From contig NZ_FRBW01000001.1 in the NCBI RefSeq assembly GCF_900142725.1, forward strand, positions 186,001-250,000: DNA of 64,000 nucleotides, given 5' to 3'. Positions 1 through 64,000 of the stretch are shown piece after piece. This DNA is from Roseibium suaedae. Its GTDB lineage: Bacteria > Pseudomonadota > Alphaproteobacteria > Rhizobiales > Stappiaceae. The position numbers and the translations under genes are program-made. How positions within the stretch are numbered: position 1 is the stretch's first letter; every line of letters begins with the position of its first letter. Under the pieces are notes generated by a model. The model did not search any database, was not told the origin of the DNA, and saw nothing but the letters and a program-made list of their open reading frames with translations.

Positions 1-600
1 ATTGACCTTGTGGTCTTCGGCCGCGCAGCTGCCATCCGCGCTGCGGAAGTCGTCGATCCCAAGACGCCGGTTCCGGCCCCTAATGAGGCCTCCTGCGAAA
101 AGATCATGGACCGCTTCGACCGTCTGCGTCATGCAAACGGCTCGATCGCGACCGCGGATCTGCGCGACAAGATGCAGCGCACCATGCAGGAAGATGCCGC
201 CGTGTTCCGGACCCAGGAAAGCCTGGAGCAGGGCTGCAAGCGTATGAGCTCCATCTGGGGCGAGATGAAGGATCTCAAGGTCTCCGACCGGTCGATGATC
301 TGGAACTCCGACCTGGTGGAAACGCTGGAGCTGGAAAACCTGATGGCCAACGCCATCACCACGGTCTATGGCGCGGAAGCGCGCAAGGAAAGCCGTGGCG
401 CCCACGCCCGCGAGGACTACAAGGATGGTCCGCTCGGTGGCCGGAACGACGACGATTGGCGCAAGCACACCCTGTCCTGGGTGAGCGAAAGCGGCGAAGT
501 GAAGCTGGACTACCGTCCGGTGGTGCTTGACCCGCTGACCAAGCACGAAGACGGCGGCATCGACCCGAAGAAGATCGCGCCGAAAGCGCGCGTCTACTAA
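1..600 (+). CDS. sdhA: Succinate dehydrogenase flavoprotein subunit, C-terminal part (5' truncated by window)
   Basis: Only the last 199 residues are visible; the reading frame is open from base 1. The segment holds the family's C-terminal helical region and the conserved block [11 protein letters not shown] followed by a W..HTLSWV stretch, as in bacterial SdhA and fumarate reductase A. SdhA carries covalent FAD and oxidises succinate to fumarate at the inner face of the cytoplasmic membrane, passing electrons to SdhB. It ends in TAA 14 bases before an FkbM methyltransferase gene that separates it from sdhB. The FAD-binding N-terminus lies outside the window. Confidence 0.96.
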
Positions 601-614
601 GGAGCGGCAGGCTG

Positions 615-1463
615 GTGAGCGCACATGCGGCCCTGACGGATACGGTCAGTCCCTTCGGTACCTACAAGGCCGAGGGACTGGTCCGCGCTGCCTGGAAGCT
701 GGCGGATCGTCACGATCTGTCCGCCTCTCTGCGCAAGCGCATAAGGTCTCTGGTCGCCTGGGCGTTTTCCGGCCCCTATGACACGGAAGCCGACGGCCTG
801 AAGTTCCGGATCTATCCCGGTCAGAATTATGATGACCGCAAGATCCTGGCCAAGGGCCGCCTGCCTGAACGGGCTGAGCACAAGCTGCTGCACCCCTATC
901 TGAAAGCCGGAACGGTCTTTCTGGATGTGGGCGCGAATATCGGCAGCTACAGCCTGTTTGCCGCTTCCCGCGGTGCCCGGGTTTTGGCCGTCGAGGCCAA
1001 TCCGGACACTGCAGCCAAGTTGGGGTTCAACCTGAGGGCCAATGGCCTTGAGAATGAAATCCGCGTTGCCGAGGTTGCCGTGGGCGATGCCGAAGGCTCG
1101 CTTCAGCTCTGGTCCGAACCTTCCAATTGCGGTTTCGCCACGCTGGTGCCGGAACTGACGACGGGGGAATGGGCCGGCAACTGGAGCCCGAGGGAAGTGC
1201 CTGTCCGTCCGCTTGCCGATGTGGTGCGCGAGGCAGGCCTCAGCCGGGTGGATGTGCTGAAGATCGACGTCGAAGGCTTTGAGGACCGCGTGGTTCTGCC
1301 GTTTCTGCGCACAGCAGAAAGGCACATGTGGCCCCGGGTCGTGATGCTTGAAACAAATTGCCGGCCTCATTGGGCCGAGGACTGCACCAAGGTGCTTGAA
1401 GACCTCGGTTACCGCGCCGCCGGCGGAACAGAAGACAACACCGTGTTCGAGCTGGCTGCCTGA
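615..1463 (+). CDS. FkbM-family SAM-dependent methyltransferase inserted in the sdh operon
   Basis: A 282-residue protein with a Rossmann methyltransferase core: the SAM-binding motif FLDVGANIGSYS lies near residue 95, an acidic end of strand 2 follows (AVEAN), and the family signature DVLKIDVEGFED lies near residue 213. FkbM enzymes are mostly O-methyltransferases of sugars or natural products; the substrate cannot be read from the sequence. The chosen GTG start has a weak ribosome site (GGAGCGG at 601-607). It sits 14 bases after sdhA and 57 before sdhB in the same direction, so it is probably co-transcribed with them. A role in complex II maturation is only a positional guess. Confidence 0.85.
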   Translation: MSAHAALTDTVSPFGTYKAEGLVRAAWKLADRHDLSASLRKRIRSLVAWAFSGPYDTEADGLKFRIYPGQNYDDRKILAKGRLPERAEHKLLHPYLKAGTVFLDVGANIGSYSLFAASRGARVLAVEANPDTAAKLGFNLRANGLENEIRVAEVAVGDAEGSLQLWSEPSNCGFATLVPELTTGEWAGNWSPREVPVRPLADVVREAGLSRVDVLKIDVEGFEDRVVLPFLRTAERHMWPRVVMLETNCRPHWAEDCTKVLEDLGYRAAGGTEDNTVFELAA

Positions 1464-1520
1464 ACACTGGAAGAATGTGGCCCGGACGCGAAACAAGGGC
1501 CCCAACGCGGAGCGAGAAAC

Positions 1521-2303
1521 ATGGTTCAGCTGACGCTTCCCCGGAACTCCCAGGTGACGGACGGCAAGGTTTGGGAAAAGCCTGCCGGCGCGACCAACCT
1601 GCGTGAATACCGGATCTACCGCTGGAACCCGGATGATGGCCGCAACCCGCGGGTTGATACCTATTTCGTCGATATGGACGATTGCGGGCCGATGGTTCTC
1701 GACGGGCTCATCTATATCAAGAACAAGATCGACCCGACGCTGACCTTCCGCCGGTCCTGCCGTGAAGGCATTTGCGGGTCCTGCGCGATGAACATCGACG
1801 GCACCAACACCCTCGCCTGCACCAAGGGCGCGGAAGAGGTTGCCGGCGACGTGGTCAAGATCTACCCGCTGCCGCATATGCCGGTGGTCAAGGATCTGGT
1901 GCCGGATCTCACCCGCTTCTACGCGCAGCACCGTTCGATCGAGCCGTGGCTGAAGACCGTTTCCCCGGCTCCGGAGAAGGAATGGCGCCAGTCGCATGAA
2001 GACCGCGCCAAGCTGGACGGCCTTTACGAGTGCATCCTGTGCGCCTGCTGCTCCACGTCCTGCCCGAGCTACTGGTGGAACGGCGACCGTTACCTCGGCC
2101 CGGCCATCCTGCTGCAGGCCTACCGTTGGCTGATCGACAGCCGCGACGAGGCAACCGGCGAGCGCCTGGACAATCTGGAAGATCCGTTCCGCCTGTACCG
2201 CTGCCACACCATCATGAACTGCTCGCAGGCTTGCCCGAAGGGTCTGAACCCGGCCAAGGCCATTGCCGAGATCAAGAAGATGATGGTCGAACGCCGCGTC
2301 TGA
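1521..2303 (+). CDS. sdhB: Succinate dehydrogenase iron-sulfur subunit
   Basis: A full-length 260-residue SdhB. All three cluster sites are present: the [2Fe-2S] site [14 protein letters not shown]...LACT near residues 78-101, the [4Fe-4S] site [12 protein letters not shown] near residue 172, and the [3Fe-4S] site [17 protein letters not shown] near residue 232. The protein carries electrons from the SdhA flavin to ubiquinone at the SdhC/D membrane anchor. The ATG at 1521 follows a GGAGCGAGAAAC ribosome site. It is the last gene of the operon and a hairpin terminator follows 27 bases later. Confidence 0.98.
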
Positions 2304-2330
2304 TTTTTTCGGAACAAATGCAAATAACGA

Positions 2331-2358
2331 AAAGGCCGCCCATTGGGTGGCCTTTTTT
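2331..2358 (+). terminator. Rho-independent terminator of the sdh operon
   Basis: The hairpin pairs AAAGGCC with GGCCTTT around a GC-rich upper stem and is followed by a run of six T. It begins 27 bases after the sdhB stop codon. Confidence 0.85.
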
Positions 2359-2387
2359 GATGGCGAAGTAGTTTTTTCGGTCGTCAT

Positions 2388-2537
2388 GGTCGGGCTTGTT
2401 CCGACCGTCTGTCAGTCATTGTCTCCTATAGATCCTCGGCACGAGGCCGAGGATGACGACGCAGAGGCTGGTTTGTCAGCGGCTTTTTGCCTTAAAGCGG
2501 TCAACTACCCCGAGCTGTCCCGGCCTTGAGCCGGGAC
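2388..2537. repeat. Cluster of three short palindromes (REP-like), within the 350-bp gap 2304-2652
   Basis: Three hairpin units follow one another: GGTCGG/CCGACC (2388-2406), ATCCTCGGC-acgag-GCCGAGGAT (2432-2454) and GTCCCGGC-cttga-GCCGGGAC (2517-2537). Two are perfect with 5-base loops. None has a T-run, so they look like interspersed extragenic palindromes rather than terminators. Apart from the sdh terminator I see no gene in this gap. Confidence 0.7.
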
Positions 2538-2652
2538 CTACCGTTTAGCCCTAAAAACCGGATTGAGATCCAGAACTTCCGCGTTTCTCCGTCAGGGACT
2601 GCGGAAAGCGCCGGGAACAAGCCGAAAAGCCCTCTCCCGTCTTCCTGTTCCC

Positions 2653-3483
2653 TCAGAAATCCGCCGTCATCGGGTCAGGTCCCATGCGGTTTCCGCCATT
2701 GTCGAGTTTTGCCAAGACCGCCATATCGTCAGCATCGAGTGTGAAATCGAAGACCTGGAAGTTCTGCTTGATCCGGTCTGGATTGGCGGACTTCGGAATC
2801 ACGACAAGTCCCTGATCCATGTGCCAGCGGATGACGACCTGGGCGGCGGTGCGGCCATGCTTGCGGGCGACTGCGGCGATGTCGCTGTGCTCGAGCAACT
2901 TGCCCCGGCCAAGCGGGCTCCAGCTCTGGGTGATGATACCGTGCTTGTCATGGAAGGCGCGCAGTTCGGTCTGCTGGAAGTCGGGGTGCAGTTCGACCTG
3001 ATTGATGACCGGTGTCTCGCCGGTCTCCGCAATGATTTTTTCCAGATGCTCCGGGCAGAAATTGGAAACGCCGATTGATCTGGCCCGGCCTTCTTCCTTC
3101 AGCTTGATGAATGCCTTCCAGGTGTCGAGATAGAGCTCACGGTGCGGGCTCGGCCAGTGGATCAGATAGAGGTCGACATAGTCTGTGCCGAGGCGCTTCA
3201 GGCTGTCATCAAAGGCCTTCAGGGTGGTCTCATAGCCCTGTTCGTCATTCCAGAGCTTGGTGGTCAGGAAGATGTCGCCGCGCGCGACACCGGAAGACTG
3301 GATGCCCTTGCCGACACCTTCCTCGTTTCCATAGATCGCGGCGGTATCGATATGCCGGTAACCAACTTCCAGAGCGGTTCTTACGGCAACATCTGCTGTT
3401 TCGTTGGGCGTTTGCCAGACGCCGAGGCCAACCTGGGGGATGAGTCGACCATCGGCGAACTTGAGCGAAACTTGCGAAGTCAT
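2653..3483 (-). CDS. Aldo/keto reductase (2,5-diketo-D-gluconate reductase type)
   Basis: A 276-residue NADPH-dependent oxidoreductase of the AKR (beta/alpha)8 family. The catalytic tetrad is intact: D46 and Y51 in HIDTAAIYGNEE, K76 in LTTKLW and H109 in LIHWP. GVSNF and the cofactor-binding VIPKS segment near the C-terminus are also present. Length and N-terminus (LKFADGRLIPQVGLGVWQ) resemble DkgA/DkgB, which reduce 2,5-diketogluconate, methylglyoxal and other aldehydes; the true substrate is unknown. The ATG follows a CAGGAGA ribosome site. It is a single gene on the minus strand, divergent from the VOC gene at 3695. Confidence 0.92.
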   Translation of the reverse strand: MTSQVSLKFADGRLIPQVGLGVWQTPNETADVAVRTALEVGYRHIDTAAIYGNEEGVGKGIQSSGVARGDIFLTTKLWNDEQGYETTLKAFDDSLKRLGTDYVDLYLIHWPSPHRELYLDTWKAFIKLKEEGRARSIGVSNFCPEHLEKIIAETGETPVINQVELHPDFQQTELRAFHDKHGIITQSWSPLGRGKLLEHSDIAAVARKHGRTAAQVVIRWHMDQGLVVIPKSANPDRIKQNFQVFDFTLDADDMAVLAKLDNGGNRMGPDPMTADF

Positions 3484-3694
3484 CGCGTGTCTCCTGGTGG
3501 GATTTGAAGGCGGGCACTGCGGATCAGACCCGTGAGAAGAGAAAATCTGTCTGACTACATGGTCCGTCGCTCGCGCGTTTCAAGCGCGAAAGGAATATGA
3601 GAAAAGTTGCTCAAGAGCGAAAATTGCATCTTTTGCTTGCGCAGTCCAGATATTTGTTCTTTATTTGTTCCTGCTTCGTCAAGAGGGAATTACC

Positions 3695-4084
3695 ATGTCG
3701 ATTTTTGATCATGTCGGGTTCGAGGTTTCGGACTATTCCGCAGCAAGGGCTTTTTATGACAAGGCGCTTGCACCGCTTGGCATCAAGGTTGTGATGGAAG
3801 TGGGCCCTGAGCAGACCGGCAACATCTTCTATTGCGGATATGGTGTTGAACGGCCTGAGTTCTGGATCGGCGGGCAGACTGCCTTGAACAGGGCTGTCCA
3901 TGTTGCCTTCGCTGCACCGAACCGGTCTATCGTGGACGCCTTTTATGCAGCTGCAATCGCGGCCGGAGGAAAGGACAACGGGGCCCCGGGGCTTCGTCCG
4001 CACTACCACGAGAATTACTATGGCGCCTTCGTGCTTGATCCGGACGGTCACAATATCGAAGCCGTCTGCCATCTGCCGGAATAG
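3695..4084 (+). CDS. VOC-family (glyoxalase/bleomycin-resistance fold) protein
   Basis: 129 residues when started at the ATG after AAGAGGGA; an upstream TTG at 3665 would add ten unlikely residues. The N-terminal FDHVGFEVSDYSAARAFYDKAL and the C-terminal AFVLDPDGHNIEAV are the two halves of a vicinal-oxygen-chelate fold, with H6 and a C-terminal Glu as likely metal ligands. These proteins include lyases, dioxygenases and resistance proteins; the substrate is not predictable. A second VOC gene follows nine bases downstream, so the two are probably co-transcribed. Confidence 0.87.
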   Translation: MSIFDHVGFEVSDYSAARAFYDKALAPLGIKVVMEVGPEQTGNIFYCGYGVERPEFWIGGQTALNRAVHVAFAAPNRSIVDAFYAAAIAAGGKDNGAPGLRPHYHENYYGAFVLDPDGHNIEAVCHLPE

Positions 4085-4093
4085 GAGTTCGAC

Positions 4094-4471
4094 ATGCACA
4101 AGAGCCGGTTGGCCTGTCTGGTCATTGATTGCAAGGACGCTGATCTGGAGCGTCATGAGACCTTCTGGGCGTCAGCGCTAGGGCGTGGCCGGGAAGAGGG
4201 CGTGAAGGACCCGAAGTACCGGGACCTGAAGGGGCCGGCTTCGGAACTGCGCGTTTTGCTGCAGTCGGTCGACCACGAGCCGCGGGTTCATCTGGATATC
4301 GAGACGGACAATGTCCCGGCCGAGGTCGCCCGGCTAAAGAAGCTTGGTGCGCAAGAGGTTGGCGCCTGCAAGACCTGGGTCGTGATGCAGGCCCCAAGCG
4401 GGCACCGGTTTTGTGTGGTGAATCCCCAGCGTCCAGATTTTGCTGAAAACGCGACGGTCTGGCCGGATTGA
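4094..4471 (+). CDS. VOC-family / glyoxalase-like protein
   Basis: A 125-residue single-domain protein of the glyoxalase-like type often seen in actinobacteria and alphaproteobacteria. Recognisable parts are LACLVIDCKDADLERHETFWASALG at the N-terminus and VVMQAPSGHRFCVVNPQ at the C-terminus. The usual metal ligands are not obvious, so catalysis is uncertain. It starts nine bases after the preceding VOC gene and is co-directional. It converges with recQ, whose stop codon lies 25 bases away on the other strand. Confidence 0.82.
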   Translation: MHKSRLACLVIDCKDADLERHETFWASALGRGREEGVKDPKYRDLKGPASELRVLLQSVDHEPRVHLDIETDNVPAEVARLKKLGAQEVGACKTWVVMQAPSGHRFCVVNPQRPDFAENATVWPD

Positions 4472-4496
4472 GATGCCCGGATTGAGTTGGCTGGGC

Positions 4497-6386
4497 TTAA
4501 AGCGAGCCTTCAAAGGCCTCGATGGCCTCAATGAATTCCTTGCCGTAGCGCTCCAGCTTGGATTGGCCGACGCCGGAGACTGCAAGAAGGGCGGTGTAGG
4601 TTCCGGGCCGTGCCTTGGCAATCCCGGCCAGGGTGGCATCGGGAAACACCACATAGGGGGGAACTTCGTTCTCCCTGGCGATCCGCGTGCGAAGGCGGCG
4701 GAGCTGCTCAAAGAGTTGCCGGTCCTCGTGGTCCAGGTCATCGGCAAGAGAGGCTGAGCGCTCGCCGCGGGTCTTTTTGAGGCTGGACGCCGCGCGGTCC
4801 TTGCGCAAAAGCACCTGCCGTTCGCCGCGGAAGACTGCCCTTGTGTCCTCGGTCAGGACAAGGGCGCCGAAATTCGCGTGATCGACATCCATCAGTCCTG
4901 CGGCCACCAGCTGCCGGGCGACCGATTGCCAGACCTTGGGAGAATGTTCCTGGCCGATACCATAGACCGAGAGCGCGGTATGGCCGAAACGGGCGGTTTT
5001 CTCGGTTTCCTTGCCCAGGAGGACATCGATGATGTGGCCCGTGCCGAAGCGCTGCTCCGTCCGGTAGACGGCGGAGAGGAATTTCTGGGCGGCCTGGGTG
5101 CCATCCCAGGTCTCGACCGGGGAAAGGCAGGTGTCGCAGTTGCCGCAAGGCTTGGGATAGGTTTCGCCGAAATGGGCCAGTAGCGCCTGACGCCGGCAGC
5201 CGGACGTCTCGCAGATGCCCAGAAGCGCGTTCAACTTGGCGTTTTCCGCACGTTTGATCTCGTCGGGCGCATCGCCTTCCGCGATCATGCGGCGGCGCTG
5301 GACCATGTCGGCCATGCCATAGGCCATCCAGGCTTCGGAAGGGGCACCGTCACGGCCCGCTCGCCCGGTCTCCTGATAATAGGCCTCAACGGAGGAGGGC
5401 AGGTCCAGATGGGCGACAAACCTGACGTCCGGCTTGTCGATGCCCATGCCGAAGGCCACGGTTGCGACCAGGCAGAGGCCTTCTTCGAGCAGGAAGGCGT
5501 CCTGATTTGCGCCGCGCACGTCCGGTGTAAGGCCTGCATGATAGGGCAGCGCTCGAATGCCCTTGGAGCAGAGCCATTCGGCAATCTCCTCTACCTTGGC
5601 GCGGGAGAGGCAATAAACGATGCCGCTCTCGTCCTTGTGGCGGGTCAGGAAGTCGAGCAGCTGCTGGCGCTGATTGGTGCGCTCGACGATCTCATAGCGG
5701 ATGTTGGGCCGGTCGAAACTGGTGGAGAAGACTTCGGCATTCTCCAGCTTCAGACGGGTGATCAGATCTTCGCGGGTGTGCGGGTCGGCGGTTGCGGTCA
5801 GCGCGACGCGGGGAACGCCGGGATAGCGTTCTGCAAGGGTCGTCAGGGAAAGATATTCCGGACGGAAATCATGGCCCCACTGGCTGACGCAATGCGCCTC
5901 GTCTATTGCAAAGAGGGCGATCTGAAGCGTGTCGAGAAACCGGCGGAACCCCTCGGTTGCAAGCCGTTCCGGTGTCACATAGAGAAGCTTGAGCGCCCCG
6001 GTCCGGGCCTTGGTCCGCACCGCGTCCTGTTCTTCCGGGGACAGGGAGGAATTGAGCGCTGCAGCGGTGACGCCGGCGGCTTCCAGAGCCCCGACCTGAT
6101 CCTTCATCAAGGCAATCAGCGGTGAAATGACAATGCCCACGCCAGGACGGCAAAGAGCCGGGATCTGGAAGCAGAGAGACTTGCCTGCTCCGGTCGGGAA
6201 AAGAACGACTGCGTCCTTGCCGCTGACCAGCATTTCGACGACTTCTGCCTGCCGGCCGCGGAAATCCGGATAGCCAAAGACGTCTCGCAGGATGTCCCGC
6301 GGGTCTGTGGAGGCAATGGAAGTCTGTGTGCCGGATGTTTGCGGCTGTGACGCTGGCATGCTTGGCTGATTCCCTGGTTGCCGCAC
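4497..6386 (-). CDS. recQ: ATP-dependent DNA helicase RecQ
   Basis: A 629-residue helicase of normal family length. It has the RecQ motif 0 ([10 protein letters not shown] near residue 37), Walker A (PTGAGKS, K69), the DEAH-type box ([19 protein letters not shown] near 168), motif VI ([10 protein letters not shown]), the zinc module (C..SGC near 388, then CGNCDTC) and a C-terminal HRDC domain ([13 protein letters not shown] onward). It unwinds DNA 3'-5' in recombination and fork repair. The start is a GTG at 6386; an ATG at 6359 (MPASQPQ) is equally possible because the first 30 residues are not conserved. Confidence 0.96.
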
Positions 6387-6467
6387 TGTCTCTTATTCGC
6401 AGCTTCCGGGCAATCAGGCCGAGGCCAAGAGCTGGGGACTGCACAGCTCAAGGTCCCGGCCCTGTCT

Positions 6468-6845
6468 TCAGCTCCAGACCGGGCTGGTGAAGATGGCGAT
6501 GGTGGCAAAAAAGCCGGCGGTCCAGGCAAGGGAGCGGGGAGTTGCCCTGTCCGTCCAGTAGCAGAGAATGTAGATCACTCTGAGACCGATGAAGAGTTCT
6601 GCCAGCCGGTCGATCCAGACCGGGTCTCCTCCCTGTCCGAGACCCACAATGACGGCGACGGCGAACAGCGGAAAAGCCTCGAAGCCGTTGGCCTGTGCGC
6701 CCTGCGCACGCGCCCTGAAGCCGTCTTTCCAGTATTCCGGGTCACGCGGGCGGGCATTGTCGAATTCCTTGTTCATCTTGGCAGGAAATACCGAGAGAAG
6801 CGGCAGGATAGCGGCAATGAGAATGCACCAGACGGCAATGGGCAT
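6468..6845 (-). CDS. MAPEG-family membrane protein
   Basis: 125 residues with about four hydrophobic segments and the bacterial MAPEG pattern: N-terminal WCILIAAILPLLSVFPAK, the central NPR-like NARPRDPEYWK, then GFEAFPLFAVAVIV and IYILCYWTDRATPRSLAW. MAPEG proteins are integral-membrane, often glutathione-linked enzymes of eicosanoid and detoxification chemistry in animals; the role of the bacterial members is unknown. It lies 81 bases upstream of recQ in the same direction but probably has its own function. Confidence 0.87.
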   Translation of the reverse strand: MPIAVWCILIAAILPLLSVFPAKMNKEFDNARPRDPEYWKDGFRARAQGAQANGFEAFPLFAVAVIVGLGQGGDPVWIDRLAELFIGLRVIYILCYWTDRATPRSLAWTAGFFATIAIFTSPVWS

Positions 6846-6994
6846 GGATGAACTCCTCGATGGATAGACCCGAAACAGGCCTGCTTCAGGAGAAGTAGCT
6901 GCTTCTGATGCGATTGAGCAAGATCAAGGAATGACCGTTTAGTTTCGATAAAGTGAAACTATTGGATTTCAATCTTGCATCAAAGGAGGACCAG

Positions 6995-7351
6995 ATGTCC
7001 GTTTCAGATTGGCAGGACTTCATTTTGCAAACAGATGGCCGCATTGCAGAACTGCGCGGGGGCATTCCCGGCGTGGCAAAGGGGTTTCACGAGGTGGCCC
7101 GTTCGGCCATCAAGGCCGGGGCATTGGACGCCAAGACGAAGGAGCTGATGGCTCTGGCGATCGGTATTGCTGCTCGTTGCGATGGTTGCCTTGCCTATCA
7201 TTCCAAGGCGGCGGCCAAATACGGAGCGACCCGGGAGGAGGTCATGGAAACGATCGGCGTCGCGGTCTACATGGGCGGTGGCCCATCTTTGATCTATGGC
7301 GCAGAAGCTTTGTCTGCCTTCGATGCCTTTGCCCGCGAAGGAGAGGAATAG
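6995..7351 (+). CDS. Carboxymuconolactone decarboxylase / AhpD-like family protein
   Basis: 118 residues starting at an ATG behind a very strong AAAGGAGGA site at 6982-6990; an upstream ATG at 6953 has no such site. The CMD fold signature is clear: KTKELMALAIGIAARCDGCLAYHSKAA, with C62, C65 and H69 forming the AhpD-type CxxC...H redox centre. AhpD-like proteins act as thiol-disulfide reductants for peroxidase systems. No peroxidase gene lies nearby, so the partner is unknown. The gene stands alone on the plus strand. Confidence 0.9.
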   Translation: MSVSDWQDFILQTDGRIAELRGGIPGVAKGFHEVARSAIKAGALDAKTKELMALAIGIAARCDGCLAYHSKAAAKYGATREEVMETIGVAVYMGGGPSLIYGAEALSAFDAFAREGEE

Positions 7352-7555
7352 AGGCCCGTCAAAAAAATATTCTCACGGAATATCGGTAAAAATACGAGGT
7401 AAAGGCTGGCTTTTTTGAAAGTCGAGCGATCCAGGGGCTGGCTATCCACGGATCTCTCGACCTTGCCGCGTCTTGTCATAATCCCATCTGATGATCGCGC
7501 TAGAAGGATGCCGAAATTTGGAATCAATTCCTGTGCGGCGAGATGGAGACGTGAC

Positions 7556-8011
7556 GTGCCAGAAGCGACTATCCTGTTCGTGTGCCCCGATAATTCACTG
7601 CTGGGGCCCTTGGCAGAAGCCTATATGAACACGCGTGGACGCGGTCTGGTGAGGGCGTTTTCTGCAGGAACGAAGCCTGCGCAAATGCTGCATCCTGCGG
7701 TCTCCAAGCTGCTGTCTGCTCATGAAGTTCCGATCGAGGGCCTGCAGCCGAAGAGCATGGATATCTTCCTGATGCCCCATGCGCCGTTTCCCGATCAGGT
7801 GATCTATCTTGCGGACATGCCGCCCGTGAACTTGCCGACCGGCTGGGACAAGGCCGTGTCTGTCGAGAATTGGCAGGTCGCGGGGCCCTCGCCCTTTCCC
7901 TCCAGTTTTTCCTATGCGGCTGAATATTTCAGGCGGATCAGGCTGGCCGCAGACCGGGTTCTGCTTGGTGAGCCGCTCGTCGGCCCCACCAGCCGGGCTG
8001 AGGTCGCCTGA
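7556..8011 (+). CDS. Low-molecular-weight phosphotyrosine phosphatase / ArsC-fold protein with degenerate active site
   Basis: With the GTG at 7556 (GGAG site seven bases upstream) the protein has 151 residues and begins just before the P-loop, as the family does. Starts at ATG 7508 or TTG 7415 would add low-quality sequence. ILFVCPDNSLLGPLAEAY matches the ArsC/LMW-PTPase P-loop, where the norm is C-x5-R followed by S. The nucleophile Cys is kept but the phosphate-binding Arg is Leu and the next Ser is Gly. A later FSAGTKPAQMLHPAVSKLL block also fits the family. It is probably not an active phosphatase and may bind a ligand. A terminator follows. Confidence 0.75.
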   Translation: MPEATILFVCPDNSLLGPLAEAYMNTRGRGLVRAFSAGTKPAQMLHPAVSKLLSAHEVPIEGLQPKSMDIFLMPHAPFPDQVIYLADMPPVNLPTGWDKAVSVENWQVAGPSPFPSSFSYAAEYFRRIRLAADRVLLGEPLVGPTSRAEVA

Positions 8012-8051
8012 CATTCAGGCGGAAAGTGTGCGATTGCGGATGCGAAACTGA

Positions 8052-8090
8052 AAATGCCTTGTCCGGCGGCATGTCGGACAAGGCATTTTT
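8052..8090. terminator. Bidirectional hairpin terminator between converging genes
   Basis: AAATGCCTTGTCCG pairs with CGGACAAGGCATTT around a short GC-rich loop. A T-run follows on the plus strand and an A-run precedes it, so it can serve both the gene ending at 8011 and the minus-strand GNAT gene ending at 8134. Confidence 0.88.
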
Positions 8091-8133
8091 CTTGAATATG
8101 GACGTGATGGCGCGAAGGTGGTGCCAGCGAGGA

Positions 8134-8820
8134 TCAGCTCGATGTGGCTGCGCCCTGAGGGCGCAAGCGCTCCGTGAGCTGGCTGAGCCAGGAGGGGCGT
8201 TCTTCGTGCAATGGGACAAGCCGGCCAATCACATCGCCTGCTTCAAAGGTCATTTCCGCGGAGAACTTGCGGGCCAGCGCCTGCATGTGCCTGTTGGTCG
8301 CCAGGCAGTTGATATAGATGTGCCGCACGCCGCGGCCGCGGGCCGCCTTCAGCACCGAGGTCATCAGAGCTGTCGCCAGTCCGGAGCGGCGCCAGTCTTT
8401 CTCTACACAAAATGCAGCTTCCGCCAGCTCCAGATCGTCCAGGGACCGGAGCTCCGCGGTTGCGCGCACTAACCCGTCTTCAAAATAAGCGAAGATCAGG
8501 GTGTTCAAGGTGAAGGACGTTTCTACATAGCCCTGCAGAAACGTATCTGTTGCGTGCATGGCAAACCGGCTGCGGCGGGTTTCCGGGTCAAGCCGCATCA
8601 GGTGATCCTGGAACATGGCCTTGCCGGTCTCGGTCAGGACACGGATTTCACCGGAGCCAAAGGGGACCACGGGGAAGGCGGCGGATTGGATCTTGCTCTG
8701 AAATCTAGGGGAGGCATGCCTGGTCACAAGGACCCACAACTTTTGCAGCGCAGGCGTTGCCGCATTGCGCGCATAGGTCAGATAGACTTGAAGCTGATGT
8801 GAGACCTTGGAATTCTGCAT
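8134..8820 (-). CDS. GNAT-family N-acetyltransferase
   Basis: 228 residues. The first 60 are poorly conserved; the GNAT domain runs from about 60 to 200. The acetyl-CoA pyrophosphate loop is seen in AAFCVEKDWRRSGLATALM (R/Q-x-x-G-x-A type), followed by the helix ARGRGVRHIYINCLATNRHMQALARKF. LDPETRRSRFA near the start of the domain is common in alphaproteobacterial GNATs of unknown substrate. It acts in the cytoplasm. It is transcribed alone, divergent from the Omp19-like lipoprotein gene. Confidence 0.87.
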   Translation of the reverse strand: MQNSKVSHQLQVYLTYARNAATPALQKLWVLVTRHASPRFQSKIQSAAFPVVPFGSGEIRVLTETGKAMFQDHLMRLDPETRRSRFAMHATDTFLQGYVETSFTLNTLIFAYFEDGLVRATAELRSLDDLELAEAAFCVEKDWRRSGLATALMTSVLKAARGRGVRHIYINCLATNRHMQALARKFSAEMTFEAGDVIGRLVPLHEERPSWLSQLTERLRPQGAATSS

Positions 8821-9018
8821 GGAACGCTCTTCTCGAGAGACCTGTTATCTGTTTCAGGACCTCCCGGGCGCTCCTCCAAAGCACTGACACCATATATCAG
8901 CCGCAAATGCGGTTTTTCAATGAACAAATGAACAGGATTTAAGTCGATTTTTGCCTTTCGGGTTCAAGGTGGGTAAGACAAGGCAAAATGTTCGCGGCGG
9001 AACAAGGATTGATTCGAG

Positions 9019-9543
9019 ATGAAAAAAACTGTGTCGATTGCATTGATGCTGGGCCTGGCGGTGGCGGTATCTGGCTGCCAGAGGTTCTCGGGATCTCGCG
9101 ATTATGTGGCTCCGCTGCCGGCAACGCCGACGACACCGGTGGGCCAGGGCTCCCTTCAGCCGCTTGATCCGATGGCTCCGGCACCGGGCACAGTGCAGGA
9201 CGCACAGACTGCCGGGACCGATCTTGCTGCAAATCCTGTCGCCGAACCCTCCGGCGCAATGGAAATCGGTCGTTCCGACATGGCCGGTGGCTGGAAACTC
9301 TCGTCCGGCGGCGAAAGCTGCATGGCTTTCATGGCGCTGACCACATGGTCCGGCGGGTACCGCGCCAACACCCGTGGTTGCACGAGCCCGGCCCTGTCCA
9401 GCATCGCTGCGTGGAACCTCTCGGGCAAGCAGGTTGAGCTGAAGGATAGCTCCGGTGCCGTCGTTGCCCAGCTCTATGCAACCTCCGCGCAGCAGTTCAG
9501 CGGCAAGACGTCAACCGGTGCGCCGGTGTCCCTGTTCAGATAA
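9019..9543 (+). CDS. Omp19-like outer-membrane lipoprotein / AprI-Inh-type protease inhibitor
   Basis: A 174-residue lipoprotein: an N-terminal KK, a hydrophobic stretch and the lipobox AVSGC put the lipidated Cys at residue 20. A Pro/Ala-rich linker (about residues 25-85) leads to a C-terminal beta-barrel domain beginning MAGGWKLSSGGESC and ending SGKTSTGAPVSLFR. This layout matches Brucella Omp19 and the Inh family of metalloprotease inhibitors. Two Cys in the barrel (SC and RGC) could form the family disulfide. By homology it sits in the outer membrane and protects against proteases. Brucella Omp19 is the closest relative I can recall; similarity was not computed. Confidence 0.85.
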   Translation: MKKTVSIALMLGLAVAVSGCQRFSGSRDYVAPLPATPTTPVGQGSLQPLDPMAPAPGTVQDAQTAGTDLAANPVAEPSGAMEIGRSDMAGGWKLSSGGESCMAFMALTTWSGGYRANTRGCTSPALSSIAAWNLSGKQVELKDSSGAVVAQLYATSAQQFSGKTSTGAPVSLFR

Positions 9544-9623
9544 AGCAACTCAGGGTTTATTTTTTTATAGACGAAGCACGGAATAGCTGTAAAACTTGAC
9601 AGGAAGTCAAGGAGGCGGCTGTC

Positions 9624-10403
9624 ATGTCTAAATACGATCCCCTGCGTGAACATCTGGCGCGTCTGGAAGACGTCGTCTGGGCGGCAAAGCTTGATGATGT
9701 TGAAGGGGTTCTGGGGTCGAATCTGCCCCGGAGTGCCAGAGAGCACCGGACCTGGTGGGCGAATTCCGGCGGCAGCCTTGTTCACCAGAATGCCTGGCTG
9801 GATGCCGGCTGGCGGGTCGAGCGGGCGGATCTTTCAAGAGACATGGTTGTGTTCCGCCGGCTCAGGATCGGCGGAACGGCCCTTGCTCAGAATGGCCGAT
9901 CCGCGCAGGCGCGTGAGGCATCCTCGCAGAGCGCGCAGGAGCGCGAGCTCGCCAAACTGTCCGCAAACCACAGACAGCCAGTGACCGTAACCTTGCGGGT
10001 GGAATGGACTGCCCTGGGAGAGGTGCACAAGGTTCCCTGTTCCTCCGAGGCCCTGCCGTCAACTGCAGGTGTTGCCCGGATTTTCTGGCTTGCTTCCGGT
10101 TCTCTGCGCTGTGTTCTGGTGCCTGTGGAGGCCATTCAGCCGTTCTATCGCGCCTTGCGCCTGGAAATTAACGGCTATCCGCCGGAAGGTGGCTTCTCGG
10201 GCGATATCCTTCAGGCTCTTGGCTTGCCCGTGGATACGCCGATCGAGTTCGATTTTGTCAAACCGGGCAATGCCTGGCTCCTGACTGATGGGCGTGGCCG
10301 CCGGGCTGCTCTGGAGCGGTCGGGCGAGCGCAAGCTGGTTGCAACCCTACTGTCCCAGCAGCTCCGGCAAAACGGCGTGGATGTCCGAATTCTTCATTTG
10401 TGA
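9624..10403 (+). CDS. Protein with N-terminal DUF7662-like domain and unrecognised C-terminal half
   Basis: 259 residues, cytoplasmic, no signal peptide. Residues 1-80 (KYDPLREHLARLEDVVW, LGSNLPRSAREHRTWWANSGG, AWLDAGWRVE, DMVVFRR) match a small domain I know as DUF7662, which is found alone or fused to nuclease-like domains. After a Ser/Ala/Gln-rich linker (90-115) comes a beta-rich domain I cannot place. The pattern GVARIFWLASGSLRCVLV and a late helix with RKLVATLLSQQL is faintly like a GIY-YIG fold without its catalytic residues; that is a guess. The gene has its own GGAGG-type site and a terminator. Confidence 0.72.
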   Translation: MSKYDPLREHLARLEDVVWAAKLDDVEGVLGSNLPRSAREHRTWWANSGGSLVHQNAWLDAGWRVERADLSRDMVVFRRLRIGGTALAQNGRSAQAREASSQSAQERELAKLSANHRQPVTVTLRVEWTALGEVHKVPCSSEALPSTAGVARIFWLASGSLRCVLVPVEAIQPFYRALRLEINGYPPEGGFSGDILQALGLPVDTPIEFDFVKPGNAWLLTDGRGRRAALERSGERKLVATLLSQQLRQNGVDVRILHL

Positions 10404-10430
10404 GGCGACGCTGCAGCTCAGTCTCCTGTC

Positions 10431-10458
10431 TGGCCGGCCTTGCGCCGGCCTTTTTTTT
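10431..10458 (+). terminator. Rho-independent terminator
   Basis: GGCCGGC pairs with GCCGGCC (10432-10450) and is followed by a run of eight T. It ends the DUF7662-like gene and separates it from the zapE/TCA cluster. Confidence 0.9.
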
Positions 10459-10622
10459 ATGAATGGTACCGGTCGGATCAAAAAATACGGCTATGGGGCC
10501 GATTGCACTTGCGCGGCCCCGCCAATCTCCTTATCGCAATGGGCGCAGATTGTATGCGCTTGTGCGCATTCTAGCGTGCCCGTCCTTCAGACCTGAAGAA
10601 ACGGGCAAACGGAGAACCGAAG

Positions 10623-11783
10623 TTGAAAGTCGATTTGCCCGCCAACCGGGCTCTTCAGCAACGGTATGAGGCATTGGTTTCTTTGGGTGAGATCACCGAA
10701 GACCCAATCCAGCTTGATATCGTTCGACGCCTGGACGACCTCAACACCGAGCTGTCTCAGCTGCGCCTTGCTTCCAAAAAAAGCTCTTTGGGCTGGCTTT
10801 TCGGCCGGAACCGCAAGCCGGAGACCAGCATCCGGGGGCTCTATGTCTGGGGTGGTGTGGGGCGTGGCAAGACCATGCTCATGGACCTTTTCATGGAAGT
10901 GGCTGTGGTCCGGCGCAAGCGCCGCGTGCACTTTCATGAATTCATGGCGGAGACCCATGAGCGGATCTTTGCCTACCGGCAGGCCCTGAAGCGCGGGGAA
11001 GTGAAGGGTGATGACCCGATTCCCCCAGTCGCTGAAAAGATTGCCGAAGAAACCCGTCTTCTTTGTTTCGATGAATTCTCGGTCACGGACATTGCAGATG
11101 CGATGATCCTGGGGCGCCTCTTCACGCAGCTTTTCGCGTTGGGAGTGGTGGTCGTTGCAACCTCGAATGTGGATCCGCAGGATCTCTATCGCGATGGCCT
11201 GAACCGGCAGCTGTTCCTGCCCTTCATCAAGCTTCTGTCCCAAAATGTCGATGTGGTGATGCTCGACAGTCCGACCGACTACCGTCTTGAAAAGCTGGGC
11301 GGAGCGGATGTCTATGTCTCTCCGCTTGGCAGTGAAGCGGCTGAGCGGATTGAGGGTCTCTGGAAGAAGCTCACCCACGGGGTGACCCCGCATTCCACGC
11401 AGCTTGAAAACAAGGGCAGGGTGATCCCGGTCCGGATGGTTGCCTCCGGTGCAGCGCGTTTCACCTTTGACGAACTCTGCATGCAGCCGCTGGGTGCCGC
11501 GGATTATCTGCGCATCGCCCATGGGTTTGGCACGGTGTTTCTGGAAAACGTTCCGGTCATGTCCAAGGCGCGCCGCAATGAGGCGAAGCGCTTCATCAAT
11601 CTCATCGACACGCTTTATGACAATGGAGTCCGGCTGGTCATCTCTGCGGATGCGGAACCGGACAAGCTTTATCAGGCTGTTGACGGTACGGAAGCTTTTG
11701 AGTTCGACCGGACCACTTCCCGGTTGATCGAAATGCGCTCAGAGGCTTATCTGGCGGGAGAAAATACGCGCGCACGCGCATAG
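10623..11783 (+). CDS. zapE: ZapE/AFG1-like AAA+ ATPase, cell-division associated
   Basis: A 386-residue AFG1-family ATPase. Walker A is GGVGRGKTML (K83, T84), Walker B is LLCFDEF near residue 150 and a sensor-like VVVATSN follows. The HFHEFM motif after Walker A and the C-terminal RTTSRLIEM are family marks. ZapE binds FtsZ rings during constriction in E. coli, and the mitochondrial homologue Afg1/LACE1 handles respiratory-chain subunits. The TTG start is supported by GGAGAACC eight bases upstream. Position just before mdh and the suc genes is the usual arrangement in Hyphomicrobiales. Confidence 0.93.
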   Translation: MKVDLPANRALQQRYEALVSLGEITEDPIQLDIVRRLDDLNTELSQLRLASKKSSLGWLFGRNRKPETSIRGLYVWGGVGRGKTMLMDLFMEVAVVRRKRRVHFHEFMAETHERIFAYRQALKRGEVKGDDPIPPVAEKIAEETRLLCFDEFSVTDIADAMILGRLFTQLFALGVVVVATSNVDPQDLYRDGLNRQLFLPFIKLLSQNVDVVMLDSPTDYRLEKLGGADVYVSPLGSEAAERIEGLWKKLTHGVTPHSTQLENKGRVIPVRMVASGAARFTFDELCMQPLGAADYLRIAHGFGTVFLENVPVMSKARRNEAKRFINLIDTLYDNGVRLVISADAEPDKLYQAVDGTEAFEFDRTTSRLIEMRSEAYLAGENTRARA

Positions 11784-11831
11784 GTATACATTCCCTATAC
11801 GTCAACTAGTAGGGCGTGAGGGGGTCAGGAT

Positions 11832-11860
11832 TTGCGCTGTTTCGGCACCAATAGTCTATA
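11832..11860 (+). promoter_or_regulatory. Candidate sigma-70 promoter for mdh
   Basis: TTGCGC and TCTATA are separated by 17 bases, about 100 bases upstream of the mdh start codon in the 174-bp zapE-mdh gap. Both boxes match the housekeeping consensus moderately well. This is a pattern match only. Confidence 0.4.
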
Positions 11861-11861
11861 G

Positions 11862-12920
<1,059 letters not shown>

Positions 12921-12942
12921 GCTGATTGCTGACCTGAAAGAT

Positions 12943-12969
12943 GACCGCCGCTGATCCTCAGTGGCGGTC
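12943..12969 (+). other. mdh-sucC intercistronic hairpin
   Basis: GACCGCCGCTGA pairs with TCAGTGGCGGTC across a 3-base loop (one G-T pair). There is no T-run, so it is more likely an mRNA-processing or stability element than a terminator. Confidence 0.65.
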
Positions 12970-12990
12970 CTCCGAAAACGGGGGAAACCG

Positions 12991-14189
<1,199 letters not shown>

Positions 14190-14190
<1 letters not shown>

Positions 14191-15098
14191 TGTCTATCCT
14201 TGTCAATAAAGACACGAAGATCATCGTTCAGGGCCTGACCGGCAAGACCGGTACGTTCCACACGGAACAGGCTCTGCAGTACTACGGCACCCAGATGGTG
14301 GCCGGTGTGCACCCGAAGAAGGGCGGCGAAAGCTGGACTTCTGGCGTGGATGCCTCTGCCTCTCTGCCGATCTTCGCCACCGTTGGTGAAGCCAAGGAAG
14401 CAACCGGTGCCGATGCATCCGTGATCTACGTTCCGCCGGCAGGCGCGGGCGCAGCGATCATCGAAGCGATCGACGCAGAAGTGCCGTTCATCGTCTGCAT
14501 CACGGAAGGTATTCCGGTTGCCGACATGGTGAAGGTCAAGGCGAAGCTTGAAAAGTCCAAGTCCCGCCTGCTCGGCCCGAACTGCCCGGGTATCTTGACC
14601 CCTGAAGAATGCAAGATCGGCATCATGCCGGGCTCCATCTTCAAGAAGGGCTCCGTCGGGGTTGTCTCGCGCTCTGGCACGCTTACCTACGAAGCAGTGT
14701 TCCAGACCTCCAACGCCGGCCTCGGCCAGACCACGGCTGTCGGTATCGGCGGCGACCCGGTCAAGGGCACCGAGTTCATCGACGTCCTGGAAATGTTCCT
14801 GGCGGACGACGAGACCCAGTCGATCATCATGATCGGCGAGATCGGTGGCGCGGCTGAAGAAGAAGCAGCCCAGTTCCTGATCGACGAAGCCAAGAAGGGC
14901 CGCAAGAAGCCGATGGCCGGTTTCATCGCGGGCCGGACGGCTCCGAAGGGCCGCACCATGGGCCACGCCGGCGCGGTTATCTCCGGCGGCAAGGGCGGCG
15001 CGGAAGACAAGATCGCAGCCATGGAAGCGGCAGGCATCAAGGTGTCTCCGTCTCCGGCAAAGCTGGGCGAGACCCTGCTCGAAGTCCTGAAGGGCTAA
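14190..15098 (+). CDS. sucD: Succinyl-CoA synthetase alpha subunit
   Basis: 302 residues. The CoA-binding Rossmann domain starts [21 protein letters not shown], and the phosphohistidine site is in [14 protein letters not shown] near residue 253. [11 protein letters not shown] and [12 protein letters not shown] are also conserved. The subunit carries the phosphohistidine intermediate and pairs with SucC. It overlaps sucC by one base and is followed by a 193-bp hairpin-rich gap before odhA. Confidence 0.98.
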
Positions 15099-15160
15099 GA
15101 GTTAAAAATGTCGCCAGCCGAACGGAAAGTGTTTACGTTCGGGAAGGCATGATGCACAAC

Positions 15161-15288
15161 CGGTCGGGGCGTTCTGCGTCCCGACCGAATTTCGAGGCGG
15201 CTGGTGCTTGGCACCAGTCTTTATCTGACCACCAGGCCAGGCCTTTTTCGAGGCCGCCTGCAAGAACAAGGGCGGAGCGACGCTCCGC
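15161..15288 (+). other. Run of intercistronic hairpins between sucD and odhA
   Basis: Three palindromes occur in the 193-bp gap: CGGTCGGG/CCCGACCG (15161-15187), CTGGTGC-ttg-GCACCAG (15201-15217) and GCGGAG-cgacg-CTCCGC (15273-15288). The last ends three bases before the first possible odhA start codon and buries the nearest GGAG. None has a T-run except a weak T5 at 15245. They may limit read-through, guide RNase cleavage or tune odhA translation. No gene is seen in the gap. Confidence 0.6.
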
Positions 15289-15291
15289 TGG

Positions 15292-18279
15292 ATGGACATG
15301 GCACGGCAGGAAGCGAACAACGTATTCGCACTGACGTCGTTGCTTTACGGCGCCAACGCAGCCTATATCGAAGACCTCTACGCTCAGTACAAGGAAGATC
15401 CCCGTTCGGTTGACGCCGACTGGCAGGACTTCTTCGCAGCTTTCCAGGACGAAAAAGAAGTCGTTCTGAAGGAAGCTCGCGGTGCGACCTGGAAGCGTAA
15501 GGACTGGCCGCTTGCCGCCGATGGCGATCTCGTCAATGCCTTTGACGGAAATTGGGCTCCCATCGAGCAGAAGCTCGGCGACAAGCTGAAGAAGAAGGCT
15601 GAAGCCAAGGGCAGCAATCTGTCCGATGTCGAAGTCCTGCAGGCGACCCGCGACAGTGTTCGCGCGCTGATGATGATCCGTGCATACCGTATGCGCGGCC
15701 ATCTGCATGCAGATCTCGATCCGCTGCGCCTGTCTCCTCCGGGCGATCACGAAGAATTGCACCCGTCCTCTTACGGCTTCACCGAAGCTGACTGGGACCG
15801 CAAGATCTTCATCGATCACGTGCTCGGCCTGGAATATGCCACCATCCGCGAGATGCTGGACATTCTGAAGCGGACCTATTGCTCCACCCTCGGTGTCGAG
15901 TTCATGCACATCTCCGATCCGGCTGCCAAGGCCTGGATCCAGGAGCGCATTGAAGGTCCGGACAAGCATGTTGCCTTCACCAAGGAAGGCAAGAAGGCAA
16001 TCCTGAACAAGCTGGTCGAGGCCGAAGGCTTCGAGAAGTTCCTTGATGTGAAATACACCGGCACCAAGCGCTTCGGCCTTGATGGCGGCGAAGCGCTGAT
16101 CCCGGCGCTGGAGCAGATCATCAAGCGCGGCGGCCAGATGGGCCTCAAGGAAATCGTCTTCGGCATGGCCCACCGCGGCCGCCTGAACGTTCTTTCCCAG
16201 GTCATGGGCAAGCCGCACCGCGCCATTTTCCACGAGTTCAAGGGCGGCTCCTATGCGCCGGACGACGTGGAAGGCTCCGGCGACGTGAAGTATCACCTCG
16301 GTGCTTCGTCTGACCGTTCGTTCGATGGCAACGACGTTCACCTGTCGCTGACCGCGAACCCATCGCACCTTGAAATCGTCAACCCGGTCGTTCTCGGCAA
16401 GTCCCGCGCCAAGCAGGATCAGCTGTCCGCCGTTGATGGCCACTGGGTCGACACCACGGAAGTTGACCGCTCCAAGGTTCTGCCGCTGCTGCTGCACGGC
16501 GATGCGGCCTTTGCCGGCCAGGGCGTCGTGGCTGAATGCTTCGGTCTGTCCGCCCTGCGCGGTCACCGCACCGGCGGCTCGCTCCACGTCATCATCAACA
16601 ACCAGATCGGCTTCACGACGAACCCGCGTTTCTCGCGTTCTTCGCCGTATCCGTCCGATATGGCCAAGGTGATCGAGGCTCCGATCTTCCACGTGAACGG
16701 CGATGATCCGGAAGCTGTGACCTTCGCAGCCAAGATCGCGATCGAGTTCCGTCAGACCTTCGGCCGCCCGGTCGTGATCGACATGATCTGCTACCGCCGC
16801 TTCGGCCACAACGAAGGCGACGAGCCGGCATTCACCCAGCCGATCATGTACCGCAAGATCCGCAAGCACTCGACCACGCTCCAGATCTACGCTGAGCGTC
16901 TGGCCGAGGAAGGCGTCGTGTCTCCGGATGAAGTTGAAAAGATGAAGGGCGAATGGCGCTCCCATCTCGACAAGGAATTCGACGCAGGCCAGGCCTTCAA
17001 GCCGAACAAGGCCGACTGGCTGGACGGCAAGTGGTCCGGCATGAAGCGTGCCGACGATGAAGAAGATCCGCGCCGCGGTGCAACCGGCGTGGCCGAAGAC
17101 GAACTGCATGCGATCGGCAAAGGTCTGACCACCGTTCCGGACAGCTTCAACGTTCACCGCACCATTTCGCGTTTCCTTAAGAACCGCGAGCAGATGGTGG
17201 AAACCGGTGAAGGTCTGGACTGGGCAACGGCTGAAGCGCTTGCTTTCGGCTCCCTGCTCAAGGAAGGCCATGCAATTCGTCTGTCCGGTCAGGATTGCGA
17301 ACGCGGCACCTTCTCCCAGCGTCATTCTGTTCTTTACGATCAGGAAGACGAAGGCCGGTTCATCCCGCTCAACAACCTGAGCAAGGACCAGGCGCGCTAC
17401 GAGGTCATCAACTCGATGCTCTCGGAAGAGGCTGTTCTCGGCTTCGAATACGGCTACTCGCTGGCTGAACCGAACGCGCTGACCCTCTGGGAAGCCCAGT
17501 TCGGTGACTTTGCCAACGGCGCTCAGGTCGTCTTCGACCAGTTCATCTCTTCCGGTGAGCGCAAGTGGCTCCGCATGTCCGGTCTCGTCTGCCTTCTGCC
17601 GCATGGCTATGAAGGTCAGGGTCCGGAGCATTCCTCGGCCCGCCTGGAGCGTTTCCTCCAGCTCTGCGCCGAAGACAACATGCAGGTCGCGAACTGCACC
17701 ACCCCGGCGAACTACTTCCACATTCTGCGCCGTCAGATCAAACGCGATATCCGCAAGCCCTTGATCCTGATGACGCCGAAGTCGCTGCTGCGCCACAAGC
17801 GGGCAGTGTCGAAGCTGAGCGAGCTGGGTGCCGATTCCTCTTTCCACCGTCTGCTGTGGGACGATGCCGAATACGGTCAGTCCGAAACCAAGCTGGTGTC
17901 CGACGACAAGATCCGCCGCGTCGTCATGTGCTCGGGCAAGGTCTATTACGATCTGCTCGAAGAACGTGAAAAGCGCGGCATCGATGACGTCTACCTTCTG
18001 CGCGTGGAACAGCTCTATCCGTTCCCGAAGAAGGCGCTCGCGATGGAACTCAACCGCTTCAAGAACGCCGACATGTTCTGGTGTCAGGAAGAGCCCAAGA
18101 ACATGGGTGGCTGGTTCTTTGTCGAGCCGTTCATCGAGTGGGTTCTCGGCCAGATCGACGCTCGCGTAAAGCGCCCGGTTTACGCCGGACGTCCCGCGAT
18201 GGCATCGACCGCAACCGGTTTGATGTCCAGGCATCTGGACCAGCTTCAGACGTTCCTCGACGAAGCATTCGCGAAATAA
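15292..18279 (+). CDS. sucA: 2-oxoglutarate dehydrogenase E1 component
   Basis: A 995-residue thiamine-diphosphate enzyme (also called odhA). It has the N-terminal E2-docking peptide (NNVFALTSLLYGANAAYIEDLYAQY), GMAHRGRLNVL near 290, HLGASSDRSF, GDAAFAGQGVVAE near 402, the TPP/Mg region IGFTTNPRFSRSS, and the C-terminal transketolase-like half with HGYEGQGPEHSSARLERFLQLCAEDN. It decarboxylates 2-oxoglutarate and transfers succinyl to the E2 lipoyl group. A start two codons on (ATG 15298, MARQEANN) is also credible. It sits between sucD and the E2 gene. Confidence 0.97.
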   Translation: MDMARQEANNVFALTSLLYGANAAYIEDLYAQYKEDPRSVDADWQDFFAAFQDEKEVVLKEARGATWKRKDWPLAADGDLVNAFDGNWAPIEQKLGDKLKKKAEAKGSNLSDVEVLQATRDSVRALMMIRAYRMRGHLHADLDPLRLSPPGDHEELHPSSYGFTEADWDRKIFIDHVLGLEYATIREMLDILKRTYCSTLGVEFMHISDPAAKAWIQERIEGPDKHVAFTKEGKKAILNKLVEAEGFEKFLDVKYTGTKRFGLDGGEALIPALEQIIKRGGQMGLKEIVFGMAHRGRLNVLSQVMGKPHRAIFHEFKGGSYAPDDVEGSGDVKYHLGASSDRSFDGNDVHLSLTANPSHLEIVNPVVLGKSRAKQDQLSAVDGHWVDTTEVDRSKVLPLLLHGDAAFAGQGVVAECFGLSALRGHRTGGSLHVIINNQIGFTTNPRFSRSSPYPSDMAKVIEAPIFHVNGDDPEAVTFAAKIAIEFRQTFGRPVVIDMICYRRFGHNEGDEPAFTQPIMYRKIRKHSTTLQIYAERLAEEGVVSPDEVEKMKGEWRSHLDKEFDAGQAFKPNKADWLDGKWSGMKRADDEEDPRRGATGVAEDELHAIGKGLTTVPDSFNVHRTISRFLKNREQMVETGEGLDWATAEALAFGSLLKEGHAIRLSGQDCERGTFSQRHSVLYDQEDEGRFIPLNNLSKDQARYEVINSMLSEEAVLGFEYGYSLAEPNALTLWEAQFGDFANGAQVVFDQFISSGERKWLRMSGLVCLLPHGYEGQGPEHSSARLERFLQLCAEDNMQVANCTTPANYFHILRRQIKRDIRKPLILMTPKSLLRHKRAVSKLSELGADSSFHRLLWDDAEYGQSETKLVSDDKIRRVVMCSGKVYYDLLEEREKRGIDDVYLLRVEQLYPFPKKALAMELNRFKNADMFWCQEEPKNMGGWFFVEPFIEWVLGQIDARVKRPVYAGRPAMASTATGLMSRHLDQLQTFLDEAFAK

Positions 18280-18285
18280 TGGGCC

Positions 18286-18304
18286 GGGGGCCGGACAGGC
18301 CCCC
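18286..18304 (+). other. odhA-odhB intercistronic hairpin
   Basis: GGGGGCC-ggaca-GGCCCCC lies in the 68-bp gap after the E1 stop codon. It has no T-run, so transcription probably continues into the E2 gene. Confidence 0.6.
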
Positions 18305-18347
18305 ATTCCGACAGGACATGGCCAGGAAAATTTAAGAGAAGGCGACC

Positions 18348-19862
18348 ATGGCAACCGAAATCCGAGTGCCCACGCTGGGTGAATCCGTATCTGAAGCAAC
18401 GATCGCACAATGGTTCAAGAAGCCGGGCGATGCCGTAACCGCTGACGAACCGCTTGTGGAACTGGAAACCGACAAGGTGACCGTCGAAGTTCCGGCTCCG
18501 GCTTCTGGCACGCTCGAAAGCATTTCCGTCAAGGAAGGCGAGACTGTTGAGGTTGGTGCGCTGCTGGGTCAGATCGCTGCCGGCGCTGGCGCCGCAGCTG
18601 CTGCTCCTGCTCCTGCAGAAAAGAAGGCTGAAGCTGCACCGGCAGCCAAGTCTGCAGGCAACGTCATAGATGTCGTGGCCCCGAGCGCTGGCGAATCCGT
18701 GACCGAAGCCGAAGTCGGCGAGTGGAGCGTGAAGGTTGGCGATGTGGTCAAGGCCGACGACGTACTCGTCGAGCTGGAAACCGACAAGGCCGCTCAGGAA
18801 ATCCCGTCTCCCGTTGCTGGCACGGTCGTCAAGATCGTTTCTGCAACCGGTGACACCGTGACCCCGGGCACCCTGCTGTGCCAGATCGATGCCTCCGGTT
18901 CTGCCGTTGCCGCCGCTCCGGCTGCAGCTGCTGCCCCGGCTCCGGCTGCCGCACCGGCCGCCGCTGGCTCTTCGATGCCGCCGGCACCGGCTGCCTCCAA
19001 GATGCTGGCTGAAAACAACCTCAGCGCTGACCAGGTTGCCGGTTCCGGCAAGCGCGGCCAGGTGCTGAAGGGTGACGTGATCGCTGCCGTTGCTTCCGGC
19101 GCTGCCGCGGCGGCTTCTGCTCCGGTCGCCGCTCCGCGTGCTCCGGTCGCAGCTCAGGACGAAGTCCGTGAAGAGCGCGTCCGCATGACCAAGCTGCGCC
19201 AGACCATCGCGCGCCGCCTGAAGGATGCTCAGAACACGGCTGCCATGCTGACCACTTACAACGAAGTGGACATGGGCCCGGTCATGGAATTGCGCAAGCA
19301 GTACAAGGACCTGTTCGAAAAGAAGCACGGCGTGAAGCTGGGCTTCATGGGCTTCTTCACCAAGGCTGTCTGCCACGCTCTGAAGGAAATCCCGGCTGTG
19401 AACGCCGAGATCGACGGCACGGACGTGATCTTCAAGAACTTCTGCCACATCGGCGTGGCCGTCGGCACGGACAAGGGCCTCGTGGTTCCGGTTGTCCGCG
19501 ATGCCGACCAGATGTCGATCGCGGAAATCGAGCAGGAAATCGGCAACCTGGGCAAAAAGGCCCGTGACGGCAAGCTCGGCATGGCCGACATGACCGGCGG
19601 CACCTTCACCATCTCCAACGGTGGTGTCTATGGCTCGCTCATGTCCTCGCCGATCCTGAACGCACCGCAGTCCGGCATCCTGGGCATGCACAAGATCCAG
19701 GATCGCCCGATGGCCGTGAACGGTCAGGTCGTCATCCGTCCGATGATGTATCTGGCACTGTCCTACGATCACCGTATCGTTGACGGCAAGGAAGCCGTGA
19801 CGTTCCTGGTGCGCGTCAAGGAAAGCCTGGAAGATCCGCAGCGTCTGGTTCTGGATCTCTAA
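18348..19862 (+). CDS. sucB: Dihydrolipoyllysine succinyltransferase (E2 of 2-oxoglutarate dehydrogenase), two lipoyl domains
   Basis: 504 residues, about 90 longer than the usual single-lipoyl E2o. Two lipoyl domains are seen in tandem with lipoyl lysines K43 and K147, each in an ELETDK context. They are joined by Ala/Pro-rich linkers. An E3-binding domain follows at about 209-250 ([28 protein letters not shown]), then the catalytic domain with the H475-x-x-x-D479 site in SYDHRIVDG. The enzyme transfers succinyl to CoA and forms the core of the complex. The ATG follows an AGAGAAGG site. Confidence 0.96.
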
Positions 19863-19885
19863 GGGAGAACAAAGGAGCGCGAGGC

Positions 19886-20500
19886 ATGAGCCTTGAATTT
19901 CTGATCACCGCGTTGGTTGTCGTTCTGGTTCCAGGAACCGGTGTCGTCTACACGGTGGCGGTGGGATTGACCCGCGGGCGGTGGCAAAGCATTGCTGCTG
20001 CCTTCGGATGCACTCTCGGAATTCTTCCGGCCGTCCTCGCCTCTGTTCTCGGATTATCTGCCCTTCTGCACATGGGCGCCCTGGCTTTCCAGGGCCTCAA
20101 GTTTGCCGGTGCGGCTTATCTTCTCTACCTTGCGGTCCAGACGCTTCGCGCGTCCGGACCCATGGACCTGATGGCCGGACAGGCCAGCCGGACCAGCGCC
20201 TTGCGCACGGCAGTGACGGGATGGTTGATCAACATCCTGAATCCCAAGCTGACCATCTTCTTCCTGGCCTTCCTGCCGCAATTCGTTTCACCTGCTGACC
20301 CGCAGGCTGCCTTGACCATGCTTGCCATGGGCGGCGTGTTCATGGCGATGACCTTCGTGATCTTTGTCCTTTATGGCTGCTTTGCCTCTCTCATCGGCGG
20401 CAGGGTTCTCAGCAGTGAAAGGGCCATGAACTGGATGCGCCGCTCCGTTGCGGCCGCCTTTGCAGGCTTCGGCCTGAAGCTGGCCCTCACGAGCCGCTGA
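19886..20500 (+). CDS. LysE-family amino-acid/metabolite exporter
   Basis: A 204-residue membrane protein with about six hydrophobic segments. The family signature PGTGVVYTVAVGLTRGRWQSIAAAFGCTLGILP lies at residues 17-50, and the central GWLINILNPKLTIFFLAFLPQFV (NPK motif) is typical of LysE/RhtB exporters. Substrates of the family include lysine, threonine, homoserine and homoserine lactone; this one is unassigned. It lies 23 bases after the E2 gene and 14 before an SDR gene, so it is embedded in the TCA operon. Confidence 0.92.
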   Translation: MSLEFLITALVVVLVPGTGVVYTVAVGLTRGRWQSIAAAFGCTLGILPAVLASVLGLSALLHMGALAFQGLKFAGAAYLLYLAVQTLRASGPMDLMAGQASRTSALRTAVTGWLINILNPKLTIFFLAFLPQFVSPADPQAALTMLAMGGVFMAMTFVIFVLYGCFASLIGGRVLSSERAMNWMRRSVAAAFAGFGLKLALTSR

Positions 20501-20514
20501 CGGAGAGACTGAGC

Positions 20515-21273
20515 ATGCCGGAGAGCATCGTAATCGTCACGGGCGGTAGCCGCGGGATCGGAGCTGCAGCCTGTCAGAGTGCTGCGGAACTCGGTCACAC
20601 GATCCTGGTCAACTATGCTTCGAACAAGGCAGCGGCCGATCAGGTCGTTGCTGACATCGAGGCTGCCGGCGGCAAGGCCTTTGCCGTTCAGGGCGATGTG
20701 CGCTCAGAGGCGGATATCCTGGCTCTGTTCAAGGCATGCGATGATCGCGGCACGCTGGCGGGTCTCGTCAACAATGCCGGTGTGGTCGATATGCCCTGCC
20801 GGGTCGACGAAATGACCGTAGAGCGTCTGTCCCGCATGTTCGAAATCAACCTCACAGGCTCCTTCCTGTGCGCCCGTGAGGCGGTGCGCCGCATGTCCAC
20901 CCGTCATGGTGGCAAGGGAGGGGCGATCGTCAACCTGAGCAGCGCGGCCGCAAAGCTCGGTGCTGCGGCTCAATATGTCGACTATGCAGCCTCCAAGGGG
21001 GCAATCGACACATTCACGGTCGGTCTTGCCCGCGAGGTTGCGGATGAGGGCATCCGGGTCAACGGGATCCGGCCGGGCATCATCGACACGGAAATCCATG
21101 CTTCGGGTGGCCAGCCGGAACGGGTGGCCATGATCGAGGCTTCTCTTCCCATGAAACGCGCAGGCACCGCCGGCGAAGTGGCCAAGGCAATCAAATGGCT
21201 GCTGTCGGACGAAGCCAGCTACACAACTGGCGCCATTCTCGATGTCTCGGGTGGGCGCTCCATTCTCCCTTAA
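20515..21273 (+). CDS. Short-chain dehydrogenase/reductase (SDR family)
   Basis: 252 residues of a classical SDR. The NAD(P)-binding [12 protein letters not shown] lies near residue 9, NNAGV near 88, and the catalytic Ser, Tyr and Lys appear in [23 protein letters not shown]. The C-terminal VSGGRSILP is typical. The Gly-rich loop with SRG and the N-terminal hydrophobic pattern favour NADP(H) and a FabG-like enzyme, but the substrate is unknown. It sits between the LysE gene and lpdA in the same direction. Confidence 0.92.
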
Positions 21274-21316
21274 GTCCAGTTCCGGACTGAAAGCAAAAGA
21301 GCAAAAGGCGACCGAA

Positions 21317-22720
21317 ATGTCCCAATATGATCTTGTCGTCATCGGCACCGGCCCGGGTGGTTATGTTTGCGCCATCAAGGCCGCTCAGCTCGGCCTGAAG
21401 GTGGCCGTGGTCGAGAAGCGTGCGACCCATGGCGGCACGTGCCTCAATGTTGGCTGCATTCCCTCCAAGGCCCTGCTGCACGCTTCCGAAATGTTCGAAG
21501 AGGCCAATCATGGCCTGGAAACGCTCGGCATCAAGGTTTCCAAGCCGAAGCTCGACCTGCCGGTGATGATGAAGCACAAGCAGGATGTGATCGACGCCAA
21601 TGTGAATGGCGTGGCTTTCCTGCTGAAGAAGAACAAGATCGAGCCCTTCCATGGCCTCGGCAAGATCCTCTCTTCCGGCAAGGTGGAAGTGACCGCTGAA
21701 GACGGTTCCAAGACCGTTCTGGAAACGAAGAACATCGTCATTGCAACCGGTTCGGAAGTCATGCCGCTGCCGGGCGTCGAAATCGACGAAAAGCAGGTTG
21801 TCTCCTCCACGGGCGCGCTGGAACTGGACAAGGTTCCGGGCAAGCTGGTCGTGGTTGGCGGCGGCGTCATCGGCCTGGAGCTGGGCTCTGTCTGGGGCCG
21901 TCTTGGCGCCGAAGTCACCGTGGTCGAGTTCATGGACAAGATCCTTGGCCCGATGGACGGCGACGTCTCCAAGAACTTCCAGCGCATGCTGAAGAAGCAG
22001 GGCATGGAGTTCAAGCTCTCCTCCAAGGTCACAGGTGTTGCCAAGAAGGGCAAGGGCCTGGAAGTCACCGTGGAACCGGCCAAGGGCGGTGAAGCGCAGG
22101 TACTCGAAGCGGATGTGGTTCTGGTCGCCATCGGCCGCCGTCCCTACACTAAAGGCCTGGGTCTGCAGGAAGCGGGCGTTGCCCTGGATTCCCGCGGCCG
22201 GATCGAGACCAACGGTCACTACGCAACCAACGTTCCGGGCATCTACGCCATTGGCGACGTGATCGTCGGCCCGATGCTGGCCCACAAGGCAGAAGACGAG
22301 GGTGTTGCCCTTGCCGAGATGCTGGCTGGCCAGGCAGGTCACGTGAATTACGACGTCATTCCGGGCGTGGTCTACACCCAGCCGGAAGTCGCTTCCGTCG
22401 GCAAGACCGAGGAAGAGTTGAAGGCTGCTGGCGTCACCTACAAGGCCGGCAAGTTCGCCTTTGCCGCCAACGGCCGCGCCCGCGCGATGAACCACACAGA
22501 CGGTTTCGTCAAGGTTCTGGCGGATGCCGAAACCGACCGGGTTCTCGGCGTTCACATCGTTGGCTTCGGCGCTGGCGAGATGATCCACGAAGCAGCCGTT
22601 CTGATGGAATTCGGCGGCTCTTCCGAAGACCTTGGCCGCACCTGCCATGCGCATCCGACCATGTCGGAAGCCGTGAAGGAAGCAGCCCTGTCGACCTTCT
22701 TCAAGCCGATCCACGCCTGA
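21317..22720 (+). CDS. lpdA: Dihydrolipoyl dehydrogenase (E3)
   Basis: 467 residues from ATG 21317; the open frame extends to 21242 but overlaps the SDR gene. FAD-binding [17 protein letters not shown] is at the N-terminus, the redox disulfide C42/C47 in [19 protein letters not shown]-binding [12 protein letters not shown] near residue 178, and the C-terminal dimer-interface [13 protein letters not shown] with the catalytic His. It re-oxidises dihydrolipoamide of the E2 component with NAD+. Being in the 2-oxoglutarate dehydrogenase operon suggests it is the E3 of that complex. It is the last gene of the TCA cluster. Confidence 0.97.
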
Positions 22721-22746
22721 TCTGCTACAGCATGCAAGATTGAGAA

Positions 22747-22770
22747 AGCCGGGGCGGTGACGCCCCGGCT
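22747..22770 (+). terminator. Hairpin downstream of lpdA
   Basis: A perfect 10-bp stem, AGCCGGGGCG-gtga-CGCCCCGGCT, begins 26 bases after the lpdA stop codon. It has no clear T-run, so it may be a 3'-end stabiliser rather than a true terminator. Confidence 0.55.
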
Positions 22771-22831
22771 CAGACTGCTGACAAAGACCCAATTGCCCTT
22801 GGCTGCGTCAAAACGCGTAGAGTTGGGTGTC

Positions 22832-22941
22832 ATCCCTGCGAAGGCAGGGATCCAGTAACCACCTGAGATAACTATCTTTTTCAAGGCCTCACTCTACGGG
22901 ATACTGGATCCCGGTCTTGGTGCGGGGCACCAAACCGGGAT
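22832..22941. repeat. Compound inverted repeat (interspersed extragenic element) in the 310-bp gap 22721-23031
   Basis: The element starts with ATCCCTGC-gaag-GCAGGGAT (22832-22851) followed by CCAGTA. It ends with TACTGGATCCCGGT and a nested hairpin closing in ACCGGGAT (22908-22941). The outer GATCCAGTA and TACTGGATC arms face each other around about 50 bases of AT-richer sequence. This resembles the GGGATCCAGTA-type repeats scattered between genes in many proteobacteria. No open reading frame is credible in the gap. Confidence 0.72.
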
Positions 22942-22975
22942 GACCAACAAACTTGGCTACTTTGTCATCAACCTC

Positions 22976-23003
22976 AGCCGGGGTGGCAACGTCCCGGCTT
23001 TTT
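22976..23003 (+). terminator. Rho-independent terminator
   Basis: AGCCGGG pairs with CCCGGCT across a 10-base loop and is followed by T5. It is oriented to stop plus-strand transcription coming from lpdA and the repeat element before it enters the toxin gene on the opposite strand. Confidence 0.65.
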
Positions 23004-23031
23004 GTTGTTCTGAGAAACGGTAACTTTCGAG

Positions 23032-23319
23032 TCAGAGCTCCGCGGCCAAATCCCGCAAGCCATGTAGTATCCGGACTATCCTGACCTCTTCATCCGTATG
23101 GAGAAAGAAGATCAGATATTTCCCGTGGCGCGCGCATCGCAGCCCGGTTGCAAGATTATTTCGAGCGGGAAAACTTTCGGGGCGCTCTGTCGTAGAACGG
23201 AGCCTGAGCTCAATTTCTTCCAGAAAGGACAGCGCTCGGGTTGGATTGTCTTGTGCAATAAAATCAGCGATGTCTGCCAGATCATCCCGTGCTGCAGGGA
23301 GAATGATCAGGCGCCTCAA
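23032..23319 (-). CDS. ParE/RelE-superfamily toxin of a type II toxin-antitoxin pair
   Basis: About 95 residues from the TTG at 23319 (AAGAG site just upstream); a TTG at 23337 would overlap the antitoxin gene by 16 bases. The sequence LPAARDDLADIADFIAQDNP...ALSFLEEIELRLRSTTERPESFPAR...GLRCARHGKYLIFFLHTDEEVRIVRILHGLRD follows the ParE pattern. ParE toxins inhibit DNA gyrase, whereas RelE members cleave mRNA; ParE fits better given the partner. The gene is directly downstream of its antitoxin. Confidence 0.88.
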   Translation of the reverse strand: MRRLIILPAARDDLADIADFIAQDNPTRALSFLEEIELRLRSTTERPESFPARNNLATGLRCARHGKYLIFFLHTDEEVRIVRILHGLRDLAAEL

Positions 23320-23321
23320 AA

Positions 23322-23585
23322 TCAGCTCTTTTCGCAATAGCGTGTGCGAAGCTCGGAAAACACTTCTTCAGCGGCAAACCCTTTCCCGCTTTCAAGCCCA
23401 GCCTGGATTGCTGCCTGCAATAATTGCTGATTGCGTTGACCTGCTTCCCGGTTCCGGGACCACTCCAACAGCGCTTCCTGGATAACTTCGCTTGCAGAGG
23501 CATAGTTTCCGTCGGCTACTGTCTGACGCAACGCTTCAGCCAGGTCCGACGGCACCGTTATAGTGAGTTTTTCTGCTGCAGACAT
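23322..23585 (-). CDS. ParD-type ribbon-helix-helix antitoxin
   Basis: 87 residues. KLTITVPSDLAEALRQTVADGNYASASEVIQEALLEW is the ribbon-helix-helix DNA-binding N-terminus of the ParD/CopG type. The C-terminal half (QLLQAAIQAGLESGKGFAAEEVFSELRTRY) is the toxin-wrapping region. It precedes the toxin gene in the same operon and should repress it together with the toxin. The ATG at 23585 is the natural start. Confidence 0.9.
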   Translation of the reverse strand: MSAAEKLTITVPSDLAEALRQTVADGNYASASEVIQEALLEWSRNREAGQRNQQLLQAAIQAGLESGKGFAAEEVFSELRTRYCEKS

Positions 23586-23677
23586 TCGAACGCCTCGCTT
23601 TCTTGCAGGAGTTTACCATAGCTGACCAGCCGATGACGAATTCAAACACGGCAGCAAACAGCTGGCAGCCTTTCAGC

Positions 23678-24100
23678 TCAATGCTCCCCGTCGCAGAAGC
23701 GGTGGTCGGCGAAGGCTTTCATGACGTTGCAGTCGGCCACGATGTGGTCGCCGTCGCAGCTGGAGGCGATGCGCTCCAGTTCGGTCTCCAGCCGTCTCAA
23801 TTGGGCAATCCGGCTGCGTACGGCGGAAAGCTGTTCTTCGGCAATCCGGTTGGCGCAGTCGCAGGGGGCGTGCGGATGTGCTGCAAGGTCGATCAGGTCG
23901 CGGATGGCGGCCATGGACAGACCGAGATCGCGGGAATGCTTGATGAAGGTGAGCCGTTCAAGATCCTGCGGACTATAGCGCCGCTGATTGCCTTCCGTGC
24001 GCACCGGCTCTGCAAGAAGGCTTTCCTTCTCATAGTAGCGAATGGTGGGGATCTTCACCCCGGTTTTCCGGGCCAGGTCGCCAATGGAATAGGTGGACAC
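23678..24100 (-). CDS. MerR-family metal-responsive regulator, ZntR-like
   Basis: 140 residues: MerR winged helix (YSIGDLARKTGVKIPTIRYYEKESLL...RRYSPQDLERLTFIKHSRDLGLS), a dimerisation helix (90-113) and a C-terminal metal loop. Cysteines C80, C115 and C124 fall where E. coli ZntR has its zinc ligands; C82 and C136 are extra. These features suggest a zinc, cadmium or lead sensor. The start is GTG with an overlapping GGAGG site. No efflux ATPase gene is adjacent, so its target must be elsewhere in the genome. Confidence 0.85.
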   Translation of the reverse strand: MSTYSIGDLARKTGVKIPTIRYYEKESLLAEPVRTEGNQRRYSPQDLERLTFIKHSRDLGLSMAAIRDLIDLAAHPHAPCDCANRIAEEQLSAVRSRIAQLRRLETELERIASSCDGDHIVADCNVMKAFADHRFCDGEH

Positions 24101-24107
24101 GCGAAAC

Positions 24108-24122
24108 CTCCAGTCTCTGGAG
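24108..24122. promoter_or_regulatory. Candidate MerR-type operator in the leader of the ZntR-like gene
   Basis: CTCCAG-tct-CTGGAG is a perfect inverted repeat starting eight bases upstream of the GTG start and covering its ribosome-binding site. CTCCAG/CTGGAG half-sites are typical of MerR-family operators, so self-regulation is plausible. No convincing -35/-10 pair flanks it. Confidence 0.4.
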
Positions 24123-24195
24123 ATTTGAGCCTAGCAGGGATGAGTGAAATTGTCAGTGCGGAACGGTATGGCCAGGAGCGGATATGGCCCCCGGA

Positions 24196-24615
24196 TCACT
24201 TGCGCCGCAGGATGTAGCTTTTGACGGTGTCCTGCTCAACCGGATCGTGGAAGGCGTTGGTCACATAGGCGTCCATGCGGTCGCCTACGGCTCTCAGGTC
24301 GAATTGTTTGCTGCCGAAAAAGCCGACGAGAACCACGCGGATGCCGCCGTCAGGCCAGGCTTGTCCCTCGGTCCAGCCCCATTTGCAGTCTCTCGGGATG
24401 CATTTGGTGAAGGCGCGGACGCGGACCTGAACCGTGTTGTCGACGCATTTGGTCACGATTTCCAGGCGGGTCAGTTCCTTGGGCGCAGCCTTTGGATTGA
24501 TCCAGGTTCCATGTTCCGGCAGCGGACAATAGACGCGCGTTTGCGCTTCCGCAGGCTTCATGAGGAGAAGCGCGGCTAAAACGGCTGCCAGGCACAGAAG
24601 AACGGCAATGCGCAT
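24196..24615 (-). CDS. Small secreted protein of unknown function
   Basis: 139 residues with a clear Sec signal peptide (MRIAVLLCLAAVLAALLLM, cleavage likely after AEA at residue 24). The mature part has four cysteines (C30, C57, C72, C77), enough for two disulfides, and a Trp-rich stretch (CKWGWTEGQAWPDGG). I do not recognise the family. It is probably periplasmic. The ATG follows AGGAGAAATT. It lies between rpsU and the ZntR-like gene on the same strand, with no clear functional link to either. Confidence 0.75.
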   Translation of the reverse strand: MRIAVLLCLAAVLAALLLMKPAEAQTRVYCPLPEHGTWINPKAAPKELTRLEIVTKCVDNTVQVRVRAFTKCIPRDCKWGWTEGQAWPDGGIRVVLVGFFGSKQFDLRAVGDRMDAYVTNAFHDPVEQDTVKSYILRRK

Positions 24616-24749
24616 TGAATTTCTCCTGAGGAGAAAGCGTCTGCCGGAATGGTTAGAAAAGTCTTAAAGCCGGTTCCGGAGGCCGGTTCCGCACAAGATC
24701 ACGTACGGAACCCGGCCTGCCCCGGCAGCCCTATGGCAAGGGCTGGCAA

Positions 24750-24980
24750 TCAGCGCTTGCGGGCGCGTGCACCCGGCACGATGCCTTCGCGCTGAGCGAG
24801 CTTGCGCGCAGCCTTGCGGGCGCGGCGGACAGCTTCACCCTTCTCGCGGGCACGCTTTTCAGAGGGCTTTTCATAAGCGCGGCGGGCTTTCATTTCCCGG
24901 AAAACACCTTCGCGCTGCAGCTTTTTCTTCAGGACACGGAGAGCTTGATCGACATTGTTATCTCGTACGAGGACTTGCAA
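24750..24980 (-). CDS. rpsU: 30S ribosomal protein S21
   Basis: 76 residues; [47 protein letters not shown] is the S21 core and the tail is basic. S21 sits near the anti-Shine-Dalgarno end of 16S rRNA and helps initiation. The start is TTG, compensated by a strong AAAGGAG site a few bases upstream. The 213-bp gap upstream (24981-25193) has a TGGCC-tatt-GGCCA hairpin near the 5' end and no gene. No neighbour is functionally related. Confidence 0.96.
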
Positions 24981-25193
24981 GGGAACTCCTTTACAGTTCG
25001 ATGATGGCTGGCCAATAGGCCATATGGCTCCGCAAACAGTTACCTGCGGAATGAACCGATGCAGCTTGCATAGGGTTAGGAGCCAGGTTTCCCAAGTGGG
25101 GAAAGCGCAGGAGCCGCAAACCTACCAAGTTTTTCAAATAATGCACCCCCTGCAGCGCAGAAAATGCCAAGTTCTCAGCAAATTTCGCAGATT

Positions 25194-26174
25194 TCAGCCA
25201 GTTCTTCGGCGCGGATGGGCCTGATCATAGGCCTGAAGCAGTCTGGCGCTGTCGATTTGGGTGTAGATCTGCGTGCTGGAAAGGCTCGCGTGGCCGAGAA
25301 GTTCCTGAATGGTTCTGAGGTCGCCGCCGCCCGCCAGCAGGTGCGTGGCAAAGGAATGCCGCAACGCATGGGGTGTTGCCGTGTCGGGCAGGCCGAGCGC
25401 TCCCCGCATCCTGGCCATCGCCAACTGGACCAGTCTCGGATTGAGCGGGCCTCCGCGCACACCGACAAAGAGCGGGCCATTGCCGGAGATCGCGTGAGGA
25501 CAGAGTTTCAGATAGGCCTCGATTGCCTCTCCTACGGCCGGAAGCACGGGAACCTCGCGCTGCTTTCCGCCCTTGCCGGTGATGCGCAGGGTCTTCGTGC
25601 CTCTGCGTGGGGCGGTGCTTGCGGTCAGGGACAGGGCCTCTGCCAAGCGGAGGCCGCAGCCATAGAGGAGGGTCAGAACGGCAGCATTGCGGGCCTCCAC
25701 CCAGGGTGCGCTTTCCATGCCGTGCTCGCCGCCGGTCACTTCCAGCGCATCGCGCGCCGATACCGGCTTGGGCAGTGAACGTGGCTGACGCGGCGGACGT
25801 ACAGCGGATGAGGCGGCCGCATTGACCTCGCCGCGCCTTTCCAGAAACCGCAGGAACGAGCGGATACCGGCAAGACCCCGGGCCAGGGAACGGCTTTCCA
25901 CGCCCTGTTTCCGCCGCCGGGCCATGAAGGCGCGGAAATCAGCAGGTTTGAGATCGGCGATTTCGGCAAGTCCCGGCGCGCCGCCTAAGTGGTCGGTCAG
26001 GAAGCGCAGAAACTGACGCAGGTCCCGCTCATAGGCTACAAGGGTCTTGTCGGACAGGCGCCGCTCATCAGACAGATGGTCGAGCCAGTCGCCGACCCGT
26101 GCGTTGAGTTCGGGCAGGGCTGTAACGAGAAGCGCATCCGCATCGGATGCCTGTGTCTTTGAAGCTCCGGACAT
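25194..26174 (-). CDS. xerC: Tyrosine recombinase XerC
   Basis: 326 residues. The N-terminal SAM-like DNA-binding domain spans about 30-120 (WLDHLSDERRLSDKTLVAYERDLRQFLRFL). The catalytic domain has the first Arg in YGCGLRLAEAL, the Lys in KGGKQREVPVL, HALRHSFATHLL, the LGHASLSSTQIY block and the nucleophile Y304. XerC/D resolve chromosome dimers at dif. I call it XerC rather than XerD from its N-terminus and the proximity to priA; the distinction is not certain. Confidence 0.92.
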   Translation of the reverse strand: MSGASKTQASDADALLVTALPELNARVGDWLDHLSDERRLSDKTLVAYERDLRQFLRFLTDHLGGAPGLAEIADLKPADFRAFMARRRKQGVESRSLARGLAGIRSFLRFLERRGEVNAAASSAVRPPRQPRSLPKPVSARDALEVTGGEHGMESAPWVEARNAAVLTLLYGCGLRLAEALSLTASTAPRRGTKTLRITGKGGKQREVPVLPAVGEAIEAYLKLCPHAISGNGPLFVGVRGGPLNPRLVQLAMARMRGALGLPDTATPHALRHSFATHLLAGGGDLRTIQELLGHASLSSTQIYTQIDSARLLQAYDQAHPRRRTG

Positions 26175-26210
26175 GAACCGGAGTCTATGCCCGGAGCTTC
26201 TAGAAAAGAC

Positions 26211-27536
26211 TTAACGTTGATTGACTGGAACACCGGTTTTGAGGGCTTCCTGCCTTTCCCTGTCAAAACGCCAGTCGGCGTCATCAAAGAAGGATATGCC
26301 GCCTTGCTGGCGAAGGCGTGGTGCGCAGTCTTTCCAGTCAATTTCTCCTGCCAGCAGGGCATGGCCCACCGGCGTCAGCGAAAACACGGCCTGACCCCAG
26401 GTGCCGCCGTGAAAGGACGTTTCCGGGCAGGAAACGGCCGGGCGCCCTGCATCCCGCAGCCGGACCATTGTGCCCAGAAACATCAGGTCGCCATGGAAGG
26501 GCAGAGGGTCAATGGTCTGCATGAACCTCGCAAAGACCTTTCCCCAGGGCAAAGGCCCCTCGCGCAGGCATGTCAAAATGGCCTGCTCGGTGAAGGATAG
26601 GCCATTTGCTGTTCCTGGCATTTCGGAAAGATAGCGAGACAAGGCACGTCTCAGGAAGGGCAGGGCGGGTGAGGGGCTTTGGGCAGTTTCGACAAGCTTT
26701 CCGGGATCGTCCCCTGTCAGGGCGGACCAGGTCTTCTCTGCCAGCGCGAAGGCGCTTTCGGGTACGGTTTGCCGACGGCTGAACATGAGCCGCAGGGCGG
26801 TCGGGGAGAGTTGACCTATGCCGATGAACTTGCTGATACCCGGAAAGCGCTCGAGGCTGACGAGTTCGATTCGCTTGCCGGTAAGTCCGGCCTTTCTGAA
26901 TTGATTCAAAAGCTTCACGAGCAGGATCTGGTCGTAGGGATCATGCTCGAACCAGAGCACGATGCGGCCATAGCTTCGGGCTGCATTCAACCTGTCTTCT
27001 GCAGCTTGCAGCTTCGCCAGGGTTGGTTCGACCGCTTCCCCGGGGTACTCGGAGGCAATGAACTCTGCCCGCTGCTGAAGGGCGTGCGGGCTGTCGACAA
27101 GTGGCCCCTGACATATCGGATCGGCATATTGAAGAAAGTCTCCGGTGAAGCCCGCCAGCTTCAAGGCTTGTTCGATGTCATTGCCGCATCGGATGTGAAG
27201 GGTCGGCAAGGACGCGTCCGGAGCGGCTGCTCCAAGTTCGATGTCTTTTCGGACCGTTTCCATGTCCTCGACATGCTTCTTCAGTGCCGGCCAGCTTGAA
27301 AGCCCTGCCTCCCTTGCGACAACAAGCTGGGCATCGGACAGTTTGATCTCTTCCGGAGCAAGGTGCTTGCCGCGCGGATGATGACTGGAAAGCCGGAGAA
27401 GGGCTTCAGGCAGTTGCGCACGGATATCATTGCGGAGCTTTTTGGCCGCAAGCCGCTGGCGGTCGAGATTGAGGGAAAGGTCGCTTGCACTCACAAGCGG
27501 AAGGGACGGCGCGTCATCGCGCGGTTCGTCAGACAT
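26211..27536 (-). CDS. DUF1835-domain protein
   Basis: 441 residues, cytoplasmic. Residues 1-85 hold a short module common in ankyrin-type proteins (LRLSSHHPRG...DAQLVVAREAGLSSWPALKKHVE). From about 105 comes the DUF1835 region: TLHIRCGNDIEQALKLAGFTGDFLQYADPICQGPL, then IVLWFEHDPYDQILLVKLLNQF. The last 150 residues look like a winged-helix module (LSFTEQAILTCLREGP). The family is often found in general metabolism or regulatory contexts but has no proven function. AGGAGG precedes the ATG. It lies 36 bases upstream of xerC on the same strand. Confidence 0.82.
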   Translation of the reverse strand: MSDEPRDDAPSLPLVSASDLSLNLDRQRLAAKKLRNDIRAQLPEALLRLSSHHPRGKHLAPEEIKLSDAQLVVAREAGLSSWPALKKHVEDMETVRKDIELGAAAPDASLPTLHIRCGNDIEQALKLAGFTGDFLQYADPICQGPLVDSPHALQQRAEFIASEYPGEAVEPTLAKLQAAEDRLNAARSYGRIVLWFEHDPYDQILLVKLLNQFRKAGLTGKRIELVSLERFPGISKFIGIGQLSPTALRLMFSRRQTVPESAFALAEKTWSALTGDDPGKLVETAQSPSPALPFLRRALSRYLSEMPGTANGLSFTEQAILTCLREGPLPWGKVFARFMQTIDPLPFHGDLMFLGTMVRLRDAGRPAVSCPETSFHGGTWGQAVFSLTPVGHALLAGEIDWKDCAPRLRQQGGISFFDDADWRFDRERQEALKTGVPVNQR

Positions 27537-27783
27537 GATGACCTCCTGGCTCGGTCTTCGTCCAGCGTCCGCCTCTCCGGATCGAGCGGGAAGTCAGATG
27601 TCGTTATGCCCAGGGGCACAATTGAACCGGCATGGAACGCCTTTCCGCGGACCGGAGGCCCTGCCGGCGGGCCATTGCGCCACTATGACGGGAGACGCGG
27701 GATTGAGCAAGAACCCTGCTTTACCTGCTCTTAAACGAGATGCCGTAGGAAAGGCGGGTGTTTGAGCAACGGGATGTATCCAG

Positions 27784-28686
27784 ATGGTTGAAACCCTCGC
27801 GCGATTGAAGGATTCGCTTGCCAATCTGCTTATGGGCACGATTGGTGAGCCGACCGTGTGGGCTTCCTTCTCGTTCGTCGCCCTTGTGTTTCTCATTCTC
27901 TGGCACAGATCCGGCTACAGCCTCAATTGGCCACACCGTTTGATGAAAAGTGTCGGTGCGAATATCTCGTTTCTCTTTCTAAATACGATTTTCGCGCCAA
28001 TCGTCTTTGTCCTGACCGGTGTGGTTCAATCCGCTTATGACACCCTGGGCGTGCCGACGCTGAACCCGGACAAATGGACACCTTTGCCCGCCTGGTTTCT
28101 GGCGTTCCTTGCAATCTTCTTTCATGACTTCGCCAACTACTGGAACCACAGGCTGATGCATAAGGGCTGGCTTTGGCCGGTTCATGCCATCCACCACTCC
28201 GATCCGGATGTGAACGGTCTGACCGGCTACAGGATCCATTTCCTGGAAGCCTTCATCATGGCTGCGTCCTATGTGCTTCTTTTGAGCTGGCTGGGCTTTC
28301 CTGCGGATGCAATGGGGCTGGGAGCTGTGGTGATCGCGCTCCATAGCGTCTATGTCCATCTGGACCTGGATTGGGGGCATGGCCCCTTCCGGTACCTGAT
28401 TGCTTCCCCGCGCTTCCATCGATGGCATCACGCAGACGTTCCGGCTGCTTATGGCAAGAACCTCGCGAACATATTTCCCTTCTTTGATGTTCTGTTTGGA
28501 ACCTACAGGGTGCCAGGCCCGGTTGTCGGCCGTTTGGGTGCGCAAGGGGTTCCTGAGAACGACGTCGTCAAACTGTGCCTGTTTCCCTTCACCGAATGGA
28601 CCAAGATGCTGGCGTCCGGTATCCGGCAACTGGGACACCGTTCCTCCAGTGCCGACCCAAAGCAGGGCGAGACATCAGGCCTTTGA
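27784..28686 (+). CDS. Sterol desaturase / fatty-acid hydroxylase family membrane enzyme
   Basis: 300 residues with about four membrane segments and the three histidine boxes of the di-iron hydroxylase family: HDFANYWNHRLMH and HAIHHSD in the first half, then HRWHH near residue 217. Members hydroxylate or desaturate sterols, carotenoids or fatty acids in the inner membrane. Bacterial members without sterols often act on lipids such as ornithine lipid. The substrate here is unknown. It stands alone, with a bidirectional terminator between it and the transaldolase. Confidence 0.9.
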   Translation: MVETLARLKDSLANLLMGTIGEPTVWASFSFVALVFLILWHRSGYSLNWPHRLMKSVGANISFLFLNTIFAPIVFVLTGVVQSAYDTLGVPTLNPDKWTPLPAWFLAFLAIFFHDFANYWNHRLMHKGWLWPVHAIHHSDPDVNGLTGYRIHFLEAFIMAASYVLLLSWLGFPADAMGLGAVVIALHSVYVHLDLDWGHGPFRYLIASPRFHRWHHADVPAAYGKNLANIFPFFDVLFGTYRVPGPVVGRLGAQGVPENDVVKLCLFPFTEWTKMLASGIRQLGHRSSSADPKQGETSGL

Positions 28687-28697
28687 GCCAAAACAAA

Positions 28698-28722
28698 AAC
28701 GGCCCGGTTTCCCGGGCCGTTT
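28698..28722. terminator. Bidirectional terminator between converging genes
   Basis: AACGGCCCGG-ttt-CCCGGGCCGTT with a T-run on the plus side and an A-run on the other. It serves both the desaturase-family gene and the transaldolase gene. Confidence 0.85.
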
Positions 28723-28754
28723 TCATTCAGTCAGACTTTTGATCGGCTGGTGGA

Positions 28755-29408
28755 TCAGACGATCTTCTGGCCGGTCTTTGCCCAGTCGGCGAGGAAGGAC
28801 TCGAGGCCCTTGTCGGTCAGCGGGTGCTTGACCAGCGCCTTGAGGGTTGCTGGCGGGATCGTCGCAACATCTGCACCGACGAGGGCGCAATCCTTGACGT
28901 GGTTCGGCGTGCGGATCGAGGCTGCCAGGATCTGGGTGTCGAAGCCGTAGTTGTCGAAGATCACGCGGATTTCGCGGATCAGTTCCATGCCGTCGACGTT
29001 GATGTCATCGAGGCGGCCGATGAACGGAGACACGTAGGTTGCGCCTGCCTTGGCAGCCAGGAGGGCCTGGTTGGCAGAGAAGCAGAGCGTAACGTTGGTC
29101 TTGTGGCCCTTTTCGGTGAGTGCCTTGCAAGCCTTCAGGCCATCGAGCGTCAGCGGCAGCTTGATCACGACATTGTCGGCGATCTTCACCAGCTCGAGCG
29201 CTTCCTTCATCATGCCTTCGTAGTCGGTCGCTGCGACTTCGGCAGACACATCGCCTTCGGTGATCTTGCAGATCTCTGCGATGACTTCCTTGAAGTCACG
29301 GCCGGACTTGGCGATCAGGGACGGGTTGGTGGTGACGCCGTCGAGAAGGCCGGTGGCAGCCAGTTCCTGGATTTCGGCAGTCTCTGCGGTGTCGACGAAA
29401 AACTTCAT
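28755..29408 (-). CDS. tal: Transaldolase, short (type 3B / fructose-6-phosphate aldolase-like) form
   Basis: 217 residues from the ATG at 29408 ([36 protein letters not shown]). The Schiff-base lysine is in [13 protein letters not shown] near residue 86, and [34 protein letters not shown] is the family core. It moves dihydroxyacetone units between sugar phosphates in the pentose-phosphate pathway. The short form is usual in alphaproteobacteria. It is transcribed alone, divergent from priA. Confidence 0.95.
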
Positions 29409-29615
29409 GGGCTTGTGCTCCCTGGTGTGCACCCGTAAAGGCTGATCCGGTTCCCCCGGGTGCTGGAACCGAACCGATTGAATCTTTGGCCGCGCCTTCT
29501 TTACCGTAGGATGAGGTCAAGATGAAACCCTGATTCGGCTTTGGCTCCGAATATTGGGGTACGTACCTCAGAAATACTCGGTAGTGGATTGCCATTGCCA
29601 GGGAAGACAGGCGCC

Positions 29616-31811
29616 GTGCTGTTCGACGATCCAGAAGAAACAGAGACCATCGCCAGCGTGATGGTGCCGGTGGCTGTACCGGGACCCTATACGTACCGGG
29701 TGCCTCCTGGTGTGCATGTGCAGCCGGGGATGATTGTTCGTGTGCCGCTTGGTCCCCGCGAAGTGCTCGGCGCTGTCTGGGACGGCGAACCGGATGCTGC
29801 GATCAATCCGAAGAAGCTGAAAGCAATTTCCCACGTGTATGAGAATGCGCGGCCTCTGGATGCGGAGTTGCGCAAATTCGTCGAATGGGTGGCCAACTGG
29901 ACCCTGGCAGCTCCCGGGATGGTGCTGCGCATGGTTCTGAGATCCGAAGAGGCACTGGAGGAGGAGCCTCCTGTGCCGGGCGTCAGGCTGATTGCGGGGG
30001 CCGAACCGGACCGCATGACATCTGCACGCCAGAAGGTTCTTGAGACGCTGGCAGACGGCCGGGCATGGACCCGCAGCGGTCTGTCTCATGCTGCCGGTGT
30101 TTCGGTCTCGGTGATTGATGGGCTATTGCAGCAGGAAGTGCTGGAAACGGTGGATCTGCCTGCTGCTCCCCCGCCGCCCTTGCCGGAGATCGACTTTGCG
30201 CCGCCGACACTCACACCCGCGCAGCAGGCGGCAGCGGAAGGACTTGTCGAGAGCTTTTCGAAGGGGACGGCTGTTTCCCTGATTGACGGTGTAACTGGCT
30301 CAGGCAAGACGGAGGTCTATTTCGAGGCGATTGCCGAGGCCCTGCGCCGGGGCCGCCAGACCCTGGTGCTGCTGCCGGAAATCGCCCTGACAGAGCAGTT
30401 CCTGCGCCGTTTTGAAAAGCGGTTCGGGGTTTATCCTGCAGAGTGGCATTCGGAGATAACCCCGAAAGCCCGGGCGCGGACATGGCGCGGAGTGGCGGAC
30501 GGTTCTGTCCGCGTGGTCATCGGCGCGCGGTCGGCGCTGTTCCTGCCTTTCGAGAATCTCGGTCTGATAATCGTCGACGAAGAGCATGATGGTGCGTTCA
30601 AGCAGGATGACCGCGTGCCCTATAGTGCGCGCGACATGGCGGTCGTGCGCGGACACTTGTCCAGGTTTCCGGTGATTCTGGCCTCTGCGACGCCCTCGGT
30701 CGAAAGCCGCGTCAATGCGGATTTGGGGCGCTACAACCGCTTTGTGCTGCCCGAGCGTGCCAGTGGCGCGGCCATGCCGGACCTCAAGGCGATCGATATG
30801 CGCACGGAAGGCCCGGAACGGGGCCGTTGGATCGCCCCGGAACTGATCGGTGCGATTGGTGAGGCCTTTGCCGATGGGGCTCAGTCCCTGCTGTTTCTGA
30901 ACCGGCGCGGCTATGCGCCTTTGACCCTGTGCCGGACCTGCGGTCACCGGTTCCAGTGTCCCCATTGCAGCTCCTGGCTCGTAGAGCACCGGTTCCAGAA
31001 CAAGCTGGTCTGTCACCATTGCGGCCACAACGAGAGCATTCCCCAGAACTGTCCCTCCTGCACGTCCACCGGGTCGCTGGTGCCCTGTGGACCCGGTGTG
31101 GAAAGAATCGCGGAAGAGGTCGAAAATCTCTTCCCGCAGGCGCGCACCCTGATTCTGTCATCGGATCTGCCGGGCGGGCCGGACCGTCTGCGGCGGGAAA
31201 TGAAGATCGTGGAGGAGGGCGGTGCCGACATTGTGATCGGTACGCAGCTTGTCGCCAAGGGTCACAACTTCCCCAAGATGCGTCTGGTCGGTGTCGTGGA
31301 TGCGGATCTGGGGCTCGCCCATGGAGATCCTCGCGCCGCGGAGAAGACATTCCAGCTTTTGGCGCAGGTGACGGGCCGTGCCGGCCGTGTCACAGGCGGA
31401 GGCAAGGGGTTCCTGCAGACCTATTCTCCCGATCAGCCCGTGATGAAGGCCCTTTTGTCCCAGGACAGGGATGCGTTCTATCAGGCGGAAATTGCGAACC
31501 GCCGTGCCGCCGGACTGCCTCCCTTCGGACGGCTGGCGGCGCTGGTCATTTCCGGGCCGGACAAGATGATGGCGGAGGGATTCGCAAGGGCCATTGCCCG
31601 TTCAGCGCCGCCGGAAAGCACGATTACCGTGCTGGGGCCGGCGGAAGCCGCCCTGGCCATGGTGCGCGGACGGTACAGATATCGTCTGTTGTTGATGGCA
31701 CCGAGACAAACTGATCTTCAGGGCTATCTGCGCCACTGGCTTGCCCATGCGCCCAAGCCTATCAAGGGTTTACGGGTTCAGATCGACATCGACCCGCAGC
31801 AATTTTTATGA
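29616..31811 (+). CDS. priA: Primosomal protein N' (replication-restart helicase PriA)
   Basis: 731 residues from the GTG at 29616; the frame is open to a TTG at 29541 and an ATG at 29661 is also possible. The N-terminal DNA-binding domain (VPGPYTYRVPPGV...VRVPLGPREVLGAVW) precedes the helicase with Walker A GVTGSGKTEVY, the DEEH box IVDEEHDGAFKQDD and motif V/VI regions. Two zinc sites are seen near 440-490 (CRTCGHRFQCPHC and CHHCGH...CPSC). PriA reloads the replisome at stalled forks. It sits before the atp operon, a common alphaproteobacterial order. Confidence 0.95.
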   Translation: MLFDDPEETETIASVMVPVAVPGPYTYRVPPGVHVQPGMIVRVPLGPREVLGAVWDGEPDAAINPKKLKAISHVYENARPLDAELRKFVEWVANWTLAAPGMVLRMVLRSEEALEEEPPVPGVRLIAGAEPDRMTSARQKVLETLADGRAWTRSGLSHAAGVSVSVIDGLLQQEVLETVDLPAAPPPPLPEIDFAPPTLTPAQQAAAEGLVESFSKGTAVSLIDGVTGSGKTEVYFEAIAEALRRGRQTLVLLPEIALTEQFLRRFEKRFGVYPAEWHSEITPKARARTWRGVADGSVRVVIGARSALFLPFENLGLIIVDEEHDGAFKQDDRVPYSARDMAVVRGHLSRFPVILASATPSVESRVNADLGRYNRFVLPERASGAAMPDLKAIDMRTEGPERGRWIAPELIGAIGEAFADGAQSLLFLNRRGYAPLTLCRTCGHRFQCPHCSSWLVEHRFQNKLVCHHCGHNESIPQNCPSCTSTGSLVPCGPGVERIAEEVENLFPQARTLILSSDLPGGPDRLRREMKIVEEGGADIVIGTQLVAKGHNFPKMRLVGVVDADLGLAHGDPRAAEKTFQLLAQVTGRAGRVTGGGKGFLQTYSPDQPVMKALLSQDRDAFYQAEIANRRAAGLPPFGRLAALVISGPDKMMAEGFARAIARSAPPESTITVLGPAEAALAMVRGRYRYRLLLMAPRQTDLQGYLRHWLAHAPKPIKGLRVQIDIDPQQFL

Positions 31812-31862
31812 CAGTCACGCAAAAAACAGCAAGAAATGGCGCTTTACCGCCTTTCGGTGAAG

Positions 31863-31891
31863 TTGCACACCATGAAACCCTGTGCTAATTG
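31863..31891 (+). promoter_or_regulatory. Candidate promoter of the F1 ATP synthase operon
   Basis: TTGCAC and TAATTG are spaced by 17 bases in the 207-bp gap between priA and atpH. The leader to the atpH start would be about 120 bases. Pattern match only. Confidence 0.4.
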
Positions 31892-32018
31892 AGGCGCGGC
31901 TTTGGGGGAACGGTTCTGCCGTCTTACCTTCTGATCCAGAATTCACTCAATATTTCAATGGCTTGCTTCTGGCGACAGTTTTGCGGGTCTTTGAAATGCG
32001 TCAGAGAGCTCGGACCTG

Positions 32019-32579
32019 GTGACTGACAACGTATCTCTCGTATCCGGCGTGGCCAAGCGTTATGCCTCCGCTCTCCTCGATTCTGCCGAGGAAACGGGCG
32101 TGACCGCAGACGTGGAACGCGATCTTGCAGCTTTCGAGGCTCTCCTCGATGAAAGCGCTGATCTCGTCCGTCTTGTGAAGAGCCCGGCCTTCAGTGCTGA
32201 GGAGCAGCTTGCTGCCCTTTCTGCTGTGCTGGCCAAGGCAAAGATCGCTGGACTTGCTGCAAATTTCGTGAAGCTGGCTGCGCGCAACCGCCGCCTCTTC
32301 GTTCTTCCCGACATGATCAAGGCCTTCCGTGCCCTGCTCGCTGACAAGCGTGGCGAGGCAACGGCTGAAGTCACTTCGGCAGCTCCGCTGTCCGACGATC
32401 AGGTCGCTGCCCTGAAGCAGGCTCTTTCTGCCTCTTCTGGCAAGTCCGTAAACATTTCGGCAAAGGTGGATCCTGCTCTGATCGGCGGCCTCGTGGTCAA
32501 GATCGGTTCCCGCATGATCGACACCTCGCTGCGTACCAAACTCAACTCACTCAAGTTCGCGATGAAAGAGGTCGGCTGA
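32019..32579 (+). CDS. atpH: F1 ATP synthase delta subunit
   Basis: 186 residues, starting at a GTG ([25 protein letters not shown]). The N-terminal helical domain and the C-terminal [30 protein letters not shown] signature are the delta/OSCP pattern. It links the F1 head to the peripheral stalk. It opens the operon order delta-alpha-gamma-beta-epsilon, with Fo genes elsewhere as in other alphaproteobacteria. Its stop codon overlaps the atpA start (TGATG). Confidence 0.97.
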
Positions 32580-34108
32580 TGGATATTCGGGCCGCGGAAA
32601 TTTCCGCTATCCTCAAGGACCAGATCAAGAGCTTCGGCCAGGAAGCCGAAGTTTCCGAAGTCGGTCAGGTGCTGTCCGTCGGTGACGGTATTGCTCGTGT
32701 GTACGGTCTGGACAAGGTTCAGGCTGGTGAAATGGTTGAATTCCCGGGCGGTATCCGGGGTATGGCTCTGAACCTGGAAAGCGACAACGTTGGTGTCGTT
32801 ATTTTCGGTTCCGACCGTGAAATCAAGGAAGGCGACACCGTCAAGCGGACCGGCGCCATCGTTGAAGTTCCGGTTGGCAAGGGTCTGCTCGGCCGCGTTG
32901 TCGATCCGCTCGGCAATCCGCTGGACGGCAAGGGCCCGATCGAGTTCACCGAAAAGCGTCGCGTGGACGTCAAGGCTCCGGGCATTCTGCCGCGCAAGTC
33001 CGTGCACGAGCCGATGTCCACCGGCCTCAAGGCCATTGACGCCCTGATCCCGGTTGGCCGTGGTCAGCGCGAGCTGGTCATCGGTGACCGCCAGACCGGC
33101 AAGACCGCAATCATCCTGGACACGTTCCTGAACCAGAAGCCGCTCCATGCGGGTTCCGATGAAGATGCAAAGCTGTACTGCATCTACGTTGCTATCGGTC
33201 AGAAGCGCTCCACCGTTGCTCAGTTCGTGAAGACCCTGGAAGATGCCGGCGCGCTGGAATACTCCATCGTCGTTGCAGCGACCGCTTCCGACGCAGCTCC
33301 CCTGCAGTTCCTGGCTCCGTTTGCCGGCTGCGCCATGGGTGAGTTCTTCCGCGACAACTCCATGCACGCCGTGATCGGCTATGACGATCTGACCAAGCAG
33401 GCTGTTGCTTACCGTCAGATGTCCCTGCTGCTCCGCCGTCCGCCGGGACGTGAAGCTTTCCCGGGCGACGTTTTCTACCTGCACTCCCGTCTTCTGGAAC
33501 GTGCAGCGAAGCTGAACGACGACAACGGCAAGGGCTCCCTGACCGCACTTCCGGTCATCGAAACCCAGGGTAACGACGTGTCCGCGTTCATTCCGACCAA
33601 CGTGATCTCGATCACCGACGGTCAGATCTTCCTTGAAACGGACCTGTTCTACCAGGGTATCCGTCCGGCCGTGAACGTCGGTCTGTCGGTGTCCCGCGTG
33701 GGCTCGTCCGCTCAGATCAAGGCGATGAAGCAGGTTGCAGGTCCGATTAAGGGTGAACTCGCCCAGTATCGTGAAATGGCCGCCTTCGCCCAGTTCGGTT
33801 CCGACCTCGATGCCACCACCCAGCGTTTGCTGAACCGTGGCGCGCGCCTGACCGAGCTGCTGAAGCAGCCGCAGTTCTCCCCGCTCAAGACGGAAGAACA
33901 GGTTGCGGTGATCTACGCTGGCGTGAACGGCTACCTCGACAAGTTCCCGGTAAACCGCGTTCGCGACTTCGAAGAAGGTCTTCTGCTGAACTTGCGCGGT
34001 GAGCACAAGGAACTCCTGGACGCGATCTGGGAAAAGAAGGCATTGGATGCTGATCTCACAGCCAAGCTCAAGGCTGTGCTGGACGCATTCGCCAAGAACT
34101 TCGCCTGA
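32579..34108 (+). CDS. atpA: F1 ATP synthase alpha subunit
   Basis: 509 residues, full length. Walker [11 protein letters not shown] lies near residue 170, and [25 protein letters not shown] and the arginine-finger region [17 protein letters not shown] near 375 are intact. Alpha forms the non-catalytic sites of the F1 hexamer. It is translationally coupled to atpH. Confidence 0.99.
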
Positions 34109-34140
34109 GAACGCAGTCGGGATAAGGAGCAGGGGCGGCC

Positions 34141-36575
<2,435 letters not shown>

Positions 36576-36584
36576 TCCAATATT

Positions 36585-36612
36585 CCGGGCGCCTGATAGA
36601 CCAGGCGCCCGG
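36585..36612 (+). other. atpD-atpC intercistronic hairpin
   Basis: A perfect 11-bp stem, CCGGGCGCCTG-atagac-CAGGCGCCCGG, starts ten bases after the atpD stop codon. No T-run follows. With the hairpin before atpD it brackets the beta-subunit message. Confidence 0.7.
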
Positions 36613-36679
36613 ACCTGATTTTCCGGATTGCCGCCCAGGGGGCGCGCGGTCCGCGCAAGTTTCACAAGGGACAAGCCAG

Positions 36680-37087
36680 ATGGCCGAAGTATTTCAGTTC
36701 GAGTTGGTCTCCCCTGAGCGCCTGCTCCTGTCCGAAGAAGTCACCCAGGTTGTCGTACCGGGCACCGAAGGTGAATTCGGCGTTCTGAAGAACCACAGCC
36801 CGTTCATGTCCACCATCAAGCCGGGGATCCTGAAGGTCCACAAGGCCGATGGTTCCGTGACTGAGTTCTTTGTGCGTGGCGGTTTCGCAGACGTTGCCGT
36901 TGGCGGCCTGACCGTTCTTGCTGAACAGGCAGTTCCCGTGTCCGATCTGAAGCCGGAAGTCCTGGCTCAGCAGATCAAGGACGCACAGGAAGATGTGTCT
37001 GACGCAAAGGATCCGGAAGCCAAGCGCAAGGCTCAGGAAACGCTCGCTCAGCTTCTTGAAGTTGAACAGGCGCTCAAGGCAGCCTGA
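36680..37087 (+). CDS. atpC: F1 ATP synthase epsilon subunit
   Basis: 135 residues. The N-terminal beta-sandwich ([45 protein letters not shown]) is typical; the C-terminal helical part is short and Ala/Glu/Lys-rich. Epsilon couples rotation and inhibits ATP hydrolysis. It is the last gene of the operon and a strong terminator follows. Confidence 0.97.
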
Positions 37088-37113
37088 TCCAGCCAAGTTG
37101 CAGATCTTATGCG

Positions 37114-37142
37114 AAAGGCGCGGTCTTTGACCGCGCCTTTTT
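37114..37142 (+). terminator. Rho-independent terminator of the atp operon
   Basis: AAAGGCGCGGTC-ttt-GACCGCGCCTTT followed by a T-run, 27 bases after atpC. Confidence 0.92.
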
Positions 37143-37258
37143 CTCTTTCCGGACAGAATTGCTGATATTTCAAGAATTGTTTCTCAACGTAACTTTCGAT
37201 CCTGTATGTTGAAATAATATTGGAAGATTACGTACAAAAAATTGGATGATGATGTTGT

Positions 37259-37311
37259 TGAAAATATTTTCATTACTCTGATTAAGAAGAAGTTGGTCGT
37301 GAAAATATTTT
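37259..37311. promoter_or_regulatory. Two AT-rich palindromic sites upstream of the chemoreceptor gene (gap 37088-37405)
   Basis: TGAAAATATTTTCA (37259-37272) is a perfect 14-bp palindrome, and 12 of its 14 bases recur at 37300-37311 (TGAAAATATTTT), 41 bases on. The surrounding 200 bases are much more AT-rich than the genome. The pair may be operator sites or simply AT-rich promoter DNA. No gene is seen in the gap. Confidence 0.4.
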
Positions 37312-37405
37312 TAAGTTCGCCATCCGAACAAATGAAAAGCTTATATTAAGAAGCAGAGCGGATGCTGATCGCCTCCAAGGGTTGTATTTGGGGTTGGGAG
37401 GCATC

Positions 37406-39388
37406 ATGAGTATCCGTAGCAAGATCCTGATGGGATTTGCATTGGTCGCACTGCTGATCGCTGCGGTGGGCAGCTGGTCGGCAATCAATTTCGATTTGGT
37501 TGGATCGCGCGTCGAGCGTCTGGAGGCCAGCAATCAGGCAGCCCTGAATGCATCGAGCCTGGATGCAGCCATGTCACGCACCATGATTTCGCTGAACCGC
37601 TATATGCGAACAGAAAGTGCTGCTGATCTTAAGTCGACGCAAGACCAGATCGCTGCAATCAGCGCTCTTCTCGATGCTGAAACCGGCCAGATACAGGTTG
37701 CAGCGCTAAGGGAAATCGAAAGTGGATTGGCGGATTTTGATATAGCGCTGAAGAGCGTTGTTGAGCTCTATGCGGAACGGACCGATCTCGTCTCGAACAC
37801 GATGTCTCTGGTGGGGCCGGTTGCTTCGGGCAAGTTGTCGGCTCTCAGTACGACTGCCACACGTGCCAAGAACGCGGATGTCGCTGCGATCGCCTCACAG
37901 GCGAACGAAAAGTTTCTCTCTGCGCGCATCGCCTTGTCCCAGTATCTGAGATCGAATGATCCGGCAGACATAGATGAGATGCAGAAGCAGCAGAATGCCA
38001 TGGAGGCGCGCTTCAAGCGCCTATCCTCCAAGGCCAAGGAAGGGGATCTGGGCAAGCTGCGTGAAGAAGCTCTCGCGCAGACCGGACGGTTCTTTGAGGG
38101 GGCGGCCCGGTTGCGGGAAATCCTCGCCAGCCTGAACGCGCTTCGCGATGGCCCGTTGCTGCAGTCCGCAGAAAAGATCAGCGCTGCTGCGGGACAGCTC
38201 AAGGATAGCAGTGGCCAGCAGGCAGAAGACCTGTCCGTAACCATGCGGAGCCAGATGGGGGCAACGATCTGGCAGGTTGGCACTGTGGCCGCCATCGCCT
38301 TCACGCTTGCACTCGTGTTGGCTGTGGTCCTGTCCAAGGCGATTACCCGTCCCTTGATGCGACTGGTGCGCGATGCAGGTGAACTCGCGGCTGGCAACAC
38401 GGAAGCGGCTTTCGCAGAGGTGGTTCGCAAGGATGAAATCGGTGCGGTTGCCCGATCTATTGCAGGCTTCCGGGACGGCGTTTTGGAACGCCAGCGGCTC
38501 GAGGTCGTGCAGGAGCAGGACAGGGCTGCCCGCGAGGCGCGGAATGGACGCGTGGGACTGGCAGTCGAACACTTCGACCGGGAGGTGATGCAGATCCTGG
38601 CTGATGTGGGAGAGGCAGCCTCTGGCCTGCAGCAGACGGCAGCCCGAATGACCGGCAATGCACAGGACACTAGCCATCAGGCAACTATGGTGGCGAGCGC
38701 TTCGACCCAGGCTACGTCGAATGTTCAGACCGTTGCCAGCGCAACGGAGGAATTGTCCGCATCTCTGCAGGAAGTCAGTTCAAGTGTGTCTCATTCTGCA
38801 GGAATTGCCCGGCAGGCTGCTGATGAGGCAAAGCGGACGAATGACCAGATTGGCGGATTGGCGGCGGTTGCCGAGGACATTGGCCAAGTGATTGCGCTGA
38901 TTTCCAGCATTGCAGAGCAGACCAACCTTCTGGCGCTCAACGCCACCATTGAAGCGGCAAGGGCGGGCGATGCTGGCCGCGGGTTTGCCGTGGTTGCGGC
39001 TGAGGTCAAGGAACTGGCAAGCCAGACAGGCCGGGCCACGGAGGAAATTTCGGCCAAGATCGCTGCCATTCAAAACGAGACGCGCGAAGCCGTGGGCGGC
39101 ATTCAGTCCATCTCCCGTATCATTGACGAGATGAACCAGGTGGCCTCCGCAATTGCGGCGACTGTCGAGGAGCAGTCGATGGCCACCAATGAGATCTCGC
39201 TGAACGTCGATCAGGCCTTCAAGGGCACCAGCAATGTGACATCCAGCATTGCGCGGGTTTCGGATGCTGCGGCTGAAACCGACACGGCAGCCGCCACTGT
39301 GGTTGATGCAGCGACCCGGCTTACGGACCGGGCAACGGATATGCGCCGGATGGTCGAGAGTTTCCTGGGCGAGGTCCGGGCCGCCTGA
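37406..39388 (+). CDS. Methyl-accepting chemotaxis protein
   Basis: 660 residues from ATG 37406 behind GGTTGGGAGGC. TM1 is at 7-27, and a long mostly helical periplasmic domain (about 30-285) contains no recognisable PAS or Cache motif, so it is probably a four-helix or helical-bimodular type sensor. TM2 is near 290-315, then a HAMP domain (KAITRPLMRLVRDAGELAAGN) and the signalling domain with the hairpin tip IAEQTNLLALNATIEAARAG near 505. No CheB/CheR-binding pentapeptide is seen at the C-terminus. The ligand is unknown. No other chemotaxis genes are nearby. Confidence 0.95.
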   Translation: MSIRSKILMGFALVALLIAAVGSWSAINFDLVGSRVERLEASNQAALNASSLDAAMSRTMISLNRYMRTESAADLKSTQDQIAAISALLDAETGQIQVAALREIESGLADFDIALKSVVELYAERTDLVSNTMSLVGPVASGKLSALSTTATRAKNADVAAIASQANEKFLSARIALSQYLRSNDPADIDEMQKQQNAMEARFKRLSSKAKEGDLGKLREEALAQTGRFFEGAARLREILASLNALRDGPLLQSAEKISAAAGQLKDSSGQQAEDLSVTMRSQMGATIWQVGTVAAIAFTLALVLAVVLSKAITRPLMRLVRDAGELAAGNTEAAFAEVVRKDEIGAVARSIAGFRDGVLERQRLEVVQEQDRAAREARNGRVGLAVEHFDREVMQILADVGEAASGLQQTAARMTGNAQDTSHQATMVASASTQATSNVQTVASATEELSASLQEVSSSVSHSAGIARQAADEAKRTNDQIGGLAAVAEDIGQVIALISSIAEQTNLLALNATIEAARAGDAGRGFAVVAAEVKELASQTGRATEEISAKIAAIQNETREAVGGIQSISRIIDEMNQVASAIAATVEEQSMATNEISLNVDQAFKGTSNVTSSIARVSDAAAETDTAAATVVDAATRLTDRATDMRRMVESFLGEVRAA

Positions 39389-39413
39389 CGTCAACCGGGA
39401 CCCATCCCAAATA

Positions 39414-39449
39414 AAAAGCCCCCGGTCATTTCTGACCGGGGGCTTTTTT
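39414..39449 (+). terminator. Rho-independent terminator
   Basis: AAAAGCCCCCGGTCA pairs with TGACCGGGGGCTTTT around TTTC, followed by T6. It ends the chemoreceptor gene and, with A-rich sequence on its left side, can also serve the minus-strand gene ending at 39469. Confidence 0.93.
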
Positions 39450-39468
39450 CGTCAATGTCCTGCCGACT

Positions 39469-39678
39469 TCAGGCCGCAAGGCGCTTGAAGGAGCCGCTCA
39501 TGCCGCCCGAGGAACGGGACCGGCGGCGCTCTTCCGGCGGGATGTAGACGATGGAGCGGTGTTCATCGCAATAGGACGTGCCTGCTTCAACGCGGCGGGA
39601 GCAGGGGAACGTGTATTGACCGGCATCGCCTTCTGCCCATTTGCAGCAACCGGGACGCGGGAGGCTCAGAGTATCCAT
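39469..39678 (-). CDS. Stand-alone GcrA-like C-terminal zinc-binding domain protein
   Basis: 69 residues from ATG 39678 behind an AAGGATAA site; the frame runs to 39789 without good start signals. CCKWAEGDAGQYTFPCSRRVEAGTSYCDEHRSIVYIPPEERR matches the C-terminal part of GcrA, with candidate zinc ligands C11/C12, C26, C37 and H40. GcrA's N-terminal DNA-binding helix-turn-helix is absent. GcrA is the alphaproteobacterial cell-cycle regulator that binds sigma-70. A short protein with only this end could bind the same partner. Function is inference. The 296-bp gap upstream (39679-39974) holds no gene I can support. Confidence 0.8.
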   Translation of the reverse strand: MDTLSLPRPGCCKWAEGDAGQYTFPCSRRVEAGTSYCDEHRSIVYIPPEERRRSRSSGGMSGSFKRLAA

Positions 39679-39974
39679 GGAACTTATCCTTATTATCTTT
39701 CGAAGGCGTACAACGAATACGCTCGAGCATCCCGAATGGGATCCGAACAGTTTCAGTCGATTGCCGGATGTCATTTGCGCGTAGAACAAGCGGGAGGTCC
39801 GCCCCAGAATGGGCGTTCATACGTGCGCGAGGAGACAAATATGCGCGCCGTCATAAATTTGCAATAGTTCGGTGAGCATGGGAGCGATGCATTTCCTGCA
39901 TACCGGAGTTTCCTGTCATCTTTACTGATGATCGGAAAGAGAACAGAGAAACTACTTGTGCTGGAACCGTTTGT

Positions 39975-41621
39975 TTACGATTCCTTTACATCCGGAAACG
40001 CACCACCTGCCGCTGCAAGTGCTTCGGGCGTGTCCAGATCAAGACGTGCGGCACTGCCGATTTCGTATTCTCCGACGAGTTGCGGATTGGCGGCGATGAT
40101 GTGACGGGCACCAATGTCGCCTTCCAGCCGGCGAAGGTCGGAAAAGAACTGTTTGCCCCACAGTACAGGATTGCCACGCTTGCCATCCGCGGTGGCGACG
40201 ATAATTGGCGTTTCAGGGGAGGCGGCAAACTGGCTGATCATTCCATTCAGCACATCTTTGCCGATGGCCGGCATGTCGCCAAGCATGATCAGGACTGCGT
40301 CGCAGTCTTCCCCGGCTTGCTCCAGACCTGCGAGGATCGAGCCCGCCATTCCTTCGGCAAAGTCAGGATTATGCGCGATATGGACGCCGGTCCCGGCAAG
40401 TTCGGCCTTGATGGGGTCGGCCATATGTCCGGTGACGACGATGGTCTTCCCGGCACTGCTTGCAATTGCAGCGTCTGCGGCAGTCCGGATCAGGCTCTTG
40501 CCGTGAAGATGCGCCAGGAGCTTGTTCGGCCCGCCCATCCGGCTGGACTTTCCGGCCGCCAGAATGATCGCGGCAACCTTCGGATCGGCTTGGTGGGGGG
40601 CATCCTTGCGGGTCTGCGCCGGGCTCTGGGTGCGAAGCTGTGGCCGCGAGCTGATTTCCATGAGAAGTCCTCCGACGCCCATGCCGGTAATGTCCTGGCG
40701 GGTAACCGGTATATCTGCAAGCAGCCGGCTCAGAACCCAGTCAAAGCCGTTTTCCTTGGGGCTGCGGGCGCAACCAGGGGCCCCGATCACGGGATGACCC
40801 TGGAAGCTGCCTGTCAGAAGCAGGTTGCCCGGATCCACCGGCATGCCGAAATGCTCGACCGTGCCACCTGCAAGACGGATGCCCGCGGGCAGGACATCGT
40901 CCTCGTCAACAACGGCCGAGGCTCCAAAGAGAATGAAGAAATCGGCGCCAAGCTGATGCAGGCGGGTCAGGGCTTTTGAAACGGCCGTTTCTGTGTGCGC
41001 CACTCGTTCTTCGGCAATGAGCGTGCTGCCGCTTGGGCCGAGCCTGGCACTCAACACACGGCGGGTCTTGTCCATGGTCGAGGGCTTGAGATGCGGAAGA
41101 CAGGTTGCGACCAGACCCACCATTCGGGGCCGGAAAGGCGCGACGTCCAAGGCATTTCTGATCGCCTCGGCTGCCGTCTGGGCCTGTTTCCCGCCTACGG
41201 CAAAGGGAATGATCTTCGCCGTAGCCACCATCCGTCCCGCTTCCACCTGCTCATAGGCGGCAAGGGTTGCGATGGTAATGCCCGGATCGATGCGGTTCAT
41301 GGCATCGACGGCATGCCGGTCGACTGTGAAGACACCTGAGGCTGAGGCATAGAGATTGACCCGGCCTGTAAAGGGTGCATCTGTCTCCAGATTGCCGCCC
41401 CTTGCTGCCTCGGCAATCAACTCCGCGGCAGCGTCTTCGCCGATGTCGCCGGAGGACAGACGTCCGACCGTCAGGTTCTCGATGCCGCCCTTCTGAAGCT
41501 GGGCGATATCTTCCTTGCTCAGTCTCCGGCCCTTCTTGAAGACAGCCGTTCCAGCCCGCGTTGCATGCGCCAGAATGCAGCCTTCAGCATCGGCAGTCGG
41601 AACCGGACCAAACTCCATCAT
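39975..41621 (-). CDS. Molybdopterin-binding domain fused to MobA/MocA-like nucleotidyltransferase
   Basis: 548 residues. Residues 1-330 form a molybdopterin-binding (MoeA/MoaB-type) region, including FGPVPTADAEGCILAHATRAG and the LGADFFILFGASAVVDEDDVLP stretch. From about 348 comes a nucleotidyltransferase with VAAIILAAGKSSRMGGPNKLL and IMLGDMPAIGKDVL. This fusion is known in Hyphomicrobiales and probably makes molybdopterin cytosine dinucleotide for xanthine-dehydrogenase or CO-dehydrogenase type enzymes. Its start overlaps the stop of the XdhC gene upstream (ATGA), so the two are coupled. Confidence 0.9.
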   Translation of the reverse strand: MMEFGPVPTADAEGCILAHATRAGTAVFKKGRRLSKEDIAQLQKGGIENLTVGRLSSGDIGEDAAAELIAEAARGGNLETDAPFTGRVNLYASASGVFTVDRHAVDAMNRIDPGITIATLAAYEQVEAGRMVATAKIIPFAVGGKQAQTAAEAIRNALDVAPFRPRMVGLVATCLPHLKPSTMDKTRRVLSARLGPSGSTLIAEERVAHTETAVSKALTRLHQLGADFFILFGASAVVDEDDVLPAGIRLAGGTVEHFGMPVDPGNLLLTGSFQGHPVIGAPGCARSPKENGFDWVLSRLLADIPVTRQDITGMGVGGLLMEISSRPQLRTQSPAQTRKDAPHQADPKVAAIILAAGKSSRMGGPNKLLAHLHGKSLIRTAADAAIASSAGKTIVVTGHMADPIKAELAGTGVHIAHNPDFAEGMAGSILAGLEQAGEDCDAVLIMLGDMPAIGKDVLNGMISQFAASPETPIIVATADGKRGNPVLWGKQFFSDLRRLEGDIGARHIIAANPQLVGEYEIGSAARLDLDTPEALAAAGGAFPDVKES

Positions 41622-42325
41622 GCAACTCCGGCTGCGGGCTCTGGTTCCTTCCGCAGGGCCTTGATGATGCCGGCGAGAATGGAAACGGCGATTTCGGCTG
41701 GAGAGGAGGCGCCTATGTCGAGGCCGATGGGCGCATCGATCCGGGCGATCTGGGCATCGCTAACGCCCTCGGCACGGAACCGCTCCAGGCGCTTGCCATG
41801 GGTCTTCCGGCTTCCGAGCGCGCCAACATAGAAGCAGCCGGAGGTGAGCGCGCTGATCAGGGGCATGTCATCGATCTTCGGATCATGGGTAACCGCAGCG
41901 ACAGCCGTGTAGGAATCGAGTGGATGATCCTTCAGGACATCCTCGGGCCATTCGGCGCGCAGTTTTCCAGCCGGAAACCTGTCTTCTGTCGCAAAGGCGG
42001 TGCGCGGATCGATGACCGTCACGTCAAAACCAGTGGCCTCGGCCATGGGAACGAGGGCCTGGGAAATGTGAACCGCGCCGATGATCACCAGCCGCGGAGG
42101 CGGCACGCTGACCGTCAGGAACAGGGACGCGCCGTCCGGTCCTTCGATCATGCCGGATTTTCCCGACCGGAACCGCCGGCTGAATTCGTCGGCGAGCGGG
42201 TCAGTGGCGGTGTCATCCCCCTTGCGCACCAGCCGCTGTTGCCCGGTCGTGGTGTCGGTGACGAGAATGGTGGCACGGCGGGAAAGGCGCTCTTCATTGA
42301 GGGCGCTGAGAATTGATAGGTCCAT
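41618..42325 (-). CDS. XdhC-family molybdoenzyme maturation protein, Rossmann-domain part
   Basis: 235 residues. The C-terminal XdhC Rossmann domain is clear: PPRLVIIGAVHISQALVPMAEATGFDVTVIDPR near residue 76, then AVAAVTHDPKIDDMPLISALTSGCFYVGALGSRKTHGKRLERF and a final IGLDIGASSPAEIAVSILAGI. XdhC delivers sulfurated molybdenum cofactor to xanthine dehydrogenase-type enzymes. The N-terminal CoxI part is in the separate upstream gene (42359-42694), so XdhC is split here. It overlaps the downstream fused gene by four bases. Confidence 0.92.
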   Translation of the reverse strand: MDLSILSALNEERLSRRATILVTDTTTGQQRLVRKGDDTATDPLADEFSRRFRSGKSGMIEGPDGASLFLTVSVPPPRLVIIGAVHISQALVPMAEATGFDVTVIDPRTAFATEDRFPAGKLRAEWPEDVLKDHPLDSYTAVAAVTHDPKIDDMPLISALTSGCFYVGALGSRKTHGKRLERFRAEGVSDAQIARIDAPIGLDIGASSPAEIAVSILAGIIKALRKEPEPAAGVA

Positions 42326-42358
42326 GGGAAACGGTCTCCGAAGAAGAATGGGGTCGGG

Positions 42359-42694
42359 TCAGGCAGCGTTTGCCGTGACCGGTTCCACATAGACGCCGAT
42401 CCGCCCGCCGCAGGAGAGACCGACACGCCAGGCTGTCTCGTCGGCCACGCCGAATTCAAGTGTGACCGGCTTTCCGGTCTCGATCACATCGATGGCTTCC
42501 GAGACGACGGCCCCTTCGACACAGCCGCCGGAAACGGAGCCTTCGAAGCGGCCTTCTGCGTCGATCACCAGATGCGATCCGATGGGACGCGGAGCGGATC
42601 CCCAGGTCTCGATCACGGTCGCGAGTGCCACCTTGCGGCCTTCGCGCGTCCAGCGTTCCGAAATGCTCAGGATGTCCAGCCTGTCGTCCGCCAT
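42359..42694 (-). CDS. XdhC/CoxI-family N-terminal domain protein
   Basis: 111 residues: VALATVIETWGSAPRPIGSHLVIDAEGRFEGSVSGGCVEGAVV and a late LSCGGRIGVYVEPV give the two Cys-containing motifs (SGGCVE and LSCGG) of XdhC/CoxI N-termini. It is the first gene of a three-gene maturation operon with the Rossmann part and the fused nucleotidyltransferase. The molybdoenzyme they serve is not in this window. Confidence 0.92.
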   Translation of the reverse strand: MADDRLDILSISERWTREGRKVALATVIETWGSAPRPIGSHLVIDAEGRFEGSVSGGCVEGAVVSEAIDVIETGKPVTLEFGVADETAWRVGLSCGGRIGVYVEPVTANAA

Positions 42695-42814
42695 GTCACG
42701 TCTCCCTCATGTTGCCTTGAAGATATAGGGAGCGGCATGCCACGAAAAGAGGTGGCAGGCGCGAGAAAGTGAAACCTGTCTCAGCGCAGGCGGCTTGCGC
42801 CAAAGACGGCAAGA

Positions 42815-42848
42815 CAAGAAAAAAGCGCCCCGGTCTCCCGGGGCGCTT
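42815..42848 (-). terminator. Rho-independent terminator of pckA
   Basis: AAGCGCCCCGG-tct-CCCGGGGCGCTT with a T-run on the minus strand, 29 bases beyond the pckA stop codon. Confidence 0.9.
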
Positions 42849-42876
42849 GATGATCTTGTCTGCTTAAAGCCGGGTG

Positions 42877-44487
42877 TTACTCGGCAGCGGCACGCAGAAC
42901 CGGGGCAGCAGCCAGAACGCTGCCATCCACATGCTCCTCGAAGGTCGCGAAGTTGTTCACGAACATCTGTACCAGCTTGGCGGCCTGGGTGTCGTAGCCT
43001 GCCTTGTCGGCCCAGGTTTCGCGCGGGTTCAGGATCGTCGTGTCCACGCCCGGTACTTCCACTGGAACCGCGAAGCCGAAGCTGGCGTCGGTGCGGAATT
43101 CGGCGTCCTTCAGCGAGCCGTCGAGCGCTGCGTGAAGCAGGGCGCGGGTTGCCTTGATCGGCATGCGCGAGCCGGTGCCGTAAGCGCCGCCGGTCCAGCC
43201 GGTGTTCACCAGCCAGCAATCGACATTGTGCTCGGCGATCAGGTCACGCAGCAGATTGCCGTATTCTGACGGGTGACGCGGAATGAACGGAGCGCCGAAG
43301 CAGGTGGAGAAGGTGGCCTGCGGCTCGGTCACGCCCTTTTCCGTGCCGGCAACCTTGGCGGTGTAGCCGGAGAGGAAGTGGTACATGGCCTGCGCCGGGG
43401 TCAGCTTGGCGATCGGGGGCATGACGCCGAAGGCATCGGCGGTCAGCATGATGATCGTCTTCGGCTTCGGTGCAGTGCCGGTCGGGCTTGCATTCGAAAT
43501 GAAGTGGATCGGGTAGGCAGCGCGGGTGTTTTCGGTCTTCGAGCCGTCGTTGAAATCCGGGACGCGGTTTTCATCGAGCACCACGTTCTCCAGAACCGTG
43601 CCGAAGCGCTGGGTCGTGGAGAAGATTTCCGGCTCGGCCTCTGCCGACAGCTTGATGGTCTTGGCGTAGCAGCCGCCTTCGAAGTTGAAAACGCCGCTTT
43701 TGCCCCAGCCGTGCTCGTCGTCACCGATCAGGGTGCGGGACGGGTCGGCGGAGAGGGTCGTCTTGCCGGTGCCGGACAGGCCGAAGAACACGGCGGTATC
43801 GCCTTCAGCGCCAACGTTTGCCGAGCAGTGCATGGACATGACGCCCTGTGCCGGGAGCAGGTAGTTGAGGAAGGTAAAGACCGACTTCTTCATTTCGCCG
43901 GCATAGGACGTGCCGCCGATCAGGACGATCTTGCGGGTCAGGTCGCAGGCGATGACCGTTTCAGAGCGGCAGCCGTGACGGGCGGGATCGGCCTTGAAGC
44001 TCGGCAGGTCGATGATGGTCATGTCCGGCGCGAAGGAGGCAAGATCCGTGGTGGTCGGACGCAGCAGCATGTTCCGGATGAACAGTGAGTGCCAGGCATA
44101 TTCGGTGTAGACCCGGACCGGGAGACGGTAGGCTTCTTCAGCGCCGCCCCAAAGATCCTGGGCGAAGAGTTCCATGCCTTCCGCGTGCTTGCGGAAATCC
44201 GCCAGCAGCGTCTCGAACTGGTCGGAGGTCATCGCCTGGTTGTTGTCCCACCAGACAGTGTTCTCGGTGGATGCGTCACGAAGAACATATTTGTCCTTCG
44301 GCGAACGGCCCGTGTGAACGCCGGTGTCGGCGACGAGGGGGCCGTTGGCTGCGACGCGGGCTTCGCCCCGGTTGAGGGCGTGCTCATAAAGAGCAGGCTC
44401 GTTGAGGTTCCAATAGACGGCCTTCAGACCGTTCAGTCCGAAGGTTTCCACGCCGAAAGAGGAATTCCGCACGCCTACTTCTTTCAT
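42877..44487 (-). CDS. pckA: Phosphoenolpyruvate carboxykinase (ATP)
   Basis: 536 residues from ATG 44487 ([31 protein letters not shown]). The frame is open to 44586 but without family similarity. [13 protein letters not shown] near residue 55, [12 protein letters not shown] near 200, the phosphate loop [16 protein letters not shown] near 235 and the [20 protein letters not shown]-terminal motif are all present. It converts oxaloacetate to phosphoenolpyruvate, the entry step of gluconeogenesis. It is divergent from chvI; the long gap between them carries an operator-like palindrome. Confidence 0.98.
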
Positions 44488-44624
44488 GATCCCGATGTCC
44501 TTGTGATCTTGAATGGCCTGTCCGGTTCTTATCCGGAAATACTGCAATGGCCGTTTGCTTTGGCACGCGGAACCTAGTGGAAACACCTTTCTGCAACAAG
44601 TCGGACAAAGGACTAGGTCAGATG

Positions 44625-44638
44625 TTTAATCGATTAAA
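44625..44638. promoter_or_regulatory. Palindrome upstream of pckA, candidate LacI-family (PckR-type) operator; gap 44488-45016
   Basis: TTTAATCGATTAAA is a perfect 14-bp palindrome 138 bases upstream of the pckA start, with a partial copy (TAATCGATT) near 44680. A central CG flanked by A/T arms is typical of LacI-family operators. In Sinorhizobium pckA is controlled by the LacI-type PckR, so a similar site is plausible; I have not aligned the sites. The 529-bp gap is AT-rich and must also hold the chvI promoter. No gene is supported in it. Confidence 0.5.
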
Positions 44639-45016
44639 ACTGGTTTAGTTGGCAATGGTATTTAATTTGACCGGCAAAATAATCGATTGGTCCTGTGGAT
44701 GGTCTCAGTTTATCTTGTATGGCACTTCTTTTGTGGCAATTTTTTCAAGTTTAATGGAATGAATATTTCATATTGGAATGGAAATAGAATTTTTGTCCGG
44801 AAATCAGCGATTCCGGTTTTCCTGTTCATGATGGTAAAATGAGAAGGTGGGCCAGTTCAGTAAGACCTCACTCTAATATAATGCAGTGCTCACTTGATGG
44901 CTATGATCCGCAGGTCTTGCCAAGCGTCATATTTTCCTCGCATTTTCGAGGCCATTGCCTATTTGTCCAATTGAGAGGCCTGTTTGGCCTAGCAGACAAG
45001 GGATCAGAATCCGACA

Positions 45017-45715
45017 ATGCCGACAATTGCGCTGGTTGATGATGACCGCAACATCCTGACTTCCGTCTCGATCGCACTGGAATCCGAAGGATACCGGGTC
45101 CAGACCTATACCGATGGCACTTCCGCACTCGACGGCTTGCAGAGCGATGCCCCTGATCTGGCGATCTTCGACATCAAGATGCCGCGGATGGACGGGATGG
45201 AGCTGCTGCGCCGCCTGCGCCAGAATTCTGACCTTCCGGTGATCTTCCTCACGTCCAAGGATGACGAGATCGACGAGCTGTTCGGGCTGAAAATGGGCGC
45301 GGATGATTTCATCCGGAAGCCGTTCTCCCAGCGTTTGCTGGTCGAGCGTGTGCGCGCCGTGCTGCGCCGCGCCCAGCCGCGAGATGCGAGCGCGCCGCGT
45401 GAAGATGCGGACAAGCTGCTCGAGCGCGGCCAGCTCCTGATGGATCAGGAGCGTCACACCTGCACCTGGAACAACAAGCCGGTCACGCTGACGGTGACCG
45501 AGTTCCTCATCCTGTCCGCTCTCGCCCAGCGCCCCGGCGTCGTGAAGAGCCGCAACGCCCTGATGGATGCGGCCTATGACGATCAGGTCTATGTGGATGA
45601 CCGGACCATCGACAGCCACATCAAGCGCCTGCGCAAGAAGTTCAAGATCGTCGACGATGATTTCGACATGATCGAAACCCTCTATGGCGTTGGCTATCGC
45701 TTCAGGGAGGCCTGA
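45017..45715 (+). CDS. chvI: Response regulator ChvI
   Basis: 232 residues, OmpR/PhoB class. The receiver domain has LVDDDRNIL at the N-terminus, the phospho-acceptor Asp in [17 protein letters not shown] near residue 52 and the Lys in LTSKDDE. The C-terminal winged helix ends [12 protein letters not shown]...[13 protein letters not shown]. ChvI (BvrR in Brucella, ExoS/ChvI in Sinorhizobium) controls envelope, acid response and exopolysaccharide genes. It is followed 11 bases later by its kinase gene. Confidence 0.97.
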
Positions 45716-45726
45716 GCGCTTCCATT

Positions 45727-47556
45727 ATGTCTGCGGCTGACAAGATGTCTGACACTGATGCGCCCGCTGCGGGAGTTCCTGCGGCGGCGCAGCCTGACCG
45801 GTCGCAGCTTCGGCGGCTTGGCAACCGGCGTATCCGGCGCTTGCTGCTGGGCCGGTTCGGCAAGCTGTTCGGGACCTATGTCCTCTCGTCGGTAACCCGT
45901 CGGATCGTTGCCATCAATCTTGTCGGCCTGATCGCTCTTCTGATCGGCATTCTTTATCTGAACCAGTTCCGGGCCGGTCTGATCGACGCACGGGTGCAGA
46001 GCCTTCTGACCCAGGGTGAAATCATCGCCGGGGCCATTGCCGCATCCGCTACGGTGGACACAGGTGCAATCACTGTCGATCCCGAGCGGCTTTTGAAGCT
46101 GCAGGCGGGTGAGAGCATCGGTCCGAGCAGCGATGACTTTGATTCCCTCGATTTTCCGGTCAACCCGGAGCGCGTCGGTCCGGTTCTGCGGCGTCTGATT
46201 TCTCCGACCAAGACCCGCGCCCGGATCTATGACCCCGACGGCATCCTGATCCTGGACTCCCGCCATCTTTATTCCAGCGCACAGATCCTGCGCTTTGATC
46301 TTCCGGCACCGACCTCCGAAGAGGAGGGCCTGTTCGAGCAGATCTGGCAGAAGATGAAGCTCTGGCTGCGTCAGGGGGACCTGCCGCTTTATCAGGAAGC
46401 GGGCGGCGGGGACGGTCGCATCTATCCGGAAGTGGAAGCGGCTTTGGCTGGCTCTCCTGCCAGCGTGGTGCGTGTGTCGCCGCGCGGCGAGTTGATCGTT
46501 TCCGTGGCGGTGCCGATTCAGCGGTTCCGGGCGGTTCTGGGCACATTGCTTCTGTCCACCCAGGGCGGCGACATCGATGCCATCGTCAGCGCCGAGCGCC
46601 TGGCCATTCTGCGCGTGTTTCTTGTTGCTGCCACGGTGACGACGCTGCTGTCTATCCTGCTGGCCGGCACGATTGCGGGACCGGTACGCCGTCTGGCGGC
46701 AGCTGCCGAGCGTGTGCGCAAGGGAACCAACTCCCGTCAGGAAATTCCGGAATTCTCCGATCGTCAGGACGAGATCGGTCACCTGGCGCGGGCCTTCCGT
46801 GACATGACCAACTCTCTCTATAACCGTATCGATGCGATCGAGCAGTTTGCAGCGGACGTGGCGCATGAGCTGAAGAACCCTCTGACGTCCCTGCGCAGCG
46901 CGGTTGAAACCTTGCCACTGGCCAAATCCGAGAATTCGAAGGAACGGCTTCTTGACGTCATTCAGCATGACGTCCGTCGTCTTGACCGCCTGATCACCGA
47001 TATTTCCGATGCCTCGCGTCTGGATGCGGAACTTGCCCGTGCACAGGCGGAGCCGCTGGATATGGAAGATCTTCTGGCCAACATCGCCAGCGCGACCAAC
47101 CAGCGCGGCGATCAGGACAGTGCGAAGGTCATCCTCAAGGTGGAGCGGGTGTCCGGTGCAAAGCCCTTTGTCATCCTCGGTCATGACATTCGCCTTGGTC
47201 AGGTGATCCGCAATCTTCTGGACAACGCCCGCTCGTTCTCTCCGAAGGGCGGCAGCGTCCGGATCTCCTTGTCGCGTGAGGACAACAAGATCGTCGTGCT
47301 GGTGGATGACGATGGCCGCGGGATCCGCGCCGAGAACATCGACCGGATCTTCGAGCGGTTCTACACAGACCGGCCGGACAGCGAAGCCTTCGGCAACAAC
47401 TCCGGTCTCGGGCTTTCCATCTCGCGCCAGATCATCGAGGCGCATGGTGGAACGATCGCAGCGGAAAACCGCACCGTCCGGGATCTTGAGACCGGCGAGC
47501 AGGTGATCCAGGGTGCTCGCTTCATTATCCGTCTGCCTGCAGGTGGCTCCGCTTGA
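45727..47556 (+). CDS. chvG: Sensor histidine kinase ChvG
   Basis: 609 residues. TM1 (about 61-83, IVAINLVGLIALLIGILYL), a periplasmic domain of some 210 residues, TM2 (about 297-320), HAMP, the H-box FAADVAHELKNPLTSLRSAVETL, and the ATP-binding N and G boxes (VIRNLLDNARSFSPKGG, DDDGRGI, NNSGLGLSISRQI) are all intact. It senses envelope or acid stress and phosphorylates ChvI; in Brucella this is BvrS. Its stop overlaps the hprK start by four bases, tying the two-component system to the PTS-regulator genes. Confidence 0.97.
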   Translation: MSAADKMSDTDAPAAGVPAAAQPDRSQLRRLGNRRIRRLLLGRFGKLFGTYVLSSVTRRIVAINLVGLIALLIGILYLNQFRAGLIDARVQSLLTQGEIIAGAIAASATVDTGAITVDPERLLKLQAGESIGPSSDDFDSLDFPVNPERVGPVLRRLISPTKTRARIYDPDGILILDSRHLYSSAQILRFDLPAPTSEEEGLFEQIWQKMKLWLRQGDLPLYQEAGGGDGRIYPEVEAALAGSPASVVRVSPRGELIVSVAVPIQRFRAVLGTLLLSTQGGDIDAIVSAERLAILRVFLVAATVTTLLSILLAGTIAGPVRRLAAAAERVRKGTNSRQEIPEFSDRQDEIGHLARAFRDMTNSLYNRIDAIEQFAADVAHELKNPLTSLRSAVETLPLAKSENSKERLLDVIQHDVRRLDRLITDISDASRLDAELARAQAEPLDMEDLLANIASATNQRGDQDSAKVILKVERVSGAKPFVILGHDIRLGQVIRNLLDNARSFSPKGGSVRISLSREDNKIVVLVDDDGRGIRAENIDRIFERFYTDRPDSEAFGNNSGLGLSISRQIIEAHGGTIAAENRTVRDLETGEQVIQGARFIIRLPAGGSA

Positions 47557-48029
47557 GCGCGTCGCAGCCGTCCATTCATGCGGGCTGCGTCCTTGTCGGG
47601 CCATTCGGCCTTCTCTTGCGCGGTGCCTCGGGCAGTGGCAAGTCGGCCCTGGCAGACTGTCTTGTTCAGCAAGCGGGTGCCAAAGGGCATTTTGCCGCCC
47701 ATGTCAGCGACGACCGCACCGTACTCGAAGGCCGGACTGGCGGCATTCTGGTTGCGCGTCCCGCCAAGGGGCTTGAAGGGCTGCTGGAAGTTCGCGGCGC
47801 GGGCATTTTGAGTGTTGCTCATGAGCCGGAGGCGGTTATCCGTCTGATTGTCGATCTTCTGCCTGCTGGCAAGATCGACCGTTTGCCGGAACACCAGATC
47901 CTGGAAGAGCTTGTCGAGGGTGTTCTGGTCGCGCGCATCGAAGTTGCGGCGAATTTGCCGCAGGAGGCGATCCGGCGGATACGTTGGGCATTCCTTAGGC
48001 TTTTCCCCAATAGCTCTGGCTATCTTTAG
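47553..48029 (+). CDS. hprK: HPr kinase/phosphorylase, short alphaproteobacterial form
   Basis: 158 residues, the short form of alphaproteobacteria that lacks the N-terminal domain of the firmicute enzyme. Walker A is GASGSGKSALAD near residue 22, then SDDRTVL and the signature LLEVRGAGILSV. It phosphorylates or dephosphorylates HPr on a serine. The TTG start overlaps the chvG stop (TTGA). The order chvI-chvG-hprK-EIIA-HPr is conserved in Hyphomicrobiales. Confidence 0.93.
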   Translation: MSASQPSIHAGCVLVGPFGLLLRGASGSGKSALADCLVQQAGAKGHFAAHVSDDRTVLEGRTGGILVARPAKGLEGLLEVRGAGILSVAHEPEAVIRLIVDLLPAGKIDRLPEHQILEELVEGVLVARIEVAANLPQEAIRRIRWAFLRLFPNSSGYL

Positions 48030-48137
48030 GGCGGTAACCGCAATTTTGCTTGCAACTGGCTTCCTGGTTGCCGACAGTGCTGCGAACCATTTGGGCGGCC
48101 GGATCGGCCAGAAGTAAACACTCAGGTCACGGAACAC

Positions 48138-48542
48138 ATGATCGGACTTGTCCTCGTTACCCATGGACGCCTCGCAGAGGAATTCAAATCGGCGCTCGAG
48201 CATGTTGTCGGACCGCAGCAGCAGGTCGAGACGATCTGTATTGGACCGGATGATGATATGGAGCAGCGCCGTCAGGATATTCTGGCGGCTGTTGAGCGGG
48301 CCAATACGGGGCAGGGTGTTGTTCTCCTGACCGACATGTTCGGCGGCACGCCCTCCAACCTTGCCATTTCCGTCATGGATGGCCGTTCGGTCGAAGTGGT
48401 GGCTGGTGTCAATCTTCCCATGCTGATCAAGCTCGCAAGCGTTCGCGGTGACCGCACCCTTGCAGATGCGGTCGATGAAGCGCGGCAGGCTGGGCAGAAA
48501 TACATTTCTGTCGCAAGCCAGGTTCTCTCCGGTCAAGGCTGA
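48138..48542 (+). CDS. PTS EIIA component, mannose (ManX/EIIA-Man) type
   Basis: 134 residues. MIGLVLVTHGRLAEEF holds the phospho-acceptor H9 of EIIA-Man, and VVLLTDMFGGTPSNLAISVMDGR is the family core. In alphaproteobacteria this protein has no permease partner and relays phosphate in a regulatory PTS. It sits between hprK and the HPr gene. Confidence 0.95.
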   Translation: MIGLVLVTHGRLAEEFKSALEHVVGPQQQVETICIGPDDDMEQRRQDILAAVERANTGQGVVLLTDMFGGTPSNLAISVMDGRSVEVVAGVNLPMLIKLASVRGDRTLADAVDEARQAGQKYISVASQVLSGQG

Positions 48543-48553
48543 GGACACACTTG

Positions 48554-48835
48554 ATGGATCTGCCTGTGCTTGAAAAGGATCTTGTCATCGTCAATCAGCG
48601 GGGCCTCCATGCCCGCGCCTCGGCCAAGCTGGTCAAGTTGGTCGAGACCTTTGATGTTGAAGTCTATGTCTCCAAGGATGGGCAGACTGTGGGCGGCACG
48701 TCCATCATGGGCCTGATGATGCTCGCTGCCAGCCCCGGGTGCCGCATTCATGTGGCGGTCAGCGGCAATGAAGCTGACAGTGCCCTGGCGGCGATCACGG
48801 ACCTTGTCGAAGACGGGTTCGGCGAAAACGACTGA
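48554..48835 (+). CDS. HPr phosphocarrier protein
   Basis: 93 residues from ATG 48554 (a TTG one codon earlier is possible). QRGLHARASAKLVKL has the catalytic His, and GGTSIMGLMMLAAS has the regulatory Ser that HprK targets. It passes phosphate from EI to EIIA proteins. Called ptsH or NPr in related genomes. It ends the PTS-regulator cluster; the next gene is more than 230 bases on. Confidence 0.96.
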   Translation: MDLPVLEKDLVIVNQRGLHARASAKLVKLVETFDVEVYVSKDGQTVGGTSIMGLMMLAASPGCRIHVAVSGNEADSALAAITDLVEDGFGEND

Positions 48836-48932
48836 CGCCACTCCAGCGCGTCGCATCTTTCTCTCATTGTTAGTTTTTCCGCCTTCCTGAAACTTGGGAA
48901 GGCGCGGCTTGTGCTGTGTCTAGAGTCAAAAA

Positions 48933-49006
48933 GAACCAGTTTCGGTTCTTTTGATAGAATTGAACCAAATTTAGTTCATTAGATAGAATTGAACCAGTAA
49001 TAGTTC
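48933..49006. repeat. Three 29-bp-spaced repeats with inverted GAACCA-N6-GTTC cores, upstream of the satD-like gene
   Basis: Cores begin at 48933, 48962 and 48991, exactly 29 bases apart. Each is GAACCA, six variable bases, then GTTC, and the two complete units share a GATAGAATT tail. A TTGAAC and TAGAAT pair spaced by 18 bases (48960-48989) lies inside the repeats and looks like a promoter. The layout suggests a multi-site operator over the promoter. The last core ends 66 bases before the start codon of the satD-like gene. Confidence 0.75.
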
Positions 49007-49072
49007 TTTCTGTGTGACTGTGATAGGCTGCTGACCTGCAAGAGCGTGATGTCAGGCGCGGAAGGAGGTCTA

Positions 49073-49747
49073 ATGCGGAAGGAAACCGGAGGCGGCCGCT
49101 TCATTGCGGTCATGGGGGACCTGGTCTCCAGCGAGAGCGTGACCTCCAGAGCGCAGCTTCATCAGAATTTCAATAATGCGGTATCTGCCGTAAATGCGCA
49201 ATTTGCCGTCAACCTGTCATCCCCATTGACGATTACCTTGGGCGATGAGTTCCAGGGACTGACCCTCCAGGCCGCAGAGGCTCTGCGGATCGTGCTTGCC
49301 CTGCGGCTGCGGCTGCTACGGGCCGGGGCGCTGTGCCGGTTCGTGATCGGGCCAGTCGATTTGGCGACGCCGCTCAACAAGGACCGGGCCTGGAACATGA
49401 TGGGCAATGGTCTGGCCCAGGCGCGCGAGCGGCTGAATGACAAGAAGGATGGCAACGCCTACCGGTTCTCCTTCTATCGGGACAAGCCGCTTTCCGGATT
49501 GCTGGAAGCGGTCGGCAAGGCGCTGACCCTGACGGAAGAGGGCTGGACACCGACACAGGCAAGTTATGTTCTGTCCCATATTCTGGATGGGGCGGATGTG
49601 CCGGAAATTGCCGCAAAGAATGAAGTGACCGAACGGGCGGTCTACAAGGTGCTGGCCGCTGCGAACCTGGGTTTCTATCAGGATCAGGTTGAGGCCTTGC
49701 TGGTGTTTCTGGGAAGCCGGGATGAAGCTGGGAGCGAGAAGGAATGA
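49073..49747 (+). CDS. SatD-family protein
   Basis: 224 residues from ATG 49073 behind a near-perfect AAGGAGGTC site. FIAVMGDLVSSESVTSRAQLHQNFNNAVSAVNAQF, SPLTITLGDEFQGL, then RFVIGPVDLATPLNKDRAWNMMGNGLAQARE match the SatD family. The last 60 residues (SHILDGADVPEIAAKNEVTERAVYKVLAAA) look like a helix-turn-helix, so it could bind the repeats upstream. SatD was first named in the Streptococcus mutans sat acid-tolerance operon; its biochemical role is not settled. Its stop overlaps the next gene by four bases. Confidence 0.8.
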   Translation: MRKETGGGRFIAVMGDLVSSESVTSRAQLHQNFNNAVSAVNAQFAVNLSSPLTITLGDEFQGLTLQAAEALRIVLALRLRLLRAGALCRFVIGPVDLATPLNKDRAWNMMGNGLAQARERLNDKKDGNAYRFSFYRDKPLSGLLEAVGKALTLTEEGWTPTQASYVLSHILDGADVPEIAAKNEVTERAVYKVLAAANLGFYQDQVEALLVFLGSRDEAGSEKE

Positions 49748-50244
49748 CCGGGATCTTCGAGCAGGTGATGATCGGGTTGGGTTACTTCGTCTTTCTGCCT
49801 CTCATTTGGTGGGCAGGAAACGGCCTGATCAAATGGGTCGTCACATCCTCCGTCAAAACGGTCGTGCCTCAGTCTTCCATCTCCCCGGAGCAAGGGGGTG
49901 GTTCCGAAGAGATCCAGACTTCAAGCCAGCAGCAGGATGCTGACAGCAAAGAGCTCAGGGCAGGGCGCGTGATTGGCGGGCTGGAGCGCCTGCTGATTCT
50001 GACCGGACTTCTTCTCGGGAAATGGGAAGTGCTGGTCGCTGTGATCGCCCTGAAAACCACTGCCCGCTACAAGGAACTCGATAAGCAGATCCGCGCAGAA
50101 TATTTCCTCATCGGGTCCCTGTGCAGCATCCTTTGGGCCGTTGCGATTGCGGTCCTGCTGCTGCTTTACGACAGGTTTGCTGGATTTGGCCTGTTTCCCT
50201 CCGGTCTCCTTGGTCAGCTTGGTCTGCCTGGCTTGAAAATCTGA
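49744..50244 (+). CDS. Membrane protein paired with the SatD-family gene, resembling the C-terminal half of DUF3307 proteins
   Basis: 166 residues. One membrane segment is near the N-terminus (about 8-30), a polar Gln/Ser-rich linker spans 38-75, and two more follow (about 82-105 and 122-145). RVIGGLERLLILTGLLLGKWEVLVAVIALKTTARY and the following AEYFLIGSLCSILWAVAIAVLLL resemble the end of DUF3307 proteins as I remember them. The gene overlaps the satD-like gene (ATGA), so the two are translated together. Its role is unknown. Confidence 0.7.
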   Translation: MTGIFEQVMIGLGYFVFLPLIWWAGNGLIKWVVTSSVKTVVPQSSISPEQGGGSEEIQTSSQQQDADSKELRAGRVIGGLERLLILTGLLLGKWEVLVAVIALKTTARYKELDKQIRAEYFLIGSLCSILWAVAIAVLLLLYDRFAGFGLFPSGLLGQLGLPGLKI

Positions 50245-50256
50245 CGCTTCAAATCG

Positions 50257-50276
50257 ATATAAAGAAATCTTTATAT
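50257..50276. promoter_or_regulatory. Perfect palindrome upstream of ahcY, candidate SahR-type operator
   Basis: ATATAAAGA-aa-TCTTTATAT is a perfect inverted repeat (9-bp arms) 143 bases upstream of the ahcY start, only 12 bases after the membrane-protein stop codon. ArsR-type repressors sensing S-adenosylhomocysteine (SahR) bind A/T palindromes before ahcY and methionine-cycle genes in proteobacteria, which fits. I saw no SAH- or SAM-riboswitch structure in this leader. Confidence 0.55.
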
Positions 50277-50418
50277 CTCCATTGCTACATGAGGCGGTCC
50301 GGGTTATATACAGGCGCCAATGGGATGGCATGTTCTCCGCAAGGGGAGCGCCTTCATGTGTGCCAAACCCCGTCATCCATATGCTGCCTCGCGCAGAGCA
50401 ACCATTCAGGACGTTTTC

Positions 50419-51807
50419 ATGACCGACTACATCGTCAAGAACATTGAACTTGCGGATTGGGGCCGCACCGAAATTGAAATCGCCGAGCACGAGATGCCGG
50501 GCCTGATGGCCTGCCGCGCCGAGTTCGGTGAGAGCAAGCCTCTGAAGGGCGCCCGTATTGCCGGTTCCCTGCACATGACGATCCAGACCGCCGTTCTGAT
50601 CGAGACCCTGGTCGCCCTGGGTGCTGAAGTGCGCTGGGCATCCTGCAACATCTACTCCACCCAGGACCAGGCTGCTGCTGCCATTGCCGCTGCCGGTATT
50701 CCGGTCTTCGCCATCAAGGGTGAAACCCTGGAAGAGTATTGGGATTACGCAGACAAGATCTTCGACTTCCCGGAAGGCGCGAACATGATCCTGGACGATG
50801 GCGGCGATGCGACGCTGTACATCCTCCTCGGCGCACGTGTCGAAGCTGGCGAAACCGGCCTCCTCGACAATCCGGGTTCTGAAGAAGAAGAGATCCTCTT
50901 CGCGCAGATCAAGAAGCGCATGGCTGCCAACCCGGGTTGGTTCACCAAGCAGAAGGCTCTGATCAAGGGCGTTTCCGAAGAAACCACCACCGGCGTTCTG
51001 CGTCTCTATGAAATGCAGAAGAATGGCCAACTGCCGTTCCCGGCGATCAACGTCAACGACAGCGTCACCAAGTCCAAGTTCGACAACCGTTACGGCTGCC
51101 GTGAGTCCCTGGTCGATGGTATCCGCCGCGGCACCGACGTCATGATGTCCGGCAAGGTTGCCGTGGTCTGTGGCTATGGTGATGTGGGCAAGGGCTCCGC
51201 TCAGTCCCTGGCAGGCGCTGGCGCCCGCGTGATCGTGACCGAAATTGACCCGATCTGCGCTCTGCAGGCGTCTATGGACGGCTACGAAGTCAAGACCATC
51301 GAGCAGGCCCTGCCGGAAGGCGACATTTATGTCACCGCGACCGGCAACAAGGACATCATCACCCTTGAGCACATGAAGGGGATGAAGGACATGGCCATCG
51401 TCTGCAACATTGGCCACTTCGACAATGAAATTCAGGTCGCAAGCCTGAAGAACGTTCAGCGCCGCCCGGTCAAGGACCAGGTCGACATGTATGTCTTCCC
51501 GGATGGCAAGCGCATGATCCTTCTGTCTCAGGGCCGTCTGGTGAACCTTGGCAACGCAACCGGCCACCCGAGCTTCGTGATGTCCGCAAGCTTCACCAAC
51601 CAGGTTCTGGCTCAGATCGAGCTCTGGACCAAGGGTGAGCAGTACGGCAATGAAGTCTATGTGCTGCCGAAGCACCTGGACGAAAAGGTGGCCCGTTTGC
51701 ACCTTGAAAAGCTCGGTGTTACCCTGACTGAACTGACGGATTCCCAGGCCCGATATCTGGGGATTAACCAAACCGGTCCGTTCAAGTCCGAGCACTACAA
51801 GTACTGA
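50419..51807 (+). CDS. ahcY: Adenosylhomocysteinase
   Basis: 462 residues from ATG 50419 ([30 protein letters not shown]); the open frame back to 50320 is leader sequence. [49 protein letters not shown], the NAD-binding [16 protein letters not shown] and the C-terminal KSEHYKY are diagnostic. It splits S-adenosylhomocysteine into adenosine and homocysteine and so relieves product inhibition of methyltransferases. A palindromic operator lies upstream and a terminator downstream. Confidence 0.98.
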
Positions 51808-51818
51808 TAAATCTCCGG

Positions 51819-51843
51819 AGGCCCCACAACATGTGGGGCCTTC
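51819..51843 (+). terminator. Terminator of ahcY
   Basis: AGGCCCCAC pairs with GTGGGGCCT, followed by a short T/C-rich run, 12 bases after the ahcY stop codon. Confidence 0.8.
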
Positions 51844-52034
51844 TTCATTTGAGCCACCAGAAAAAGTGTTAACGGAAAACCACAATTTGAGTGATCCCGT
51901 TAACTTTTCGGCAAGAGACTCTTCTTCGCGATTCCCAAAAAGGTTATGGTTTTAACGAATCACGGCGCTGAGGCACATGCACGTGATTGGAACCGGGCAC
52001 CCGGGGATCTGGCGGCGTTAAGGGGATCATCAAC

Positions 52035-54548
52035 ATGCCGGTTGTCGGCTCAGACGGCGCGCGCGAAGGCGCGGCGTGGCGAGGAAGGATTCGGACTTCG
52101 GTCAAGTTTTTGACCGTGAGTGCCGTTGCCTTGCTGACCACGCGCTATCCCGCCGATGCAGCCAGCCTGACCGGTTTCCCCGAAGCTTCGATCGACGCTG
52201 GCAGCATGATGTGGCTCGGCGTTCTGGGCGGCGTCTGCGCCTTTGCCGTCACTGCTGCCGCAGCTTTCATTCATCTGCAGAGACATTCTTCCCGCAAGGC
52301 CGCCAGCCTGACGCGTGAGAACCAGGACCTGAAGCTCGGGATCGACCGGCTTGAGGCGATGCTCAATACGGACGAGCAGCGCGTCATCGTCTGGAGCGGG
52401 TCCGGCTCACATCCCAAGATCTGGGGTGTCTTGCCTGAGGCATCCGGCGTGCCGCGGGCCGCTGGTCAATTGCTGGCTTTCGGATCCTGGCTGACCGCCA
52501 AATGCGCCGCCGATCTGGAACTGCAGCTCGACCGTCTCTTCCAGACGGGCGAATCTTTCTGCACGTCCTTCAAGACGAACTCCGGCACCTATGTTGAAGC
52601 CTCCGGCAGAACCACCGGGGGCGCTGTCGTTCTGCGCCTGCGCGATCTGACAGGTGAGCGGCAGATGCAGGCCGAGCTTGCCGCGCGTAACGCCCGCATT
52701 TCCGGCGAACTCCACATGCTGCATGCGCTTCTGGATGCCATGCCGGCACCGGCCTGGCAGCGGGATGCGGAAGGGGCCATGCTCTGGGCCAATCAGGCCT
52801 ATGCGGACGCTGTTGAAGTGGTCGATGCAGCTGCGGCTGTTCGCGATGATGCTGCCTTCCTGGATGCTGCGGCCCGCAAGGCCATGACGCTGACCCGGAA
52901 CGAGGATGGCTGCTTCAACGCCCGCATGCCGATTGTGGCTGGTGGCGAGCGCCGCATCTTCGAAGTCACCGACGTGTCGGCCAATGTCGGAAGTGCCGGC
53001 ATTGCCATCGACATCAGTGAACTGGAGCAGGTGCGCAAGGAGCTCGGCCGGGCGGAAGAGTTCCATGGCCGGACGCTTGATCAGCTTGCAACCGCTGTTG
53101 CGATCTTCAGCGCAGAGCGCAAGCTGCAATTCTATAATGCCGCGTTCCGTCAGCTCTGGGATCTGGATGCAGGGTTCCTGGATGGGCATCCGGATGACGG
53201 CGCCGTGCTCGACGCCCTGCGCGCTGCCCGCAAGATCCCGGAACAGGCCGATTATCGCGGCTGGCGTAACAAGATGCTCGAGAGCTATCAGTCTCTCGAG
53301 GCGCGCGAAAGCTGGTGGCATCTGCCCGATGGCCGGACGCTGCGCGTCATCGCCAACCCGCATCCGCAGGGCGGCGTGACCTATATCTACGAGAACGTCA
53401 CCGAACAGCTGGATCTGGAAAGCCGTTACAATGCGCTTGCGCGGGTTCAGGGCGAGACGCTCGACAATCTGTCGGAAGCGGTCGCCGTGTTCGGCTCCGA
53501 TGGCCGTCTGCGCCTCTGGAACCCGGCGTTTGGCCGGATCTGGAGCCTGCCGGAAGACCAGCTATCCGAACTGCCGCATGTGAAGGAAGTGGTTCGGGCT
53601 TGTGCCAAACGCGAAGACGAGCGCGATGCCTGGGACCGTCTGGCCATGAGCGTGACTGGCCTCATGGACAATCGCACTCAGGTGGTCAGCCGGATGGAGC
53701 GCCACAACGGCACCGTTCTCGATTACGCAACCGTTCCGTTGCCCGATGGCGGCACGCTGGTGACCTTCGTCGATGTGACCGACAGCGTGAATGTGGAACG
53801 GGCGCTGGTCGAAAAGAACGAGGCTCTGGAACAGGCGGATCAGCTCAAGAACGCCTTCATCCAGCATGTCTCCTATGAGTTGCGCTCTCCGCTGACCAAC
53901 ATCATCGGCTTTGCCCAGCTGCTGTCCGATCCGAAATTCGGTGACCTGTCCGAAAAGCAGGGCGAATACGCAGACTACATCCTGTCCTCGTCCTCTGCGC
54001 TGCTTGCCATCATCAATGACATTCTGGATCTCGCAACGCTGGATGCGGGTATCATGGAACTGGACCTTGGTGAGGTCGATGTGGCGGCCACCGTCTCCGC
54101 CGCTGTCGAAGGGCTGAAGGACCGGTTGAACGAAACCCGGATCACCCTGCGCACCCAGGTGCCGAATGACATCGGGACGATGTTTGCCGACGAAAAGCGT
54201 CTGCGCCAGGTTCTGTTCAATCTGATTTCCAACGCAGTGCGCTATTCCCAGGACGACAGCGTTGTCGACTTGAGCTGCAAGCGTCAGAATGGCGATATCG
54301 TCTTTGTCGTTCAGGATCATGGCTGCGGCATTCCGGCAGATATCCTGACCCAGGTGTTCAACCGCTTTGTTGGCCGTGATGCCGGTTCCCGCCGCCAGGG
54401 CGCAGGGCTTGGCCTTGCCATCGTCAAGAGCTTCGTCGAGCTTCATGGCGGTCATGTCGATATCGAATCCGAAGAAGGCCGCGGCACGACCGTGACCTGC
54501 ACCTTCCCGGCCAAGCCGCAGGTCGGCGGCCGCGTTGCCGCAGAATAA
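52035..54548 (+). CDS. divL: DivL-type PAS histidine-kinase-like protein with Tyr in place of the phospho-His
   Basis: 837 residues from ATG 52035 behind AGGGGATC; a TTG at 51987 is less likely. One or two N-terminal hydrophobic segments are followed by several PAS-like repeats (about 120-590), a coiled linker and a kinase core. The H-box reads HVSYELRSPLTNI, with Tyr614 where kinases have His. The ATP domain is normal (NLISNAVRYSQDD, DHGCGIP, GAGLGLAIV). This swap defines DivL, the cell-cycle protein that with DivK tunes CckA and thus CtrA in Caulobacter. It heads the run to tsaE-amgK, six bases downstream. Confidence 0.93.
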   Translation: MPVVGSDGAREGAAWRGRIRTSVKFLTVSAVALLTTRYPADAASLTGFPEASIDAGSMMWLGVLGGVCAFAVTAAAAFIHLQRHSSRKAASLTRENQDLKLGIDRLEAMLNTDEQRVIVWSGSGSHPKIWGVLPEASGVPRAAGQLLAFGSWLTAKCAADLELQLDRLFQTGESFCTSFKTNSGTYVEASGRTTGGAVVLRLRDLTGERQMQAELAARNARISGELHMLHALLDAMPAPAWQRDAEGAMLWANQAYADAVEVVDAAAAVRDDAAFLDAAARKAMTLTRNEDGCFNARMPIVAGGERRIFEVTDVSANVGSAGIAIDISELEQVRKELGRAEEFHGRTLDQLATAVAIFSAERKLQFYNAAFRQLWDLDAGFLDGHPDDGAVLDALRAARKIPEQADYRGWRNKMLESYQSLEARESWWHLPDGRTLRVIANPHPQGGVTYIYENVTEQLDLESRYNALARVQGETLDNLSEAVAVFGSDGRLRLWNPAFGRIWSLPEDQLSELPHVKEVVRACAKREDERDAWDRLAMSVTGLMDNRTQVVSRMERHNGTVLDYATVPLPDGGTLVTFVDVTDSVNVERALVEKNEALEQADQLKNAFIQHVSYELRSPLTNIIGFAQLLSDPKFGDLSEKQGEYADYILSSSSALLAIINDILDLATLDAGIMELDLGEVDVAATVSAAVEGLKDRLNETRITLRTQVPNDIGTMFADEKRLRQVLFNLISNAVRYSQDDSVVDLSCKRQNGDIVFVVQDHGCGIPADILTQVFNRFVGRDAGSRRQGAGLGLAIVKSFVELHGGHVDIESEEGRGTTVTCTFPAKPQVGGRVAAE

Positions 54549-54553
54549 CCGTC

Positions 54554-56101
54554 ATGGCGCAGGACGCCCCGTCTTCCCCGTTCAAGACCGTCGAGATTGC
54601 CGATGAAGACGCCATGGTGCGTCTGGCCGAAGACATCGCGGCGATCCTGAAGCCGGGCGATGTCATCGCGCTCTCCGGCGACCTGGGGGCGGGTAAGTCG
54701 ACGTTCTCGCGGGCCTTGCTGCGCAGCTTTGCAGGGGATCCGGAGCTTGAGGTGCCAAGCCCGACCTTCACCCTGGTCCAGACCTATGACCTCGGTCGCC
54801 TGACGATCTCCCATTTCGACCTCTACCGGCTGGAAGAGCCGGAAGAGCTGGAGGAACTGGGGCTGGATGAACTGGCTGAAACCGGCGCAGCTCTGATCGA
54901 ATGGCCGGAGCGGGCCTGGGACGGCCTGCCACGGGATCATCTCGTCATGCGCATCAGCCATGGTGGCGAAGGCGACCAGCGGACGGTTGAGTTCTTGCTG
55001 TCGCCAGAGGCAGCCTTGCGCTGGCAGACGAGGCTGCTGCGGACTTTCCGCATTCGCGGCCTGATGACCGACGCTGGCCTTCTGGCTTCACGGGCTTTTC
55101 TCAGCGGGGATGCGTCCTACCGGGTTTATGAAAAGCTGACTGGCCCGGCGGTGGATGCGATCCTGATGAATGCGCCGGAAGCCTATCAACTGGCAGCGCC
55201 AGGCGAAGCGAAAAGCTATGGCGAGACCGTTCACCGGGCCCGTACGGTTGATGCCTTCATTGCCATGACCGAAGCCTTGCGGCAGCGCGGATTGTCTGCC
55301 CCGGAGATCCTTGCCAGTGACCGGCAGGCGGGCCTGCTCATCCTGGAGAATCTTGGTCAGGATGGTGTTCTGACAGCGGGTCGCCAACCGATCCCGGAAC
55401 GCTACGGCCTTGCAGTAGACCTACTGGCGGAGCTGCATGCCGCGGATGATTTTCCGCGCGAGCTGCCGATCGCCTCTGGCGGGTCCTATCTGATCCCGCA
55501 TTACAGCGAAGAGGCGCTTCTGACCGAGGCGGACCTCTTCCTTGACTGGTACATGCCTTACGTCGCCGGAGCCGATCGCTTTCCTGCTGACGTCAGTCCG
55601 GCAGAACGCGAAGACTACCGCACTCTCTGGCGCAACGCCTTCGCGGCGATCGCAGACGCGCAGACTGGCTGGGTCTTCCGCGACTATCATTCCCCGAACA
55701 TCCTCTGGCAACCGGATCGGGAAGGGACCGCGAAGATTGGCCTGATCGACTATCAGGACTGTCTCATCGGGCCCGTTGCCTATGACCTTGCGTCTTTGCT
55801 GATGGATGCAAGAGCGGATGTGCGGGCAGAGTTGGAGGAGAGTTTATTAGCTGGCTATATTTCTTCCCGCAAGCAGCGCGATCCCGCTTTTGACGAAGGG
55901 CTTTTCCGGGCCGCCTATGCGGTGATGGGCGCGCAGAGGATTGCCAAGATCCTCGGAATTTTCGTCCGGCTGGACAAGCAGGAACACAAGCCCGCCTACA
56001 TGCAGCATATGCCACGCATGACCCGTTATCTCGACAGGGTGCTGGCCCATCCGGTCCTTGCCGATTTGCACAGGTGGTTCCGCAGCAGCCTTGGCGGTTG
56101 A
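54554..56101 (+). CDS. Fusion of TsaE (t6A tRNA ATPase) and AmgK-type sugar kinase
   Basis: 515 residues in two parts. Residues 1-155 are TsaE: Walker A SGDLGAGKSTFSR (K48), SPTFTLVQTY and HFDLYRLEEPEELEELGLDE. From about 165 comes an aminoglycoside-phosphotransferase fold with the catalytic Asp and Asn in DYHSPNILW near 377 and the metal site LIDYQDCLIGP near 397. The second part matches AmgK, the MurNAc/GlcNAc anomeric kinase. Its position directly before murU supports that assignment. TsaE serves N6-threonylcarbamoyl-adenosine formation on tRNA. The join may be functional or accidental; both motifs look intact. Confidence 0.92.
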   Translation: MAQDAPSSPFKTVEIADEDAMVRLAEDIAAILKPGDVIALSGDLGAGKSTFSRALLRSFAGDPELEVPSPTFTLVQTYDLGRLTISHFDLYRLEEPEELEELGLDELAETGAALIEWPERAWDGLPRDHLVMRISHGGEGDQRTVEFLLSPEAALRWQTRLLRTFRIRGLMTDAGLLASRAFLSGDASYRVYEKLTGPAVDAILMNAPEAYQLAAPGEAKSYGETVHRARTVDAFIAMTEALRQRGLSAPEILASDRQAGLLILENLGQDGVLTAGRQPIPERYGLAVDLLAELHAADDFPRELPIASGGSYLIPHYSEEALLTEADLFLDWYMPYVAGADRFPADVSPAEREDYRTLWRNAFAAIADAQTGWVFRDYHSPNILWQPDREGTAKIGLIDYQDCLIGPVAYDLASLLMDARADVRAELEESLLAGYISSRKQRDPAFDEGLFRAAYAVMGAQRIAKILGIFVRLDKQEHKPAYMQHMPRMTRYLDRVLAHPVLADLHRWFRSSLGG

Positions 56102-56197
56102 GCGGTTCCGGCGTACCATCGTCATCTTGCTGTTGCCTGCTGACCTTCCTATCTCCGATGGGCATTTAAGCGAACCGGAGAGATCCACGGACCCCAA

Positions 56198-56932
56198 ATG
56201 AAGAGCGATATTTTCAGACCTCATACTGCGATGATTCTGGCTGCAGGCCACGGCAAGCGCATGCGGCCGATCACGGCAACAACTCCCAAGCCCCTGATCG
56301 AAGTGAATGGCAAGGCCTTGATGGACCATGGCATGGATCGCTTGGCCGACGCAGGGGTGAAGCGCTGTGTGGTCAACGTTCACTATCTGGCAGATCTCGT
56401 CGAGGTTCATGCGTTGAAGCGCAAGGACATGGAAGTCCTGATCTCGGACGAACGCGCAGAACTGCTGGAAACCGGCGGCGGTATCGTCAAGGCTCTGCCG
56501 ATGCTGGGCGAGGATCCGTTCTTCCAGATCAACGCCGATACGGCCTATTGGATTGAAGGCGTGCAGCCAAACCTCGAGCTGATGATCGAGACCTTCGATG
56601 CCGGCAAGATGGATGCGCTGCTGCTGGTTGCCGAGACGGTCCATTCGGTTGGCTATTCCGGCAAGGGTGATTTCGTGATGGCACAGGATGGGGCTCTGTC
56701 CCGCCGCCCGGAAAAGAGCGTCACGCCCTTCGCTTATGCGGGCGCTGCCATCCTGCATCCGCGTCTGTTTGAAGGTGCGCCGAAGGGATCCTTTTCCATG
56801 AACCAGCTGTTCGACAAGGCAATCGAGGCTGGCCGGCTCTACGGTGTCCAGATGGACGGGATCTGGCTGCATATCGGGACGCCGGACGCCATCGCTGCGG
56901 CGGAATACGCAATCCGCGAGAGCGCGGCGTAA
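56198..56932 (+). CDS. murU: N-acetylmuramate alpha-1-phosphate uridylyltransferase
   Basis: 244 residues of the sugar-phosphate nucleotidyltransferase family. The signature LAAGHGKRMRPITATTPKPLIEVNGK is at residues 14-39; QINADTAYW and a closing GIWLHIGTPDAIAAAE follow. With AmgK, coded just upstream, it makes UDP-MurNAc from recycled MurNAc and bypasses de novo synthesis and fosfomycin's target. The pairing makes murU the best name, though a general GalU/HddC-like role cannot be excluded from sequence alone. addB starts three bases after its stop. Confidence 0.9.
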   Translation: MKSDIFRPHTAMILAAGHGKRMRPITATTPKPLIEVNGKALMDHGMDRLADAGVKRCVVNVHYLADLVEVHALKRKDMEVLISDERAELLETGGGIVKALPMLGEDPFFQINADTAYWIEGVQPNLELMIETFDAGKMDALLLVAETVHSVGYSGKGDFVMAQDGALSRRPEKSVTPFAYAGAAILHPRLFEGAPKGSFSMNQLFDKAIEAGRLYGVQMDGIWLHIGTPDAIAAAEYAIRESAA

Positions 56933-56935
56933 GGG

Positions 56936-59900
56936 ATGGCGGACAGGAGAGCAGCGCCAAGGGTCACCACCATTCCGCCATCGGTTCCCTTTCTGAGAAC
57001 CCTGGCGCAAAAGCTGGTGGACGGATCGCTGCTTCCGGGTTTCCGCCCTCTCGATGATCCGCTGCTGCTATCGACCGTTACGCTCTATCTGCCGACACGC
57101 CGCGCGGCCCGTTTGCTGCCGGAAATCTTTCAGGAGCTTTTCGGCGGCCGTCCTGTGCTTCTGCCGAAGATCCTGCCCATTGGCGATGTGGACGAGGAAG
57201 ACCAGATGCTGCGGGCGGAGCGGGATGCAGATCCCCTGCCGCCAGCCATGCCGCCGCTGGAGCGTCAGCTCGCCATGACCCGGCTGGTGCTCGCCTGGAA
57301 GGGCGCGCTCCGCCGCGAAGTCCTGAACCTGAAACTGGATGAGCCGCTTGGCGTTCCGGCCTCTGCTGCCGATGCCGCCTGGCTTGCCAGTGATCTTCTC
57401 TCCCTCATGGATGAGGTGGCGACGGAAGAGGCTGATTGGACCGATCTTGCCGGCCTGGTGCCGGAAGATCACGCCCGCTACTGGCAGATCACGCTCGATT
57501 TTCTGAAGATCGTGCAGGAAGCCTGGCCCGCCCATCTGGCGCAGCAGAACCGCATGGACCCGAAGGTGCGCCGGTCTCTCCTGATCCGCCGTGAGGCTGA
57601 GCGGCTCGCCGTTGATCCGCCGAAAGGCCCGGTGATCGTGGCGGGGGCAACCGGTTCCGTGCCCGCAACAGCTGCCTTGCTAAAGGCTGTAGCGGGTCTT
57701 GAAAATGGTGCCATCGTGCTGCCCGGCCTTGACCTCCATCTTGATGATGAGTCCTGGAAAAGCCTCGGTGGCAGGCCTGCAAGACAGGGTCAGATTGCGG
57801 CGCCTGCCGGTGGAGACTCTGTGCCAGGCCATCCGCAATATGGCTTGAAGCAGCTTCTGGGCGAACTCGGGCTTCCCCGCGGTGACGTCGAGCTGCTGGC
57901 GCCCGTTGAGAGCGAGGCCCTTCGCGACCGTGAAATCCTGGTGTCTGAGGCGCTACGCCCTGCCGATACCTCTGAGGGCTGGACCGGGTTCTTGGCGGCC
58001 TTTCCGCAAGAGCGGCGGTCTCGTGCTCTTGCGGAGGTCGGCATGATCACCGCCGCAAACGAGGCAGAGGAAGCCTTGTCCGTTGCAATCGCTTTGCGGG
58101 AGGCCCTGGAACGGGGCGAGACTGCTGCGCTGGTGTCCCCGGACAGGCTTTTGGCCCGCCGGGTGGCCAATGAACTTGCCCGCTGGCAGATCCAGGTGGA
58201 TGACAGTGCCGGCCGTCCGCTGGACCAGACACCGCCAGCGATTCTGGCAAGTCTGGCAGCGCAGCTTGCGCTTGATGGCTGCGATCCGATTGATCTTCTG
58301 TCCCTGCTGAAACACCCGCTTGCACGACTTGGTTTGCCGGTTAAGGATATCCGTTCCGCAGCCCGTGCGCTTGAGCGCGGGGTGCTGCGTGGTCCGCGTG
58401 CCCGGGCAGGAACGGCAGGTCTGCGTGAGGCCGTTCTGGCGAGCCGGGAGGCGGCTGAAAAGGGCCGGACGCCGCCCCGCTGGAAAAAGATCCATGATGG
58501 TGACTGGGAGGCGATTCTGGATCTCGTCGACCGGCTCGCCGAAGCGCTTGCGCCTCTGGAACGGCTTGCTGGCAGCTATGAACCGGTTGCCGTCACGGAT
58601 CTGGCCAAGGCCCATGCGGATGTGATGCATCTGCTGTCGCGCGACGAAGCCGGATCGGATGCAGAGCTTTATTCCGGCGAAACCGGGGATGCGCTGGCCC
58701 AGATGTTGGCCGGATTGATTGATGCCGAAAGCAGCGGCCTGATGGTTGCCCCGCATGATTGGCCCTCGGTGTTTGCTGCGCTGATGGGCGGCATCTCCGT
58801 GCGCCGCAGGCTGCCTGGGGATCCTCGGATCCAGATTCTCGGTCCGATGGAGGCCCGCCTCCAATCGCCGGATCTTGTGATTCTGAGTGGCCTGAACGAA
58901 GGCATCTGGCCGCAGCGGACGCGCAACGATCCATGGCTCAACCGTCCCATGAAACGGGATCTTGGGCTGGACCCGCCCGAACGGCGCATCGGCGCTGCTG
59001 CTCATGATTTTGCCCAAGGGCTTGGTGCCCGCCGGGTGCTCATGTCGCGTGCCGCGCGGGCCGATGGTGCGCCGACCGTGGCTTCCCGCTGGCTGCAGCG
59101 CCTGATCACGCTGGCAGGCCCGGACGTTCAGGCCGAAATGGAAGGACGGGGCAGGGTCTATACCAGGTTCTCTGCCATGCTCGACAGGCCGGAAGGGCCT
59201 GTGCGCCCTGCGGCCCGGCCGGAGCCCTTTCCGCCTCTGGCGGCACGCCCCAAATCCCTGTCCGTCACCGAAATCGAGCGGCTGGTGCGTGACCCCTACG
59301 CGATCTTTGCAAAACACGTGCTCGACCTGGAGCCAGTCGACCCGATTGGCGGCGAGCCGGGGGCTGCGGACAAGGGCACGATCATCCATGATGCACTGGC
59401 CGAGTTCCTGGAAGCCTGGGACGGTCCTTTTGACGAGCGGGCGGTTCAGCGGCTGATCGAGGTGGGCTCCGGCTATTTCGCGCCACTCGACGCTTTTCCA
59501 GCAATCCGGGCGTTGTGGTGGCCCCGCTTCCAGCGCATCGCCAGAGGCTTTATCGCCTTTGAAGCAGAGCGCGCGCCGGAGATTGAGCGCCGGTTCCTGG
59601 AGATTTCCGGGGGCGCGGAGCTGAAGCTTCCCGGCGTTGAGTTTCGTCTTCGGGGCAGGGCCGACCGGTTTGACCTCTTGAAGGACGGCTCTCTGGTGGT
59701 GATCGACTATAAGACCGGGCAGGCGCCTTCCCTCAAGCAGGTGGAAAGTCTGCTTGCGCCTCAGCTTCCGCTGGAGGCAGCCATGATCAAGCGCTTCGGC
59801 TTCAAGGATGTTCCGGCAACCGCGCCAGTTTCCTCCCTGCTCTATGTGCAGCTGAAGGGTGGGGCAACACCCGTCATTCCTTTCCCGCGCAATCCAAAGG

Positions 59901-60088
59901 ACACGGATCTCGGAGATCTGGCGGAAGACGCCTGGAAGCGGCTGGAAAAGCTGGTGGCTCACTATGCCAAGCTGGAGAATGGATATCTCTCCCGCTCGCG
60001 GGTGATGATGGAGGGGCGGACCGATGGCCCCTATGACCATCTGGCGCGCGTGCAGGAATGGTCCGCAGGCGGGGAGGACGGCGAATGA
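56936..60088 (+). CDS. addB: Double-strand break repair protein AddB (alphaproteobacterial type)
   Basis: 1050 residues. The N-terminus (YLPTRRAARLLPEIFQELFGGRPVLLPKILPIGDVDEED) and the C-terminal nuclease-like domain with GRADRFDLLKDGSLVVIDYKTGQAPS are typical of alphaproteobacterial AddB. I find only one or two cysteines in the whole protein, so the iron-sulfur cluster of Bacillus AddB is absent, and no Walker A is seen. AddB works with AddA to process DNA ends for RecA loading. It starts three bases after murU and overlaps addA by four bases. Confidence 0.94.
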   Translation: MADRRAAPRVTTIPPSVPFLRTLAQKLVDGSLLPGFRPLDDPLLLSTVTLYLPTRRAARLLPEIFQELFGGRPVLLPKILPIGDVDEEDQMLRAERDADPLPPAMPPLERQLAMTRLVLAWKGALRREVLNLKLDEPLGVPASAADAAWLASDLLSLMDEVATEEADWTDLAGLVPEDHARYWQITLDFLKIVQEAWPAHLAQQNRMDPKVRRSLLIRREAERLAVDPPKGPVIVAGATGSVPATAALLKAVAGLENGAIVLPGLDLHLDDESWKSLGGRPARQGQIAAPAGGDSVPGHPQYGLKQLLGELGLPRGDVELLAPVESEALRDREILVSEALRPADTSEGWTGFLAAFPQERRSRALAEVGMITAANEAEEALSVAIALREALERGETAALVSPDRLLARRVANELARWQIQVDDSAGRPLDQTPPAILASLAAQLALDGCDPIDLLSLLKHPLARLGLPVKDIRSAARALERGVLRGPRARAGTAGLREAVLASREAAEKGRTPPRWKKIHDGDWEAILDLVDRLAEALAPLERLAGSYEPVAVTDLAKAHADVMHLLSRDEAGSDAELYSGETGDALAQMLAGLIDAESSGLMVAPHDWPSVFAALMGGISVRRRLPGDPRIQILGPMEARLQSPDLVILSGLNEGIWPQRTRNDPWLNRPMKRDLGLDPPERRIGAAAHDFAQGLGARRVLMSRAARADGAPTVASRWLQRLITLAGPDVQAEMEGRGRVYTRFSAMLDRPEGPVRPAARPEPFPPLAARPKSLSVTEIERLVRDPYAIFAKHVLDLEPVDPIGGEPGAADKGTIIHDALAEFLEAWDGPFDERAVQRLIEVGSGYFAPLDAFPAIRALWWPRFQRIARGFIAFEAERAPEIERRFLEISGGAELKLPGVEFRLRGRADRFDLLKDGSLVVIDYKTGQAPSLKQVESLLAPQLPLEAAMIKRFGFKDVPATAPVSSLLYVQLKGGATPVIPFPRNPKDTDLGDLAEDAWKRLEKLVAHYAKLENGYLSRSRVMMEGRTDGPYDHLARVQEWSAGGEDGE

Positions 60089-63000
60089 GCGGCTTTCAGA
60101 TCCCCGAACTGACCCGTGAGAAGCAGGACCGCGCCTCCCAGCCGCGTGCTTCCGCCTGGGTGAGCGCCAATGCGGGTTCCGGCAAGACATTCGTTCTGTC
60201 CCGGCGTGTGGTTCGTCTGCTGCTCGACGGCACGGACCCGGCGCGCATTCTTTGCCTGACCTTCACCAAGGCCGCCGCCGCTGAAATGGCGACCCGTGTG
60301 TTCCGCATTCTGGGCGACTGGGTGACGCTGGATGATGGCAAGCTGGCAGCCGAGTTGACCGCCATCGATGGCCGCAAGCCGGATGCCAAGCGCATTGCGC
60401 TGGCGCGGCGCCTCTTTGCACGGGCACTGGAAACGCCGGGTGGACTGAAGATCCAGACCATTCACGCTTTCTGCGAAGCCCTGCTGCACCAGTTCCCGCT
60501 GGAAGCCAATGTGGCTGGCCATTTCACCGTTCTGGACGACCGGATTGCGGGTGAGCTGATGGCGGAGGCGCGCGGTTCCGTGCTGCAGGAAGCCGAGGCC
60601 GATCCCGAAAGCCTCTTTGGTCAGTCTCTTGCCGCGCTGATCAGCCTGATGCCGGATTCCAGCGCGGAAGGCGCGTTGGATGAATTGATCGGCAGCAGGG
60701 ATGCCTTCCGGCGCTGGATCGATGACGAGGGTGATCTGGAGACGGCGCTCTCCCGGCTGGCCCATGATCTGGGAGCCGATCCAAATGGTTCGCTTGATCT
60801 GCTGGATGCCCGGTTCCGCAGTGAGAGCCTGATCGATGAGAACACGGCCAAGGCCTATGCGGAAGCCTATCGCACCGGCTCAGCCAATGACCAGAAGGCT
60901 GCGGACCGTCTGCTTCTTCCCTGGCGCTTGGATGACGCGGCTGCCTTCCGGGAAGCCTGGCTGTCGGTCTTTCTGACCGGGAAGCTGGAGCCCCGTGCCT
61001 CGCTTGCGACCAAGAAGGTCGCGGAAGCCTTTCCGCAGATGATGGAGCGGATGGGCGAAGAACGCGACCGTCTGCTGGCCCTGCTGGAAGAGCGCAAGGC
61101 TGTGGTCACCATGACCGGGACTGCAGCGCTGTTGCGCCTCGCCGGGGCGGTGATCTCCCGTTACGAGGCGGCCAAGGCGGCCAAGGGTTTCCTGGACTTT
61201 GAAGATCTGGTCGTGCGCACGGCCAACCTGCTCTCCCGCTCCGATGCCGCTCAATGGGTGCAATACAAGCTTGATCAGGGGCTGGATCATATCCTGGTCG
61301 ACGAGGCGCAGGACACCAGCCCGCGCCAGTGGCAGGTGGTGCGGGCGCTGGCGGAAGAATTCTTCACCGGGGAAGGTGCAAGAGGACAGGTCCGCACGAT
61401 CTTTGCCGTCGGCGATGAAAAGCAGTCGATCTATTCCTTCCAGGGTGCAGTTCCCGCCTATTTCGACGAAATGCGCCGGGCTTTCGCCAGGCGATCGGAA
61501 GAAGCGGAGCGGCTGTTTCATTCGGTCGATCTGCAACTCTCGTTCCGCTCGACGCCGGATGTGCTCGGGGCGGTCGACCAGGTCTTCGCCTTGCAGGATG
61601 CCTTCAAGGGCCTGTCCCAGGAGTTGAAGGCACCGGTGCATGAGGCGATCCGGAAAGATCCGGGCGTTGTTGAAATCTGGCCGCTGGAACAGGTTTCGGA
61701 AGTTCAGGAGCCGGAAGACTGGACTGAACCGCTGGATCGGGTCGGTAGTGGCAGCCCCATGCTCAAGGTGGCGCGGCGTATTGCCGAGACGATTGCTAGC
61801 TGGATGCGCGATGGCACCGCAAATCCGGGTGAGGTCATGGTGCTCGTGCGCAAGCGCGGACCTTTCGTGGAAGCGTTGAACCGCGAACTGAAGAGCCTCA
61901 ACGTTCCGGCGGCTGGCAGTGACCGGCTTGTCCTGACCGATCACATCGCGGTCAAGGATCTGGCTGCACTCGGGCGCTTCCTGCTGCTCCCGGAGGATGA
62001 CCTGTCGTTGGCAGCTGTGCTGAAGAGCCCCTTGATCGGCCTTGATGACGAGGATCTGACGGCCCTTTCCCGGGATGCGGCAGACAAGCCGCGGGCGGGA
62101 ACCCTCTGGCAGTCCCTGGTCAAGAAGGCCGAGTTCAAGCCGCAATGGCTGGAGGCGCGGCAGCTTCTGGAACTCTGGCGGTCCCGCGCCGACTTCATGC
62201 CGCCCTATGAATTCTACGCCAGGCTTCTGTCGGCCGACGGTGGCCGTCAACGGTTCCGGGGCCGGCTCGGCGTCGAGGTGGATGACGTTCTGGATGAGTT
62301 TCTGGCCCTCACCATGGCCTATGAGCAGGCAGGTACGCCCGGTCTGGAAGGGTTCCTTGCCTGGATGGCGGCAGCGCCCACGGAGATCAAGCGCGAGCTG
62401 ACCAATTCCAAGGGCATGGTGCGGATCATGACCGTTCACGGCTCCAAGGGACTTGAAGCCAAGGTGGTCATCCTTGTGGATCCGGGTAGTGCGCCAGTCA
62501 GTTCACGGCATGATCCGTCCTTCCTGCCGCGCCTGCGCCATAACAATCCGCTGCTGCCGCCTGCGCTTGTCTGGCGTCCGGTCAAGGCGGAAGCACTGGC
62601 CTGGCATTCGGAAACCATCGACGCCCTTCGGGAAACCCAGGCTGAAGAATACCGGCGGCTGCTCTACGTGGCCTTGACCCGCGCTGAAGACCGGCTGGTG
62701 GTCTGCGGCTGGGAGCCCAAGAGCGGGGCACATGACGATTGCTGGTACAATCTCGTCTCCCGCGCGCTGCTGCCGGATGCGGCAGAACTGCGCGATGCAT
62801 CGGGGGAAGTCAGCAGTTGGCGCTGGCAGAAGCCGGGATCGATCACCCAGGACAATGACCAGCCTTCGAAACACGGCAGTCACGGCGAAAGCTCACCGGA
62901 CGCAGTGGTTGAACCTGCGCCATCCTGGCTGTTTGAACGGGCGCATCAGCCTGTTCGCAAGACACGTCTTCAGCCCTCCCGCGCCTTTGAGGCGATGGAG

Positions 63001-63603
63001 GACAAGGAAGGCACCGAACAGCCCGCAGGCGCCTCGCGTCTTCAAGCCCGCCGTCAGCCTGCAGCATGGCCTTTGGAGCGAGGGCGGTTGGTCCACCGGC
63101 TTTTGGAAGTGCTGCCAGACATTCCGGTGGGCCGAAGGGAAGATGCTGCTGCGCGTCTTGTTGATCAGTCTCTGTCAGAAGAGTTCCAGCGGTTCCGCGA
63201 CACTCTGCTTCGGGAAATCGGCGCTGTGCTGGACGAGGCGGCCTTTGCGCCGCTCTTCTCGGGAAATGCCCGCGCGGAAGTGCCGGTTGTCGGCACGCTG
63301 ATCGCGGCGGATGGAAGCGAAGTCTCGATCTCCGGTCAGATCGACCGTCTGGTCGTGACGCCGGACGAGATCCTGATCGTCGACTACAAGACCAATCTCA
63401 ATCCGGCCGCCTCAGCCGATTCTGTCCCGCTGGAATATCTGGCGCAGCTCAGCGTTTACCGGCGCCTCTTGCAGGATATTTATCCGGGGCGGGGGGTGAA
63501 TGCGGCTCTCTTGTGGACCTCTGCGCCCAGCTTGATGCGGATTCCGGGTGAAGTTCTGGATCAGACCCTTGCAGGACTGCGCCGGGACGGGACTCCGGCT
63601 TGA
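60085..63603 (+). CDS. addA: Double-strand break repair helicase-nuclease AddA
   Basis: 1172 residues from ATG 60085 (ATGA overlap with addB). UvrD-type helicase motifs: Walker [18 protein letters not shown] (K34), [16 protein letters not shown], motif [31 protein letters not shown], and the motif V/VI region [12 protein letters not shown] and [18 protein letters not shown]. The C-terminal RecB-type nuclease has ILIVDYKTN near residue 1100. It unwinds and cuts DNA ends to start recombination. A tandem helicase-nuclease pair is the alphaproteobacterial substitute for RecBCD. Confidence 0.97.
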
Positions 63604-63686
63604 CGGAGACAGCCGGGCTTCCTACCTTCGGTGCAACTCGAAAGGACGGCAGGCGCTGTCCGGCAAATTCACGAAAGAGACATGTC

Positions 63687-64000
63687 ATGGCTACCACCAC
63701 GATCACCGATGCCAGCTTCGAATCCGACGTTCTGAATTCTTCCGAACCGGTTGTTGTCGATTTCTGGGCTGAATGGTGCGGCCCGTGCAAGATGATTGCT
63801 CCGGCGCTTGAGGAAATCTCCGAAGAGATGGCCGGCAAGGTCAAGATCGCCAAGATCAACATCGACGAGAACCAGAACGCCGCCATGAAGTATGGCGTAC
63901 GCTCCATCCCCATGCTGATCCTGTTCAAGGATGGCGAGCCGATGGCGCAGCAGGTTGGTGCAGCTCCGAAGGGCAAGCTGGCTGACTGGATCAAGAGCGC
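63687..64000 (+). CDS. trxA: Thioredoxin (3' end cut by window)
   Basis: The first 104 codons are visible, starting at ATG 63687. [23 protein letters not shown] carries the WCGPC active site (C31, C34), followed by [28 protein letters not shown] with the cis-Pro. It is a cytoplasmic disulfide reductase. The end of the gene lies outside the window, only a few residues short of the normal length. It follows addA by 83 bases, as in other Hyphomicrobiales. Confidence 0.97.

Follow-up and report, generated by a model that had tools for sequence, protein, structure and literature searches.

A satD gene and its membrane partner probably form an operon autoregulated by SatD through palindromes at a 28–29-bp pitch

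Three evenly spaced palindromic repeats in Roseibium suaedae stand before a satD gene that overlaps a gene for a membrane protein, and the locus raises the question of what reads the repeats and what the two genes do together. We analyzed it within a window of 64,000 nucleotides (assembly GCF_900142725.1, contig NZ_FRBW01000001.1, positions 186,001–250,000), and all coordinates below count from the first letter of that stretch. The satD gene (49,073–49,747, + strand) encodes 224 amino acids and matches the Pfam SatD family PF16264 with 64.8 bits (E = 1.1e-17), above the curated cut-off of 29 bits; the same profile also matches all 79 members of our SatD alignment, A2, at E ≤ 1. The sequence AGGAGGT lies directly ahead of the satD ATG. 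The membrane partner gene (49,744–50,244, + strand, 166 amino acids) shares the tetranucleotide ATGA with the end of satD, and the pair sits between the PTS genes EIIA-man and HPr on one side and ahcY on the other. In all these respects, family, ribosome site, overlap and neighbors, the initial annotation was correct.

The initial annotation had placed the repeats at positions 48,933, 48,962 and 48,991 with an exact 29-bp pitch, and a position search and TRF agree on the same three-copy array upstream of satD. The core of each repeat is a 16-bp palindrome of the form GAAC-N8-GTTC. The three putative operators recovered by repeat and palindrome searches, GAACCAGTTTCGGTTC (48,933–48,948), GAACCAAATTTAGTTC (48,962–48,977) and GAACCAGTAATAGTTC (48,991–49,006), have no strand assigned and are separated by 29 and 29 bp from start to start. 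The second overlaps the −35 element of a weak promoter-like sequence, TTGAAC-N18-TAGAAT (48,960–48,989, + strand), which is present within the array and covered by the repeats as described earlier, but which, with one match against 0.6 expected, is no more frequent than chance. In the whole 5.14-Mb genome, an exact GAAC-N8-GTTC pair at 28–30 bp occurs only at this locus, and no second exact array that would indicate a wider regulon was found. Single exact GAACCA-N6-GTTC sites number 25 in the genome, compared to three for the reversed control. An RNA element was also considered; there was no Rfam match across 48,800–50,450.

Arrays of this kind recur before satD in distant lineages. When the 250 bp upstream of satD were analyzed for repeat lags, with a threshold of at most 5 of 100 shuffles scoring as well, the best lag was 29 in 21 loci and 28 in nine; another 14 loci were significant at other lags, including two at 58 and one at 56. 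A joint palindrome-and-repeat statistic was then calculated over lags of 20–40 for the window and 79 loci, excluding L079, which is cut inside satD. At the same threshold, the best lag was 28 or 29 in 40 of the 80 upstream regions, while the shuffled null was flat over lags. By group, these were 27 of 61 Proteobacteria, 12 of 15 Bacteroidota and the single clostridium, with none of three Chlorobi. A score of at least 18 with a best lag of 28 or 29 was found in 34 of 74 satD upstream regions, compared to 10 of 4,318 control windows of 186 bp taken elsewhere in the same loci. The initial annotation had named missing repeats ahead of close homologues as a possible refutation; the close homologues do carry them.

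The sequence of the half-sites varies with lineage: GAACC, GACCC, ATCCC or AGCCC, GAAGT and GATAC in Proteobacteria, and TTTCAC or TTGCA in Bacteroidota. The satD upstream region of Diplocloster carries TATAGC-type units at an exact 29-bp pitch, with about seven operator units in a row before this clostridial satD (L089:5722–5927). Two haloarchaeal plasmids have GTTCG...CGAAC palindromes 29 bp apart, which none of 100 shuffles equalled in either case, and two further plasmids carry pairs with a 28-bp spacing (equalled by 0 and 2 of 100 shuffles). No array was found upstream of the divergent SatD-like genes of L139 and L140. Archaeal promoters are unlike bacterial ones, and since the pitch is common to bacteria and archaea, it is most simply explained as being set by SatD. 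That the pitch is fixed while the sequence changes, on different promoters, would fit a spacing dictated by the protein, with bound dimers touching each other. Between haloarchaea and Bacteroidota, the half-sites change along with the recognition helix but the 28–29-bp spacing stays the same, which suggests that selection acts on the geometry of a protein assembly more than on its sequence.

The part of SatD that might do the reading lies at its C-terminus. A helix-turn-helix region, proposed in the initial annotation, is predicted for residues 158–205 (49,544–49,687, + strand), based on weak Pfam helix-turn-helix matches in a part of the members, with which the secondary structure of the AlphaFold model agrees. 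The predicted recognition helix comprises residues 187–196 (49,631–49,660, + strand) and includes R188, a position whose link to the operator sequence was first seen by eye, after which all alignment columns were ranked. Sixty proteobacterial sequences were scored against seven half-site classes; 44 gave a clear assignment, while 16 unclear ones, nine of them with H188, were excluded. Loci with R188 had GAACC in 13 of 18 cases, the remainder being GACCC (two), GAAGT, GAATC and GATAC (one each). Those with H188 had GACCC in 14 of 15 cases and ATCCC in the other, and all eight with Q188 or P188 had ATCCC or AGCCC. Residue 188 ranked first among 206 SatD columns, with an adjusted mutual information of 0.528 (runner-up, residue 165, 0.499), and kept first place (0.506) when the set was dereplicated to 24 loci. 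The best window of 14 residues, first of 202, started at residue 185 (184 when dereplicated) and corresponds to the recognition helix. Such a ranking is partly shielded from phylogeny, since all columns share the same one.

A base-by-base scan used 36 of the 60 loci, with 24 left out, and paired half-site position 4 with residue 192, position 1 with residue 188 and position 3 with residue 194. Of 34 loci with K192, 33 have C at position 4; the single N192 locus has T there, and the single Y192 locus has G. For position 2, residues 79 and 144 came first, both outside the helix, and residues 217, 34 and 108, also outside it, ranked high as well. A stricter, tree-based sign test on supported branches, comprising only three independent pairs for each association, gave averages of 1.7 pairs in the same direction, 0.0 opposite and 1.3 without difference for GAACC–R188, and of 0.9, 0.5 and 1.5, respectively, for GACCC–H188. 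Because the operator sequence varies by lineage and residue 188 is the most strongly associated of the 206 columns, SatD itself very probably reads the repeats. Together, these results give a tentative residue-to-base code for SatD operators.

Short palindromes around a promoter-like site could suit any dimeric regulator, and the repeats might be used by some other host protein, or serve as a DNA or RNA structure, with SatD merely adjacent. One locus would fit this: in G040, a genome of the same genus, an orphan partner gene and two operators at a 29-bp pitch (equalled by none of 100 shuffles) occupy the site between HPr and ahcY (L112:1770–2401), so that the operators precede a partner without SatD, which was not found in that genome by either protein or profile search. 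The spacing, however, is tied to satD across phyla even where the sequence differs, the operator class tracks a residue of SatD itself, and the paired array is unique in the genome and without an Rfam match, all of which make another reader very improbable.

We therefore favor the model in which satD and its partner form a stand-alone operon, autoregulated by a two-domain SatD through phased palindromes, and give this model as a whole a probability of about 0.78. The helix-turn-helix of SatD would bind two to several palindromes of 16–20 bp, placed every 28–29 bp ahead of satD, and SatD on the array would set the amounts of both SatD and the membrane partner. It would probably repress rather than activate, and neighboring bound dimers may touch each other. 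Autoregulation, which the initial annotation had proposed, is now well supported by comparative sequence evidence: arrays at 28–29 bp before satD in several phyla of both Bacteria and Archaea, and the association of residue 188 with the operator.

What the N-terminal part of SatD contributes is suggested by its predicted fold. The AlphaFold model of SatD has a pLDDT of 95.2 and a pTM of 0.91, and shows strands and helices in the order strand-helix-strand-strand-helix-strand (residues 9–97, 49,097–49,363, + strand), followed by helices that include the helix-turn-helix. A Foldseek search with the model matched 33 PDB chains at E ≤ 0.001. One is the Cmr2/Cas10 structure 4doz; the other 32 are nucleotidyl cyclases and include 7r65, a cUMP synthase from Burkholderia. 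The matches (E = 3.5e-5 to 1e-3, probability 1.00) place the predicted model in the class III cyclase fold; TM-scores were modest, with query-normalized values of at most 0.46 among the 50 matches listed. The mCpol protein OptS of the Panoptes system (9mnr) matched with E = 2.9e-3, weaker than the cyclases. In a viral fold library, the best SatD matches were cyclase and GGDEF domains, with a weak match of sigma-70 region 4 to the C-terminus; none reached E ≤ 0.001. The N-terminal domain would thus share its palm fold with mCpol/Cas10 proteins and class III nucleotidyl cyclases, a resemblance that the initial annotation had missed.

Eleven SatD residues are the same in all 79 sequences: D16, S20, G57, D58, E59, F60, Q61, R89, G113, R118 and W158. 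D16 lies at the end of strand 1 and D58 in the following hairpin between strands 2 and 3 of the model, which we take to be the places of the cyclase metal aspartates. We consider it fairly probable, going by the model, that the cyclase-like domain senses a ligand or nucleotide, and its input may be a nucleotide with a metal.

Sequence comparison did not detect this kinship. Comparing SatD with class III cyclases by hhalign gave a probability of 0.5 with eight cyclase domains and at most 1.8 with 21, and the divergent SatD-like pair from L139 and L140 gave 3.8 against cyclases. No solved structure was found for the window SatD by sequence search, and the SatD profile matched nothing better than E = 0.14 among solved structures. 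An HMM of the divergent pair, run against 359 genomes, found one further protein, a class III cyclase (PF00211), at E = 2.2e-4.

These observations bear on whether SatD is itself an enzyme, either a nucleotidyl cyclase or an oligonucleotide synthase, with a helix-turn-helix that merely tunes its own level. The predicted cyclase fold and the invariance of both metal-type aspartates and R118 would agree with this, as would the HMM match to a class III cyclase in one genome, which, however, corresponds to an E-value of only about 0.08 over all 359 genomes. Class III cyclases have a transition-state motif of an asparagine and an arginine. At position 115 of SatD, aligned by eye with the asparagine of this motif, 78 of 79 sequences have A, S, T or G. 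We consider the enzyme reading unlikely.

The initial annotation had described the membrane protein as DUF3307-like, an identity that we reject for the window protein: it has no match to DUF3307 (PF11750) in Pfam at E ≤ 5, and only one of 60 partners matched that family in a Pfam scan. Single partner members matched DUF4293 (E = 0.0038) and DUF92 (E = 0.0072). The window partner belongs to no Pfam family and to no credible family in NCBIfam, PHROG or PADLOC; no solved structure was found with the partner profile by sequence, and a fold search gave nothing better than E = 2.5. Its predicted model is all-helical (pLDDT 81), with no beta domain and no soluble sensor domain. The partners share a conserved core at about residues 76–128 (49,969–50,127, + strand), with the pattern GxxIGxLER ... 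ALKxxxR ... AEYFLIGSxxS, in which G78, E81, R82, K104, R108, G124 and S128 are invariant in 60 sequences.

Of 84 loci, 81 have a partner HMM match immediately after satD, and two of the other three stop at a contig end. The 84 loci comprise 80 kept out of 368 SatD relatives found in the genome scan and four plasmid loci; as the HMM was built from the window partner and those of 59 of the tested loci, the count measures adjacency and not independence. An in-frame partner start codon at the 4-bp overlap is present in 33 of 60 loci, by a choice of start that favored that place. A recurrent two-gene unit without a characterized function had been suggested in the initial annotation, which had named beforehand a failure of the genes to co-occur elsewhere as a possible refutation; satD and its partner do co-occur.

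The neighborhood of SatD and DUF3307 described there is real in other lineages, where fusions follow satD or a SatD-like gene, but the form in the window has no DUF3307 part. In the clostridium Diplocloster (L089), on the haloarchaeal plasmids L175 and L176, and in the alphaproteobacterial locus L139, the partner core lies behind a DUF3307 domain. From these sequence matches, the window partner appears to be an unnamed module, separate from DUF3307 and fused to it in some lineages. When 372 genomes of the class were searched with the partner profile, four matched: those of the window, L139, L140 and L141. Beside the DUF3307-plus-partner fusion, L139 (360–1761) and L140 encode the divergent SatD-like proteins, with GDGWQ replacing GDEFQ; together these match the SatD profile with 4.8e-16, and the L139 protein was missed by Pfam SatD. 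At L141 (730–1255), a membrane gene resembles the partner (E = 7.9e-6); SatD is missing from this 2.5-kb locus.

Outside the Roseibium locus, the pair is found in various surroundings. SatD occurs on seven plasmid records, and on the Agrobacterium plasmid pAt (L177:2868–10262), the pair lies amid genes for DUF4365, antitoxin, nucleotidyltransferase/HEPN and HipA proteins, surroundings that resemble a defence or toxin–antitoxin island. In six Bacteroidota loci (L082, L083, L085, L091, L093 and L099), it lies between gyrase B-type and topoisomerase IV/gyrase A-type genes, identified by gene clusters and checked with Pfam in L082 only. Five loci of the Roseibium group (L010, L014, L015, L016 and L018) have a cyclopropane-fatty-acid-synthase-type methyltransferase before the pair, replacing HPr, as seen by eye and checked with Pfam in L015 only. 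We also considered a phage or viral origin; no relative was found in viral contigs or phages, the seven plasmid records being found instead. A search for known defence families gave no PADLOC match for the seven proteins searched.

The purpose of the autoregulated operon may be to restrain the membrane protein. One way to picture this is a guard similar to Panoptes or to a toxin–antitoxin system, in which SatD would silence a harmful membrane protein, either via a nucleotide product or by contact combined with repression, and loss of SatD or its product would free the membrane protein. By analogy, the gene order and predicted fold parallel Panoptes, in which, according to the parts of the reports available, a palm-fold mCpol enzyme silences a membrane effector (PMC12657218, PMC12657230). 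In Streptococcus pyogenes, according to the available text of PMC11323703, satD, present in 178 of 249 genomes, stands alone among accessory genes in reaching the top quarter of essentiality; to be needed where present and missing from many strains would be expected of an antitoxin. The distribution of SatD is patchy: among 385 genomes sampled from the class, only that of the window matched Pfam SatD, and a protein search matched nine of 87 genomes of the family, again including the window's own, while the HPr–ahcY site is empty in one relative (L116). The plasmid records, one of them amid antitoxin, HEPN and HipA genes, would fit as well, as would a Dyadobacter locus (L084:5986–6800), where satD is kept, without a 28–29-bp array upstream, and the downstream partner has lost the conserved core.

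On the other hand, G040 keeps its orphan partner ORF open with two operators, and since it does so in the apparent lack of SatD, simple lethality of the partner is disfavored, even though the nearly invariant Y120 has been lost (by eye). The partner-like gene of L141 similarly has no SatD nearby. The Panoptes effector has transmembrane helices and a beta-barrel domain, as stated in the available text of PMC12657230, whereas the modeled SatD partner is all-helical and lacks a soluble sensor domain. PADLOC gave no match, and the available text of PMC11323703 names no partner gene beside satD. We consider the guard possible, with the odds against it.

Alternatively, SatD could be a homeostatic sensor that responds to a small nucleotide or metal and adjusts a useful membrane protein involved in stress, secretion or transport, with no toxicity involved. 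The signs of an autoregulated array and the conserved ligand-type residues are consistent with this, as is the tolerance of an orphan partner in G040. A link between the sat genes and acid tolerance in S. mutans, as cited in the available text of PMC11323703, points the same way. Alone, however, this leaves unexplained why a gene should be essential in the strains that have it and yet absent from others, and we put the homeostatic sensor at somewhat less than an even chance. A bolder form of the guard would be an ancient system of Bacteria and Archaea, in which nucleotide chemistry by the cyclase fold silences a membrane effector and the same polypeptide limits its operon at a 28–29-bp pitch. 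This we consider improbable.

Under the favored model of an autoregulated operon, the SatD unit can be compared with several known systems. SatD has been a named family with no mechanism described in the available texts of PMC11323703, PMC10326533 and PMC10210942, from which the operator array, the cyclase-like fold and the constant partner are likewise absent; among the matches listed from the open-licence literature, we recognized no paper on the fold of SatD, its binding to DNA or its partner, which is weak evidence of absence. The family now gains a predicted fold, a probable DNA target and a constant membrane partner, and its role is directly testable. The operator is unusual in keeping its 28–29-bp spacing across groups as distant as the haloarchaea and Bacteroidota, although its sequence follows the reading helix. 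SatD resembles the class III nucleotidyl cyclases, including Pycsar-type cUMP synthases, in its predicted fold and two metal-type aspartates, and differs in having no profile match to them, a C-terminal helix-turn-helix and no clear transition-state asparagine. As in type II toxin–antitoxin operons, the first gene encodes a predicted DNA-binding protein that apparently regulates its own operon, and the second gene overlaps it; the satD unit differs in the predicted cyclase fold of the first protein, the integral membrane nature of the second and the phased arrays. With Panoptes (OptS mCpol and OptE/2TM-beta), it shares an arrangement of two genes, for a (here predicted) palm-fold protein and a membrane protein, with the palm gene seemingly needed where present, and differs by its helix-turn-helix and operator arrays and by a partner without a beta domain. 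If the ancient guard were true, the SatD unit would be a relative of Panoptes in logic, with a built-in repressor.
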